Below are positions 1 through 48,198 of a DNA stretch of 48,198 nt, piece by piece. The DNA is from an uncultured Akkermansia sp. GTDB taxonomy: Bacteria; Verrucomicrobiota; Verrucomicrobiia; Verrucomicrobiales; Akkermansiaceae. Position 1 is the stretch's first letter; every line of letters starts with the position of its first letter. Location of the stretch: the NCBI GenBank assembly GCA_900548895.1, contig URLZ01000016.1, forward strand, positions 1-48,198, in the 5' to 3' direction. The position numbers were made by a program, and so were the translations under genes. The notes under the pieces are model-generated. The model was not told where the DNA came from. It did not search any database and saw only the letters and a list, made by a program, of their open reading frames with translations.

Positions 1-182
1 CCAATGTGGCAGAAAATCATGCTCAAGAGGTGAGTCCACGTGTCGAGCCGGGAGGCACCTTTGTTGCTTTTGAACTTTTTTGCGGCTTCTTCCACGATGA
101 AGCGCGGAATAAGCCTTGCAATTTGGGCAAAAAGGGTTATATTTTCCACGGAGGTTTGTTGATTTTTGTGCAACCCCAGCAT
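1..182 (-). CDS. IS4-type transposase, N-terminal fragment cut by the window edge
   Basis: The minus strand reads an open frame from ATG at 182 to the window edge, 60 residues without a stop. It contains FAQIARLIPRFIVEEAAKKF, followed by DTWTHLLSMIFCHIG. This matches the start of IS4-superfamily transposases, where 'LiPr.vf..l..k...dk..r.fs.w.hl..m.f.ql' precedes the catalytic DDE domain. The DDE residues would lie outside the window. The codons are more AT-rich than in neighbouring genes, as expected of a mobile element. A perfect 14-bp palindrome lies just upstream (225-255) and may be close to the element's end. The family call rests on pattern recognition of only 60 residues. Confidence 0.75.
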   Translation of the reverse strand, partial: MLGLHKNQQTSVENITLFAQIARLIPRFIVEEAAKKFKSNKGASRLDTWTHLLSMIFCHI

Positions 183-224
183 ACGGTTTGCCGGGGAAAA
201 ATCAAGCCTCCATTTTTTGTATAC

Positions 225-255
225 TCGAGGCGCAGTCAAAATGACTGCGCCTCGA
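225..255. repeat. Perfect 14-bp inverted repeat with AAA loop
   Basis: The arms TCGAGGCGCAGTCA (225-238) and TGACTGCGCCTCGA (242-255) flank a 3-base AAA loop. No T-tract follows on either strand, so this is not a classic terminator. It sits between the transposase start and the hydrolase promoter. It could be a subterminal or target structure of the insertion sequence, or an operator. Confidence 0.7.
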
Positions 256-302
256 AACTTTGGGACAGGTGTGTCTTCGCCTCGGGCGCTGGGCTTTTTC
301 CC

Positions 303-331
303 TTGACGCGCAGGGAGGGGGCTGCTAGAGT
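303..331 (+). promoter_or_regulatory. Sigma70-type promoter, leaderless, of the alpha/beta hydrolase gene
   Basis: TTGACG (303-308), 17-bp spacer, TAGAGT (326-331), then 6 bases before ATG at 338. The predicted transcription start coincides with the start codon. Confidence 0.7.
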
Positions 332-337
332 GGCACC

Positions 338-1219
338 ATGAGTCGCCGATGGCGTTATTGTTTGCTGGGTGTGGGGCTGATTCTGCTCTGTTTGGTGGCG
401 GTGGTCAGCTGTATGTCGCGCCAGATGGTCTTCTGGGGCAGCGTCGGCGGCGATTTGCCGAGCGATGAGCGCGTGGAGGTGGTCAAGGCGTCGCAGGCGG
501 TGGATGCGGGCAAGGCTCGCGAGCAGCTCCGGGCGGCGCGTCTGCAACTGCCGATGGAGGACGGCACAAAGCTCAGCGGCTGGTTTTTCAATCGGGGGCC
601 CGAGGCTCCTCTCGTGATGATGTTCGGCGGCAACAACATGCACATCGGCGGCTTTTTGGATGTGCCGCTGGCGGATGCGTCGCGCTCTTATCTGCTGCTC
701 AATTACCGCGGCTACGGAGAGAGCGAGGGTGAGCCCTCGGAGGAGAAAGTGGTGGCCGACGCCTGCCTCGCCTATGACTGGGCGGTGGCTCAGCTGGGCG
801 GGCATCCTGCGGCGGTGTCGGCGGTGGGCTTCAGCCTGGGCTCGGGGGTGGCCGTTCAGCTGGCCGCGCGGCGTCCGCTGAGCTCGCTGGTGCTGGTTTG
901 CCCCTTTGACAGCTTGGTGGAGGTGGCCTGCGATTTCGTGCCGCTGCTGCCTCGGCTGGTGCTGCGGGATCGCTTTGATTCGGCGGTAGCAGCTCCGGGA
1001 ATTCGCTGCCCGCTGGTGATTTTGGCCGCCGAGCAGGACAGCATCGTGCGCCCGCCTCACACGCAGAAGCTGCGCGAGGCCTTCAACCGCGATCATCTGT
1101 ATCGCAGCTATCCCTGCGATCACAATGATGTGTTTGCCGCGCCGGGCTTTGCGGAGGATTTGCTGCGCGCGCTGCCTGCGGGGCCGTCTCCGCTCGTGCC
1201 TCCCGCGCCGCAGAACTGA
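338..1219 (+). CDS. Alpha/beta hydrolase, probable lipoprotein
   Basis: This 293-residue protein has a hydrophobic N-terminus (residues 8-24) ending in AVVSC, so Cys25 is a plausible lipidation site and the enzyme would be membrane-anchored. The fold is the S33/DLH-like alpha/beta hydrolase. The nucleophile elbow is GFSLGSG with Ser166, the acid is Asp234 (AEQDSIV) and the base is His262 (CDHND). An NYRGYGES motif near 122-129 is typical of the YfhR/BEM46-like group. The substrate cannot be read from the sequence; esters or peptides are usual for the family. The start is fixed by the promoter ending 6 bases upstream. It stands alone between an insertion-sequence fragment and sdaA. Confidence 0.85.
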   Translation: MSRRWRYCLLGVGLILLCLVAVVSCMSRQMVFWGSVGGDLPSDERVEVVKASQAVDAGKAREQLRAARLQLPMEDGTKLSGWFFNRGPEAPLVMMFGGNNMHIGGFLDVPLADASRSYLLLNYRGYGESEGEPSEEKVVADACLAYDWAVAQLGGHPAAVSAVGFSLGSGVAVQLAARRPLSSLVLVCPFDSLVEVACDFVPLLPRLVLRDRFDSAVAAPGIRCPLVILAAEQDSIVRPPHTQKLREAFNRDHLYRSYPCDHNDVFAAPGFAEDLLRALPAGPSPLVPPAPQN

Positions 1220-1454
1220 GCGCTGCCGGGCCTGACAGAGAAGAGCCGCGCCGAGCTGTCCTGCGCCGAGCGCTTCGGGGCCGAAGGTGCGGGGCAGAGA
1301 GGTTCAGAGCTGGGGGGGCGGAGCTGAGAGGTTCAGCGCCGGGTAAACCGGGCCGAGCGCTGCGCGGTTGCACCTTGCCGGGTGTCGGTCGGTGGCTGCT
1401 TCCGCTTCGTTTTGCCCCGAGTACATGGCGGGGCCGGGTGGCGCCGCGCCCTCT
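1220..1454. other. Intergenic spacer with an 11-bp direct repeat
   Basis: This spacer lies between the convergent hydrolase and sdaA genes. GAGAGGTTCAG occurs at 1297-1307 and again at 1326-1336, in a G-rich surround. I see no strong terminator with a T-tract. Confidence 0.4.
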
Positions 1455-2834
<1,380 letters not shown>

Positions 2835-3349
2835 GGCGGCGGTGCGCAGCGGGTTCGGGGGGAAGAGAAAAAGTCTCCGGAGAGAGAACGAGGAAGAGGG
2901 GGAAGGGGACGCTCGTGTGTTTCGATAAAATCGAAGGACCGAAGGGGATGAGCGAGAGGGGAGAGGAATGAGCCGGCGGAAGGGGCGGGATGATCCGGAG
3001 AGTGTCCGGAAAAGGGAGATTTGGGCCCGGAAGGCGGGGGGGGTGGGGGGTAAAGAGAGGACCGAGAGATCCGGGGGCGGAGGATGAAGCGGCGCGAAGC
3101 CGGAGGGAGGAAAGAGGGAGGCCGGGAACTTCCCGAGGGAGCTTGACGGGAGCTTGACGAGCGCTTGCCCGGTGGCTTCGAAGGGCTTGTCCGGGGGAAG
3201 GGAACAGCGGCGCCGTTTCAGAGGAGCTTCCCGACGGAATGCGGGGACGGCAGGGAGGGGAGGAAAGGAGGGGAGAGGTAGAGGCTCTGCGGAGGGCGGC
3301 AGCCCGGATGCCGGGCTGCCGCCGCAGAACAAAGTTACCGTTGCGGGAC
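2835..3349. other. Long purine-rich intergenic spacer between sdaA and kbl
   Basis: No gene was recognised. The plus strand is strongly G/A-biased from about 2870 to 3130. Near 3139-3170 there is a short degenerate tandem repeat, GAGCTTGACGG-GAGCTTGACGA-GCGCTTGCC, with an 11-bp period. A strong hairpin lies at its kbl end (3295-3323). The sdaA promoter should be in here, but no good TTGACA/TATAAT pair was found. Confidence 0.5.
3295..3323 (-). terminator. GC-rich hairpin behind kbl
   Basis: 13-bp stem (3295-3307 with 3311-3323) and ATG loop, 27 bases past the kbl stop. Downstream on the minus strand the sequence is pyrimidine-rich but has no clean T-run. It is likely the kbl terminator, or a 3'-end stabiliser. 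Confidence 0.6.
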
Positions 3350-4549
3350 TTACTTGATGAGGCCGAGCTCGCGGCCGGCCGTGGCGAAGGCGTCGATGGC
3401 GCGGTCGAGCTGCTCCTCGGTGTGAGCCGCCGAGATCTGCGTGCGGATGCGCGCCTGATCCTTGGGAACGACCGGGTAGAAGAAGCCCATGGCGTAGACG
3501 CCCAGCTCGAGCAGGCGGTCGCTCATCTTCTGCGAGAGAGCGGCGTCGCCGATCATGACGGGAACGATGGCGTGCCCGGCGCCGGCCAGCTTGAAGCCGC
3601 ACTGCTCCATGCCCTTGCGGAAGTAGGCGGCGTTGTGCTGAACGCGCTCGGTGAGCTCGGTGGAGGCTTCAAGCATGTCGAGCACCTTGATCGTCGTCGC
3701 GGCGATGGCGGGCATGACGCTGTTGGAGAAGAGGTACGGGCGAGCCTTCTGGCGCAGCGTGTCGATGATCTCCTGACGGGCCGAGACGTAGCCGCCGGAA
3801 GCGCCGCCGAGCGCCTTGCCGAAGGTGCCGCTCGTGATGTCGATCTTGCCGAAGAGACCGCAGTGTTCATGCGTGCCGCGGCCGCGCTTGCCGAGAACGC
3901 CCGTGGCGTGCGATTCGTCGAAGTGCACCAGAGCCCCGTATTTCTCTGCCAGCGCGTGAATCTTGTCGAGGCTCGCGATGATGCCGTCCATGGAGAAGAC
4001 GCCGTCCGTGGAGATGAGGATGGTGCGGGCGCCGTTGTCGCGCGCCTCGCGCAGCTTGGCCTCAAGGTCCTCCATGTCGTTGTTCTTGTAGCGGTAGCGG
4101 GCGGCCTTGCAGAGGCGCACGCCGTCGATGATGGAGGCGTGGTTGAGCGCGTCGGAGATGATGGCGTCCTCCTTGCCGAGCAGCGCCTCGAAGAGACCGC
4201 CGTTGGCGTCGAAGCAGGAGCCGAAGAGGATGGTGTCCTCCGTGCCGAGGAAGGCGCTCAGGCGCTCCTCAAGCGTGCGGTGCAGGGTCTGCGTGCCGCA
4301 GATGAAGCGAACGGAGGCCATGCCGAAGCCCCAGCGATTGATCGCCTCGCGCGCCGTCTCCTCCAGCACGGGGTTGTTGGCGAGGCCGAGGTAGTTGTTG
4401 GCGCACATGTTGATGACGCGGCTGCCGTCGCGCAGGCCGACCTCCGAGAACTGCGGGGTGTTGATGTAGCGCTCTTGCTTGAACAGACCCGCGGTTTTCA
4501 TCGCCTCGAGGTCTGCAACCAGTCTGTTTTTGAAATCGGTGTTGTACAT
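3350..4549 (-). CDS. kbl: Glycine C-acetyltransferase (2-amino-3-ketobutyrate CoA ligase)
   Basis: This PLP enzyme cleaves 2-amino-3-oxobutanoate with CoA to glycine and acetyl-CoA, the second step of threonine breakdown. At 399 residues it has the usual length. It belongs to the alpha-oxoamine synthase family: [10 protein letters not shown] near 51-60, His137 (LNHAS), Asp211 and His214 in FDESHATG, and the PLP lysine Lys245 in [13 protein letters not shown]. The partner threonine dehydrogenase (tdh) is not in this window. The start ATG lies 36 bases behind the -10 of a clear promoter; no Shine-Dalgarno sequence is visible. KBL is favoured over the ALAS/BioF/SPT relatives from overall sequence character. 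Confidence 0.92.
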
Positions 4550-4585
4550 AGCGTGGGGAAAGGCTGAGGTCGATCAGTCCGACGG

Positions 4586-4614
4586 ATTGTAGCCCCCCGA
4601 CCTTCCGCTGTCAA
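4586..4614 (-). promoter_or_regulatory. Sigma70-type promoter of kbl
   Basis: On the minus strand, TTGACA (4609-4614), 17-bp spacer, TACAAT (4586-4591). It predicts a leader of about 30 bases, so kbl is a leadered gene. Confidence 0.75.
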
Positions 4615-4628
4615 TGCGAAAAACATGG

Positions 4629-4660
4629 CGCCCCCGGCCTGCTGACACAGGCCGGGGGCG
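4629..4660 (-). terminator. Rho-independent terminator of the porin gene
   Basis: 12-bp stem CGCCCCCGGCCT (4629-4640) paired with 4649-4660, loop of 8. On the minus strand it is followed by a T-run (4621-4625 region). It lies about 200 bases past the porin stop. Confidence 0.7.
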
Positions 4661-4710
4661 TTGACGGAGCGGGGGTTGAGAAACCCCGCACCCCGGGGTT
4701 GCAAAATCCT

Positions 4711-4829
4711 GCGTCGCTAGAGTTGAGAAGGGTCGCGCTGCTAGAGTTGACAAGCCCGCGCTGCCGGGGGTCGAGACGAGGCGTGCTGTCAGGGTCGAGA
4801 AGAGCGCGCTGCCGGAGCTGAGAGGTCCT
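4711..4829. repeat. Degenerate tandem repeat, 23-25 bp period, five units
   Basis: Units start at 4711, 4735, 4758, 4783 and 4806. The consensus is about GCGCTGCYRGRGTYGAGAAG followed by RGC. The copies are diverged but still in register. The repeat fills the spacer between the porin stop and its terminator. No coding sense. Confidence 0.65.
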
Positions 4830-4868
4830 GCGTCGGGAGCTCCGTCAGAGGATGAAGACTCCCGTCTA

Positions 4869-6350
4869 TCAGAAGGTGAAGACGCCCTGAATCTGGAAGA
4901 CCCACTCGCCCGATTTGTCGGTGTTGTGCACGGGGTGGATGATGTACTGGATGTCGGGTTGCAGGTAAAAGGTCGGCGTGATCTGGGCGACGGCGCTCAG
5001 CTCGATGCCGTACTCGCTGCCGTAGCGGCAGGGTTGCTCACTGTCCGCCGCGCGCTCCCAGAGGAAGCCCAGGGCCAGCTGGTCGCGGTTGCTCTTGCTG
5101 CCCCAGCCCCTTTGGGTGAAGGGAGCTTGGAGGACGACGCCGGCCGTCACGGCTTCCTTGACGCCGGTGACGGCTGCCGCCTGCTCATCCATGACGCCGC
5201 AGCGCGTGAAGAAGCCGAGCCGCGAGTTGCGGCCGAGCTGCTGCTGGAAGTTGATGGCCGCGCCCGAGCCGCATTGGCCGTCGATGGAGGTGATGGTGTA
5301 CTGGAAGCGGTAGGTGCCCGGCCCCATGCCCAGAACGTCGTCGAAGATGAAGCCCATCTCCGTGACGTGCAGCCAGTTGTCGCTCGTGATGTGGTTGAAG
5401 GGATTGTGGTTCACGGGCGTGTTCGCACTCGTGCCCGCATACATCAGGTAGAAGTGCTCGGTGGGCTGCCAGGCCGTCAGCACGCCCCAGTTGGCCCATT
5501 GCAGCGGCAGGCTGGGGTTGTAGTTGAAGGACTGATTCATCAGGTTGCCGCTCCAACTGGCCGAGTAGGCGTTCTGATCGAGGTAGTTGGAGACGTCGAG
5601 CGTGCCGACCATGAAGACGAACTGGCCGTCGAAGAGGCTGGTGCCGAGGGCGAGGTTGGGGACGAAGATCTGATGCCCGCCGCGCAGGCTGCCCTGCGGG
5701 TTGCTCAGCGAGCCGATGCTCTGCTGGGCGCTGCTCCAATTTTCATTGAAGTTGAAGCCCTTGCCCCAGTCGGCCTCGAAGGTCAGAAACACGCCGCTGC
5801 CGTTGTCGCTGGATTTGGCGAGAAACCACGTGCCCGTGAGGCAGTTGTTCATGCTGGCGAAGTGGCGGCGCACACCGGTCTCGGGCTGCGGCGTGATGCG
5901 GGTATAGTTGCCGCTGATGGTCAGGTCGTATTGCAGGCCGATGCCGGAGAGGCTCCTCTTGAACCGCTGGGCGGAGAGGGAAATCGGATCGCTGCTGATG
6001 AAGCCGCAGGGCTCGGCGCAGGTGTTGCCCGGAACGAAGATGCCGTCGAGGTAGGGCATGAACTTTTGCGGGCTGTCGGGGAAAAAGACCCAGTCGCCGA
6101 CGCGCATGCCCTGATGGCTCTGCCGAATCTGCTGCAGGATGGGCGGCGGTGTCGGCACGCCCGGTTGGCGGCGGCTGTGCTGTTGGGCGGCGGGCAGGCC
6201 CTTGCTCAGGCTGCTTGGCACGTCGCTCTGCTTGAGCGGGCCGGCGTTCCAGCCGAAGGCGCTGTCGATGTAGGGGCTGAGCTCGTCAGCCGCAGAGGCC
6301 AGCGGGGCCAGGGCCGCCAGCAGAATGCAGGGGAGGGTGTCTCGTTTCAT
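4869..6350 (-). CDS. Outer-membrane porin, OprB-like carbohydrate-selective family
   Basis: This 493-residue protein has a clean signal peptide (MKRDTLPCILLAALAPLASA, cleavage near residue 21). The start at 6350 was chosen because the longer frame would bury that signal peptide. The body is rich in alternating Gly/aromatic residues typical of a beta-barrel. It ends FQIQGVFTF with a terminal Phe, the usual BAM recognition end. The segment YLQPDIQYIIHP near the C-terminus is characteristic of OprB porins (which pass glucose and other sugars). The actual substrate is unknown. Upstream on the minus strand is a TATAAA-like element about 45 bases before the ATG, without a convincing -35. Confidence 0.85.
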   Translation of the reverse strand: MKRDTLPCILLAALAPLASAADELSPYIDSAFGWNAGPLKQSDVPSSLSKGLPAAQQHSRRQPGVPTPPPILQQIRQSHQGMRVGDWVFFPDSPQKFMPYLDGIFVPGNTCAEPCGFISSDPISLSAQRFKRSLSGIGLQYDLTISGNYTRITPQPETGVRRHFASMNNCLTGTWFLAKSSDNGSGVFLTFEADWGKGFNFNENWSSAQQSIGSLSNPQGSLRGGHQIFVPNLALGTSLFDGQFVFMVGTLDVSNYLDQNAYSASWSGNLMNQSFNYNPSLPLQWANWGVLTAWQPTEHFYLMYAGTSANTPVNHNPFNHITSDNWLHVTEMGFIFDDVLGMGPGTYRFQYTITSIDGQCGSGAAINFQQQLGRNSRLGFFTRCGVMDEQAAAVTGVKEAVTAGVVLQAPFTQRGWGSKSNRDQLALGFLWERAADSEQPCRYGSEYGIELSAVAQITPTFYLQPDIQYIIHPVHNTDKSGEWVFQIQGVFTF

Positions 6351-6470
6351 CGTCGTGAACAGAGACCGGGAACTTGAGGGGATTCTTTTATAACAAGTAG
6401 AAACAGTTGGAGCCGCGTCCGCAAACAAGGGGGACTCGCCCCGGAAGATGAGGAGCTTTGAGGGGCTTTG

Positions 6471-6800
6471 TGCGGAAACAGGCGGGCTCCGGTGTGCGAG
6501 GGGAGTCGGGCTCTCGGTGCGCAGAATTTTAACGCGGAACAGCTGGGCTTCGCCGGGGAGGTCGGGGCTTCACTCGGGAACCGGGAGGCGGAGCAGGTGG
6601 GGCACGACGTTTCAGTCGGGAACAGGGGGCTGCGCCGGAGATGTCGGGGCTCGGGAACCGGGATGCGGATCGGGAAGGTCGCGGGGCTGCAATCGGAAAC
6701 AGGAGGCCTCCGCGGGAGAGCAGTGATTCACTCGGCGGTGATTCACTCGAGAACAGGTGACACACCGAGGGGCCGTGCATGCATTCAAACGGGAACGGGG
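6471..6800. repeat. Degenerate tandem repeat, about 40 bp period, in the spacer before the M23 peptidase
   Basis: A motif close to TCGGGAACMGGRGGC recurs at about 6471, 6534, 6574, 6616, 6651, 6693, 6748 and 6789, mostly 35-42 bp apart. One unit carries an internal 15-bp duplication (a GTGATTCACTCG-like block near 6722-6746). No gene is evident between 6351 and 6920; the long frame running through it lacks any protein-like character. Confidence 0.65.
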
Positions 6801-6882
6801 CAAAGACTTCGGCGGAGACAGGCGGAAATCGAGGCCTCAGGGGAGGCCGCGCGGCGCTGTCGCGGTCGGTTGGGTATTTTGC

Positions 6883-6911
6883 TTGCCATACGCGCGTTAT
6901 GCCCGTATAAT
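6883..6911 (+). promoter_or_regulatory. Promoter of the M23 peptidase gene, near-leaderless
   Basis: TTGCCA (6883-6888), 17-bp spacer, perfect TATAAT (6906-6911), then 9 bases to the ATG at 6921. It fixes the gene start well inside the longest open frame. Confidence 0.8.
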
Positions 6912-6920
6912 GCCGCGCGT

Positions 6921-7868
6921 ATGGCACGTCAGTTCCGCATCAGTCCGGGCCGCTGGCTCTTTCTGGCCCTGCTGGGCGCCGGCATCATTGCGCTGGGCTG
7001 GCTCGGAACGCGCGGCTCAGCCTCCGCTCCGGCCTCGGGAAACGGGGCTGAATCGTCCTCCGGGCAGGGCGTCGCGCAGGCGGGGCGCCAGATCTACGAC
7101 GCCGATGTGGCGCTCGGGCAGATGCCGGAGCCGCTCATCGGCGGGCTGATTCTGCTGACGCCCGAGCAGGTGGTGCGCACGCCCCTGATCGACGGCTTTG
7201 AGTGGCCTTGCGGCACGACGCAGGGCGCGATGATTTACGATGCCCAGCCCTTCGGCTCACCCAACGAGAAGCGCGGCGGGCAGCATGCCGGCATGGACCT
7301 CAACGGCATCGGCGGGCAGAATACCGACCTCGGGATGCCCGTGCGCGCTGCGGCGCGCGGTCTTGTCGTCTACTGCGGCACCCCCTCGCCTTCCTGGGGC
7401 AAGGTCGTGGTGCTCGCCCACCGCCTTCCCGATTCGGGGCGCGTGATCCAGACGCTCTACGCCCATCTTCAGGACACGGATGACCGGGTCATTCCCGGGC
7501 AGACCGTCTCGCGCGGCGACCGCATCGGCTCGGTGGGCACGGCGGACGGCCAGTATCTGGCGCACCTGCACTTCGAGGCCATCGAGTCGCGCTGCACGGA
7601 GGCCGGCATGCCGGGCTACGGTGCTCACGGCACGATGAATCGCCTCGACTCCGCCGCGCTGCTGCGCGATTACCCCGCCCCTCCCTTTCCCGACGCCTAC
7701 TCCGAGCTGCGCAGCCTGCGCTACCGCGAGGCGGCTCACCTGAGCGCTGCGGAAGGCCGCCCGGCGCGCTCCTCCGGCGCCCCCGCCTCCTCCCAAGATT
7801 CCGGAGGGAAGGGGCAGCCTGCCGTCGGAGAGGACGTGATTCTCGTCTCTCCGGCCGACTTCCTCTGA
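6921..7868 (+). CDS. M23/LytM-family metallopeptidase, membrane-anchored
   Basis: This 315-residue protein has an N-terminal signal anchor (about residues 12-28), a low-complexity linker and a LytM-type domain. Zinc-site residues are His122 and Asp126 (QHAGMDLNG), His182 (LYAHL) and the HLH pair at 215-217 (AHLHFE). All expected catalytic residues are present, so it is probably an active peptidoglycan endopeptidase in the periplasm. The C-terminal tail (about 275-315) is Ser/Pro/Ala-rich. The start at 6921 is supported by the promoter just upstream and by the signal anchor; the longer frame begins inside repeats. It stands upstream of the OmpA-domain gene on the same strand, suggesting a cell-wall theme. 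Confidence 0.88.
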   Translation: MARQFRISPGRWLFLALLGAGIIALGWLGTRGSASAPASGNGAESSSGQGVAQAGRQIYDADVALGQMPEPLIGGLILLTPEQVVRTPLIDGFEWPCGTTQGAMIYDAQPFGSPNEKRGGQHAGMDLNGIGGQNTDLGMPVRAAARGLVVYCGTPSPSWGKVVVLAHRLPDSGRVIQTLYAHLQDTDDRVIPGQTVSRGDRIGSVGTADGQYLAHLHFEAIESRCTEAGMPGYGAHGTMNRLDSAALLRDYPAPPFPDAYSELRSLRYREAAHLSAAEGRPARSSGAPASSQDSGGKGQPAVGEDVILVSPADFL

Positions 7869-7967
7869 GCCCCTCGGCGCCGCCCACGATGGCTCGGAGC
7901 CCCCGCCTTCCCCCTGTCGCTGTGCCTCACCTGTCCACCTTCCCCACATTGCCGCTACGCGCATCGC

Positions 7968-8038
7968 TCTGAGCAATTCCTGATCAACTCCCGAGCAACT
8001 TCTGATCGATTTTCAAACATCGCCTCTGATCAACATTC
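7968..8038. repeat. Degenerate 11-13 bp tandem repeat upstream of the OmpA-domain gene
   Basis: Units at 7968, 7981, 7992, 8003 and 8027 resemble TGATCAACTTC or CGAGCAACTTC. The region is AT-richer than its surroundings and ends just before the OmpA-domain start, so it may also hold the promoter. Confidence 0.6.
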
Positions 8039-8065
8039 GAAGTTTACCCTCTGCCTCAACATTAT

Positions 8066-9520
8066 ATGAAACGCAAACTGATTCTGTTTTTATTGGCCTT
8101 TCTCGTGACCGCCGGCGTCGGCATCACGATCATGCTGAAGCTCGCGCAGTCCTCGCTTGAGGGCGGCGACGCTGCTGCTCCCGATGCCTCCGGTGGTGCT
8201 GCGGCTGCCGACGGAGCTTCCGCCTCGTCCTCGTCTCCCGGTGCTGCGGGCCGCGAGGGCTCCGGCACCGGCCCGAAGGCGGGCAACAAGCCCGGAGCGT
8301 CCGAACCCGGCAGCGGCTCTGCCGGTGATACCGTCACCACGCCCCGGGACGCCGCTTCGGCGGACGGGGAGGGCAGTGGCCAAGCTGCCGCCGCCAGCGG
8401 CAAAAAACTTGAGATCCCCGCTCCCGCCGTCAAACCCCGCAGCCGCGAACACGCTGCCGCGCTGAGTCTGGGCGAGGCGCTCCGCATGCCCGAGTGGGCT
8501 GAGGCGCTCGACCTGCTGGAGAAAAACGGCCTGCTCGACCCGGAGGCGCGGAAGACGCTCGCTGACTGGATGAGTCGCAACCGCTACGCCTCGCAGGAGG
8601 AGGTGGGCGACCTGCGCCGCCCCGACGGCAGCAAGGTGACACGCTACCGCTTCCGCTCCGAGGGCGGCAAGGAAGACGCTCTCGTCGATCTGGTGACGAC
8701 GCCTGACGGCAAGACGCGCATCGAGCGCGTGCAGATCGTGCCGACGGAGGCCGCTGCCTCGGGCGCCACCCCGGCAGCCGATGCCGACCCCCTGCAGATT
8801 TCCGAGACCTTCGTCGGCGCGCTGCGCCGCGGGCGCATGGCCGAGGCGCTGCACCTCGTCACCGGCAAAGACGTCTCGTATGCCACCGTCGCCGGTATCT
8901 GCATGATCTTTGAGGAGAACCACTACAAGCTGCGTCCCTCGCTGCCCATCCGCGGCACCTTCGAGAACGACACCAACGCCGGCTACCTCGTCTACCTCGT
9001 GACGGAGCAGAATCCCCGCCCCGCCAACATCGGGCTGGAGCTGGAGAAGACCGCCGCCGGCTGGCGCGTTCGCAACGTCGCCCTCGATGCCCTGCTCAGC
9101 GAGTATGAGAGCAGCGCTTCGGCGGAGGGCGGGCGCTACTTCCCCATCGTCAAGAATCCGAAGGGCGGCGATTCGCTCGCGCTCTTCTTCGCCTTCAACG
9201 AGTCGACGCTCACGCCGCGCTCGATGCGCCAGCTGGAGATCGTGGCCGAGCTGCTCAAGCAGAGCCAAGGCACGCTCAAGATCTCCGGTCATACCGATGA
9301 CGTCGGTTCGCAGTCCTACAACCTCGGGCTCTCGAAGCGCCGCGCCGAAGCCGTGAAGGCGGCGCTGGTCTCCTTCGGCGTGCAGGCCTCGCAGATCAAC
9401 ACCGAGGGCCTGGGCAAGAGCCAGCCGCGCCGCCTCTACAAGAGCGGCGACTCCGAGCAGGAGATCGACTACATCCGCGGTGAGAACCGCCGCGCGGAAA
9501 TCTACCTCGACTTCGAGTGA
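8066..9520 (+). CDS. OmpA-family peptidoglycan-binding protein with N-terminal anchor
   Basis: This 484-residue protein has a single membrane anchor (about residues 4-23) and a long Ala/Ser/Gly-rich linker to about residue 110. A middle region of unrecognised fold follows (about 130-360), then a C-terminal OmpA-like domain from about 370. The domain has the diagnostic HTDDVGSQSYNLGLSKRRA motif (His409, Asp411/412, Arg425/426), which binds diaminopimelate in peptidoglycan. The topology resembles inner-membrane-anchored wall-binding proteins rather than a beta-barrel OmpA. Its stop codon overlaps the helicase start (TGATG), so the two genes are probably co-transcribed and translationally coupled. 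Confidence 0.85.
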   Translation: MKRKLILFLLAFLVTAGVGITIMLKLAQSSLEGGDAAAPDASGGAAAADGASASSSSPGAAGREGSGTGPKAGNKPGASEPGSGSAGDTVTTPRDAASADGEGSGQAAAASGKKLEIPAPAVKPRSREHAAALSLGEALRMPEWAEALDLLEKNGLLDPEARKTLADWMSRNRYASQEEVGDLRRPDGSKVTRYRFRSEGGKEDALVDLVTTPDGKTRIERVQIVPTEAAASGATPAADADPLQISETFVGALRRGRMAEALHLVTGKDVSYATVAGICMIFEENHYKLRPSLPIRGTFENDTNAGYLVYLVTEQNPRPANIGLELEKTAAGWRVRNVALDALLSEYESSASAEGGRYFPIVKNPKGGDSLALFFAFNESTLTPRSMRQLEIVAELLKQSQGTLKISGHTDDVGSQSYNLGLSKRRAEAVKAALVSFGVQASQINTEGLGKSQPRRLYKSGDSEQEIDYIRGENRRAEIYLDFE

Positions 9521-11517
9521 TGCAGTACTCCATGGGAGTTGAGCCGCGCAGCTCGCGCGACTACGCAGCCGAGCTGAACCCCGAGCAGTATGCCGCCGTG
9601 ACGACGACGCAGCGGCATGCGCTCGTCATCGCCGGCGCCGGCAGCGGCAAGACGCGCACGCTGACCTACCGCGTCGCCTGGCTGCTGGATCAGGGCGTCG
9701 CCCCCTGGCGCATCCTGCTGCTGACCTTCACCAACAAGGCCGCCCGCGAGATGCTCCAGCGCGTCGAGCAGCTCACCGGCGCCCCCGCCGACCGCCTCTG
9801 GGGCGGCACCTTCCACTCCGTCGCCAACCGCCTGCTGCGCCGCCACGCCGAGGTGCTCGGCTACCGGCCCGGCTTCACCATCATGGATAGCGACGATCAG
9901 AAGGCGCTCATGCGCGCCCTCGTCCGCGAGTACGCCCCGAAGGAGAGCCGAGACCGCCGCTTCCCGAAGGCCGAGCTGCTCCTCGGCCTGCACAGCCTCG
10001 CCGCCAATACCGAGCGCGACTGGCTCGACGTGTTGCTGGAGGATTACCCGCAGTTTGAATCCCGCCAGGAGCTCATCGGGCAGATTTTTGAGGCCTACGC
10101 CGAGCGCAAGCGCCAGGGCAACTGCATGGACTTCGACGACCTGCTGCTCAATTTGCTGCGCCTGCTGCGCGAGCACGAGAACATCCGCGACGAGCTGCGG
10201 AACCGCTTCTGCCACGTCCTCGTCGATGAGTATCAGGACACGAATGCGCCGCAGGAGGAGATCATCCGCCTCATCGCCGGCGGGCCCGATGCGCACCTCA
10301 TGGTCGTTGGCGACGATGCCCAGAGCATCTACTCCTGGCGAGGGGCCGACGTGCGCCACATCCTCAGCTTCGGCGAGCGCTACCCCGACGCCGTCATCTA
10401 CCGCATCGAGACGAACTACCGCAGCGTGCCCGCGATTCTGGCGGTTTCAAACGTCGCCATCGCCGGCAACACGCAGCGCTACGAAAAGGAGCTGCGCTCG
10501 GCCCGCCCCGCCGGCAGCATGCTGCCCGCCGTCGTGCCGGCCCCCGACAACCGAACGGAGGCGGCCTTCGTGGCCCGCCGCATCGACGAGCTGCTCGACG
10601 CCGGCATTGCGGGCCGCGACATCGCCGTGCTCTACCGCGCGCACTTCCACAGCCTCGACGTGCAGATGGAGCTCACACGCCGCCACATCCCCTTCCGCAT
10701 CACCAGCGGGCTTCGCTTCTTCGAACAGGCCCACGTCAAGGACGTCGTCGCTTTTCTGCGCCTGCTCGTCAATCCGCGCGATGAGGTGGCCTTTCGGCGC
10801 ATCGCGGGCACCTTCCCCGGCGTCGGTGACGCCACCGCGGCCAAGCTGCTCGCCGCCTGGAATGAGGCCCTCGAGGCCTGGCAGACGGAGCATCCCGGGC
10901 AGAGCTGCCCGCAGCAGCCGCATAGCGAGGTCTTCGCCTCCGTGCGCGTGGCGCCGAAGCTGAGGCCGTACTGGGCGGCCTTTCTCTCCCTCATGGACAG
11001 CCTGCACCCTGCCGGCAGTGAGCTGACGCCCGCCGAGCTCGTCGGCAGCGTTGTGGCCTACCTCAGCCCTTACCTGCGCTCGACCTACGAGAACTGGGAG
11101 GAGCGCGAGGAGGATCTCTCTCAGCTTTCGCGCACCATCGACAGCTCCGGCGACCTCGACGAGTTTCTCTCGCAGGTCGCCCTGCTCAGCGAGGCGGACA
11201 AGGAGGTGCCGGATGATGATGACTGCGTCACCCTCAGCACGATCCATCAGGCCAAGGGGCTGGAGTGGAAGGTCGTCTTCGTCATCTTTCTCGGCGAGGG
11301 GCTCTTTCCGAATCGCCGCGTGCTCGAGTCCGGCGATCTCACCGCGATGGAGGAGGAGACGCGCCTCTTTTACGTGGCGGTGACGCGCGCCGAGGATCAG
11401 CTTTACCTCAGCTACCCGCGCTACAACGGCCGCGGCTATGATCGCCAGTACTGCCCGCCGTCGCGCTACCTCACGTCGCTGCCGCCCGAGCTCTACGATC
11501 TCTGGGAGCTCAACTGA
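9520..11517 (+). CDS. UvrD/PcrA/Rep-family ATP-dependent DNA helicase
   Basis: A 3'-5' superfamily 1A helicase of 665 residues. Motifs in order: Walker A GAGSGKT (Lys44), TFTNKAAREM, GTFHS, Walker B DEYQDTN, VVGDDAQSIYSWRGA, TNYRS, TIHQAKGLEWKVVF and YVAVTRAEDQLYLSYP. All core motifs are intact. It lacks the extra C-terminal tail of E. coli UvrD, so it may be closer to PcrA/Rep or to a lineage-specific paralogue. The start ATG overlaps the preceding OmpA-domain stop; GTG 9517 and ATG 9532 are alternatives. Coupling of a repair helicase to an envelope gene is odd but clear from the overlap. Confidence 0.92.
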   Translation: MQYSMGVEPRSSRDYAAELNPEQYAAVTTTQRHALVIAGAGSGKTRTLTYRVAWLLDQGVAPWRILLLTFTNKAAREMLQRVEQLTGAPADRLWGGTFHSVANRLLRRHAEVLGYRPGFTIMDSDDQKALMRALVREYAPKESRDRRFPKAELLLGLHSLAANTERDWLDVLLEDYPQFESRQELIGQIFEAYAERKRQGNCMDFDDLLLNLLRLLREHENIRDELRNRFCHVLVDEYQDTNAPQEEIIRLIAGGPDAHLMVVGDDAQSIYSWRGADVRHILSFGERYPDAVIYRIETNYRSVPAILAVSNVAIAGNTQRYEKELRSARPAGSMLPAVVPAPDNRTEAAFVARRIDELLDAGIAGRDIAVLYRAHFHSLDVQMELTRRHIPFRITSGLRFFEQAHVKDVVAFLRLLVNPRDEVAFRRIAGTFPGVGDATAAKLLAAWNEALEAWQTEHPGQSCPQQPHSEVFASVRVAPKLRPYWAAFLSLMDSLHPAGSELTPAELVGSVVAYLSPYLRSTYENWEEREEDLSQLSRTIDSSGDLDEFLSQVALLSEADKEVPDDDDCVTLSTIHQAKGLEWKVVFVIFLGEGLFPNRRVLESGDLTAMEEETRLFYVAVTRAEDQLYLSYPRYNGRGYDRQYCPPSRYLTSLPPELYDLWELN

Positions 11518-11887
11518 GGCCGGCCGGCTTCACCTGCGGAAGGTGCCGTGCCCTCCGGGGGGCTTTTCTGAAACGGGCTCGGAGCGGGGCTGCATCCGCT
11601 CCTCCGCTCAGCGGGCGACCCGCCGCGCGTCAATCACGGCTCTCCGCAAAAGCGTCGGGAGTGAGCCTCAGGAGCCTCAGGTGTGGCTGTGACCTTGGGT
11701 GCGGTGCGTTGCTGCGGCGCACTGAGGCCGTTCCGGCCGAGTGGTTGCCATCGCAGTCTCGGGGCGCAGAGAACTCAGCCGCGTGGCGCCGCGGAGGGCG
11801 GGGCGGTGTCATTGAACGCCTCGCTGTCGGCTTCCCGCGCTGAGGCTCGCCTCGTTCGGCCGGGTCATCGCCCTTTCGGGAGCTTCA
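11518..11887. other. Convergent intergenic spacer after the helicase gene
   Basis: 370 bp between the convergent helicase and ankyrin genes. A weak GCCC-TCCGG-GGGC hairpin with four T residues lies near 11549-11568 and could end the helicase transcript. Otherwise I see nothing convincing. Confidence 0.35.
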
Positions 11888-12733
11888 TCAGCCCCGGGCC
11901 TTGTCGCCGTGGCAGCTGCCGTCGCCGTCGTGGTGGGAGGCGCCGTCGTGGTCACAGCAGCAGCCGTGCTCGGAAGCGCCGTGGTGGCCGCAGCAGCAGT
12001 CATGCTCGGAGGCGCTGCCGTGGTCACCATGGCAGTCATGCTCGCCGTGCTCGCGGCAGCAGCATTCATGCGCCTCCTCCCCGTGATGCCCGCAGCCATG
12101 TTCACCGTAGTGTTCGCCGTGGCAGCCGCAGGCCTGCGCGGCGGATCCGCCGTGCTTGACTTGGCCGTGGTCGCCGCAGAGGCACTCGTGGTCCGGGTCG
12201 TAATCCGCATCTTCAATCTCCGGGGGCAGGGGCTCCTCGTCGTCGGCGTCAGCCGAGCGGCGGCGGTGCGGCGGCTCGAGGCGGGCGGCGAGTTCGGGCG
12301 TGGCGGCCACATCGGCCGCGTAGCGTCCCTCGCGGTCGCGCACCGAGACGGAGGCTCCCGCCGCCAGCAGCAGGTTCACGAGCTCCTCATAGCCGTAGTG
12401 CGCCGCCAGATGCAGCGGCGGGCGCCCGTAGGGGTTCGGAGCGTCGGGGTCGGCCCCCGCCGCCAGCAGCAGCTCGACGAGCGCCGGGTCGGGCTCCACC
12501 CCCATCTCCGCCAGCTCGGGAGCGAGATCCACCTCATCCTGCAACAGCATGGTGGCGGCGTGGTGCAGCTCGGAGACGTCGCGCGTCACCATCAGCTCGT
12601 CGAGAAAAAGCTGCACGGGCTCGTCGTATTCCTCGGGATCCAGATTCTCCGCCATGCGGCGCAGCTCCGCGAGATCAACCGTCGGCCTCTCCTCCTCCTC
12701 GAGGGGCACGCTGTTCCACTGAAGATCACTCAT
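11888..12733 (-). CDS. Ankyrin-repeat protein with Cys/His-rich (putative metal-binding) tail
   Basis: 281 residues. Residues 1-80 are acidic and helical-looking. Residues about 84-150 form two ankyrin repeats (ALVELLLAAGADPDAPN, then RPPLHLAAHYGYEELVNLLL). A basic and acidic linker runs to 180. From about 181 to 276 the protein becomes extraordinarily rich in Cys, His, Gly and Asp: I count 16 Cys and 21 His in the last 101 residues. Recurrent blocks include SEHDCCCGHHGA and SEHGCCCDHDGA. There is no signal peptide, so it is cytoplasmic. The start at ATG 12733 rather than GTG 12748 follows from a TACAAT ending 6 bases upstream. Metal buffering or sensing is inferred from composition only. Confidence 0.8.
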   Translation of the reverse strand: MSDLQWNSVPLEEEERPTVDLAELRRMAENLDPEEYDEPVQLFLDELMVTRDVSELHHAATMLLQDEVDLAPELAEMGVEPDPALVELLLAAGADPDAPNPYGRPPLHLAAHYGYEELVNLLLAAGASVSVRDREGRYAADVAATPELAARLEPPHRRRSADADDEEPLPPEIEDADYDPDHECLCGDHGQVKHGGSAAQACGCHGEHYGEHGCGHHGEEAHECCCREHGEHDCHGDHGSASEHDCCCGHHGASEHGCCCDHDGASHHDGDGSCHGDKARG

Positions 12734-12739
12734 GGGCTC

Positions 12740-12745
12740 ATTGTA
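12740..12745 (-). promoter_or_regulatory. -10 element of the ankyrin gene
   Basis: TACAAT on the minus strand, 6 bases before the ATG at 12733, as in the other leaderless genes here. No good -35 lies 16-18 bases upstream; TTGACT is present but 22 bases away. Confidence 0.45.
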
Positions 12746-12834
12746 CACGCTCGGCGCCTCTTTGGCGAGTCAAACCTTGTCAGCGCGCCCGTCGTGCGGC
12801 GCCGCCGCGGCCCGTCCGTGCCTCAAAAAGAGGC

Positions 12835-12863
12835 TTGACCCGCCGCGGAAAATGGGATAAAGT
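12835..12863 (+). promoter_or_regulatory. Promoter of the small membrane protein gene
   Basis: TTGACC (12835-12840), 17-bp spacer, TAAAGT (12858-12863), 16 bases before the ATG at 12880. It rules out the longer frame start at 12835, which lies on the -35 itself. Confidence 0.6.
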
Positions 12864-12879
12864 GCCGTCAATACCAAGG

Positions 12880-13398
12880 ATGACGACGGTGCCGACAGCT
12901 CAGAGGACGTCTGCGGAGCAGGAAGCTGGCTCTCCGCCTTGGCGCGCTGTGTTGCTGGATGCGGCTCTGCTTCTGTTAGGCGTCATCCTGATGACGATGA
13001 TTTTCGGCGGCCTGGCCGCGGGTGTGCTGATGCTGCTCGCGCAGGGCTCTCAGCAGGTGATGTGCTTCGGCCTCGTGCACGGCGCCATCTGCGGTTTTGC
13101 TCTGGCGCTGCTCGTCCAAGTGCTCTTCATCGGAGGGCTGGCGCCGGTGGTGCGCCGCGTCGCCTTTCTGTTCTTTATCTGGGGCCTGACCTTGGTGCCG
13201 CTCTGCTGGGTGGCCTTCACCGAGACGCAGCGGCCCGATTATGACGTGGTGCTCAATATCTTTGCCTTTCCGCGCACGCATCTGACGGCCTGCATCGTGT
13301 TGCCTCTGATGCTGGTGGAGTTGCTGGCTTGGGTCGGCCTGCTGATCTATCACCGCTACCGCCGCCGCTCCCTGCAGGGGGTGGCCCAAGGTGCCTGA
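12880..13398 (+). CDS. Hypothetical four-helix membrane protein
   Basis: 172 residues with about four hydrophobic segments (roughly 24-45, 60-80, 88-110 and 138-158) and a basic C-terminus (HRYRRRSLQG). I recognise no family. The start follows the promoter; a weak AAGG precedes the ATG. It is divergent from the ankyrin gene with a short shared upstream region, so the two may be co-regulated, but nothing in the sequence assigns a role. Confidence 0.65.
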   Translation: MTTVPTAQRTSAEQEAGSPPWRAVLLDAALLLLGVILMTMIFGGLAAGVLMLLAQGSQQVMCFGLVHGAICGFALALLVQVLFIGGLAPVVRRVAFLFFIWGLTLVPLCWVAFTETQRPDYDVVLNIFAFPRTHLTACIVLPLMLVELLAWVGLLIYHRYRRRSLQGVAQGA

Positions 13399-13505
13399 AT
13401 GGGCTCCTGAAGGGGTGCTGCAACGGGGTGTTTGAACAGGGGCCTGTGCAGGGTGCCCGATCAGGAGCCGGAACGGGGTGCCAGAGTGTCTGGGTGGGCT
13501 TGGCG
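13390..13505. repeat. Degenerate G-rich tandem repeat after the membrane protein gene
   Basis: Repeated blocks such as GGGGTGCTGCAAC, GGGGTGTTTGAACAG, GGGTGCCCGATCAGG and GGGGTGCCAGAG, roughly 13-23 bp apart. It fills the spacer between the convergent membrane protein and SNF2 helicase genes. Confidence 0.5.
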
Positions 13506-13610
13506 GGCGCCGGATGATGGTCTGCGCCGCGGTGACCTCTCGCTCCGGCGGAGAAGGGGACGGGAGAAAAAACGCTGAGTGCAAGCCGAGCCCCGCGCCG
13601 GTCGGCTTCC

Positions 13611-16600
13611 TCAGTCGCTGAGCAGGCGGAGCAGTTCTCTGAGGGGGATGTTGCCCTCGCCGATCAGCTGCTGCGCCAGTTTCTTTTTGTGCTCCTGAAG
13701 GGCGAGGATGCGCTCCTCGACAGTGTCCTGCGCGCAGAGACGGTAGAGGGTGACAGGGTGGTGCTGGCCCGGGCGATGTGCGCGCGCGGCGGCCTGTTGT
13801 TCGGTGGACGGATTCCACCATGGGTCGAGCAGGATGACGTCGCTGGCGGCGGTGAGGTTCAGGCCGGTGCCGCCGGCCGTCAGCGAGAGCAGCAGGGCAT
13901 CGGCTTCGCCCCGCTGAAAGCTCTGCACGACGGCGTCGCGCTGCGGGGCGCTGCTGCGGCCGTCGAGTTGCAGGCGGGTGAGGCCCAGCTCATCGAGGCG
14001 CCTTGACGCCAGATCGAGCACGTCGGTGAATTGACTGAAGATGAGGACGCGGCGCCCGGCGCGGTGCAGATTGACGACGAGCTCGGAGAGAGCGTCAAAC
14101 TTGCTCGCGGGGCCTCTGTAGCCCGGCGCGACGAGGCTGCCGTGGCAGCAGAGCCGGCGCAGGCGCGTCAACTCCGCAAAGAGTTGGCCGCGGCGCTGCC
14201 CGCACTGCTCCAGCGCGCGGCGTCGGCAGCCCTCGTAGAGAGCTCGCTCCTCATCGCTCAGGGTGATGGGTAGGGTGATGTCGGTGAGCGGCGGCAGCTG
14301 CGGCAGCACCTGATCGCGGCTGCGGCGCAGGATAAGAGGCGCCGTGAGTCGGCGCAGGGTGTCGAGCTGCTCCTCGCCGTCAAAGCGGCGGCGGAAGTCG
14401 CTCTCGCTGCCCAGCAGCCCGGGGTTGAGGAAGTGCATGAGGCTCCAGAGGTCTCTCGTGCCGTTCTCGACGGGCGTGCCGCTCAGGCCGATGCGGGCAG
14501 CGGCCTCAAGGTTGAAGATGCTCTTGCTGCGGCGGGTGCCGGGGTTGCGGATGTTCTGCGCTTCATCGAGAATCAGGGTGTGCCAGTGCTGCTGCGCGAG
14601 CTCGGGGCGGGCGGCGATCTGTCCGTAGCTGGCCAGAGTGATGCTGCCGGCGCCGGGGGGAGTCTCGGTGCCGCTCCTGCTCCTGCGCCCGCCCTCCGCG
14701 CGCGAGCCCGATCGGAGCAGGTGCACCTGAAGTGACGGGGCAAAGCGCGCGGCCTCGGCCGCCCAGTTGCCCAGCAGCGTCAGCGGAGCGACGATGAGCG
14801 CCGGGCCGCCCGAGGCTCGTGAGAGCAGCAGGGCGAGCGATTGAATCGTCTTGCCCAGACCCATGTCGTCCGCCAGGCAGGCGCCGATGCCAAGTTCCGC
14901 GCGTTCGAGCAGCCAGCGGTAGCCCTCCAGCTGATAGGGGCGCAGGGTGGCGCGCAGACCCTCGGGCGGCGGTGCCGCGGAGACGTCAGCGCCCGCCGAC
15001 CCCCGGCTCAGGGCTCGGCGCAGTGCATCAGCCGAGCCCGGCAACAGCTCGCAGAGCGCCGGAACGGCGGCGCGGCTGACGAGGGATTCGCCTTCGCGCC
15101 TCAGCACGCGTCTGAGGCAGCGCAGCGTGCGGAGCAGCTCGGGGCTGAGTAGCAGGCGGCTGCCGTCCTTCAGCGCCACGCGGGGACTGTCGGCGACCTC
15201 CAGCAGGCGGCTGAGTTGTATCACGAGCTGCTCATTGACGTGCAGCTCACCGCCGATGCTCAGCCAGTCGACCCCCGAGCTCCTCGCGTCGAGGTGCAAA
15301 TCGTCCGCCTCCGCCAAACGCAGAGCTTCGCTGCCGACCCAGCGCAGACGCACTCCGGCTTCGCGCAGCTGCCTCAGGACTTCCGCCTGCCGCTGAGAGG
15401 AGGTCCAGGGGCCGAACTGATCGGGCAGGGGCTCACGACCCTTGCGAGCGGGGCGTGCCGCTGCTGGAGCCTCCGCCTCCGCCGAAGCGGAAGGAGCTGA
15501 GGCTGCCTCTGCGACAGCTCCCGAGGTCCCTCTCGTCGCTGCGCCGGGCATCACGTTGCCGGGCAGCGGTGTCCCGAGCAGGGAGGTGCCGAGCATGGGG
15601 GTGCCGGGCAGCGAGTCGCCGTCTGCGTCTGCGTCGGGGGGAGTCATCAGGGCTGGGCAGCGGGTGAGCAGGTCGCGCAGTTGTTTCTGCTCTTCGGCGA
15701 GGCGTCGCGAGACGCCGACGACACCGTGGGCGGTGTCGAGAGCCATGAGGCGCGACCCGCGGCCCGGGCGGGTGCTCTCTCGAGCATCGGGGAGCAGGAG
15801 GGTGCCGGCTCGGAGGCGGAGCTGACCGTCGCGGTAGTCGGCGTCAACGACCAGCTCGGGGGCGGACGCCTGACGAGCCATGCCGGGGGGCAGCAGTTGT
15901 CCCCGCAGCTCAAAGGCTTCGGAGAGCTCGTTGAGCAGGGCCTGAAGCTCCAGCGGGTCGGGCTGCTCCAGCCTCAGGCTGCGGGCTTCGGGGCTCTCGC
16001 TGAGTAGGCGGTCGCAGAAGCGGCGCTGAAGCTCGGAGGAGCGCAGCAGCTTGAGGCTGTCTGCTCCGTCTGCGTTTTTCGCGGGGTCTGCGGGTTCCAG
16101 AAGGGCGGCCGGGTTGCTCTGCATCTCGGGGCGCAGCTCGACTCCGCTGCGGCTGTAGCGCAGCTCCAAGCGCGGGAGCCGACTCTGCATGCACGCAGGC
16201 TCCAGCTGCGGGGACGCATGGGCCTTTCCCCTGCTGCGGCCGCCGTTGGTGATGCCGTCGCGGAGGCTGTCGCCGATCATGCAGCCCGTGCCGCACACGA
16301 TGTCGTCATTGAGCGTGTCGTCACTCTCTTCTGCGTCTCCTGTGCCACCTGTCGGGGCGTGCTCCAGTCGCAGCCGCGGGTGCCCGCTGAGCAGGCTGAC
16401 GCGTTGCAGGTCGCGGCCGTCGGAGAGACAGAGATCCTGTAACAGGGGCAGGCAGCGGCGGTCATCCGCGTCCATCAGGGCGCTGAGGGTGCCGAGATTC
16501 TGCGGGGTCAGAGCGGGGCGAAGGCCGATGGCGCCGGCGTCGCGGCTGAGGCTCAGCGAGACGCGGCGGATGCTCTTGCCCTCGGGGCTCAGCTGCACGT

Positions 16601-17885
16601 CCCAGTAAAGCTGCTGTCCCGGTGTCAGGCTGAGAAGCTCGGGCGACAGGTCCACCGCCGGCGCTGCGGGCGACGAGCGCAGCGGGTGAAGAGCCGGGCA
16701 GTCCCCGAGAGGCAGGCAGAGCTGGCGCAGGGAGGCTTGGCGGGCGTCCTCGGGTGGCAGCAGGTCGCGAAGGGCGGCGGCTCCCCACGCGGCCATGAGA
16801 CTCTGCCTCTCATCGGCGAGCGTTTGGAGCTGAGCCGCGACGCTGTCAACGGGTATGCCTCGGCGCACTTCGGCGGGCAGGCAGGCGTAGCCCCAGAGCA
16901 TGGGGATGAGGGAGATCGGTCCGCGGGCGCGCGGCAGTTGTCGGCTGGGGTGGTGCAGGCTGTTGAGCAGCCAGTCGAGGTTGTCGAGCAGGCTGATGTA
17001 ATCTCGGGCGCCTCTCTGCGCAAGGTCGAGGCAGCGGTCGAGCTGGCGATAGGCGTATCCCAGAAGTTCCCGGCAAAGGGAGGCGGAGGCGCCGGCGCCG
17101 AGGGCGGCGATCACGGCGTAAACGCGCAGCGGCAGCAGGCGCGCGTCGAGCAGTGGATCCTCGTCCCGCTCTAGCGGCAGCAACAGACTGAAGAGTCGGT
17201 GGGCGCTCTCGGTACGCCCCTCCAGCAGGTGCAGTGCGGCTTCGGCCGGGCTCCCGGGCTCCTCGGCGGCGAGGCGGCGCAGTCTGTCTCGAGCTCCGCT
17301 GCGCAGCGCGAAGGCGACGCCGAGCTCGGGACCGATGTCGGCGGAGCCGTCGCTGAGATCCGCACTCTCGGCGGGTAGGGCCGAGAAGGCAAAGTTGAGG
17401 GCGATGTGCGCGGCCGCGTGGTCGCGCGCCGGCCGGTGCGCAATCCACCGACTACCCTCCAGCCCCGGACCGAGAACGGAGGCCCAGAACTCTGCCTCGT
17501 GCAGCGGAGCCGAGCGAAACGGGTGCAGGTGGAGGTAGGCGGCCAACAGGCGGTCAAAATCGTCCTGACGATCCTCGAGCAGGGCCTGCCGCGCCCGAGC
17601 CGTGAGGAGGCTGGCCTCAGCCTGCCCCGAAGCGCCGCTCCGCGCGCGCAGTATCTCGATGCGCCTTGCGGCTCGGCGCACGGCTTCGTGCTCAGCGTAG
17701 AGTTGCCTGAGCTGCGTCCACGGGGGCTGCTGCTGAGCCGCGTGCAGGCGCCTGCCGGAGATCACGCCGGGCTCGTCTCGCAGCGCGATTCCGGCCCCGC
17801 GGAGATCTTCGTCAGAGATTGGTCCGCACACGGCACAGAGCAACGCGCTTTCTCCCGGAGCGAAGGATGACGGCGTGGCTCTCAT
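13611..17885 (-). CDS. Large SNF2/Swi2-family helicase-like ATPase
   Basis: 1424 residues. The C-terminal 450 residues carry the full SNF2 engine: LRPYQLEGYRW from about 981, Walker A DMGLGKT (Lys1012), DEAQ box (1107-1110), SGTPVENG, then the second lobe with FSQFTDVLD, LSLTAGGTGLNLT and AHRPGQ (His1370). The first 970 residues are unlike any domain I can name with certainty. They resemble the long N-termini of bacterial COG0553 proteins, without an obvious SWIM zinc motif. Residues about 755-785 form a degenerate pentapeptide repeat (LPGTP, MLGTS, LLGTP, LPGNV, MPGAA). Bacterial members remodel protein-DNA or RNA polymerase complexes; the specific role is unknown. The gene probably follows the lipoprotein gene 67 bases upstream. 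Confidence 0.88.
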   Translation of the reverse strand: MRATPSSFAPGESALLCAVCGPISDEDLRGAGIALRDEPGVISGRRLHAAQQQPPWTQLRQLYAEHEAVRRAARRIEILRARSGASGQAEASLLTARARQALLEDRQDDFDRLLAAYLHLHPFRSAPLHEAEFWASVLGPGLEGSRWIAHRPARDHAAAHIALNFAFSALPAESADLSDGSADIGPELGVAFALRSGARDRLRRLAAEEPGSPAEAALHLLEGRTESAHRLFSLLLPLERDEDPLLDARLLPLRVYAVIAALGAGASASLCRELLGYAYRQLDRCLDLAQRGARDYISLLDNLDWLLNSLHHPSRQLPRARGPISLIPMLWGYACLPAEVRRGIPVDSVAAQLQTLADERQSLMAAWGAAALRDLLPPEDARQASLRQLCLPLGDCPALHPLRSSPAAPAVDLSPELLSLTPGQQLYWDVQLSPEGKSIRRVSLSLSRDAGAIGLRPALTPQNLGTLSALMDADDRRCLPLLQDLCLSDGRDLQRVSLLSGHPRLRLEHAPTGGTGDAEESDDTLNDDIVCGTGCMIGDSLRDGITNGGRSRGKAHASPQLEPACMQSRLPRLELRYSRSGVELRPEMQSNPAALLEPADPAKNADGADSLKLLRSSELQRRFCDRLLSESPEARSLRLEQPDPLELQALLNELSEAFELRGQLLPPGMARQASAPELVVDADYRDGQLRLRAGTLLLPDARESTRPGRGSRLMALDTAHGVVGVSRRLAEEQKQLRDLLTRCPALMTPPDADADGDSLPGTPMLGTSLLGTPLPGNVMPGAATRGTSGAVAEAASAPSASAEAEAPAAARPARKGREPLPDQFGPWTSSQRQAEVLRQLREAGVRLRWVGSEALRLAEADDLHLDARSSGVDWLSIGGELHVNEQLVIQLSRLLEVADSPRVALKDGSRLLLSPELLRTLRCLRRVLRREGESLVSRAAVPALCELLPGSADALRRALSRGSAGADVSAAPPPEGLRATLRPYQLEGYRWLLERAELGIGACLADDMGLGKTIQSLALLLSRASGGPALIVAPLTLLGNWAAEAARFAPSLQVHLLRSGSRAEGGRRSRSGTETPPGAGSITLASYGQIAARPELAQQHWHTLILDEAQNIRNPGTRRSKSIFNLEAAARIGLSGTPVENGTRDLWSLMHFLNPGLLGSESDFRRRFDGEEQLDTLRRLTAPLILRRSRDQVLPQLPPLTDITLPITLSDEERALYEGCRRRALEQCGQRRGQLFAELTRLRRLCCHGSLVAPGYRGPASKFDALSELVVNLHRAGRRVLIFSQFTDVLDLASRRLDELGLTRLQLDGRSSAPQRDAVVQSFQRGEADALLLSLTAGGTGLNLTAASDVILLDPWWNPSTEQQAAARAHRPGQHHPVTLYRLCAQDTVEERILALQEHKKKLAQQLIGEGNIPLRELLRLLSD

Positions 17886-17952
17886 GGTCGCGAGTGCGGG
17901 GGCTCAGGGATGGTGCCGGGCCGTTCGGAAAAGCGGCGGCAACGACTTGGGT

Positions 17953-18531
17953 TCAGAAAGAGGTGAATGCCTCGAGGCGTACGGCCTGTCGGTGCGAGCT
18001 GTCGTCAACGATGCCCGTTGTCGTCGGCATCACCGTGATGCCCGTGGCCGTGGCTCCGTTGACGTCGATGCGGTAGCGGATCGGCGTCGATGCCAGTGTG
18101 GCGATGTCGTCATCGGAGATGTCGTCGCCCAAGAGGATACCCAGCTCTGCAAAGACTGTGCGCACGGTTTCGGCATCCGTTGTGCCCAGTTTGAGCTTCA
18201 GCTCCAGAACCGCGCCTGCCTGTTCGATCGTGCAGGTGATGGTGGTTCCATAGACCTCCCCGCTGGGGAGACAGAGCCAGCCTTCGATTGTGTGGGATGC
18301 TTCTCCCGTGCTCGTGCTGTCGGTTTGACCGGGGTTGCTGCGCAGTTGAACACCCGAATCGTGGAAGCGTAAATAGGTTTTGCCGCTCATGAAGTCGTCG
18401 AGGTTCAGCGCTGCGCCGGACGTGGCGACGGAGCCGGAGCCCGATCCCCCGCAGGCGGTGTAAAGCAGAGGAGCGGTGGACAAAGCGGCGAGGAGGAGAG
18501 AGGTGCGAAGGAGGGGAGAAAACATGTTCAT
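17953..18531 (-). CDS. Small hypothetical lipoprotein
   Basis: 192 residues. The N-terminus (MNMFSPLLRTSLLLAALSTA) leads to LLYTACGGSGSG, so Cys27 is a likely lipid-attachment site. The mature part is a probable small beta-rich domain (TYLRFHDSGVQ..., SGEVYGTTITCTIEQAG), family unknown. The frame extends upstream to 18570, but that start lies between the -35 and -10 of a good promoter, so ATG 18531 (or 18525) is the real start. It is probably co-transcribed with the SNF2 gene. Confidence 0.7.
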   Translation of the reverse strand: MNMFSPLLRTSLLLAALSTAPLLYTACGGSGSGSVATSGAALNLDDFMSGKTYLRFHDSGVQLRSNPGQTDSTSTGEASHTIEGWLCLPSGEVYGTTITCTIEQAGAVLELKLKLGTTDAETVRTVFAELGILLGDDISDDDIATLASTPIRYRIDVNGATATGITVMPTTTGIVDDSSHRQAVRLEAFTSF

Positions 18532-18549
18532 GACGTTAGGGGTATGACC

Positions 18550-18577
18550 ATTGTAGACCGAGAGAAACATGAGTCAA
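18550..18577 (-). promoter_or_regulatory. Promoter of the lipoprotein gene
   Basis: On the minus strand, TTGACT (18572-18577), 16-bp spacer, TACAAT (18550-18555), 18 bases before the ATG at 18531. Confidence 0.65.
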
Positions 18578-18782
18578 GCCTTTTCCGTTCGTCAACGATA
18601 CACGGTGTATGATGAAGGGGCGGCGCGAAGCGGACGAGAATGCCGGCGTAATAGTCGAGACGGCGCGGGCCGGAGTCAAAGGCGGCGAGCGCCGAGCATT
18701 CCGCGATGCAGTGGGGCGGTGGGGCAGCCCAGAGAGGCCGTGCGGCCGGGAGAAAAGGCGATAATTGCTGGTGTGGGGAGGC

Positions 18783-18812
18783 AAAAAGGCCCCGGCTGTC
18801 GTGCCGGGGCTT
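18783..18812 (-). terminator. Rho-independent terminator of mpl
   Basis: Stem GCCCCGGC/GCCGGGGC (18789-18796 with 18803-18810) followed on the minus strand by five T residues (18783-18787), about 110 bases past the mpl stop. The rest of the 390-bp gap 18532-18922 shows nothing gene-like. Confidence 0.85.
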
Positions 18813-18922
18813 GCGGTGGGGAAGATGGCGCGGAGAGTGCGCCGCGGTTGCTGCTTTCTCGCCGAGAAGTGCTGCGCGGGGCAGGGGATGTTCGGAGGCC
18901 ATTCGGGCCCCGCCGCTGTTCG

Positions 18923-20323
18923 TCAGCTGTGTTTGGCCAACTCGGCGAGCAGCTTGCAGTGGATGCCGCCGAAGCCGCCGTTGCTCATCGCCACGAGCAC
19001 ATCGCCGGGATGAGCGTGCTCCACCACGTGGCGCACGATATCATCGACACTCTTGCCGATGTAGCACTCCTTGCCGTGGCTGCGGATCTCGGCTGCCAGC
19101 TCCTCTTCGTTGAGTCGCTGATCAACCGGTACCTTGCGCGGATTCTCGATGGGCGAGAGCACCACGAGGCAGGCATCGCTGAGCGCCTCGGCCAACTCGT
19201 GCTGGAAGATGTTGCGCGACGTCGTGTTGCTGCGCGGGTCGAAGATGGCCCAGATGCGGCGGTTCGGGAAGCGCTTGCGAATGCCCTCAATCGAGGCGCG
19301 GATGGCCGTCGGGTGGTGGGCGAAGTCGTCGATGACCGTCACGCCGTTGACCGTTCCGCGAAGCTCCTGACGGCGGGCCACGCCCTCAAAGCACTCCAGC
19401 GCCTCGCGAATCTGATCCGGCTCAAGCCCGGCGAAGCGCGCCGCGCAGATCGCCATCGCCGCATTGCGGACGTTGCACTCGCAGACCATGGGCACGCGGT
19501 AGGGCTCTCCGTTGAGCGTGAAGGTGCTGCCCTCCGGCGTCTCCGTGATGTCCGCAATCACCACATCGGCCTCCGAGCTCTTGCCCACGGAGGTCGTGCG
19601 CACCATGCTCAGCTCGCGAGCCGCCGCCTCGCGGACGTCGAGGCAGTTCGGGCAGTCGGCATTCAGGAAGACCATGCCCGAGCTCGGCACCACGCGCATC
19701 AGTCGCTTGAAGGAGAGCTTGATCTCCTCCACGTTCGCGTAGATGTCCGCATGATCCATCTCAATGTTGTTGATGATCACCACCTCGGGCAGGTAGTGCA
19801 GGAACTTGGAGCGCTTGTCAAAGAAAGCCGTGTCGTACTCATCGCCCTCCAGCACGCAGTAGTCGGAGTCCGTGAAGCGGCCGCCGCGGTCGAGGTTGCG
19901 CGCGATGCCGCCGATCATGAAGCTCGGGTTCATGCCGTTGTGCTCCATGAACCAGGTCAGCATCGAGGTCGTCGTCGTCTTGCCGTGCGTGCCCGTGACC
20001 ACGTAGTTGTGTTTGCCGCACAGGAAAAACTCCTTGAGCGTCTCCGGCAGGCTCAGAAAGCGCAGGTGACGGTTGAGCACGGCCTCGGCCTCGGGGTTGC
20101 CGCGGCTGATGGCGTTGCCGACCACGATGAGCTCGGCGTTCTCGGGGATGTTCTCCTCGCTGTAGCCCGCGGAGACCTTGATGCCCTCAGAGCCCAGGAA
20201 GGTGGACATCGGCGGATAGGCGTTGGCGTCAGAACCCGTGATCTCGTAGCCGCGCCGAGCCATGGCAGAAGCGACAGCTCCCATGGCTGTGCCGCATACC
20301 CCGATAAAGTGAACGTGCTTCAT
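18923..20323 (-). CDS. mpl: UDP-N-acetylmuramate:L-alanyl-gamma-D-glutamyl-meso-diaminopimelate ligase
   Basis: Mpl reattaches the recycled murein tripeptide to UDP-MurNAc, using ATP, in the cytoplasm. The 466-residue protein opens with HVHFIGVCGTAMGAVA, then TGSDANAYPPMSTFL, the ATP site GTHGKTTTT, EGDEYDTAFFDKRSKF, DDFAHHPTAI and FDPRSNTTSRNIFQ. VVGNAISRGNPEAE together with the RSNT motif marks Mpl rather than MurC. The start ATG 20323 replaces a far upstream alternative and is preceded by a promoter with a 29-base gap. It is transcribed divergently from gyrB. Its presence indicates a peptidoglycan-recycling pathway, in line with the LytM gene in this window. Confidence 0.93.
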   Translation of the reverse strand: MKHVHFIGVCGTAMGAVASAMARRGYEITGSDANAYPPMSTFLGSEGIKVSAGYSEENIPENAELIVVGNAISRGNPEAEAVLNRHLRFLSLPETLKEFFLCGKHNYVVTGTHGKTTTTSMLTWFMEHNGMNPSFMIGGIARNLDRGGRFTDSDYCVLEGDEYDTAFFDKRSKFLHYLPEVVIINNIEMDHADIYANVEEIKLSFKRLMRVVPSSGMVFLNADCPNCLDVREAAARELSMVRTTSVGKSSEADVVIADITETPEGSTFTLNGEPYRVPMVCECNVRNAAMAICAARFAGLEPDQIREALECFEGVARRQELRGTVNGVTVIDDFAHHPTAIRASIEGIRKRFPNRRIWAIFDPRSNTTSRNIFQHELAEALSDACLVVLSPIENPRKVPVDQRLNEEELAAEIRSHGKECYIGKSVDDIVRHVVEHAHPGDVLVAMSNGGFGGIHCKLLAELAKHS

Positions 20324-20352
20324 GTGAAAGGTCGTGAGTCGTGAAAGCGCAG

Positions 20353-20381
20353 AGCTTAGCTCAGAAGTGCGTTTTTGGCAA
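20353..20381 (-). promoter_or_regulatory. Promoter of mpl
   Basis: On the minus strand, TTGCCA (20376-20381), 17-bp spacer, TAAGCT (20353-20358), 29 bases before the ATG. Confidence 0.6.
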
Positions 20382-20660
20382 GCTAAATGTCTGCGGCTTT
20401 CGCCGCGCGGATGTTCGGCGGAGCGGAGGCTCCCTCTGCGGCTGATGCGCCTGCAGACGATGAACCGCCGTCGATGGAACCACGCGGTATCCCTGTTGAT
20501 GCGTCCACAAGCTATACCGCCGTGGCACACCGGGACCCGCCTGCGGCAGCCTTCGGATCCCCCTTCAGAGGCGTCGAGATCCCCGGGATTCGCCGGGAAA
20601 GGATCCAACTTTTCAGGGGGGGCTTCTGTGTCAGCACACGGCCGCTCTTGCTGATTAGAG
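20382..20660. other. Spacer between the divergent mpl and gyrB promoters
   Basis: About 280 bp between the two divergent promoters. I see no gene, repeat or strong hairpin. Confidence 0.4.
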
Positions 20661-20688
20661 TTGACGCGCGCGCGTATGCGCGTATAAT
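20661..20688 (+). promoter_or_regulatory. gyrB promoter with an alternating purine-pyrimidine spacer
   Basis: TTGACG (20661-20666), 16-bp spacer, perfect TATAAT (20683-20688), 11 bases before the ATG. Bases 20664-20686 (23 in a row) alternate strictly between purine and pyrimidine, mostly CG steps. That is a classic Z-DNA-prone composition spanning the spacer and parts of both hexamers. Confidence 0.8.
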
Positions 20689-20699
20689 AGTTCCCACGT

Positions 20700-23261
20700 A
20701 TGACTGAAGATAACACGCCCGTTGTCGACCCGGAACTCGCGGTCACGGGGGCTCAGCAGGAGTACAGCGCCGCCCAGATTGACAAGCTGGAGGGCCTGGA
20801 AGCCGTCCGCAAGCGCCCCGGCATGTACATCGGCGATCCTGATGAGCGAGGCCTGCACCACTGCGTCTTTGAAGTGCTGGACAACTCCATCGACGAACAC
20901 CTCGCCGGCTACTGCACCCAGATTGAAATCCGCATCCACGTCGACGGCTCGATCTCCGTCATCGATAACGGCCGCGGCATCCCGGTCGACATCCACCCGA
21001 AGTTCGGCATCCCCGCCGTCGAGCTCGTGCTGACGAACCTGCACGCCGGCGGCAAGTTCGGTCAGGGCGCCTACAAATACTCCGGTGGCCTGCACGGCGT
21101 GGGCGCCAAGTGCGTCAACGCCCTCTCCGACCGCTTCAAGGCCGAGGTGCGCCGCAACGGCAAGCGCTACGTCATCACCTTCGAGCGCGGGCGCACCAAG
21201 GAGAAGCTGCACGTCGTCGGCAGCTGCCCCGCCAACCAGACCGGCACGGCCATCACCTTTTTGCCGGACCCGACCATCTTCACCGATACCGTTGAATTCC
21301 GCTTCGAGCGACTCGCCGGGCGCCTGCGCGAGCTCGCCTTCCTCAACCCCGGGCTCATCATCCGCCTCGTCGACGAGCGCACCCAGCCCGAGCACGTCGA
21401 GACCTTCCTCTACAAGGACGGCATCCGCGAATACGTCCGCCAGCTTGGCGAGACCAAGACGCTCATCACCCCCGACCCCATCACCATCTCGGGCGTGCGG
21501 CACATCGAGGTCGAATACGACGGCAAAAAGATGGAGGACGACGTCATCGTTGACGTCGTGCTGCAATACAACGACAGCTATCAGGATCAGATCCTCTGCT
21601 TCGCCAACTCCATTTTCAACGGCGACGGCGGCACGCATCTCTCCGGCTTCCGCAGCGCGCTGACACGCGCCATCAACGCCTACGCCAAGGCGAACAACCT
21701 GCTCAAGGACAAAGACCCCAACCTCACGGGCGAAGACGTGCGCGAGGGCCTCATCGCCGTCATCAGCGTCAAGATGCCCAACCCGCGCTTCTCCAGCCAG
21801 ACGAAGGACAAGCTCGTCAACACGGAGATCGAGGGCGTCGTCAGCGGCGTGGTCTACGAAGAGCTCAAGGAGTATTTCGAGGAGCACCCCGCCGTGGCCC
21901 GCGCCATCATCGAGAAGTGCCTCACCGCCTCCCGCGCCCGCGAAGCCTCGCGCAAGGCTCGCGAAGCCGTCCGCAAGAGCGCCATGAGCATCGGCGGCGG
22001 CCTGCCGGGCAAGCTCTCCGACTGCTCGAACCGCGACCCCTCGCAGTGTGAGCTCTTCATCGTCGAGGGTGACTCCGCAGGCGGCTCGGCCAAGATGGGG
22101 CGCGACCGCCGCACGCAGGCCATTCTGCCCCTGCGCGGCAAGATCCTCAACGTCGAGAAGGCCCGCCTCGACAAGGCGCTGAGCAGCGAGATGATCCAGA
22201 ACATCATCACCGCCATCGGCACCGGCATCGGCGACGGCGAGAGCGAGGGCTCCTTTGACCTCAGCAAGGCGCGCTACCACAAAATCATCCTTATGGCTGA
22301 TGCGGACGTCGACGGCGCGCACATCTGCACCCTGCTGCTCACCCTCTTCTGCCGCCACATGCCGCAGCTCGTGCGCGCCGGCTACCTCTACATCGCCCAG
22401 CCGCCGCTCTACCGCGTGCGCTACCGCAAGGTCGAGCAGTTCGTGCAGGACGACGTGCAGCTCAACCGCAAGCTCATCTCGCTGGGCGCGGGCGACGTCA
22501 CCCTGCGCCGCAGCGACGGCAGCCGCGAGTACGACGCCGACACCCTCATGGCCATCCTCGAGACACTCATCGGCCTGCAGAAATACGAGCAGAGCGTCGC
22601 GCGGCACGGCGGCAACTTCCGCGACCTGCTGCGCCACCGCAACGCCAACGGCAGCTTCCCGGAATACCTCGTCAAGGTGCGCTGCGGCAACGAGGAGGAG
22701 GTGCTCTACTTCCCGACCATGGAGGAGCTCACCGCCTACTCGGACGCCAACCCGGACCTCTTCCTCTTCGGCGAACCGAGCGACGAAGAGCTCGCCGCTC
22801 ACCCGCTGCCCGTGCGCGAAGGCCCGAGCCGCCGCGCCCTGCTGCACGAGCTGCACGAGGTGCACGCCATCCAGCGCGTCATGAGCCGCCTCGATGAGCT
22901 GGGCATCCCCGGCGACTGCCTGCTCTCGGATGACAGCCCCATCTTCGAAGTCGCCGAGGGCGGCGCGCGCAACAGCGTCACCCCCGTCTTCTTCGTCGGC
23001 GACATCCTCGACAAGGTGCTCGAGATCGGGCGGCGCAACGTCACCATCACACGATTCAAGGGCCTTGGTGAAATGAGCGCCAAGGACCTCTACAGCACCA
23101 CGATGGACCCCGAGACGCGCGAGCTGCTGCGCGTGCGGCTCGACGACAGCAACGCCGTGGAGGCCGACAAGATGTTCACCATCCTCATGGGCGACATGGT
23201 CGAGCCGCGCCGCCGCTTCATCGAAGACAACGCCCTGAACGTCCGCAACCTCGACGTCTGA
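20700..23261 (+). CDS. gyrB: DNA gyrase subunit B
   Basis: The ATPase and TOPRIM subunit of DNA gyrase, which negatively supercoils DNA together with GyrA. 853 residues, a little longer than E. coli GyrB (804). The GHKL ATPase has KRPGMYIGD, DNSIDEH and GGLHGVGAKCVNALS. The TOPRIM domain has EGDSAGGSAK (about 455) and DADVDGAHI (about 532). The C-terminal region is RFKGLGEMSAKDLYSTTMDP. A GyrB-type insert lies between TOPRIM and the tail. The start ATG 20700 is fixed by the promoter. It is followed by gyrA on the same strand after 262 bp. Confidence 0.97.
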   Translation: MTEDNTPVVDPELAVTGAQQEYSAAQIDKLEGLEAVRKRPGMYIGDPDERGLHHCVFEVLDNSIDEHLAGYCTQIEIRIHVDGSISVIDNGRGIPVDIHPKFGIPAVELVLTNLHAGGKFGQGAYKYSGGLHGVGAKCVNALSDRFKAEVRRNGKRYVITFERGRTKEKLHVVGSCPANQTGTAITFLPDPTIFTDTVEFRFERLAGRLRELAFLNPGLIIRLVDERTQPEHVETFLYKDGIREYVRQLGETKTLITPDPITISGVRHIEVEYDGKKMEDDVIVDVVLQYNDSYQDQILCFANSIFNGDGGTHLSGFRSALTRAINAYAKANNLLKDKDPNLTGEDVREGLIAVISVKMPNPRFSSQTKDKLVNTEIEGVVSGVVYEELKEYFEEHPAVARAIIEKCLTASRAREASRKAREAVRKSAMSIGGGLPGKLSDCSNRDPSQCELFIVEGDSAGGSAKMGRDRRTQAILPLRGKILNVEKARLDKALSSEMIQNIITAIGTGIGDGESEGSFDLSKARYHKIILMADADVDGAHICTLLLTLFCRHMPQLVRAGYLYIAQPPLYRVRYRKVEQFVQDDVQLNRKLISLGAGDVTLRRSDGSREYDADTLMAILETLIGLQKYEQSVARHGGNFRDLLRHRNANGSFPEYLVKVRCGNEEEVLYFPTMEELTAYSDANPDLFLFGEPSDEELAAHPLPVREGPSRRALLHELHEVHAIQRVMSRLDELGIPGDCLLSDDSPIFEVAEGGARNSVTPVFFVGDILDKVLEIGRRNVTITRFKGLGEMSAKDLYSTTMDPETRELLRVRLDDSNAVEADKMFTILMGDMVEPRRRFIEDNALNVRNLDV

Positions 23262-23272
23262 TCCGCACCGCA

Positions 23273-23315
23273 CCGGGCGGCGGGGCCGCCGACAGGCAAT
23301 GCCCCCGCCGCCCGG
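23273..23315 (+). terminator. Very stable GC hairpin behind gyrB
   Basis: 13-bp stem (23273-23285 with 23303-23315), 17-base loop, 12 bases past the gyrB stop. No T-run follows, so it may attenuate or protect the 3' end rather than fully separate gyrB from gyrA. The rest of the gap to gyrA is C-rich and holds CCGCCGCCACC-like simple repeats around 23430-23450. Confidence 0.55.
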
Positions 23316-23523
23316 CCGGTCCGGCTCCACTGGCTCCGCTCCCTGAGCCGGTGCTCATCAGACTCAGAAGCCCCCGCGCAACACAGTCCCGCCGCTCCCG
23401 CCGCCACTGCAGCCCCGGCAAGCTACGCCGCCACCGCCGCCACCGCCGCTCACACAGCTCACAAAGCCCCCGCCGCCCGGCATCTCATCCCGCCATATCA
23501 CCTCTTTCCCTCCCTGATCCTTC

Positions 23524-26202
<2,679 letters not shown>

Positions 26203-26223
26203 GCCCACCCCTCCCCTTGACCC

Positions 26224-26263
26224 CGAGCCCCGCCCACCATCCCGTGAGCGGGGCTCGCCTTTT
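26224..26263 (+). terminator. Rho-independent terminator of gyrA
   Basis: 10-bp perfect stem CGAGCCCCGC (26224-26233) with GCGGGGCTCG (26248-26257), followed by CCTTTTG, 21 bases past the gyrA stop. Confidence 0.85.
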
Positions 26264-26389
26264 GTCGCCGGGCCGGAAAGCCACCCGCGCGCGGGCGCGG
26301 AGGGGGTGCTCCTCGTCCGCCTTGCCCGTTGGGCGCGAGCTGCCCCGCCCCTCGCCTGCTGAGAACTCCCCGCCCCCGCCGCGGCCTTG

Positions 26390-26630
26390 TTCCGCTGCCA
26401 CGAATCCTGCACCGCTTCGGTTTTGTATCCCTCCGGCTTTTGCATCGCCCCAACTCGATGCTGCCTCGGCTTTGTCTTGACCAACTCGGCGCTGCCCCGG
26501 CTCTGTCTCACCCCAACCCTGTGCCCTCTCGGCTTCGTGCTGCCCCGGCTCTGTCTTGCCCCAACTCGGCACTGCTCCGGCTTTGCGCCGCCCTACATCA
26601 CTCCTGTTCTGCGCCGCCCAGCATCGCCCC
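26390..26630. repeat. Degenerate tandem repeat, 31-32 bp period, behind gyrA
   Basis: Units at 26459, 26490, a shortened one at 26521, 26538 and 26570 share a core close to TGCTGCCCCGGCTCTGTCTT followed by GCCCCAACTCGG. More diverged units extend on both sides. It occupies most of the 511-bp gene-free gap up to the next promoter. Confidence 0.7.
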
Positions 26631-26677
26631 CACTCTACTCCGCCCGCAAAGGGCAGGGGAGCGGGCGCGCTTTCACC

Positions 26678-26706
26678 TTGACGGCCGGCTGAACGCGTGA
26701 TACACC
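26678..26706 (+). promoter_or_regulatory. Promoter of the small secreted protein gene, leaderless GTG
   Basis: TTGACG (26678-26683), 17-bp spacer, TACACC (26701-26706), then 7 bases to GTG at 26714. It supports the GTG start. Confidence 0.65.
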
Positions 26707-26713
26707 ATCAGAA

Positions 26714-27301
26714 GTGGACATCGCGCCGTCACGAAACCGAATTCTCCTCGCCCTGCTGCCGCTTGCCGTCGCGGCCCCGGCCGCCGTCGCCGGCGAGCCG
26801 CGGCCGGCTGCCCCGCCGCCCGCGGAGAGCGCCCCTCCTCCTCCTCCCGGTTCCCCCTTCCGAGACGAAATAGCCTTCCTCAGCCGCCACCCCTCCGAGG
26901 CCGTGCGCCGCGCCTGCGAACGGATGCAGCAGGGGCAGGGCACTTTGACTCAAGTCTGGCAGGTCGAGGCCCGGTGGCTGGCGGCCGAGCTGAACCGCGA
27001 GCGCCGTGCCGCTGCGCGCAGAGCCCTCCTCGAGCGCCTGCTGATCAACCTCCGGCACAGGCAGATGCTCCTCCTCGCCTCCAGCCATTACGACCCGGAG
27101 GACCGAACCCTGGCCGAGCTCACCGCCGAGCGGAAAGCCGTTGAGGCAGCGCTGGCCGCCCTCCCGAAGGACGAAGACCGCTGCCCGGACACCCCCGATA
27201 GCGCTGAAGCTCCGCCCGCAGACGCGCTCGAGGGCGTCGCCGTGCCCGCTGAGCCGACTGAGCCGTCCGCAACCCCCACCCTCCGACAAAGCGAGTTCTG
27301 A
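26714..27301 (+). CDS. Small secreted protein of unknown function
   Basis: 195 residues starting with GTG. It has a signal peptide (RNRILLALLPLAVAAPAAVAG, cleavage near residue 22), a Pro-rich stretch to about 47, then a helical, Arg/Glu-rich middle (about 48-140) that could form a coiled coil, and a disordered acidic and Pro-rich end. I recognise no family. The location is probably periplasmic. It sits upstream of the AMP-binding synthetase gene, which has its own promoter. Confidence 0.65.
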   Translation: MDIAPSRNRILLALLPLAVAAPAAVAGEPRPAAPPPAESAPPPPPGSPFRDEIAFLSRHPSEAVRRACERMQQGQGTLTQVWQVEARWLAAELNRERRAAARRALLERLLINLRHRQMLLLASSHYDPEDRTLAELTAERKAVEAALAALPKDEDRCPDTPDSAEAPPADALEGVAVPAEPTEPSATPTLRQSEF

Positions 27302-27340
27302 AACTGCCTTCTGCGGCGGCCTCGGCGCTCTCTTAACCGT

Positions 27341-27369
27341 TTGACAAGCCTCACCAACTCTGCTATAAC
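27341..27369 (+). promoter_or_regulatory. Strong leaderless promoter of the AMP-binding synthetase gene
   Basis: Perfect TTGACA (27341-27346), 17-bp spacer, TATAAC (27364-27369), 6 bases before the ATG at 27376. The expected start is on the A of the ATG. Confidence 0.85.
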
Positions 27370-27375
27370 ACACTC

Positions 27376-29556
27376 ATGAGTCGCCTACGCATCACCGGCC
27401 GTGAAAACATCGCCGCCCGAGCCGAATTTTATCTCCCCAACCGCATCGACGAGCCCACCCTCGCCGAACTCGACAAGCAACTCGGCGGCGCGGCCAAACT
27501 CGCCTTTATGGTTGAAGAAGTCCTGCTGCCCGACGAGCGCGTCATGCGATACATCCGCAGCGGCAATCGGCGCGTGCTCAGCTTCAACTTCCGCCGGAGC
27601 AACGTGCGCGACCTGCGCGAAAAACTCCTCGGCCTCATGCGCGAGGGCTACAGCGTCCTCTTCGTTCCCGGACGCCCCGTGAGCATCCTCGGCTGCATCG
27701 CCGACGTCCCCATGCCCTTCATGATGCAGCTGGCGGCCCTGCACATCTCCCCCACCCCCATCTTCGTCGGCTACTACCGCAACAGCCCCGTGCGCACCTT
27801 CACCAGCGACCCCGCCGACTACGACTTCGCCCGCATCATCATCTGCCCCAAGCTCGCCCCCGGTCCCCTCACCGGCGACCGCGCCCTCGAAGCCTGGCTC
27901 CTCGCCTCCTCGCAAGCCTACGACGAGCACCCCATCCTGAAGAAATCCCTCGCGCGCCTCCTCGTCGAGGGCATCCGCTCCCACCCGAACGTCGAGCTCA
28001 TCGACGGCATGGACGACACGCGCGTCCCCTATTACAAAATCCTCGGCGTCGCCATGGCCCTGGCGCGCCACTTGCGCAAAACCGTCCGCGAGCCTCGCCT
28101 CGGCATCCTTCTGCCCCCCGGCAAGGGCGGCATGATCGCCAACTACGCCTGCCTGCTCGCCGGCATCGTCCCCGTCAACATCAACTACACCTCCTCCGAA
28201 GACTCCTTCCGCAGCATCGTGCGCCAGAGCGGCATCCGCCACTTCATCTCCGCGCATGCCTTCATGAGCAAGCTGCCGCAGTTCCCCTGGCCGCCCGACG
28301 ACCAAATCATTCACCTCGACCGCACCCTCCGCAGCATCGGCATGGCCAAAATCGCCGCATGGGTCCTCTTCGCCAAAGCCGCCCCCATGCCCCTCGTCGC
28401 CATGACCTTCAAGCTTGACGCGCGCCAAGGCGAGGATGAAGCCGCCCTCCTCTTCACCTCCGGCTCCTCCGGCGAGCCCAAGGGCGTCAGCCTCACCCAC
28501 CGCATGGTCATCGCCAACGTCACCCAGGTGCTCAGCAAAGTGCACCTGCCCGACGGCAGCCCCTTCCTGTGCAGCCTGCCCATCTTCCACAGCTTCGGCC
28601 TGACCGTCTGCACCTTCCTGCCGCCCGTCTTCGGCTTCCCCATGGTGACCTACCCCTCGCCCCTCGAAGCTAAAAAACTCAACGAGCTCATCGAGAAATA
28701 CCGCTGCCGCCTCGTCGTCACCACCCCCACCTTCGCCCGCAGCATGCTGCGGCGCGCCCATGCCCACAGCTACGACAGCGTCGACTACTTCATCGTCGGC
28801 GCCGAAAAACTGCAAAAATCCCTCTCGGACGAATTCATGGCGAAGTGCGGCGTGCTGCTGCTGGAGGGCTACGGCCTGACCGAAACCGCCCCCGTCTGCG
28901 GCACCAACGTCTGCCGCACCGAAGGCAGCGCCGAGCAGCCCTACTACGTGCCCGGCTACAAGTTCGGCTCCATCGGCCACGTCCTGCCCGGCCTCGCCGT
29001 GCGCATCACCGACCCGGATGACGACAACATCCGCCTCCCCCTCTCGCAGCAGGGCATGATCTGGTTCCGCGGCGCCAACGTCTTCAACGGCTACATCGAG
29101 CGCCCCGAGCTCAACGCCCGCATTTTCCGCGACGGCTGGTTCAAATCCGGAGACCTCGGTTCCGTCGACCTCAACGGCTTCCTCAGCCTCGCCGGCCGAC
29201 GCTCGCGCTTCTCCAAAATCGGCGGCGAAATGGTGCCCCACGAAGTCGTGGAGAACGCCATTGAAGAGTTCGTCGACAAACCCGAGGACCTGCACGGGCG
29301 CGCCGTCGCCATCGTCGGCGTCCCCGACGCACAGAAAGGCGAGGCCCTCGTCCTGCTCTCCGCCGTCCACCACAGCAACCTCACCGCCGCCCTCGACGAC
29401 ATCCGCGCCCACCTCGCCGAGCTCGGCCTGCCGCGCCTCTGGGCCCCGCGCGAGATCATCCCCGTCGAAGCCATCCCCATGCTCACCTCGGGCAAGATGG
29501 ACCTGCGCGGCTGCCAGCTGCTCGCCTGCGAATCCCTCGGCCTGCCCCCCGCCTGA
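27376..29556 (+). CDS. AMP-binding acyl-ACP/acyl-CoA synthetase fused to a degenerate acyltransferase-like N-terminus
   Basis: 726 residues. Residues about 225-726 form an ANL-superfamily adenylating enzyme: LLFTSGSSGEPKG (about 357-369), EGYGLTETAP (about 496), FKSGDLG, and the catalytic lysine in LTSGKMDLRG near 706. The first 200 residues look like the PlsC acyltransferase half of E. coli Aas, but the catalytic HX4D is replaced (NRIDEPTLAE) and the FPEG motif reads VPGRPVSILG, so this half is probably inactive or altered. The likely role is activating fatty acids for phospholipid recycling or acyl-ACP formation. ispH follows 47 bases downstream but has its own promoter. Confidence 0.82.
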   Translation: MSRLRITGRENIAARAEFYLPNRIDEPTLAELDKQLGGAAKLAFMVEEVLLPDERVMRYIRSGNRRVLSFNFRRSNVRDLREKLLGLMREGYSVLFVPGRPVSILGCIADVPMPFMMQLAALHISPTPIFVGYYRNSPVRTFTSDPADYDFARIIICPKLAPGPLTGDRALEAWLLASSQAYDEHPILKKSLARLLVEGIRSHPNVELIDGMDDTRVPYYKILGVAMALARHLRKTVREPRLGILLPPGKGGMIANYACLLAGIVPVNINYTSSEDSFRSIVRQSGIRHFISAHAFMSKLPQFPWPPDDQIIHLDRTLRSIGMAKIAAWVLFAKAAPMPLVAMTFKLDARQGEDEAALLFTSGSSGEPKGVSLTHRMVIANVTQVLSKVHLPDGSPFLCSLPIFHSFGLTVCTFLPPVFGFPMVTYPSPLEAKKLNELIEKYRCRLVVTTPTFARSMLRRAHAHSYDSVDYFIVGAEKLQKSLSDEFMAKCGVLLLEGYGLTETAPVCGTNVCRTEGSAEQPYYVPGYKFGSIGHVLPGLAVRITDPDDDNIRLPLSQQGMIWFRGANVFNGYIERPELNARIFRDGWFKSGDLGSVDLNGFLSLAGRRSRFSKIGGEMVPHEVVENAIEEFVDKPEDLHGRAVAIVGVPDAQKGEALVLLSAVHHSNLTAALDDIRAHLAELGLPRLWAPREIIPVEAIPMLTSGKMDLRGCQLLACESLGLPPA

Positions 29557-29568
29557 CTCAGATAACCC

Positions 29569-29597
29569 TTGACGCCGCCCCCTCCGGCAGGCATCAT
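29569..29597 (+). promoter_or_regulatory. Leaderless promoter of ispH
   Basis: TTGACG (29569-29574), 17-bp spacer, CATCAT (29592-29597), 6 bases before the ATG at 29604. Confidence 0.6.
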
Positions 29598-29603
29598 GAG
29601 CCC

Positions 29604-30839
29604 ATGAGCGATCGCCCCCGAAAACCCGTCAACGTACGCCGAGCTGACATCCTCGAGAAAATCAGCGCCGACGTCCGGCGCTACCAGAGCCCCCTCGTCG
29701 ACGCCATCCACCGCCAGCCCGACTCCACCCTGCGCCTGCCGGGCCTGCAGCTGCGCCTCGCCTCCCAGTTCGGCTTCTGCGACGGCGTGCGCCGCGCCAT
29801 CGAAATCGCCTACGCCGCCTGCGAAATGTTCAAGGGCAAGCGCATCTGGCTCATCGGCGAAATCATCCACAACCCCGAAGTCAACGCCTCGCTCGACGCC
29901 CTCGGCCTGCGCCACCTGCCTTGGAACACCGACGACGACGCCTACCGCTCCCTCACCGCCGAAGACGTCGTCATCATCCCCGCCTTCGGCCTCCCCGTCG
30001 CCATGCGCCGCATGCTCGACGAAAAGGGCGTGCAGCTCGTCGACACCACCTGCGGCAACGTCGTCATGGTCTGGAACCGCGTGCGCCGCTACGCCCAGCG
30101 CGGCATCACCAGCATCATCCACGGCAAATACAAACACGAAGAAAGCCTCGCCACCGCCTCGCACTCCCTCGGCGACGACGGCAAGGGCCACTACCTCGTC
30201 ATCTACAGCGAAGACGACGCCCGCGCCGTCGCCGACTACATCGTCGGCCGGCTCGACAACCAAGCCTTCATGCAGCGCTTCGCCCCCTGCTGCTCCCGCG
30301 GCTTCGACCCCGCCCGCGACCTGCAGGAAATCGGCATGGCCAACCAGACAACCATGCTCAAAAACGAAACCGCGCACATCCAGAGCCTGCTGAGGCAAGC
30401 CGTCATCGAGCGCGACGGCAGCGACGCGCGCTTCCACGCCTTCGACACCATCTGCGGCGCCACCCAAGATCGCCAGAACGCCCTCTACGAACTCCTCGAA
30501 GGCGAGCCCGACGCCATGTTCATCGTCGGCGGCTACAACAGCTCCAACACCACCCACCTCGCCCAGATCGCCGCCGCGCGCGTCCCCACCTACTTCGTGC
30601 GCTCCGCCGACTGCCTCATCAGCAGCGAACGCGTCCTCGCCTGGGACCTCAGCACCGGCGAAGAGCGCGAACAAAGCCTCCTCGACCTCTTCCGCAACCC
30701 TGAAGCCACCGTCCGCATCGGCCTCACCGCCGGCGCCTCCTGCCCCGCCAACGTCATCGAGCAAGTCATCCGCCGTCTCGCCGAATGCCGCGGCTGCGCC
30801 CCCGCGCTCGACGCCTTCTGTGCCTCCAACCCGGCCTGA
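29604..30839 (+). CDS. ispH: 4-hydroxy-3-methylbut-2-enyl diphosphate reductase
   Basis: The last step of the MEP isoprenoid pathway: HMBPP is reduced to IPP and DMAPP by a [4Fe-4S] enzyme. Cluster ligands are Cys59 (QFGFCDGVRRA), Cys150 (DTTCGNV) and Cys284 (DTICGATQDRQ). Also present are GEIIHNPEVN (His89), KYKHEES (His177, Glu179), VGGYNSSNT and TAGASCP. At 411 residues it is about 95 longer than E. coli IspH; the extra segment around 218-265 matches the long form of cyanobacteria and plastids. The ATG sits 6 bases after the -10, implying a leaderless message. Confidence 0.95.
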   Translation: MSDRPRKPVNVRRADILEKISADVRRYQSPLVDAIHRQPDSTLRLPGLQLRLASQFGFCDGVRRAIEIAYAACEMFKGKRIWLIGEIIHNPEVNASLDALGLRHLPWNTDDDAYRSLTAEDVVIIPAFGLPVAMRRMLDEKGVQLVDTTCGNVVMVWNRVRRYAQRGITSIIHGKYKHEESLATASHSLGDDGKGHYLVIYSEDDARAVADYIVGRLDNQAFMQRFAPCCSRGFDPARDLQEIGMANQTTMLKNETAHIQSLLRQAVIERDGSDARFHAFDTICGATQDRQNALYELLEGEPDAMFIVGGYNSSNTTHLAQIAAARVPTYFVRSADCLISSERVLAWDLSTGEEREQSLLDLFRNPEATVRIGLTAGASCPANVIEQVIRRLAECRGCAPALDAFCASNPA

Positions 30840-31147
30840 AGGCGCTCCGGTCCGCAGGCCCTTCGGCGCGCAGAGGAGGGGAGGCTGATGCGCCCCGTTC
30901 ACCAACGTGCCTGACGGGCCCTGTCATGCACCGCCGCTGCGCGATAACCGTCTCCTCTGCTCGCGGAATCCCTGCCTCAGCCGATCCCCGGCCGCACGGG
31001 CTACTTCCGACGCGCGGGCCGCTCCCGACGCATGGACCGTCTCAGCCGCCACAGCTGACTCGGCCGGACCGGCCGAGGTGCACGCCGTGAGGGCGTGTGA
31101 AGCCCAGTGAAGCCCGATGAAGGGCAGGGCAGAAAACGCCCGACCCC
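30840..31147. other. Spacer behind ispH with a GC palindrome
   Basis: No gene recognised. A palindrome, CTCGGCCGG-A-CCGGCCGAG, lies at 31059-31077. Short repeats of TGAAGCCC-type occur at 31097-31123. No T-tract terminator is evident. Confidence 0.4.
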
Positions 31148-31176
31148 TTGACAGAAGCGCCTGCCGGTGCTACAAA
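31148..31176 (+). promoter_or_regulatory. Strong promoter upstream of the flavin-reductase-like gene
   Basis: TTGACA (31148-31153), 17-bp spacer, TACAAA (31171-31176). An in-frame ATG occurs 4 bases later (31181). The conserved protein start is 31394, so either there is a leader of about 210 bases or an unusual N-terminal extension. Confidence 0.65.
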
Positions 31177-31393
31177 AGCCATGCAGCCCCGCTCGGGCAA
31201 CCGAGAATGCCCCGGCCTCTCGCCCCCTCGAGCTGCATCCCGGCTCGCCGCAGCGGAGCGCAGTCCCCGCCTCTCTTCGGAGAGCGTACCCGGGCTCCTC
31301 GGCCGAACACGGCTCCCTCAGAGCCCCTTCACGCCCTGCGGAAAGCCCCGGCCGCGCCTCGGCATTCACCCTCAACCTTCACCCATCATCGAC

Positions 31394-31903
31394 ATGAAAA
31401 CCATACCCTTTACCGACCTGCAAAGCAACGCCGAGCAACTCTTCGGCCACCGCTGGATGCTCATCACCGCCGGCAAGCCCGGCGACTTCAACACCATGAC
31501 CGCCAGCTGGGGCGGCCTCGGCTTCCTCTGGAACCGCCCCGTCGCCTTCGTCTTCGTGCGCCCCAACCGCTACACCCACGAATTCATCAGGCGAGAAGGC
31601 GCCATGACCCTCTCCTTCATGCCTGAGCGCTACCGCGACGCCCTCACCTACTGCGGCCGCCACAGCGGGCGCGACGTCGACAAAATGGCCGAAACGGGCC
31701 TCCGCCCCCTCACCCTCCCCGGTGGCCTCGTCGCCATCGACGACGCCGACCTCGTCCTCGAGTGCCGCATCATGTACACCGGCTCCCTTCAGCAAGCCGG
31801 CTTCAGCGACTGGAGCGAAGTCGCCCCGCGCTGGTACGACGAGAACACCCCCCTCCACCAGGTCTACATCTGCGCCATCAGCGCCGTCCACACCCGCGAA
31901 TAA
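31394..31903 (+). CDS. Flavin reductase-like domain protein
   Basis: 169 residues, a single flavin-reductase-like (split beta-barrel) domain: HRWMLITAGKPGDFNTMTAS, WGGLGFLWNRPVAFVFVRPN, RYTHEFI, then a C-terminal half with LECRIMYTGS. Such proteins bind FMN; the actual electron acceptor is unknown. The start MKTIPFTDLQSNAEQLFGH matches family N-termini. An extension of 71 residues from ATG 31181 is open but Pro/Arg-rich and unlike protein sequence; I take it as leader. No Shine-Dalgarno sequence is visible. Confidence 0.82.
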   Translation: MKTIPFTDLQSNAEQLFGHRWMLITAGKPGDFNTMTASWGGLGFLWNRPVAFVFVRPNRYTHEFIRREGAMTLSFMPERYRDALTYCGRHSGRDVDKMAETGLRPLTLPGGLVAIDDADLVLECRIMYTGSLQQAGFSDWSEVAPRWYDENTPLHQVYICAISAVHTRE

Positions 31904-31920
31904 GCCCGCGGCGGCGCCGA

Positions 31921-31963
31921 GCCGACTCTCCGCGAGCATCAAACGCCCGCGCCGAGAGTCGGC
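31921..31963 (+). terminator. Hairpin behind the flavin-reductase-like gene
   Basis: Perfect 10-bp arms GCCGACTCTC (31921-31930) and GAGAGTCGGC (31954-31963), 18 bases past the stop codon, with no T-run. The rest of the gap up to the promoter at 32375 shows no gene; it is GC-rich and unremarkable. Confidence 0.5.
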
Positions 31964-32374
31964 CCGAGGCTGCCCTCGCCGCCCGTCCATCCAAGCCCCA
32001 AGTCCCGAAGCTCCGCGAGGTAGTCGCCGACGGAGCTGCCTCGCGCACGCGCGCCCGAAGCGCTTCGCGCGGCACATCGACCTGTGGCGGCGCGGCAGAG
32101 CAGGGCAGGGCACGGCAGCGCGATAGAGCCGCGCCTCGCGGTGCCCGCCGCAACCAGTGGCGGGGCTCTCGTCCCTCGCCCTTCGCACTCCGCGCCCGCC
32201 CGCAAGATTTCCGAACCAATAGCCGACGCAAGATAGCCGCCGCAACGCCCGCCGCCCTCCCGGGCGCTCCGCCATCCGCCGGCTTCTGCGCCTTCCGGCC
32301 CCCACCGCCCTTTCCCTCAAGCGAGCACCCGCCCGCAGCCCACATCGACGTCCCGTAACTGACTCGCTTCAGTC

Positions 32375-32402
32375 TTGACTGCCCCTCTCTCTGTGTTAAG
32401 CT
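32375..32402 (+). promoter_or_regulatory. Promoter of the polytopic membrane protein gene
   Basis: TTGACT (32375-32380), 16-bp spacer, TAAGCT (32397-32402), 8 bases before the ATG at 32411. The longer frame would start inside this promoter. Confidence 0.65.
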
Positions 32403-32410
32403 CAACCGAT

Positions 32411-33691
32411 ATGAAAGACACCTCTCCCCGCGACCTGACACCCGTGCTGCCGCGCCGGGTGCGCCCGCTCTTTTTCCTCATGACCGCCCTGCTCGCGCTC
32501 GGCGCCTGCGCCGGCTTCGGACTCGGCGACAGCACCACCGCCACCCTGCCGGGCAGCAACGGCTACATCCTGCCTGCCGTCGCCCTCCTCAGCGCCGTCC
32601 TCATCGCCTGCTGCCCCTGGCGCGCCGTCGCCCTCATCGGCCAGCTCGCCCTCATCGCCAGCCTGCTGAGCGGCTACCTGCCCGAGCCCCTACCCGCCGA
32701 CCTCGGCACCGGCCTCGGCTCCCTCGCCGCCCTGCTGACCCTCGCCCTCCCCCTCGCCCTCTTCGCCAAGGGAGGCCCGCGCAGCACCGCCCTGCGCCGC
32801 ACCGGCCTCGGCCTCTCCCTCGCCCTCGGCGGCGCCTTCCTCCTCAGCCTCGCCCTCAGCTTCGCCCCCGCCGCTATCAGCCTCGGCACCCTCGCCACCC
32901 TCACCCTGCTGAGCGCCATCGGCACCCTCCGCTGCCGCTGCGGCGAAAACGAGCTTGCCGCCATTGCTGAAGACAGCGCCGCGGCCACCCCGCGACCCTT
33001 TGCCGCCGCCCCCTTCGGCATCGGCCTCCTCATCAGCATCGCCGCCCTCGCCGTCGCCCTCATCTTCCCCGGCGCCGGCCTCGCCGCCGTCATCATCGCC
33101 GGCCTCGCCCTGCTCGCCCTCGGTCGCCAGCAGAGCCTCAGCGCCCTCCTGGAGCCCGGCACCCTCTCCGGCATCATCCTCGCCACCGGCCTCGGCGGCA
33201 TCTACGTCAGCATCCTCTCCCTGAGCATCCTGCTCGCCGATGACGCCGTGATCGCCCTCGGCGTCAGCCCCGAGCTGCTCCTCTACCTCGGCATGCTCCT
33301 CTGCGCCATCGGCTGCACCGCCCAGCTGCGCCGCCGCAGCGCCCTGCTCACCTCCCTGCGCGTCTCCATCGGCCTCACCCTCATCGCCCTCATCCTGCTC
33401 ACCGCCCCCGAGCTGCTCACCGACGACCTCGCCCTCGCCTGCACCGCCTGCCTGCTCATCGGTGCCACCCTCGGCGGCCTCCTCCTCTTCATCTTCGGCG
33501 AAAGCCTCTCGCGCCTCAGCCCCGTCGCCGCGCGACCCGCAGCCGTCGCCCTCGTCGCCGCCTTCCTGCTCGGCCACCACGGCCTGCGCGCCTGGGATGA
33601 GACCCACCTCAGCCCCATCGCCTACTGGACCCTCATCGGCCTGCTCTCCATCGGCTATTGCATCCTCTGCCTGCGCCGCAAAAAAGCCTGA
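32411..33691 (+). CDS. Polytopic membrane protein of unknown function
   Basis: 426 residues with about 11-12 hydrophobic segments spread over the whole length. One hydrophilic loop sits near residues 180-205 and carries CRCGENE. It ends in the basic tail CLRRKKA. The layout resembles a transporter-like fold with two halves, but I see no diagnostic motif, so no family or substrate is claimed. Leu/Ala/Ile content is extreme. The start follows the promoter 8 bases upstream. Confidence 0.7.
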   Translation: MKDTSPRDLTPVLPRRVRPLFFLMTALLALGACAGFGLGDSTTATLPGSNGYILPAVALLSAVLIACCPWRAVALIGQLALIASLLSGYLPEPLPADLGTGLGSLAALLTLALPLALFAKGGPRSTALRRTGLGLSLALGGAFLLSLALSFAPAAISLGTLATLTLLSAIGTLRCRCGENELAAIAEDSAAATPRPFAAAPFGIGLLISIAALAVALIFPGAGLAAVIIAGLALLALGRQQSLSALLEPGTLSGIILATGLGGIYVSILSLSILLADDAVIALGVSPELLLYLGMLLCAIGCTAQLRRRSALLTSLRVSIGLTLIALILLTAPELLTDDLALACTACLLIGATLGGLLLFIFGESLSRLSPVAARPAAVALVAAFLLGHHGLRAWDETHLSPIAYWTLIGLLSIGYCILCLRRKKA

Positions 33692-33771
33692 GCCGCCCGC
33701 AGCCACCCCTGCGCGCAGCACCGCCGCCGATCCCCTCGACCGACGCGACCGCAGATTGCCGCTTGAATCAA

Positions 33772-33804
33772 CCGCCCTGCCGGAGCCCCGCTCCCGCAGG
33801 GCGG
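33772..33804. terminator. Hairpin between convergent genes
   Basis: 9-bp stem CCGCCCTGC (33772-33780) with GCAGGGCGG (33796-33804), located between the membrane protein stop and the stop of the convergent reductase gene. It could end both transcripts, though T-runs are missing. Confidence 0.5.
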
Positions 33805-33827
33805 CACCGTCTCAGGGCAGGGGGGCC

Positions 33828-34748
33828 TCAAAGCACCCCCTCCGCGCGCAAAAAGCGCTCCGCCACCCGCTCCAGACACAACTCCGCCGGCGGCAGAAGC
33901 GCCTCTGCATCCGCCCCCAGCTCCTGCAAGCGCCGGCGCAGGCGCGCGTGATCCATCGCCGTGTGGCGCGGCCTCGGCTCGCGGAAAAACGAAGCCTCAT
34001 CCAAGCGCTGCTCCCGCACGGGCGGCAGCTCCGGCAGCGCGCCCAGCTCCACCGCCCGGCGCAGCGCCACCCGGGCGCAGCCGTGCCAGCTCAGCGGGCT
34101 TCCCCCGCTGCACAAATGAAAAACGCCGCAGGAGCGCTCGCCCTCCGGCTCCGCCAGCAGCGCCAGCACCGCCCCCGCAATCGAGCGGGCATCCGTCGGC
34201 AGCGAAAACTTGTCCGCAATCGCCGCCAACTCCTGCCCCGCCAGAGCCCGGCGCAGCATCGACTCCACGAAAGACGGCCGCCGCGGATTGCCGCAAATCC
34301 ACGACACCCGAAGCACCAGCGCCTCCGGCAGAGCCTCCAGCACCTCCAGCTCCCCCTCGCGCTTGCTCTCCGCATACACACTCAGCGGGCGGCACTTCGC
34401 CCCCTCATCCTTCAGACCCTCGCGGCGCCCGTCGAGCACGTAATCCGTCGACAAGTGCACAAAGCGCGCCCCCGTGTGGCGGCAGGCCAGAGCCATCGCC
34501 GCCGGAGCCATCGCATTCACCGCATGAGCCGTGAGCGGATCAGCGAGACAATCCTCCAGCCCGCTGACAGCCGCCGCATTCACCACCGCATCGGCCCCGC
34601 AGCGCAGCACCGCATCCGAAAGCACCTGCAACGCACGCAAATCGCACTGCTCATGCGAAGGCGCCAGCACCGCATGACCCGCCGCCCGCGCCGCCTCCGC
34701 CAGCACCTGACCACTGCGACCCGAAGCCCCGAACAAGAGTATTCTCAT
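33828..34748 (-). CDS. RmlD-like sugar-nucleotide reductase (NAD(P)-dependent SDR)
   Basis: 306 residues of the extended short-chain dehydrogenase type: the nucleotide-binding glycine motif FGASGRSGQ near the N-terminus, VVNAAAVSGLEDCL, HLSTDYVLDG (Ser100/Thr101) and the catalytic YAESK (Tyr125, Lys129). This pattern is that of dTDP-4-dehydrorhamnose reductase and of the related MAT2B-like group. No rml neighbours are present, so the exact substrate is open. The gene is leaderless: the -10 ends 6 bases before the ATG. Confidence 0.82.
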   Translation of the reverse strand: MRILLFGASGRSGQVLAEAARAAGHAVLAPSHEQCDLRALQVLSDAVLRCGADAVVNAAAVSGLEDCLADPLTAHAVNAMAPAAMALACRHTGARFVHLSTDYVLDGRREGLKDEGAKCRPLSVYAESKREGELEVLEALPEALVLRVSWICGNPRRPSFVESMLRRALAGQELAAIADKFSLPTDARSIAGAVLALLAEPEGERSCGVFHLCSGGSPLSWHGCARVALRRAVELGALPELPPVREQRLDEASFFREPRPRHTAMDHARLRRRLQELGADAEALLPPAELCLERVAERFLRAEGVL

Positions 34749-34754
34749 GCCCCC

Positions 34755-34783
34755 AGTATAGAGTTAGATCCGCCCCAATGCAA
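34755..34783 (-). promoter_or_regulatory. Leaderless promoter of the RmlD-like gene
   Basis: On the minus strand, TTGCAT (34778-34783), 17-bp spacer, TATACT (34755-34760), 6 bases before the ATG at 34748. Confidence 0.75.
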
Positions 34784-35073
34784 GCCCATCCCCGCTCTCT
34801 TTCAACGCAGCAGAAACTTTTTTCGCCCCCGAGCGCCCGCCTCCGCAGCTGAACGCAAGCGCATACCCCGTGAGGTCGGGAGCCGGAGCGCCCTCCCCGT
34901 CGCGTCCCTGTACCTCAGGCGCTCCTTCCCATCGCGTCTTCACCCCATCACGCCCGCTGCGGCGCACCCACCCCATGCACCCCCACCCGGCGCCCCGCGG
35001 GCCATTTGAGCCCCTCGCCCCTCAAAAGCCATTCGCACCGCGATCAGGTGCCCCCCGTCGCCGCCCTACAGAC

Positions 35074-35102
35074 TTGACAGCGCGCGACCTCGGGTGTAAA
35101 TT
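35074..35102 (+). promoter_or_regulatory. Promoter of the AgcS symporter gene
   Basis: TTGACA (35074-35079), 17-bp spacer, TAAATT (35097-35102), 13 bases before the ATG at 35116. The rest of the gap 34784-35073 holds no visible element. Confidence 0.75.
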
Positions 35103-35115
35103 CGCCGCTCCTCTC

Positions 35116-36531
35116 ATGTTACAGGCCATCGAACACAGTCTCAGCGCCGCCAGCGGATTCCTGTGGAGCTACATCCTGCTCTTCTGCCTGCTGGGCACCC
35201 ACATCTACCTCACCATCATCCTGCGCTTCCCGCAGCGCTACTTCTTCACCGCCCTCAAACTCTACTTCGCCGGCAGCAACAAGAGCGAAGGCCACATCTC
35301 CCACTTCTCCTCCCTCATGATCTCGCTGGCCGCCAACGTCGGCACTGGCAACATCATCGGCGTCGCCGTCGCCGTCACCACCGGCGGTCCCGGAGCCGTC
35401 TTCTGGTGCATGCTCACCGGGCTCCTCGGCATGTCCACCCGCTACGCCGAAAGCCTGCTCTCCATCCGCTACCGCGTGCAGGACGAGCAAGGCCACATCG
35501 TCGGCGGCCCCATGTACGTCATCGAGCGCGGCATGAAATGCCGCTGGCTCGGCATCACCTTCGCCGTCCTCACCGCCATCGCCGCCTTCGGCATCGGCAA
35601 CATCACCCAGAGCAACGCCGTCGCGCGCGTCATGCAGGAATCCGCCCTCGGCATCCCCGGCTGGGCCAGCGGCGTCGTTCTCGCCCTGCTCGTCGCCCTC
35701 GTCCTGCTCGGAGGCCTCAAAGGCATCTCGCGCGTCTGCTCCGCCTGCGTCCCCAGCATGGCCCTCATCTACATGATCGGCTGCGGCATGCTCCTTGCCG
35801 CGAACGCCGAATACATCTGGCCCGCCATCCGCCTCATCTGCACCGCCGCCTTCACCGAGCAGGCCGCCGGCGGCGGCTTCATCGGCTCCTGCCTCATGCT
35901 CGCCATGCAAACCGGCTGCAAGCGAGGCCTCTTCTCCAACGAAGCCGGCATGGGCTCCTCCCCCATCGTCTCCGCCCCCGTGCGCACCCCGAACCCCGTC
36001 CAGCAAGCCCTCGTCTCCTCCACCGGCCCCTTCTGGGACACCGTCGTCATCTGCACCCTCACCGGCCTCACCCTCACCGTCGCCGTCATGGCCCACCCCA
36101 GCGTCGACTCCGAAGCCGGCGAAGTGCTCACCTACCACGCCTTCGCCTCCATGGGTGGCATCGGCACCCTCCTGCTCACCATCAGCCTCGCCACCTTCGT
36201 CATCTCCACCCTGCTGGGCTGGTCCTACTTCGGCGAGCGCGCCCTGCAATACCTCGGCGGCGTCAAACTCATCACCCCGTACCGCGTCCTCTGGGTCATC
36301 ATGACCTTCGTCGGCTGCATCGTCCCGCGCAGCTCCCTCGTCTGGGACTTCGCCGACATCGCCAACGGCCTCATGGCCCTGCCCAACCTCATCAGCCTCT
36401 TCGCCCTCAGCGGCACCCTCATCCTCTACACCCGGCACTACCTCTGGGAACACCGCCTCTACAAAGCCGATCAGTACCCGATCCCTCAGATTCGCGAACA
36501 GGACCGCGAACCGCTCCGCGACACACACTGA
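35116..36531 (+). CDS. Sodium:alanine/glycine symporter, AGCS family
   Basis: 471 residues, an inner-membrane sodium-coupled amino-acid symporter (alanine, glycine, possibly serine). Family signatures are SLAANVGTGNIIGVAVAVTT, GGPGAVFWCMLTGLLGMSTR, YAESLLSIRYR, GGPMYVIERG, GIGNITQSN and GLFSNEAGMGSSPI. About 11 membrane segments are seen. The start at 35116 is set by the promoter; the longer frame adds a Pro/Arg-rich segment unlike a transporter N-terminus. It fits the nearby serine/threonine-glycine catabolic genes functionally. No own terminator lies between its stop and small-RNA copy 1, whose hairpin may also end this message. Confidence 0.92.
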   Translation: MLQAIEHSLSAASGFLWSYILLFCLLGTHIYLTIILRFPQRYFFTALKLYFAGSNKSEGHISHFSSLMISLAANVGTGNIIGVAVAVTTGGPGAVFWCMLTGLLGMSTRYAESLLSIRYRVQDEQGHIVGGPMYVIERGMKCRWLGITFAVLTAIAAFGIGNITQSNAVARVMQESALGIPGWASGVVLALLVALVLLGGLKGISRVCSACVPSMALIYMIGCGMLLAANAEYIWPAIRLICTAAFTEQAAGGGFIGSCLMLAMQTGCKRGLFSNEAGMGSSPIVSAPVRTPNPVQQALVSSTGPFWDTVVICTLTGLTLTVAVMAHPSVDSEAGEVLTYHAFASMGGIGTLLLTISLATFVISTLLGWSYFGERALQYLGGVKLITPYRVLWVIMTFVGCIVPRSSLVWDFADIANGLMALPNLISLFALSGTLILYTRHYLWEHRLYKADQYPIPQIREQDREPLRDTH

Positions 36532-36559
36532 GCCAAGCTTTGCAGCCTGCAACCATTTT

Positions 36560-36583
36560 GAACAAGTAAGCGCCCGAGTTGTC
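36560..36583 (+). promoter_or_regulatory. ECF-like promoter block of small-RNA copy 1
   Basis: TTTTGAACA with GAAC at 36560-36563, 16 bases, TGTC at 36580-36583. Same spacing as copies 2 and 3. No TATAAT-like -10 at normal distance. Confidence 0.5.
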
Positions 36584-36589
36584 TCATAT

Positions 36590-36712
36590 CGTATCAGGGT
36601 CTTTCGGCGAGCGGTGAGGGAGAGAGCAGCGCTCGCAGGCATCGGAAAGCCCTTGAGAAACACAGGTCGTGAACGGAGCCGCCGCCGGGACATCCCGACG
36701 GCGGCTCTTGAG
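36590..36712 (+). ncRNA. Putative small RNA, copy 1 of 3
   Basis: Approximate transcript from about 36590. The 5' hairpin GCGAGCG (36607-36613) pairs with CGCTCGC (36630-36636) around a 16-base loop containing GTGAGGGAGAGAGC, the conserved purine-rich motif. The end is a 14-bp terminator-like stem with one mismatch (36676-36689 with 36694-36707, loop ACAT) and only a short T-run. It is the most diverged copy: the middle region differs from copies 2 and 3. It starts about 60 bases behind the AgcS stop, so it could also be a 3'-UTR product of that gene. I see no coding potential conserved with the other copies. Confidence 0.65.
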
Positions 36713-36849
36713 CCTAACCCCACCATGTAGAGAACAATCACTCCTGCCGGTTATGGTAAAAAGAGCTGACAACGAGACGATAGCGGAAAATATCAGGAAT
36801 CAATGCGGCTGCCTGACAGAAAAAAATGACCCTCCCGTCTCTTTTTTTT

Positions 36850-36873
36850 GAACATTTGCGCTGCTGCGGTGTC
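36850..36873 (+). promoter_or_regulatory. ECF-like promoter block of small-RNA copy 2
   Basis: A run of T residues, then GAAC (36850-36853), 16 bases, TGTC (36870-36873). Preceded by an A-tract/T-tract pair (GAAAAAAATGA..., TTTTTTTT) that recurs before copy 3 and could act as an UP element. Confidence 0.55.
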
Positions 36874-36879
36874 GCACTT

Positions 36880-37001
36880 GTGTCGGTTCTTCCGGCGAGC
36901 GGTGAAGGAGAGAGCGCCGATCGCCAAGAGAAGGGAGGATCGAGTTTCATAGGTAGTAAGTTGGAGCCACCGTCGGGGCAACCCGACGGTGGCTTGCTTT
37001 T
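36880..37001 (+). ncRNA. Putative small RNA, copy 2 of 3
   Basis: About 120 nt. The 5' hairpin GGCGAGCGG (36894-36902) pairs with CCGATCGCC (36917-36925), with one G-A mismatch, around the loop TGAAGGAGAGAGCG. A 40-base unpaired, purine-rich segment follows (AAGAGAAGGGAGGATCGAG...). The terminator is GCCACCGTCGGG (36966-36977), loop GCAA, with CCCGACGGTGGC (36982-36993), then TTGCTTTTG. Seven of about 118 bases differ from copy 3, all in stems or the terminator loop. GGA occurs repeatedly in unpaired regions, reminiscent of CsrA-sequestering RNAs, but that is speculative. Confidence 0.75.
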
Positions 37002-37151
37002 GAGAGAGTATTGAGAGAGTTCGGGCATTCTCCGTCTTTTCTGCAGGAAATCGATTGCCTTCGCATAGAGAGCAAAGCAGCGTTACCGCCCTCCGTGAGG
37101 CCTGAGATAACCTGAGAACGAAAAAAAATGAATTAATCGCTGACTTTTTTT

Positions 37152-37175
37152 GAACATTTTCTCGCGAGCCGTGTC
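37152..37175 (+). promoter_or_regulatory. ECF-like promoter block of small-RNA copy 3
   Basis: T-run, then GAAC (37152-37155), 16 bases, TGTC (37172-37175). A TACACT follows at 37176-37181, but 20 bases from the TTGAAC, too far for a standard sigma70 pair. Confidence 0.55.
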
Positions 37176-37181
37176 TACACT

Positions 37182-37303
37182 TTAACGGTTCTTCCGGTGA
37201 CCGGTGAAGGAGAGAGCGCCGGTCGCCAAGAGAAGGGAGGATCGAGTTTCATAGGTAGTAAGTTGGAGCCACCGTCGGGCCTGCCCGGCGGTGGCTTGCT
37301 TTT
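37182..37303 (+). ncRNA. Putative small RNA, copy 3 of 3
   Basis: About 120 nt. The 5' hairpin GGTGACCGG (37196-37204) pairs fully with CCGGTCGCC (37219-37227). Where copy 2 has a G-A mismatch this copy has a C-G pair, and copy 1 a G-C pair: covariation that supports a real stem. The loop TGAAGGAGAGAGCG and the following 51 bases are identical to copy 2. The terminator is GCCACCGTCGGG (37268-37279), loop CCTG, with CCCGGCGGTGGC (37284-37295; one G-U pair), then TTGCTTTTG. No gene follows on this strand, so it is not a leader or riboswitch. Confidence 0.75.
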
Positions 37304-37499
37304 GGGAGAGACGCTCGTCGGAAAGCGTCCGCCAAGCCTCTGCGCAGCACCCGCAGGTGTACCTGCTCGGACGTATCGGCGCCACGTTACGGCGACAGAG
37401 CAGGGGACTCTCTGCCGGCTGCGGCATGCCAGTCGGCGCCCCGGTCGGCGCTCGCCTCCCGTTTACCTCACCGCAGGTCTTTCGGCGCTGCCCCGCCGC

Positions 37500-37595
37500 C
37501 CCAAACCGGGCAACAGAGCACCCCCACGAACCGGGCGCAGAGCAACACCCGAACCAAGCGCATGAACCCCCGAAGCTGGGCACAGTCACCCCGCG
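37500..37595. repeat. Degenerate tandem repeat, about 21-26 bp, between the small-RNA array and recQ
   Basis: Units near 37502, 37525, 37551 and 37572 resemble GAACCGGGCRCAGAGCAACACCC. No coding sense was found in 37304-37645. Confidence 0.55.
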
Positions 37596-37645
37596 CCCAT
37601 CTCAGACCACGCAGGAGCCCTCTCACTCGGTGAAGAAGCTCCCCC

Positions 37646-39514
37646 TCACAAATCCTGCCAGCGGGCCCCCGCGCAGCAACCGTAGAGCGGATGCGCCCAC
37701 AGGCGGCGCGCCAGCGAAGCCGGCGAACTCAGCCCCAGCAAAAAGCGGCGGCGCTGCGACGCGCGATCGAAGCGCGGCAACTCCCTCTCATCCGGCAGCG
37801 TCAACTCCCGCGGCGGCAGAGGCGGCAGCACCGGCCCGTGTCCCGCGCCGCAGCACACCTCACAGCAACCGCAGGGCCCCGCCAGACCCTCCCCCGTAAA
37901 ATAGCGCTCCAGCTCCTCATTGAAACACACGGAACCCGAGAACCAGCCCACCAGCAGCTCCAAGCGCTCCAGATCCGCCTCGCGGCGGCGCCCGTAGGCC
38001 GCATTCAACTCATCAGCCACCGCGCGCGCATCCGCGATCACCTCCCCCGCCCGCAGACACAGCGCCGGGCGCCGCAGCGAAACGCGCCACTCACCCGCCG
38101 CCTCGCACTCGCGCAACTGCTCCGCCGCCTCCGCCGGAGAGCAACCCCAGGCCAGCGCCGCCTCCTCCAACTCACCCTCGCGGTGCGCCTCCAGCCAGCG
38201 CAAGCGGCTCACCTCCGCCTCCTCCCGCCCGTCGAGAATCGTTGCCAGCGCAAACAGCGGCGCCGCCTTGTAGCGCAGAAACGAGCGCCCCTCAACCGAC
38301 ACCGCCCCCAACTCCTGCAAGCGCATCAGCGCGCGCAGCGGCACATCCTCCGGCACATCGCAGACCGAGCTCAACTCGCGCAGCGACACCGCACGCTCCC
38401 CCGCCGGCAGCAGCCAGCGCACACAGCGCAGCACCCCCTCCTCATCCGGCCGCGCCGCCTCAATGCGGTTGCGAGCCTCCTGCACATCCGCCGCATCCAG
38501 CAGCACCAGAGACAAAGACGGCCGCCCGTCGCGCCCCGCGCGGCCCGACTCCTGCACATAGCTCTCGGGAGACCCCGGCACATTCACATGCACCACCGTG
38601 CGCACATCCGGCTTATCCACCCCCATGCCGAAAGCCACCGTCGCCACCAGCACCGGCAGGCGATTCGCGAGAAAATCATCCTGCAAGGACACGCGCAGCG
38701 CCGCCGGCAAGCCCGCATGATAACAAGATGCCCGCAACCCCTCGCGCGACAGCGCCGCCGCCCAAGCCTCAGCCCCCTTGCGCGAGCGCGCATACACCAC
38801 CGCCGGCAAGCGCCCGGGCTCGCGCAGACAGCCGGCCACCGCCGCCGCCGCCGCCGCCTCACCCGCCGGGCACAACTGCACCCGGCGCTCAATATTCGCG
38901 CGAAAAGGCGACAGCGCCACCACATCCTCCGCGGCAATGCCGAACAAGCGGCACAAATCGCGCCGCACCGGCAGCGTCGCCGTCGCCGTCAGCGCCAGCA
39001 CCGAGCGAAACCCGAACGCGCGCCACCAGCGCGGCAAGCGCAAATAATCCGGGCGAAAACTGTGCCCCCACTCCGACACACAGTGCGCCTCATCCACCAC
39101 GAAAAGCCCCGGGCGCGCCGCGCGCAAAGCCTGCTGAAAATCCGCTCCCTCCAGCGCCTCCGGCGCCGCGAACAGCAAGCGCAGCTCCCCTGAAGCCAGC
39201 TCGCGCACCACACCCTCGCGCTCCGCCGGCTCCAGCGACGAATCCCAGCGCGCGCAGGGCACCCCGTGCTCCCTGAGCGAGCGCACCTGATCGCGCATCA
39301 GCGCAATCAGCGGAGACACCACAAGAGAAAGCCCCTCCACCATCAGCGCCGCCACCTGATAACACAAACTCTTGCCGTGCCCCGTCGGCAGCACCCCCAG
39401 CGCCGACCGCCCCGCCACCGCGCGGCGAATCAGCTCCTCCTGCCCCGGGCGCAGCGCCGAGAAACCAAAGCGACCCAGCACCGCCCGACAATCTGCATCA
39501 AAAGAATCCGACAC
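37646..39514 (-). CDS. RecQ-family ATP-dependent DNA helicase
   Basis: 622 residues from GTG 39514. Helicase motifs: GFSALRPGQEELI (motif 0), LPTGHGKSLCYQ (Walker A, Lys48), SPLIALMRDQV, VVDEAHCVSEWGHSFRPDY (motif II plus RecQ aromatic loop), ALTATAT, YHAGL, VATVAFGMGVDKPDVR, QESGRAGRDG. A Cys-rich GPCGCCEVCCG near 550 is the RecQ zinc element. There is no HRDC domain. It is very Arg/Ala/Leu-rich and more diverged than E. coli RecQ, so orthology is uncertain. The longer frame to 39595 runs into the tRNA gene and is rejected; a TTG at 39517 is the alternative start. It may be read through from tRNA-Ser. Confidence 0.88.
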   Translation of the reverse strand: MSDSFDADCRAVLGRFGFSALRPGQEELIRRAVAGRSALGVLPTGHGKSLCYQVAALMVEGLSLVVSPLIALMRDQVRSLREHGVPCARWDSSLEPAEREGVVRELASGELRLLFAAPEALEGADFQQALRAARPGLFVVDEAHCVSEWGHSFRPDYLRLPRWWRAFGFRSVLALTATATLPVRRDLCRLFGIAAEDVVALSPFRANIERRVQLCPAGEAAAAAAVAGCLREPGRLPAVVYARSRKGAEAWAAALSREGLRASCYHAGLPAALRVSLQDDFLANRLPVLVATVAFGMGVDKPDVRTVVHVNVPGSPESYVQESGRAGRDGRPSLSLVLLDAADVQEARNRIEAARPDEEGVLRCVRWLLPAGERAVSLRELSSVCDVPEDVPLRALMRLQELGAVSVEGRSFLRYKAAPLFALATILDGREEAEVSRLRWLEAHREGELEEAALAWGCSPAEAAEQLRECEAAGEWRVSLRRPALCLRAGEVIADARAVADELNAAYGRRREADLERLELLVGWFSGSVCFNEELERYFTGEGLAGPCGCCEVCCGAGHGPVLPPLPPRELTLPDERELPRFDRASQRRRFLLGLSSPASLARRLWAHPLYGCCAGARWQDL

Positions 39515-39570
39515 AAGCGTGAGAGAAAAGAAGACATCGGCACAGCGACGGCGGCAACGAGAAAAAAGAG

Positions 39571-39655
39571 CGGATGGGGTGGGATTCGAACCCACGGAAG
39601 GTTACCCTTCGGCGGTTTTCAAGACCGCTGCATTCAACCGCTCTGCCACCCATCC
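39571..39655 (-). tRNA. tRNA-Ser(UGA)
   Basis: An 85-nt class II tRNA. The acceptor 5' GGATGGG pairs with CCCATCC. The anticodon loop is CTTGAAA, so the anticodon is TGA (39619-39621), reading UCA. There is a long variable arm (CGAAGGGTAACCTTC) and a T arm GTGGG-TTCGAAT-CCCAC. CCA is not encoded. A T-run (39562-39567 on the minus strand) follows the 3' end. Confidence 0.97.
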
Positions 39656-39677
39656 CTGAGCACCTGAGCGCTCGAGC

Positions 39678-39706
39678 ATCCTAGCACAAAAACCGCGGCA
39701 GAGCAA
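39678..39706 (-). promoter_or_regulatory. Promoter of tRNA-Ser
   Basis: On the minus strand, TTGCTC (39701-39706), 17-bp spacer, TAGGAT (39678-39683), 22 bases before the tRNA 5' end. Confidence 0.6.
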
Positions 39707-39803
39707 GACTTTTTCGACATCCCGACGAGCCGTTCCGGAGGCGGCTCGGGCCGATCAGCGCTCCCGCATGGCCGCGCTCGCGCAAAATAGGCGTGCTTTG
39801 GGC

Positions 39804-39832
39804 TTGACAGGGCGCACGCTTTTCTGTTTAAT
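39804..39832 (+). promoter_or_regulatory. Promoter of tRNA-Leu
   Basis: TTGACA (39804-39809), 17-bp spacer, TTTAAT (39827-39832), 21 bases before the tRNA 5' end. Confidence 0.75.
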
Positions 39833-39853
39833 AGGCGCGTTATCACGCCTGCT

Positions 39854-39933
39854 GCCGGCTTGGCGGAATTGGTAGACGCGCTCGACTCAAAATCGAGTTC
39901 TTCGGAGTGTGGGTTCGAGTCCCACAGCCGGTA
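39854..39933 (+). tRNA. tRNA-Leu(CAA)
   Basis: An 80-nt class II tRNA. The acceptor GCCGGCT pairs with AGCCGGT (G-U at the end). The D arm is GGCGGAATTGGTAGACGC. The anticodon stem CTCGA/TCGAG has loop CTCAAAA, so the anticodon is CAA (39888-39890), reading UUG. The variable arm is short and the T arm is GTGGG-TTCGAGT-CCCAC. CCA is not encoded. Confidence 0.97.
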
Positions 39934-39935
39934 TG

Positions 39936-39973
39936 AAGCGGATGTGTCACGATGTGGCGCATCCGCTTTTTTT
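39936..39973 (+). terminator. Rho-independent terminator of tRNA-Leu
   Basis: 9-bp stem AAGCGGATG (39936-39944) with CATCCGCTT (39960-39968), followed by a T-run to 39973, directly behind the tRNA. Confidence 0.85.
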
Positions 39974-40016
39974 CATGGCCCAGAGTGATGCAAACGCTGC
40001 GGGAAAGCGTTCGCCC

Positions 40017-40060
40017 GGCACGAAACCGGCACGAAAACAGCACGAAAACAGCACGAAAAC
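40017..40060. repeat. Four tandem 11-bp repeats
   Basis: GGCACGAAACC, GGCACGAAAAC, AGCACGAAAAC, AGCACGAAAAC: near-perfect 11-bp units with no coding sense. Looks like recent slippage compared with the decayed repeats elsewhere in the window. Confidence 0.85.
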
Positions 40061-40118
40061 GAACGCGTCCCGAGGTGCCGAAAGCCGGCTCCGGCAAGGC
40101 GCGGCAGGGAGAGGGGCG

Positions 40119-40367
40119 TTACAGCACGCGCGCCCAGAATTCCTTCTCGGTTACGTCACAGAAATCATACGGGCGCTTATCGTACGAGGGGTTTTCAGGA
40201 AAGGACCAAAGGGAGTATTTCCCTTGGTACATGGATAAACGGTACCAGTTACCGCGCCGTACCTTCCCCCAAACATTGTCGGTGTCCAAATCTTTTGTGA
40301 ACCGGAAGAAGTCGATCTTGGAAACGGCTTCGCGCAACTCCTCAAGGGTATCAAATGAGGCGAACAC
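40119..40367 (-). CDS. Small hypothetical protein
   Basis: 82 residues from GTG 40367 (97 if TTG 40412 is used). The composition is normal and rich in aromatic and charged residues (RGNWYRLSMYQGKYSLWSF), unlike the Arg/Pro/Ala shadows of GC-rich frames, and codon use is balanced, so I think it is real. I recognise no family. It begins with LEELREAVSKIDFFRF, a likely helix. The GTG start is preferred because a weak promoter (TTGATT-N17-TACGCA, 40378-40406) ends 10 bases upstream. It lies in the low-GC island next to the tRNA genes and may be part of acquired DNA. Confidence 0.5.
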   Translation of the reverse strand: MFASFDTLEELREAVSKIDFFRFTKDLDTDNVWGKVRRGNWYRLSMYQGKYSLWSFPENPSYDKRPYDFCDVTEKEFWARVL

Positions 40368-40735
40368 AGTCAGTCTCTGCGTACAACAAATCCGGGCGAA
40401 AATCAAGTACAAAGTTTTGTCAAATCAGCTTCATCCCCGCGGCTGCCGCGGGCCGAATCCTCCCTCCTGCGCGGGCGGAAGGATTCGGCCTGAGGCGTAG
40501 ACTCGCCCGGAATCGAGAGGCCTGCCCTGGGAAAATTGCCGGCGGATGGGAACGGCGCCGGAGCTGAGCCGGAAGGGAACCGTGGCCCGCGGAATCTCGG
40601 TCGGGAGAAAGTTGCGCGGTCTGCCGCCGGAACCTGAAACGCGAGCGCACGTGAGCGCAGGTGCTCGAGAGACTGAGCATCAGCGAACGGTGCCGCCGGG
40701 TGCAAGCGGGCAGTTTGTGCTCACCCCTGCACCCG
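40368..40735. other. Spacer with a small-ORF promoter and two hairpins
   Basis: A weak minus-strand promoter lies at 40378-40406. A short GC hairpin, CCCGCGG-CTG-CCGCGGG, is at 40436-40452. Overlapping it, a perfect 10-bp inverted repeat GGCCGAATCC (40451-40460) and GGATTCGGCC (40481-40490) flanks 20 bases. No T-run follows on either side, so its role is unclear. No gene was found up to the next promoter. Confidence 0.45.
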
Positions 40736-40763
40736 TTGACTTTTAGTGAGGGCGTGATAGCTT
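40736..40763 (+). promoter_or_regulatory. Leaderless promoter of the phage-like cassette
   Basis: TTGACT (40736-40741), 16-bp spacer, TAGCTT (40758-40763), 6 bases before the ATG at 40770. The one promoter drives a probable three-gene operon. Confidence 0.65.
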
Positions 40764-40769
40764 GAGAGT

Positions 40770-42260
40770 ATGATTGTTCCCACAATTCCCTCCAAGATAT
40801 ATGCCGTGACCTCTGCGGGCTCCTGCACGGTGACCTTTCCGAGCTCGTCGGGAGAAGCCGTGCTGCTAACCTCCGTTGGAGAAGGCGGCGGCCAAAGCTG
40901 CTTCGTGGCCGTCGGCGCTCAGGTCGAGGTATCGGATGAGGCAGCCATCGTCTTGCCTCTGCCCCCCGCGAGAGCGTGGAATCCGGCTTTGCTCGACGCT
41001 TCATCTCAGTCCTCGGGCGAGGTTCATACGATTGCGGGCAGCACTCTGCCGGCAGATACCGAGCTGCACCACGGCGATGAGGTGATTCTGATCCCCGAGG
41101 CGGACAGCATAGACCTCGCCGCGGCCTTTGCCCCGGCCTCCGGCACCTACGCCGTCAAGTTCACGCTCATCAATGAATCGGAGGCCTACCTGCTCGTGCG
41201 CGGCGGCGAGCAGATGCTCTGCCTCGTCAAGCCTCACTCTCAGATCGACGGCATGGCTGTGCGCTCGGACGAGGCTCTGCATGTCTCGGTGGATCAGGGG
41301 GCGATCAGCGAGCAGACTTTTGCCCCCGACGGCACGGATGAAGATGTCATCACTCTGTCCGACGACGGCAACACCTGCGTCATCTCGTGGCCGAACAAGC
41401 TGTGGTCGTCGAATAAATTGAGTGAAGATAGTTCCATTGACCGTAAAAAAATAACCAGAGTAGAGTTCAACGCCCCGCAACTTTTGTCAGCGGATTCTTT
41501 TCTGGAATTTATCTCATTGGGTTCCGGAACGGCAACGATCATCGCCAACCTGCCCGAACTTCGGCGTGCGGAAAAATTATGCAAGCTGACGGGTTTTGCC
41601 CAGTGGGTAGGGGATATGCCCAAGCTGGAGGATGGAACTGGGATGTTCCACTCTTCGACGGTGACGTCGTTTGAGGGTGATATCTCCCAGCTCAAGACGG
41701 GAGATAATATGTTTGACAATTCGCGCATCTTCTCATGGGACAAAGATTTTCCGGAGTTGACATCGGCGTATCGAATGTTTCCTGACATGCCCAACATGAC
41801 AAGCTTCAGAGCAAAGATTCCAAAAGTGACAAGTTCGGCAGCTTTTGTCAATGGGCCCAAGCTGGTTTCGGTAGAGATTTCTGCTTCCAAGCAGACATCT
41901 ACAAATTGGTTCGGGTCGTCTCCTATCGAGACACTGCGCCTGTCCGTTCCTTCCTTCCAGAAGCTGGACTTTTCGACGTCCGGCATCGGTGCCTGCACAC
42001 CGCTGGAGACGCTGGAGATCTTTGAGGACACGGATGCGGATGGTGTGATGCACGCAGGATTGGAGACCTGCACGACGATCAAGTTTTATGCGACGCACAC
42101 GAGCCTCTCGGCCACCTCGGTGCAAAACATCGTCGATGCGGTCGAGGATTGGAGCGCTTCGTCGGGAGTGTCGGCGCTGATGCAGATGCCGGCGGGCAAG
42201 CTGACGGAAGAGCAGAAGAGCACCCTGACGGCCAAGGGGTGGACATACAGCGAAGTGTGA
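40770..42260 (+). CDS. BspA-like/tail-fibre-like protein of a phage-like cassette
   Basis: 496 residues with no signal peptide. Residues 1-110 look like a small beta-rich domain repeated imperfectly (AVTSAGSCTVTFPSSSGEAV and TYAVKFTLINESEAYLLVRG). From about 215 on there are irregular, leucine-rich BspA-like repeats (VEFNAPQLLSADSF, NLPELRRAEKLCKL, GDMPKLEDGTGMF, DFPELTSAYRMF). The end, LTEEQKSTLTAKGWTYSEV, resembles the C-terminus common in phage and BspA-type surface proteins. The DNA at 41400-41900 is noticeably more AT-rich than the flanks, suggesting transfer. A tail-fibre or receptor-binding role is an inference. Two small genes follow. Confidence 0.65.
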   Translation: MIVPTIPSKIYAVTSAGSCTVTFPSSSGEAVLLTSVGEGGGQSCFVAVGAQVEVSDEAAIVLPLPPARAWNPALLDASSQSSGEVHTIAGSTLPADTELHHGDEVILIPEADSIDLAAAFAPASGTYAVKFTLINESEAYLLVRGGEQMLCLVKPHSQIDGMAVRSDEALHVSVDQGAISEQTFAPDGTDEDVITLSDDGNTCVISWPNKLWSSNKLSEDSSIDRKKITRVEFNAPQLLSADSFLEFISLGSGTATIIANLPELRRAEKLCKLTGFAQWVGDMPKLEDGTGMFHSSTVTSFEGDISQLKTGDNMFDNSRIFSWDKDFPELTSAYRMFPDMPNMTSFRAKIPKVTSSAAFVNGPKLVSVEISASKQTSTNWFGSSPIETLRLSVPSFQKLDFSTSGIGACTPLETLEIFEDTDADGVMHAGLETCTTIKFYATHTSLSATSVQNIVDAVEDWSASSGVSALMQMPAGKLTEEQKSTLTAKGWTYSEV

Positions 42261-42295
42261 GTCGCGTGGCAGCGTGAACTTTTTACAAGGATAAC

Positions 42296-42748
42296 ATGAA
42301 CAAAGACAGCATGGATAACATGACAATAGAGACGACAAATCAAACGGACCCCGCCGAGGCGATGGAGAGCAACCCGGCGGACAGCGCCGACACCAACGCC
42401 GCCACCGAAGCGGCGAGCAGCATCACGAGTCCTTCGACCGTCACCACGGGGATGGCAGAGGAGGCAGAGACATCAACCGCCGCCTCGGGCACCCGCTACT
42501 TCTTCGCGACGGATGCGCAGGGCGACTGGGCCGATGCAGAGGGCAACCGCTACACGGCGCACGCCGGGGTGGCCTTCCACACGCCTCAGGGGCTCAATGC
42601 AGGCTGCCCGCAGGCTGCCTCGGCAGAGGAGGCCGCAGCGATGAAGGGCCTCGTCTACGACCCGCCCGCGGCGGAGGAGCCTGCGGCGGGTGACGAAGCA
42701 TCGGCGCCGGCAGAGAAATCTTCAACCGACAACAACAACCATGAGTGA
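42296..42748 (+). CDS. Small acidic protein of the phage-like cassette
   Basis: 150 residues. The N-terminal half is a disordered Thr/Ala/Glu-rich stretch; a short ordered segment follows (about 65-105: TRYFFATDAQGDWADAEGNR, then YTAHAGVAFHTPQG), and an acidic Ala/Pro tail. Function unknown. Unlike most genes here it has a clear Shine-Dalgarno sequence (ACAAGGATAAC directly before the ATG). Its stop overlaps the start of the next gene by 8 bases. Confidence 0.65.
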   Translation: MNKDSMDNMTIETTNQTDPAEAMESNPADSADTNAATEAASSITSPSTVTTGMAEEAETSTAASGTRYFFATDAQGDWADAEGNRYTAHAGVAFHTPQGLNAGCPQAASAEEAAAMKGLVYDPPAAEEPAAGDEASAPAEKSSTDNNNHE

Positions 42749-43007
42749 CAACGAAACCATGAGCGATAACGAAGAACAGAAAGAGAAGGCCGTCAGCTGG
42801 CTGGCAAGCCTGCTGACGGGCTGGGGCATCAAAGAGTCCTGGGCTCAGTACATCGCGGCCGCCGTCGTGGGGGCGGTGGCGGCGGTGCTGGTGATGGCTC
42901 AGGGTTCGTGCACGGCCTCGGCGACGCAGAGCGCCGACGGCTCCTGGACCTACAGCGGCGAGGTGGTGGCTCCCATCATCCGCGAGCTGGACGGCGAGGA
43001 GAAGTAG
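42741..43007 (+). CDS. Small single-pass membrane protein, holin- or spanin-like
   Basis: 88 residues. A polar, acidic N-terminus leads into an amphipathic stretch and one membrane segment (about 39-54, YIAAAVVGAVAAVLVM). It then runs GSCTASATQSADGSWTYSGEV, as in small phage-associated lysis-cassette or lipoprotein-like proteins. The Cys just after the hydrophobic stretch could be a lipid site. It is the last gene of the three-gene cassette and is translationally coupled to its neighbour. The role is inferred from size, topology and position only. Confidence 0.55.
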   Translation: MSDNETMSDNEEQKEKAVSWLASLLTGWGIKESWAQYIAAAVVGAVAAVLVMAQGSCTASATQSADGSWTYSGEVVAPIIRELDGEEK

Positions 43008-43032
43008 TCGCTCCTGCTCTGCCCGGTTGTCA

Positions 43033-43064
43033 GGCGGCCCCCCGCTTCTGTGCGGGAGGCCGCC
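43033..43064 (+). terminator. Hairpin ending the phage-like cassette
   Basis: 13-bp stem with one C-A mismatch (43033-43045 with 43052-43064), loop TTCTGT, followed by GTTTGG, 26 bases past the last stop. The rest of the gap to 43295 is AT-richer and holds T-runs (43255-43262, 43279-43284) but no recognisable gene. Confidence 0.65.
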
Positions 43065-43295
43065 GTTTGGTGTCGGAGATCCCGAGAGTATCGCACATCC
43101 TCGCTTGCAGCGCGGCGGGCAGGGGAAACGGCGCAGGGAAGCGGAGGATTGCCCGGTCGCCGCGATGTCCGTTAAGTCTAAAATAACAATATACCTGGGG
43201 CAGGACTCCGAGACGAGTGGGGTGTGTTGCCCGGCATGGCAGAAAATGACCTCTATTTTTTTGAGAGTCGAGAAGCTGTTTTTTAGCGATTTTGC

Positions 43296-43324
43296 TTGAC
43301 ATGAACGGATGCCTTCCCTATACT
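43296..43324 (+). promoter_or_regulatory. Strong promoter of the PEP-CTERM protein gene
   Basis: TTGACA (43296-43301), 17-bp spacer, TATACT (43319-43324). It gives a leader of about 80 bases, the longest clear leader in the window. Confidence 0.8.
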
Positions 43325-43409
43325 CCCCGACGGGCGGTGCGCTTTGTGCAATCTTGAACGGAGTTGCCGCCGTGCCGGTCATACCTTAACAACAAACAAT
43401 ACTACGCAT

Positions 43410-44165
43410 ATGAGAAAAACTCTTTGCATTTTGTCCGCTCTGGCGACCAGCGTTGCCTTCGCGGATACGGCCGATCAGGTTATCACGTTCGGCAGTGGGG
43501 TCGAGGGCGCTAACGTCTGGGATGTAACGATTCCTGATGCTGAATCTCAGACTGCTGCTGCCAAGAATAACTTTACCAATGGGACGGTGGATTTGGCTCT
43601 GCAGGCTTCGGCTGGTAAGTTCTATGCAACTCAGACGGTTTCCTTCGATAAGGTTTCTGAGGCTGCCCAGAACGAGTGGTCTCAGTTCACGGGGCTGCAA
43701 ACCAGCCAGATCACGTCGGGCGCAAATCCCGGTGCCGGTAGTTCCTCGATCAATCTCCTTTCGATCTCTGATTCCTCCTCCTTTTCTTCCGGGAAGCAGT
43801 TCACCATGTATCTCACCGTCGGTACCCAAGTGAGCGGAAGCGTTTCGCTGGGCTCTTTGACTGGTCTGACCGATGTTACTGTTTCTCTCGCCGGTACTAC
43901 TGATTCCCAAACTGCATGGGTAGATGTCACGGCTTCCAATGGGTCTTATGCTCTGGGGAACATGACTGTGGAGAATAACCGGTACGACGCGACAATCGTC
44001 AAGGTGACGGGCGAGCTGACCGGTGATACGGTGAGCATGTCCATCGGTGGAGGCAGTAAGTCGATGGTCTCCTCCGTCGCTTACTCCGTCACTCCCGAGC
44101 CGACCACGGCTACGCTGAGCCTGCTGGCTCTCGCCGGGCTGTGCGCTCGTCGCCGCCGCAAGTAA
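43410..44165 (+). CDS. PEP-CTERM sorted secreted protein
   Basis: 251 residues. Signal peptide MRKTLCILSALATSVAFA, a Ser/Thr/Gly-rich beta-type body and a C-terminal sorting tail: PEPTTATLSLLALAGLCA followed by RRRRK. That is the PEP-CTERM/exosortase signal: PEP motif, hydrophobic stretch, Arg cluster. In exosortase systems the tail is cut and the protein goes to the outer surface. The composition is lighter in Arg and Pro than its neighbours. The gene has its own promoter and terminator, so it is monocistronic. No exosortase gene is in the window. Substrate or partner is unknown. Confidence 0.88.
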   Translation: MRKTLCILSALATSVAFADTADQVITFGSGVEGANVWDVTIPDAESQTAAAKNNFTNGTVDLALQASAGKFYATQTVSFDKVSEAAQNEWSQFTGLQTSQITSGANPGAGSSSINLLSISDSSSFSSGKQFTMYLTVGTQVSGSVSLGSLTGLTDVTVSLAGTTDSQTAWVDVTASNGSYALGNMTVENNRYDATIVKVTGELTGDTVSMSIGGGSKSMVSSVAYSVTPEPTTATLSLLALAGLCARRRRK

Positions 44166-44223
44166 ACGGATACGACACGGCACCGGCGGAGCTCATCAGC
44201 GCTCTGTTGATTGCAACTTCAAA

Positions 44224-44256
44224 CTGCCGCAGGCAACAGCCTGCGGCAGCTTTTTT
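44224..44256 (+). terminator. Rho-independent terminator of the PEP-CTERM gene
   Basis: 11-bp perfect stem CTGCCGCAGGC (44224-44234), loop AACA, GCCTGCGGCAG (44239-44249), then C and six T residues. The strongest intrinsic terminator in the window. Confidence 0.93.
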
Positions 44257-44429
44257 GTCGCTTGCGGGAGGGCGGGGGAGGATGGAGCGCGCCGGCCATG
44301 CAGAAAGACGCTGAAGGAGGCGTTCCTTCGGTGATCCCTGCTCATCGCCTGACTCGGTGTGAAGGAGTGTGGAGGGCGACCTCGCTCGCGATTTTCACTC
44401 CGATCGCGAACACGCGCGGCATTTTGAGC
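44257..44429. other. Spacer before the cyd promoter with a paired 6-bp palindrome
   Basis: TCGCGA occurs at 44386-44391 and again at 44404-44409, 18 bp apart, about 20 bp upstream of the -35. It may be an operator. No FNR- or Rex-like consensus was found. Confidence 0.35.
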
Positions 44430-44458
44430 TTGCCAAGCCACGGCGGCTGTAGTGTAAT
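44430..44458 (+). promoter_or_regulatory. Promoter of the cyd operon
   Basis: TTGCCA (44430-44435), 17-bp spacer, TGTAAT (44453-44458), 41 bases before the cydP ATG at 44500. GGAG lies 5-9 bases before that ATG, a possible Shine-Dalgarno sequence. Confidence 0.6.
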
Positions 44459-44499
44459 GAAACAAGCTGAGCGCCGAGCTCGGCTTCCCCGGAGATTCC

Positions 44500-44742
44500 A
44501 TGAAGACCCGCCACCCAGAGCAGCCCGCTGCCCGCCCCTCCGCCGCAGGGCGCCGTCGGCCGCGCCTGCTGGTGGAGCTGGCCATCATCGTCGGCTGCAA
44601 GATCGCCGTCGTCTTCACCCTCTGGGCTCTCTTCTTCAACCCCTCCAAGCGCCCGCAGCAGAGCCCCGAGACCGTCGCCGACGGCGTGCTCGGCCCCGCT
44701 GAGGCGCCGCCCGCCGCCACCCCCACACCGCCAGCACCATGA
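44500..44742 (+). CDS. cydP: Cytochrome bd oxidase small subunit CydP
   Basis: 80 residues with one membrane segment (about 24-46: LLVELAIIVGCKIAVVFTLW). RLLVELAIIVGCKIAVVF followed by ALFFNPSKRP matches the CydP pattern (E-hydrophobic-K-hydrophobic-W..FF). It overlaps cydA by 4 bases (ATGA), so translation is coupled. CydP is a short bd-oxidase accessory subunit known mostly from Proteobacteria. The C-terminal tail is Ala/Pro-rich, unlike the compact proteobacterial form. Confidence 0.78.
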   Translation: MKTRHPEQPAARPSAAGRRRPRLLVELAIIVGCKIAVVFTLWALFFNPSKRPQQSPETVADGVLGPAEAPPAATPTPPAP

Positions 44743-46331
44743 TCACCGAAGAACTCGTCGACCTCTCGCGCCTTCAATTCGCCCTCACGGCGATGTACCA
44801 CTACCTCTTCGTCCCGCTCACCCTCGGGCTCTCCATGCTGCTCGTCATCATGGAAGGCTGCTACGTGGCCACCGGGCGCGAGATATATCGAGACATGACC
44901 CGCTTCTGGGGCAAGCTCTTCGGTATCAACTTCGCCATGGGCGTGGCCACGGGCATCACGATGGAGTTCCAGTTCGGCACCAACTGGGCCTATTACTCGC
45001 ACTACGTCGGCGACATCTTCGGCGCCCCCCTCGCCATCGAGGGCCTCATGGCCTTCTTCCTCGAATCCACCTTCATCGGCCTCTTCTTCTTCGGCTGGAA
45101 TCGCCTCTCCAAGGGCGGCCACCTCACCGCCACCGTGCTCATGGCGCTGGGCACCAACCTCTCCGCCCTCTGGATCCTCATCGCCAACGCCTGGATGCAG
45201 TACCCCGCCGGCAGCGCCTTCAATGACCTGACCATGCGCATGGAGATGACGGACTTCTGGGCCGTCGTCACCAGCCCCTGGGCGCAGAGCAAGTTCGCCC
45301 ACACCATCAGCGCCGGCTACATGACGGGTGCCGTCTTCGTCATCGCCGTCTCCGCCTGGTACCTCCTGCGCCGCCGCCATCGCGAGCTGGCCACCCGCAG
45401 CCTGCGCATCGGCTCCGTCTTCGGCCTCGTCACCACCTTGCTCACCTTCTGGATGGGAGACCAGTCCGCCTACCTCGTCGCTCAGAATCAGCCCTCCAAG
45501 CTCGCCTCCATGGAGGCCATGTGGGAGACGCACGAGGCCCCCGCGCCGCTCTCCCTCTTCGCCATCCCCGATGAGGCCGCTCAGGTCAACCACGGCGAAG
45601 TGAGCGTGCCGGCGCTGCTCGGCCTCATGGGCACCCGCAGCCTCGACACACCGCTCCTCGGCATCAAGGACATCGTCGCCGGCAATGTTGAGCGCATCAA
45701 GACCGGCCAAGAGGCCGTCACCCTGCTGGAGCAGCTGCGGCGGGAGCCTGACAACGACGCCCTGCGCGCCCGCTTTAACGCCGTGAAGGGCGACCTCGGC
45801 TACGGCCTGCTGCTGCGCCGCTACACCGACAACGTCGCCGCCGCCACGCCTGAGCAGATCGCCGAGGCCGCGCGCAGCACCGTGCCCGCCGTCACGCCCA
45901 TGTACTGGTCCTTCCGCATCATGATCGGTGCCGGCTGCTTCTGCCTGCTCGCCTTCCTCGTCGGCTGCTGGTACAGCCTGCGCCGCCGCGCTGCCGAGAA
46001 CAAGCTCGCGCTGCTCATCATGCTGCTGAGCCTGCCCATGCCCTGGATCGCCTGTGAAATCGGCTGGTTCGTCACCGAGTACGGCCGCCAGCCCTGGTCC
46101 ATCTACGAAATTCTGCCCGTGCACCTCTCCGTCTCCAGCCTCTCGGCCGGCGACCTCTGGGGCTCGCTCGGCGGCTTCATCGGCCTCTACACCCTGCTGC
46201 TCATCGTCGAAGTCTGGCTCATGCTGCGCGCCGTCAACAAGGGCCCCGGCCCTCACCCCACCTCCCCCGCTGACGGCCCTGCCGCCGGGGACGCCGCCCC
46301 CGCCGCTGACGGCCCCGCCGGCGCGCGCTGA
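44739..46331 (+). CDS. cydA: Cytochrome bd ubiquinol oxidase subunit I
   Basis: The heme-bearing subunit of the quinol:oxygen oxidoreductase in the inner membrane, 530 residues. Heme ligands by position: His21 (b595, MYHYLFVP), His188 (b558, [13 protein letters not shown]) and Met395 (b558, SFRIMIG). Glu101 and Glu109 ([11 protein letters not shown]) line the proton path. The quinol loop (about 250-387, [10 protein letters not shown]...) is of the long type, as in E. coli. The Pro/Ala-rich tail after about 505 is extra. The start ATG overlaps the cydP stop. In Akkermansia the bd oxidase supports growth under trace oxygen. Confidence 0.97.
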
Positions 46332-46411
46332 CTCAGCCGCTGACGCCTCCGCTTCACAACCTCCCCGCTTTCTCCGCCCCTCCGCATCACCCCAACCCTT
46401 CACACACGACC

Positions 46412-47551
46412 ATGCTCGACTACGAAACACTGCGCATCATCTGGTGGATTTTCATCGGCGTCTTGCTCATCGGCTTCAGCATCATGGACGGTCAGGACAT
46501 GGGCGTCGGCACCCTGCTGCCCTTCCTCGGCAAAAATGACACCGAGCGGCGCTGCATGATCAACTCCGTCGCCCCGCACTGGGACGGCAACCAGGTCTGG
46601 CTGCTCACCGGCGGCGGCGCCATCTTCGCCGCCTGGCCCCTCATGTATGCCACCGCCTTCTCGGGCTTCTACTGGGCCATGCTGCTCGTGCTGCTCACCC
46701 TCATCCTGCGGCCCGTCGGCTTCGACTTCCGCGGCAAAATCGCCAACGAGCGCTGGAAGCGCTGCTGGGACGCCGGCCTCTTCCTCGGCTCCGCCGTGCC
46801 GCCGCTCATCTTCGGCGTCGCCTTCGGCAACCTGCTTCAGGGCGTCCCCTTCCACTTCGATGAGAGCCTGCGGCCCATCTACACCGGCAGCTTCTGGGCC
46901 TTGCTCAACCCCTTCGCCCTGCTTTGCGGCCTCGTCTCGCTCGGCATGTTCATCTTCCACGGCGCCAACTACCTCGTCCTGCGCACCGACGGCGCGCTCC
47001 AGCAGCGCGCCCGCCGCACCGGCCTCATCTTCGGCCTGCTCACGGCCCTCCTCTTCATCGCCGTGAGCCTCTGGGGCTGGTTCGGCATTGAAGGCTACCG
47101 CATCGTCGGCGACATCGCTCACGACGCCCCCTCCAACCCCCTCGCCAAGCAGGTCGTCTGTGAGAGCGGCGCCTGGCTGCAAAACTTCAGCGACGTGCCC
47201 GCCCTCTGGATCATCCCCGCCCTCGGCCTCATCGCCACCCTGCTCGGGGCGCGTTACTGCGGCCGCGGCTGCGGCAAGGCCGCTATCCTCTGCTCCTCGC
47301 TCACCATGCTCTGCCTCGTGCTGCTGCCTCTCGTCGCCATGTTCCCCTTCGTCATGCCCAGCAGCAGCGATCCCGCCGCCGGCCTCACCCTCTGGGATTG
47401 CACCAGCTCGCAGCTCACCCTCTTCATCATGCTCATCGTCACGGTCATCCTGCTGCCCATCGTCCTCATCTACACCACCTGGGCCTACCGCGTCATGTCC
47501 GGCAAAATCACCGCCGACTACATCCGCGCCAACGACCAGCAGCTGTACTGA
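46412..47551 (+). CDS. cydB: Cytochrome bd ubiquinol oxidase subunit II
   Basis: 379 residues and about 9 membrane segments. It starts [20 protein letters not shown] and continues with [22 protein letters not shown] (glycine-rich, Asp-rich CydB signature), then [18 protein letters not shown] and [10 protein letters not shown]. It ends [17 protein letters not shown]. It partners CydA and completes the oxidase core. It is 80 bases behind cydA, without a Shine-Dalgarno sequence (CACACACGACC before the ATG), and cydX follows. Confidence 0.97.
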
Positions 47552-47600
47552 TCCCCGCGCCTGAATCCTGACCTTTTTTCCACCCTCTCCCCCCCTCGCC

Positions 47601-47723
47601 ATGTATTACCTTCTCTGGCTCTTCGGCCTCATCATCGCCATCGCGGCCCCCATCCTCGTGAGCATCTGCTGGGACAAGCGCGACGCCGCCGGCGGCGAAC
47701 AGGGCAACACCCCGTCCCGCTGA
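47601..47723 (+). CDS. cydX: Cytochrome bd oxidase subunit CydX
   Basis: A 40-residue single-pass protein, easily missed because of its length: MYYLLWLFGLIIAIAAPILV then SICWDKRDAAGG. The W-x-x-G and the membrane stretch match CydX of E. coli (MWYFAWILGTLLACAFGV). CydX stabilises the hemes of CydAB. It lies 49 bases behind cydB, with no Shine-Dalgarno sequence, between cydB and ybgE, as in the Proteobacteria. Confidence 0.9.
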   Translation: MYYLLWLFGLIIAIAAPILVSICWDKRDAAGGEQGNTPSR

Positions 47724-47874
47724 GCCGCGCCCGCGAGCCTTAGACCCGCGCGCCCCGCGGTCTGTGCCCCGGCCTGAGCCGCTCGGTTGGCGCCGTCCAT
47801 CCCGCCGCGGCGCGCGCCCGCCCGGCTCTCTCGGCCCCGAGCTCCCGCTTTTTTCACCAGCCCCACCCGACACC
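47724..47874. other. Spacer between cydX and ybgE
   Basis: 151 bases, GC-rich. A hairpin with one bulge, AGACCCGCG paired with CGCGGTCT, lies near 47741-47763. No promoter or T-tract is clear, so ybgE is probably still in the operon. Confidence 0.35.
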
Positions 47875-48135
47875 ATGTTCCGGAGACTTGCCCGCCTCAT
47901 CAGCCTGCTCGCCGCCGCCGGCCTTTCCCTGGCCATCCTCATCAACCCGCGCTTCATCGCCACCGAAAGCAGCCAAGTGCCCCACGGCGCCCTCGCCCTC
48001 ACCATGATCGGCGTCTGCCTCTGCTGGCTGCATGCCTTTGACTTCCGCCCCTCGCGCGGCCTGCTCCGCCACGCCGTCGCCCCCCTCCCGGCCTGGCACG
48101 CCCTCGGGCTGGGCCTCGCCCTGCTCATCCGCTGA
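47875..48135 (+). CDS. ybgE: Cyd operon protein YbgE
   Basis: 86 residues with about three hydrophobic segments. ILINPRFIATESSQVPHGAL, then CWLHAFDFRPSRGLLRHAVAP, corresponds to YbgE of E. coli (...DPSRFA...WHGLLL...HGVGFRPQ...). The (H)xxxFRP motif is the family hallmark. The protein is short and fits the family length (about 97). It is the last gene of the cyd operon seen here. Its exact role is not known in any organism; it is found with cyd genes. Confidence 0.8.
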   Translation: MFRRLARLISLLAAAGLSLAILINPRFIATESSQVPHGALALTMIGVCLCWLHAFDFRPSRGLLRHAVAPLPAWHALGLGLALLIR

Positions 48136-48184
48136 GCCCGAGCGCGGGTGCCGGCCTCCCGCCTCCTGCCGCACCTGTGGAGTG

Positions 48185-48198
48185 CCCCCCCCCCCCCC
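48185..48198. repeat. Homopolymeric C tract at the window edge
   Basis: 14 C residues run into the right end. Such a tract could be phase-variable or a contig-end artefact; its true length is unknown. Confidence 0.6.

Follow-up and report, generated by a model that had tools for sequence, protein, structure and literature searches.

A multi-copy structured RNA family of Akkermansia with a putative stress-type promoter in common with clpB

Background

Small RNAs of the enterobacterial sigma-E response (MicA, RybB) work with Hfq and lower omp mRNAs, and RNAs of the CsrB/RsmZ type carry many GGA loops. Small RNAs of a membrane-stress ECF sigma response are described for Salmonella (PMC1804206), and MicA works with Hfq (PMC3551931). 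In Listeria, LhrC1-5 are five copies of one sRNA, which are induced by envelope stress and act on lapB mRNA without needing Hfq, so that multi-copy sRNAs can act on mRNA without this protein (PMC4132741). SigH/SigE promoters of C. glutamicum read GGAAC-N17-18-cGTT, and for Corynebacterium a -35 GGAA(C/T) and a -10 GTT at 17-19 nt are given; the corynebacterial SigH/SigE regulons include clpB, dnaK, and trxB1, and sigH is rarely autoregulated in Corynebacterium (PMC10012870). For Akkermansia, neither an sRNA of its own nor one of the kind described below was found in the literature searched (with few subscription papers and no bioRxiv preprints, and including a part of PMC4782308), and the main text of PMC8040213, on structured RNAs in human microbiomes, does not mention the genus.

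Results

Three copies in the window

The window, i.e., the whole stretch of 48,198 nt of Akkermansia DNA that was analysed, holds three tandem elements behind a symporter gene (Table 1), as reported in a preliminary description made from the sequence alone. The hairpin regions start at 36597, 36885, and 37187 (spacing 288 and 302 nt), and GAAC-N16-TGTC was found before each at identical spacing (36560-36583, 36850-36873, and 37152-37175). The seven differences that had been counted between copies 2 and 3 were recovered within 36885-37002, with one more past the terminator (37003/37305), and the 5' stem position given as G-C, G-A, and C-G in copies 1, 2, and 3 was read likewise. The description also stood for the hairpin loop and the terminator of each copy and needed correction for copy 1, which is diverged and lacks the invariant tail that is common to copies 2 and 3 and also present in most relatives. 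Fold z-scores against dinucleotide shuffles were -3.56, -6.22, and -5.46 for copies 1, 2, and 3, respectively. Copies 2 and 3 were training members of the 55-sequence covariance model (CM) that gave the scores in Table 1; copy 1, outside the training set, was recovered at E = 2.3e-11 over 0.65 Mb, the model's E-values being rough.

Table 1. Features of the array and its upstream gene in the window (CM, covariance model)
Feature	Position	Strand	Evidence
Sodium:alanine/glycine symporter (AGCS), upstream of the array, start approximate	35113..36531	+	PF01235, E 6.1e-125
Copy 1, promoter-like element: TTGAAC 36558-36563, 17-nt spacer, GTC 36581-36583	36558..36583	+	sequence
Copy 1 of the RNA, diverged	36588..36718	+	CM 60.3 bits; inverted repeat; sequence
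Copy 1, loop AGGGAGAGAG (kept; invariant tail lost)	36617-36626	+	
Copy 1, terminator arms (kept)	36676-36690/36693-36707	+	
Copy 2, promoter-like element: TTGAAC 36848-36853, 17-nt spacer, GTC 36871-36873	36848..36873	+	sequence; family promoter
Copy 2 of the RNA, predicted 5' end near 36880	36877..37006	+	CM 125 bits; fold z -6.22
Copy 2, loop AAGGAGAGAG, closing pair G36904-C36915	36905..36914	+	(nearly) invariant columns of the 55-sequence alignment; fold
Copy 2, single-stranded tail TTTCATAGGTAGTAAGTTGG	36945..36964	+	(nearly) invariant columns; unpaired in the consensus structure
Copy 2, intrinsic-terminator-like hairpin with T-rich end	36965..37001	+	perfect 13-nt inverted repeat; helix covaries family-wide
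Copy 3, promoter-like element: TTGAAC 37150-37155, 17-nt spacer, GTC 37173-37175	37150..37175	+	sequence; family promoter
Copy 3 of the RNA: loop 37207-37216, tail 37247-37266, terminator 37267-37296	37179..37308	+	CM 124.6 bits; fold z -5.46

The window's AGCS symporter is 86% identical to that of locus L001, which places the window near Candidatus A. intestinigallinarum within Akkermansia, and a RecQ-like helicase gene beside the array lies on the opposite strand. Part of the copy 2 tail (AGGUAGUAAGUUG, 36951-36963) resembles animal let-7 with a different seed, which we take to be a coincidence.

Structure and covariation of the family

By BLAST and a motif search over 65 symporter loci, the same element was found in more than 20 Akkermansia loci. 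It comprises about 120 nt: a covarying 5' hairpin with a purine loop, a conserved single-stranded tail of 20 nt, and an intrinsic terminator. An alignment of 55 sequences, which were selected by the tail pattern, yielded a consensus structure of 30 base pairs. Covariation, for which a check had been proposed in the preliminary description, was strong, with changes on both sides in 27 of the 30 pairs and a score of 0.736 against 0.254 +/- 0.011 in shuffled alignments; the observed values were attained by none of 500 shuffles. Paired cells amounted to 92.1% in the consensus structure, as opposed to 66.6% after shuffling and 41-50% when partners were slid. In the terminator helix, the sequence changes almost fully and pairing is kept (both-side changes in 13 of 14 pairs). 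Best conserved are two unpaired parts, namely loop AAGGAGAGAG and tail (G)TTTCATAGGTAGTAAGTTG, while the stems and the terminator vary; conservation of the tail is partly preselected, as the rows were chosen by it, yet tail and loop recur in CM matches not chosen in this way. In more distant paralogues among the CM matches, the loop mostly retains GAGAG and the tail TTCATA...GGTA, and small insertions occur in the stretch that separates them. Taken together, structure, family, and distribution (see below) identify the elements, at the level of sequence comparison, as a structured non-coding RNA family. No known family had been recognised in the preliminary description, and this agrees with the Rfam scans, in which only tRNAs exceeded the gathering score in the window and RNase P was the sole match in 11 relative loci.

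At L140:4148-4224 and L119:3850-3933 (- strand), tail and terminator occur without the 5' hairpin loop and may be remnants or a minimal form; matches of 84-95 nt recur in several genomes. Two further diverged copies with a GAGAGAGA loop and a TTTTTCATAGGTAGTAGTAGCT tail lie near L383:572 and L385:558 (- strand match; genomes G060 and G076) and are absent from the listed model matches; the counts given here probably underestimate the family. In one locus of presumed A. muciniphila (L102), a copy with a sigma70-like promoter (4131-4258) stands about 107 nt before the gene for RNase P RNA (4366-4785).

Distribution

Matches to the covariance model, between one and six per genome, were obtained in 72 of 76 Akkermansia genomes; the 12 genomes presumed to represent A. 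muciniphila or a close relative had 4 to 6 each, some of them as tandem pairs. Searches with stricter filters, which lose weak matches, returned 72 of 260 genomes at family level, all among the 76 Akkermansia (0 of 184 other Akkermansiaceae), and 66 of 386 at order level, all from the Akkermansia set. Homologues in relatives, for which a search across Verrucomicrobiota had been proposed, were thus found, within the order sampled, in Akkermansia only. One contig titled Clostridia bacterium (locus L008) carries an Akkermansia-type symporter together with a copy of the RNA and is possibly mis-binned.

Promoter of the RNAs

An ECF-type -35 GAAC and -10 GT(C/T), spaced by about 16-19 nt, are present before all three copies in the window. 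For the family, promoters were read in 115 distinct copies, which were selected by tail and loop patterns and leave out tail-less copies such as copy 1 of the window. By pattern, a TTGAAC-like -35 precedes 102 of them (exactly TTGAAC in 80), including one at L014 that is probably miscalled, the other motif being present in its close relatives; of the remaining 13, a sigma70-like TTGATT/TATATT arrangement precedes eight and another upstream motif five. A scan of 1.29 Mb of Akkermansia DNA with a weight matrix derived from 94 family promoters gave 99 matches, namely 90 at these RNAs (largely its training set), one at a further copy, and eight at other sites, compared with six matches, not de-duplicated, of the reversed and complemented matrices; within this sample, the motif is therefore rare outside the RNAs. 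The genus-wide pattern search was noisy (117 matches in 76 genomes vs 59 of the reversed control, summed counts). Since single pattern matches are noisy, weight was put on recurrence at orthologous genes and on a test at clpB. In its two elements the promoter resembles the ECF-type SigH/SigE promoters.

Two other sites were observed. In the window, TTGAAC...GTCATACC at 43354-43400 scores 17.4 with the sRNA matrix and lies upstream of the ORF MRKTLCILSALATSVAFA, a probable exported protein. At L275-L278, L285, and L286, an ORF that starts with MTPQHTKI... has a structured leader, before which the RNA promoter pattern is found; we take this ORF to read like an integrase/recombinase.

Recurrence at clpB and other stress genes

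The clpB test covered the best 30 clpB loci from 74 matching genomes, with none of the presumed A. muciniphila genomes among them; the gene start was located in 16 of the 30 loci at first, and the test was then repeated on all 30. By eye, TTGAAC was found 34-40 nt before the start in 30 of these best 30 loci, and 26 of the upstream regions scored at least 12 with the weight matrix, whereas such a score was reached by 4 of 761 control regions, taken from upstream of ORFs that had been called mechanically. The four loci failing the matrix (L372, L374-L376) still show TTGAAC, and in eight of the best 30 the -10 reads GCATC rather than GTC. Apart from clpB, the pattern recurs at DJ-1 (5 loci), at a family of probable exported proteins (7 loci), and at one thioredoxin gene; a second thioredoxin gene with the motif came from the matrix scan. 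An FKBP-isomerase-like (L243), an endopeptidase-like (L252), and a truncated ClpB hit (L258) fell below the NCBIfam curated cut-offs. The ECF-like reading of the promoter is strengthened by its recurrence before clpB, and comparison of the upstream regions indicates a promoter common to the RNAs and clpB. The stress promoter of a major heat-shock chaperone seems to turn on the RNA genes as well.

A conserved ACTTCGCATAAT box stands directly before the clpB TTGAAC in the 30 loci read (L347-L376) and is possibly the site of an extra regulator. Candidate ECF factors exist, given that five sampled genomes encode 4 to 6 sigma70-region-2 proteins each. In 25 sigma loci of five genomes, with ORFs roughly called, the motif was not directly upstream of any sigma gene, so that no autoregulated ECF gene was found in this sample.

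A sister family

Six of the promoter-pattern matches belong to RNAs with different 5' hairpins, followed by a related tail near TTTTTCATGTA[AG]TTTCAGAGTTG and then a terminator. The tail UUUUUCAUGUA(A/G)UUUCAGAGUUG, with at most three mismatches, was found in 27 of the 76 Akkermansia genomes (centre of each of the loci L317-L346), and TTGAAC lies 40-125 nt upstream of it in 30 of 30 loci among the matches listed. All four genomes lacking the first family (G029, G038, G041, G045) contain this sister family, so that each of the 76 has at least one of the two. The tail module UUUCAU...GUUG is related in both.

Searches bearing on the mode of action

Hfq (PF17209) was detected in 0 of 73 genomes and in 5 of 14 control genomes by a search that could miss a very divergent Hfq; for CsrA/RsmA (PF02599), 0 of 73 genomes and 3 of 14 controls were positive. 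An antisense pattern of the tail (ACTACCTN{0,3}ATGAAA) matched 131 times in the 73 genomes vs 16 times for the reversed control, mostly on RNA genes. Counts were split by spacer type and against the lists of RNA matches, and 30 matched loci as well as nine others were inspected singly. These nine, all exact matches outside the RNA lists, comprised two further copies of the RNA, three apparent tail fragments, and four elsewhere, two of which lie at possible gene starts, both confined to a single genome. For loop and tails, duplex energies with 400 of 651 sampled gene-start regions did not improve on those of shuffled motifs (rank 18-27 of 40). A long antisense pairing with a common mRNA was set aside for the regions covered, as neither pattern search nor duplex energies were above chance. 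SD mimicry by the loop was rejected as a conserved function: some paralogues have GAAAGAGAGAG, GGAACGAGAG, or GAATTTGAGAG loops, which have only GAGAG in common. Carriage by phages was rejected also, the tail 20-mer being without exact match in IMG/VR viral contigs.

Discussion

The explanation that we judge probable as a whole is that the elements are independent sRNA genes under a stress promoter, i.e., the ClpB-type ECF promoter, and most likely act in trans. Each copy would be a small non-coding RNA gene of its own with promoter and terminator, transcribed from the TTGAAC-N17-GTC promoter of ECF-sigma type that is common to clpB; with this promoter, RNA synthesis would belong to the response to protein damage, heat, or thiol stress in which clpB takes part. 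Transcription, sigma type, and stress induction are here predicted from sequence comparison. Duplication would have led to up to six copies per genome, with loop and tail held nearly constant and stems drifting. With its structured 5' end, conserved single-stranded stretch, and terminator, the RNA has the shape of trans-acting sRNAs, and it would in trans present loop and tail to mRNAs, by which a sigma factor that can only activate would also repress genes during stress. The shared chaperone promoter suggests such a job, like that of the sigma-E sRNAs. The interpretation in the preliminary description, a paralogous sRNA family with ECF-like promoters, is supported in that none of the testable counter-findings it had named appeared.

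With Hfq and CsrA undetected and the antisense and duplex tests at chance, pairing with mRNA is rated at slightly short of an even chance, and binding to a hypothetical protein is thought less likely still. A trans-acting regulator is favoured, with a protein-binding RNA as its serious rival. According to the latter, the GGAGAGAG loop and the UUUCAUAGGUAGUAAG tail would be sites for an Akkermansia protein that binds RNA and is neither Hfq nor CsrA, and the stress-induced copies would soak it up as CsrB/RsmZ do with CsrA, more copies raising the dose. It would fit this that paralogues at unrelated loci have retained two long unpaired stretches, and so would several copies per genome, a sister family whose tail is related and whose 5' part differs, the antisense signal at chance level, and the failure to detect Hfq in the 73 genomes. 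Against it, the obvious partner CsrA was equally undetected in these genomes, each RNA has one GGA-type loop rather than a repeated array, and the partner protein is hypothetical. We hold titration less likely than not as an account of the family. A wider version, which we regard as doubtful, would give Akkermansia a riboregulatory system of its own, with at least two multi-copy families, the UUUCAU...GUUG tail by the terminator, the ClpB-type ECF promoter, and a hypothetical RNA-binding protein. If true, stress-induced RNAs acting by titration or as matchmakers would form a new class, in a genus without detectable Hfq or CsrA.

The elements could instead be cis-acting leaders (riboswitches or attenuators), whose terminator controls the downstream gene; the terminator hairpin at their end would suit this, and so would the copy just upstream of a symporter gene at locus L019. 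We consider it very improbable. Flanking genes differ among the copies (symporter, aroA, hisI, truB, or fmt, names read from translations), those downstream lie on either strand and often on the other one, as RecQ does in the window, and each tandem copy has its own promoter-like element. Over the array, the best sub-threshold Rfam match was rnk_leader with 23.9 bits vs a gathering score of 50. A position at most 400 nt downstream of an AGCS gene, seen for 24 of the 105 distinct copies with enough upstream sequence, is a favoured site and not a rule. The earlier verdict that this is not a riboswitch therefore agrees with the variation in neighbouring genes.

That the elements are repeated DNA, e.g., a mobile or recombination sequence, and no RNA genes might be argued from several copies per genome at places that differ between species. 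Compensatory changes in stems and terminator, the promoter-like element kept at near-fixed spacing, and the IMG/VR result speak against it, and covariation largely refutes it unless the functional form is single-stranded DNA folded into this structure, so that the chance left to it is very slim. Just as improbable, and largely refuted, is a small protein encoded by the elements, for which an SD-like AAGGAG in the loop and + strand open frames (62-122 aa) that span copies 2 and 3 could be cited. In these two copies no ATG comes after the SD-like loop, the changes seen in stems are compensatory, and the loop-to-tail distances of the 115 distinct copies are spread over all three frames (48/45/22 modulo 3), i.e., the conserved frame named in the preliminary description as a counter-finding was not found.

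What is new, as judged from these comparisons, is a genus-specific, multi-copy sRNA family under putative stress-sigma control, with a tail module related in two families. The much-studied gut commensal Akkermansia now has a genus-wide RNA family and a promoter to go with it, for the testing of which the stress genes clpB, thioredoxin, and DJ-1 provide a set. The question posed is how conserved sRNAs work in a Gram-negative genus without detectable Hfq or CsrA.

Comparison with known systems

Among the described systems, the sigma-E sRNAs share with the Akkermansia RNAs the position of small RNAs under a stress ECF sigma factor, which for the latter is a prediction. They use Hfq, whereas in Akkermansia Hfq was undetected in 73 genomes, the target is only hypothetical, and the Rfam scans gave no match. 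Likeness to CsrB/RsmZ lies in the GGA of the hairpin loop and in a sub-threshold Rfam match to PrrB_RsmZ (11.8 bits vs 44, E 4.9); these RNAs have many such loops in contrast to one loop per Akkermansia RNA, and CsrA was undetected in the 73 genomes. The LhrC copies are driven by LisRK and have CU-rich sites, unlike the Akkermansia RNAs with their purine-rich loop and ECF-like promoter. To the Corynebacterium SigH/SigE system, the similarity is in the -35 and -10 elements and in clpB as a member of the regulon, with the Akkermansia motif reading TTGAAC-N17/18-GTCnnACC and the sigma factor being a candidate only. The best matches found for the Akkermansia motif are largely the RNAs themselves and clpB.
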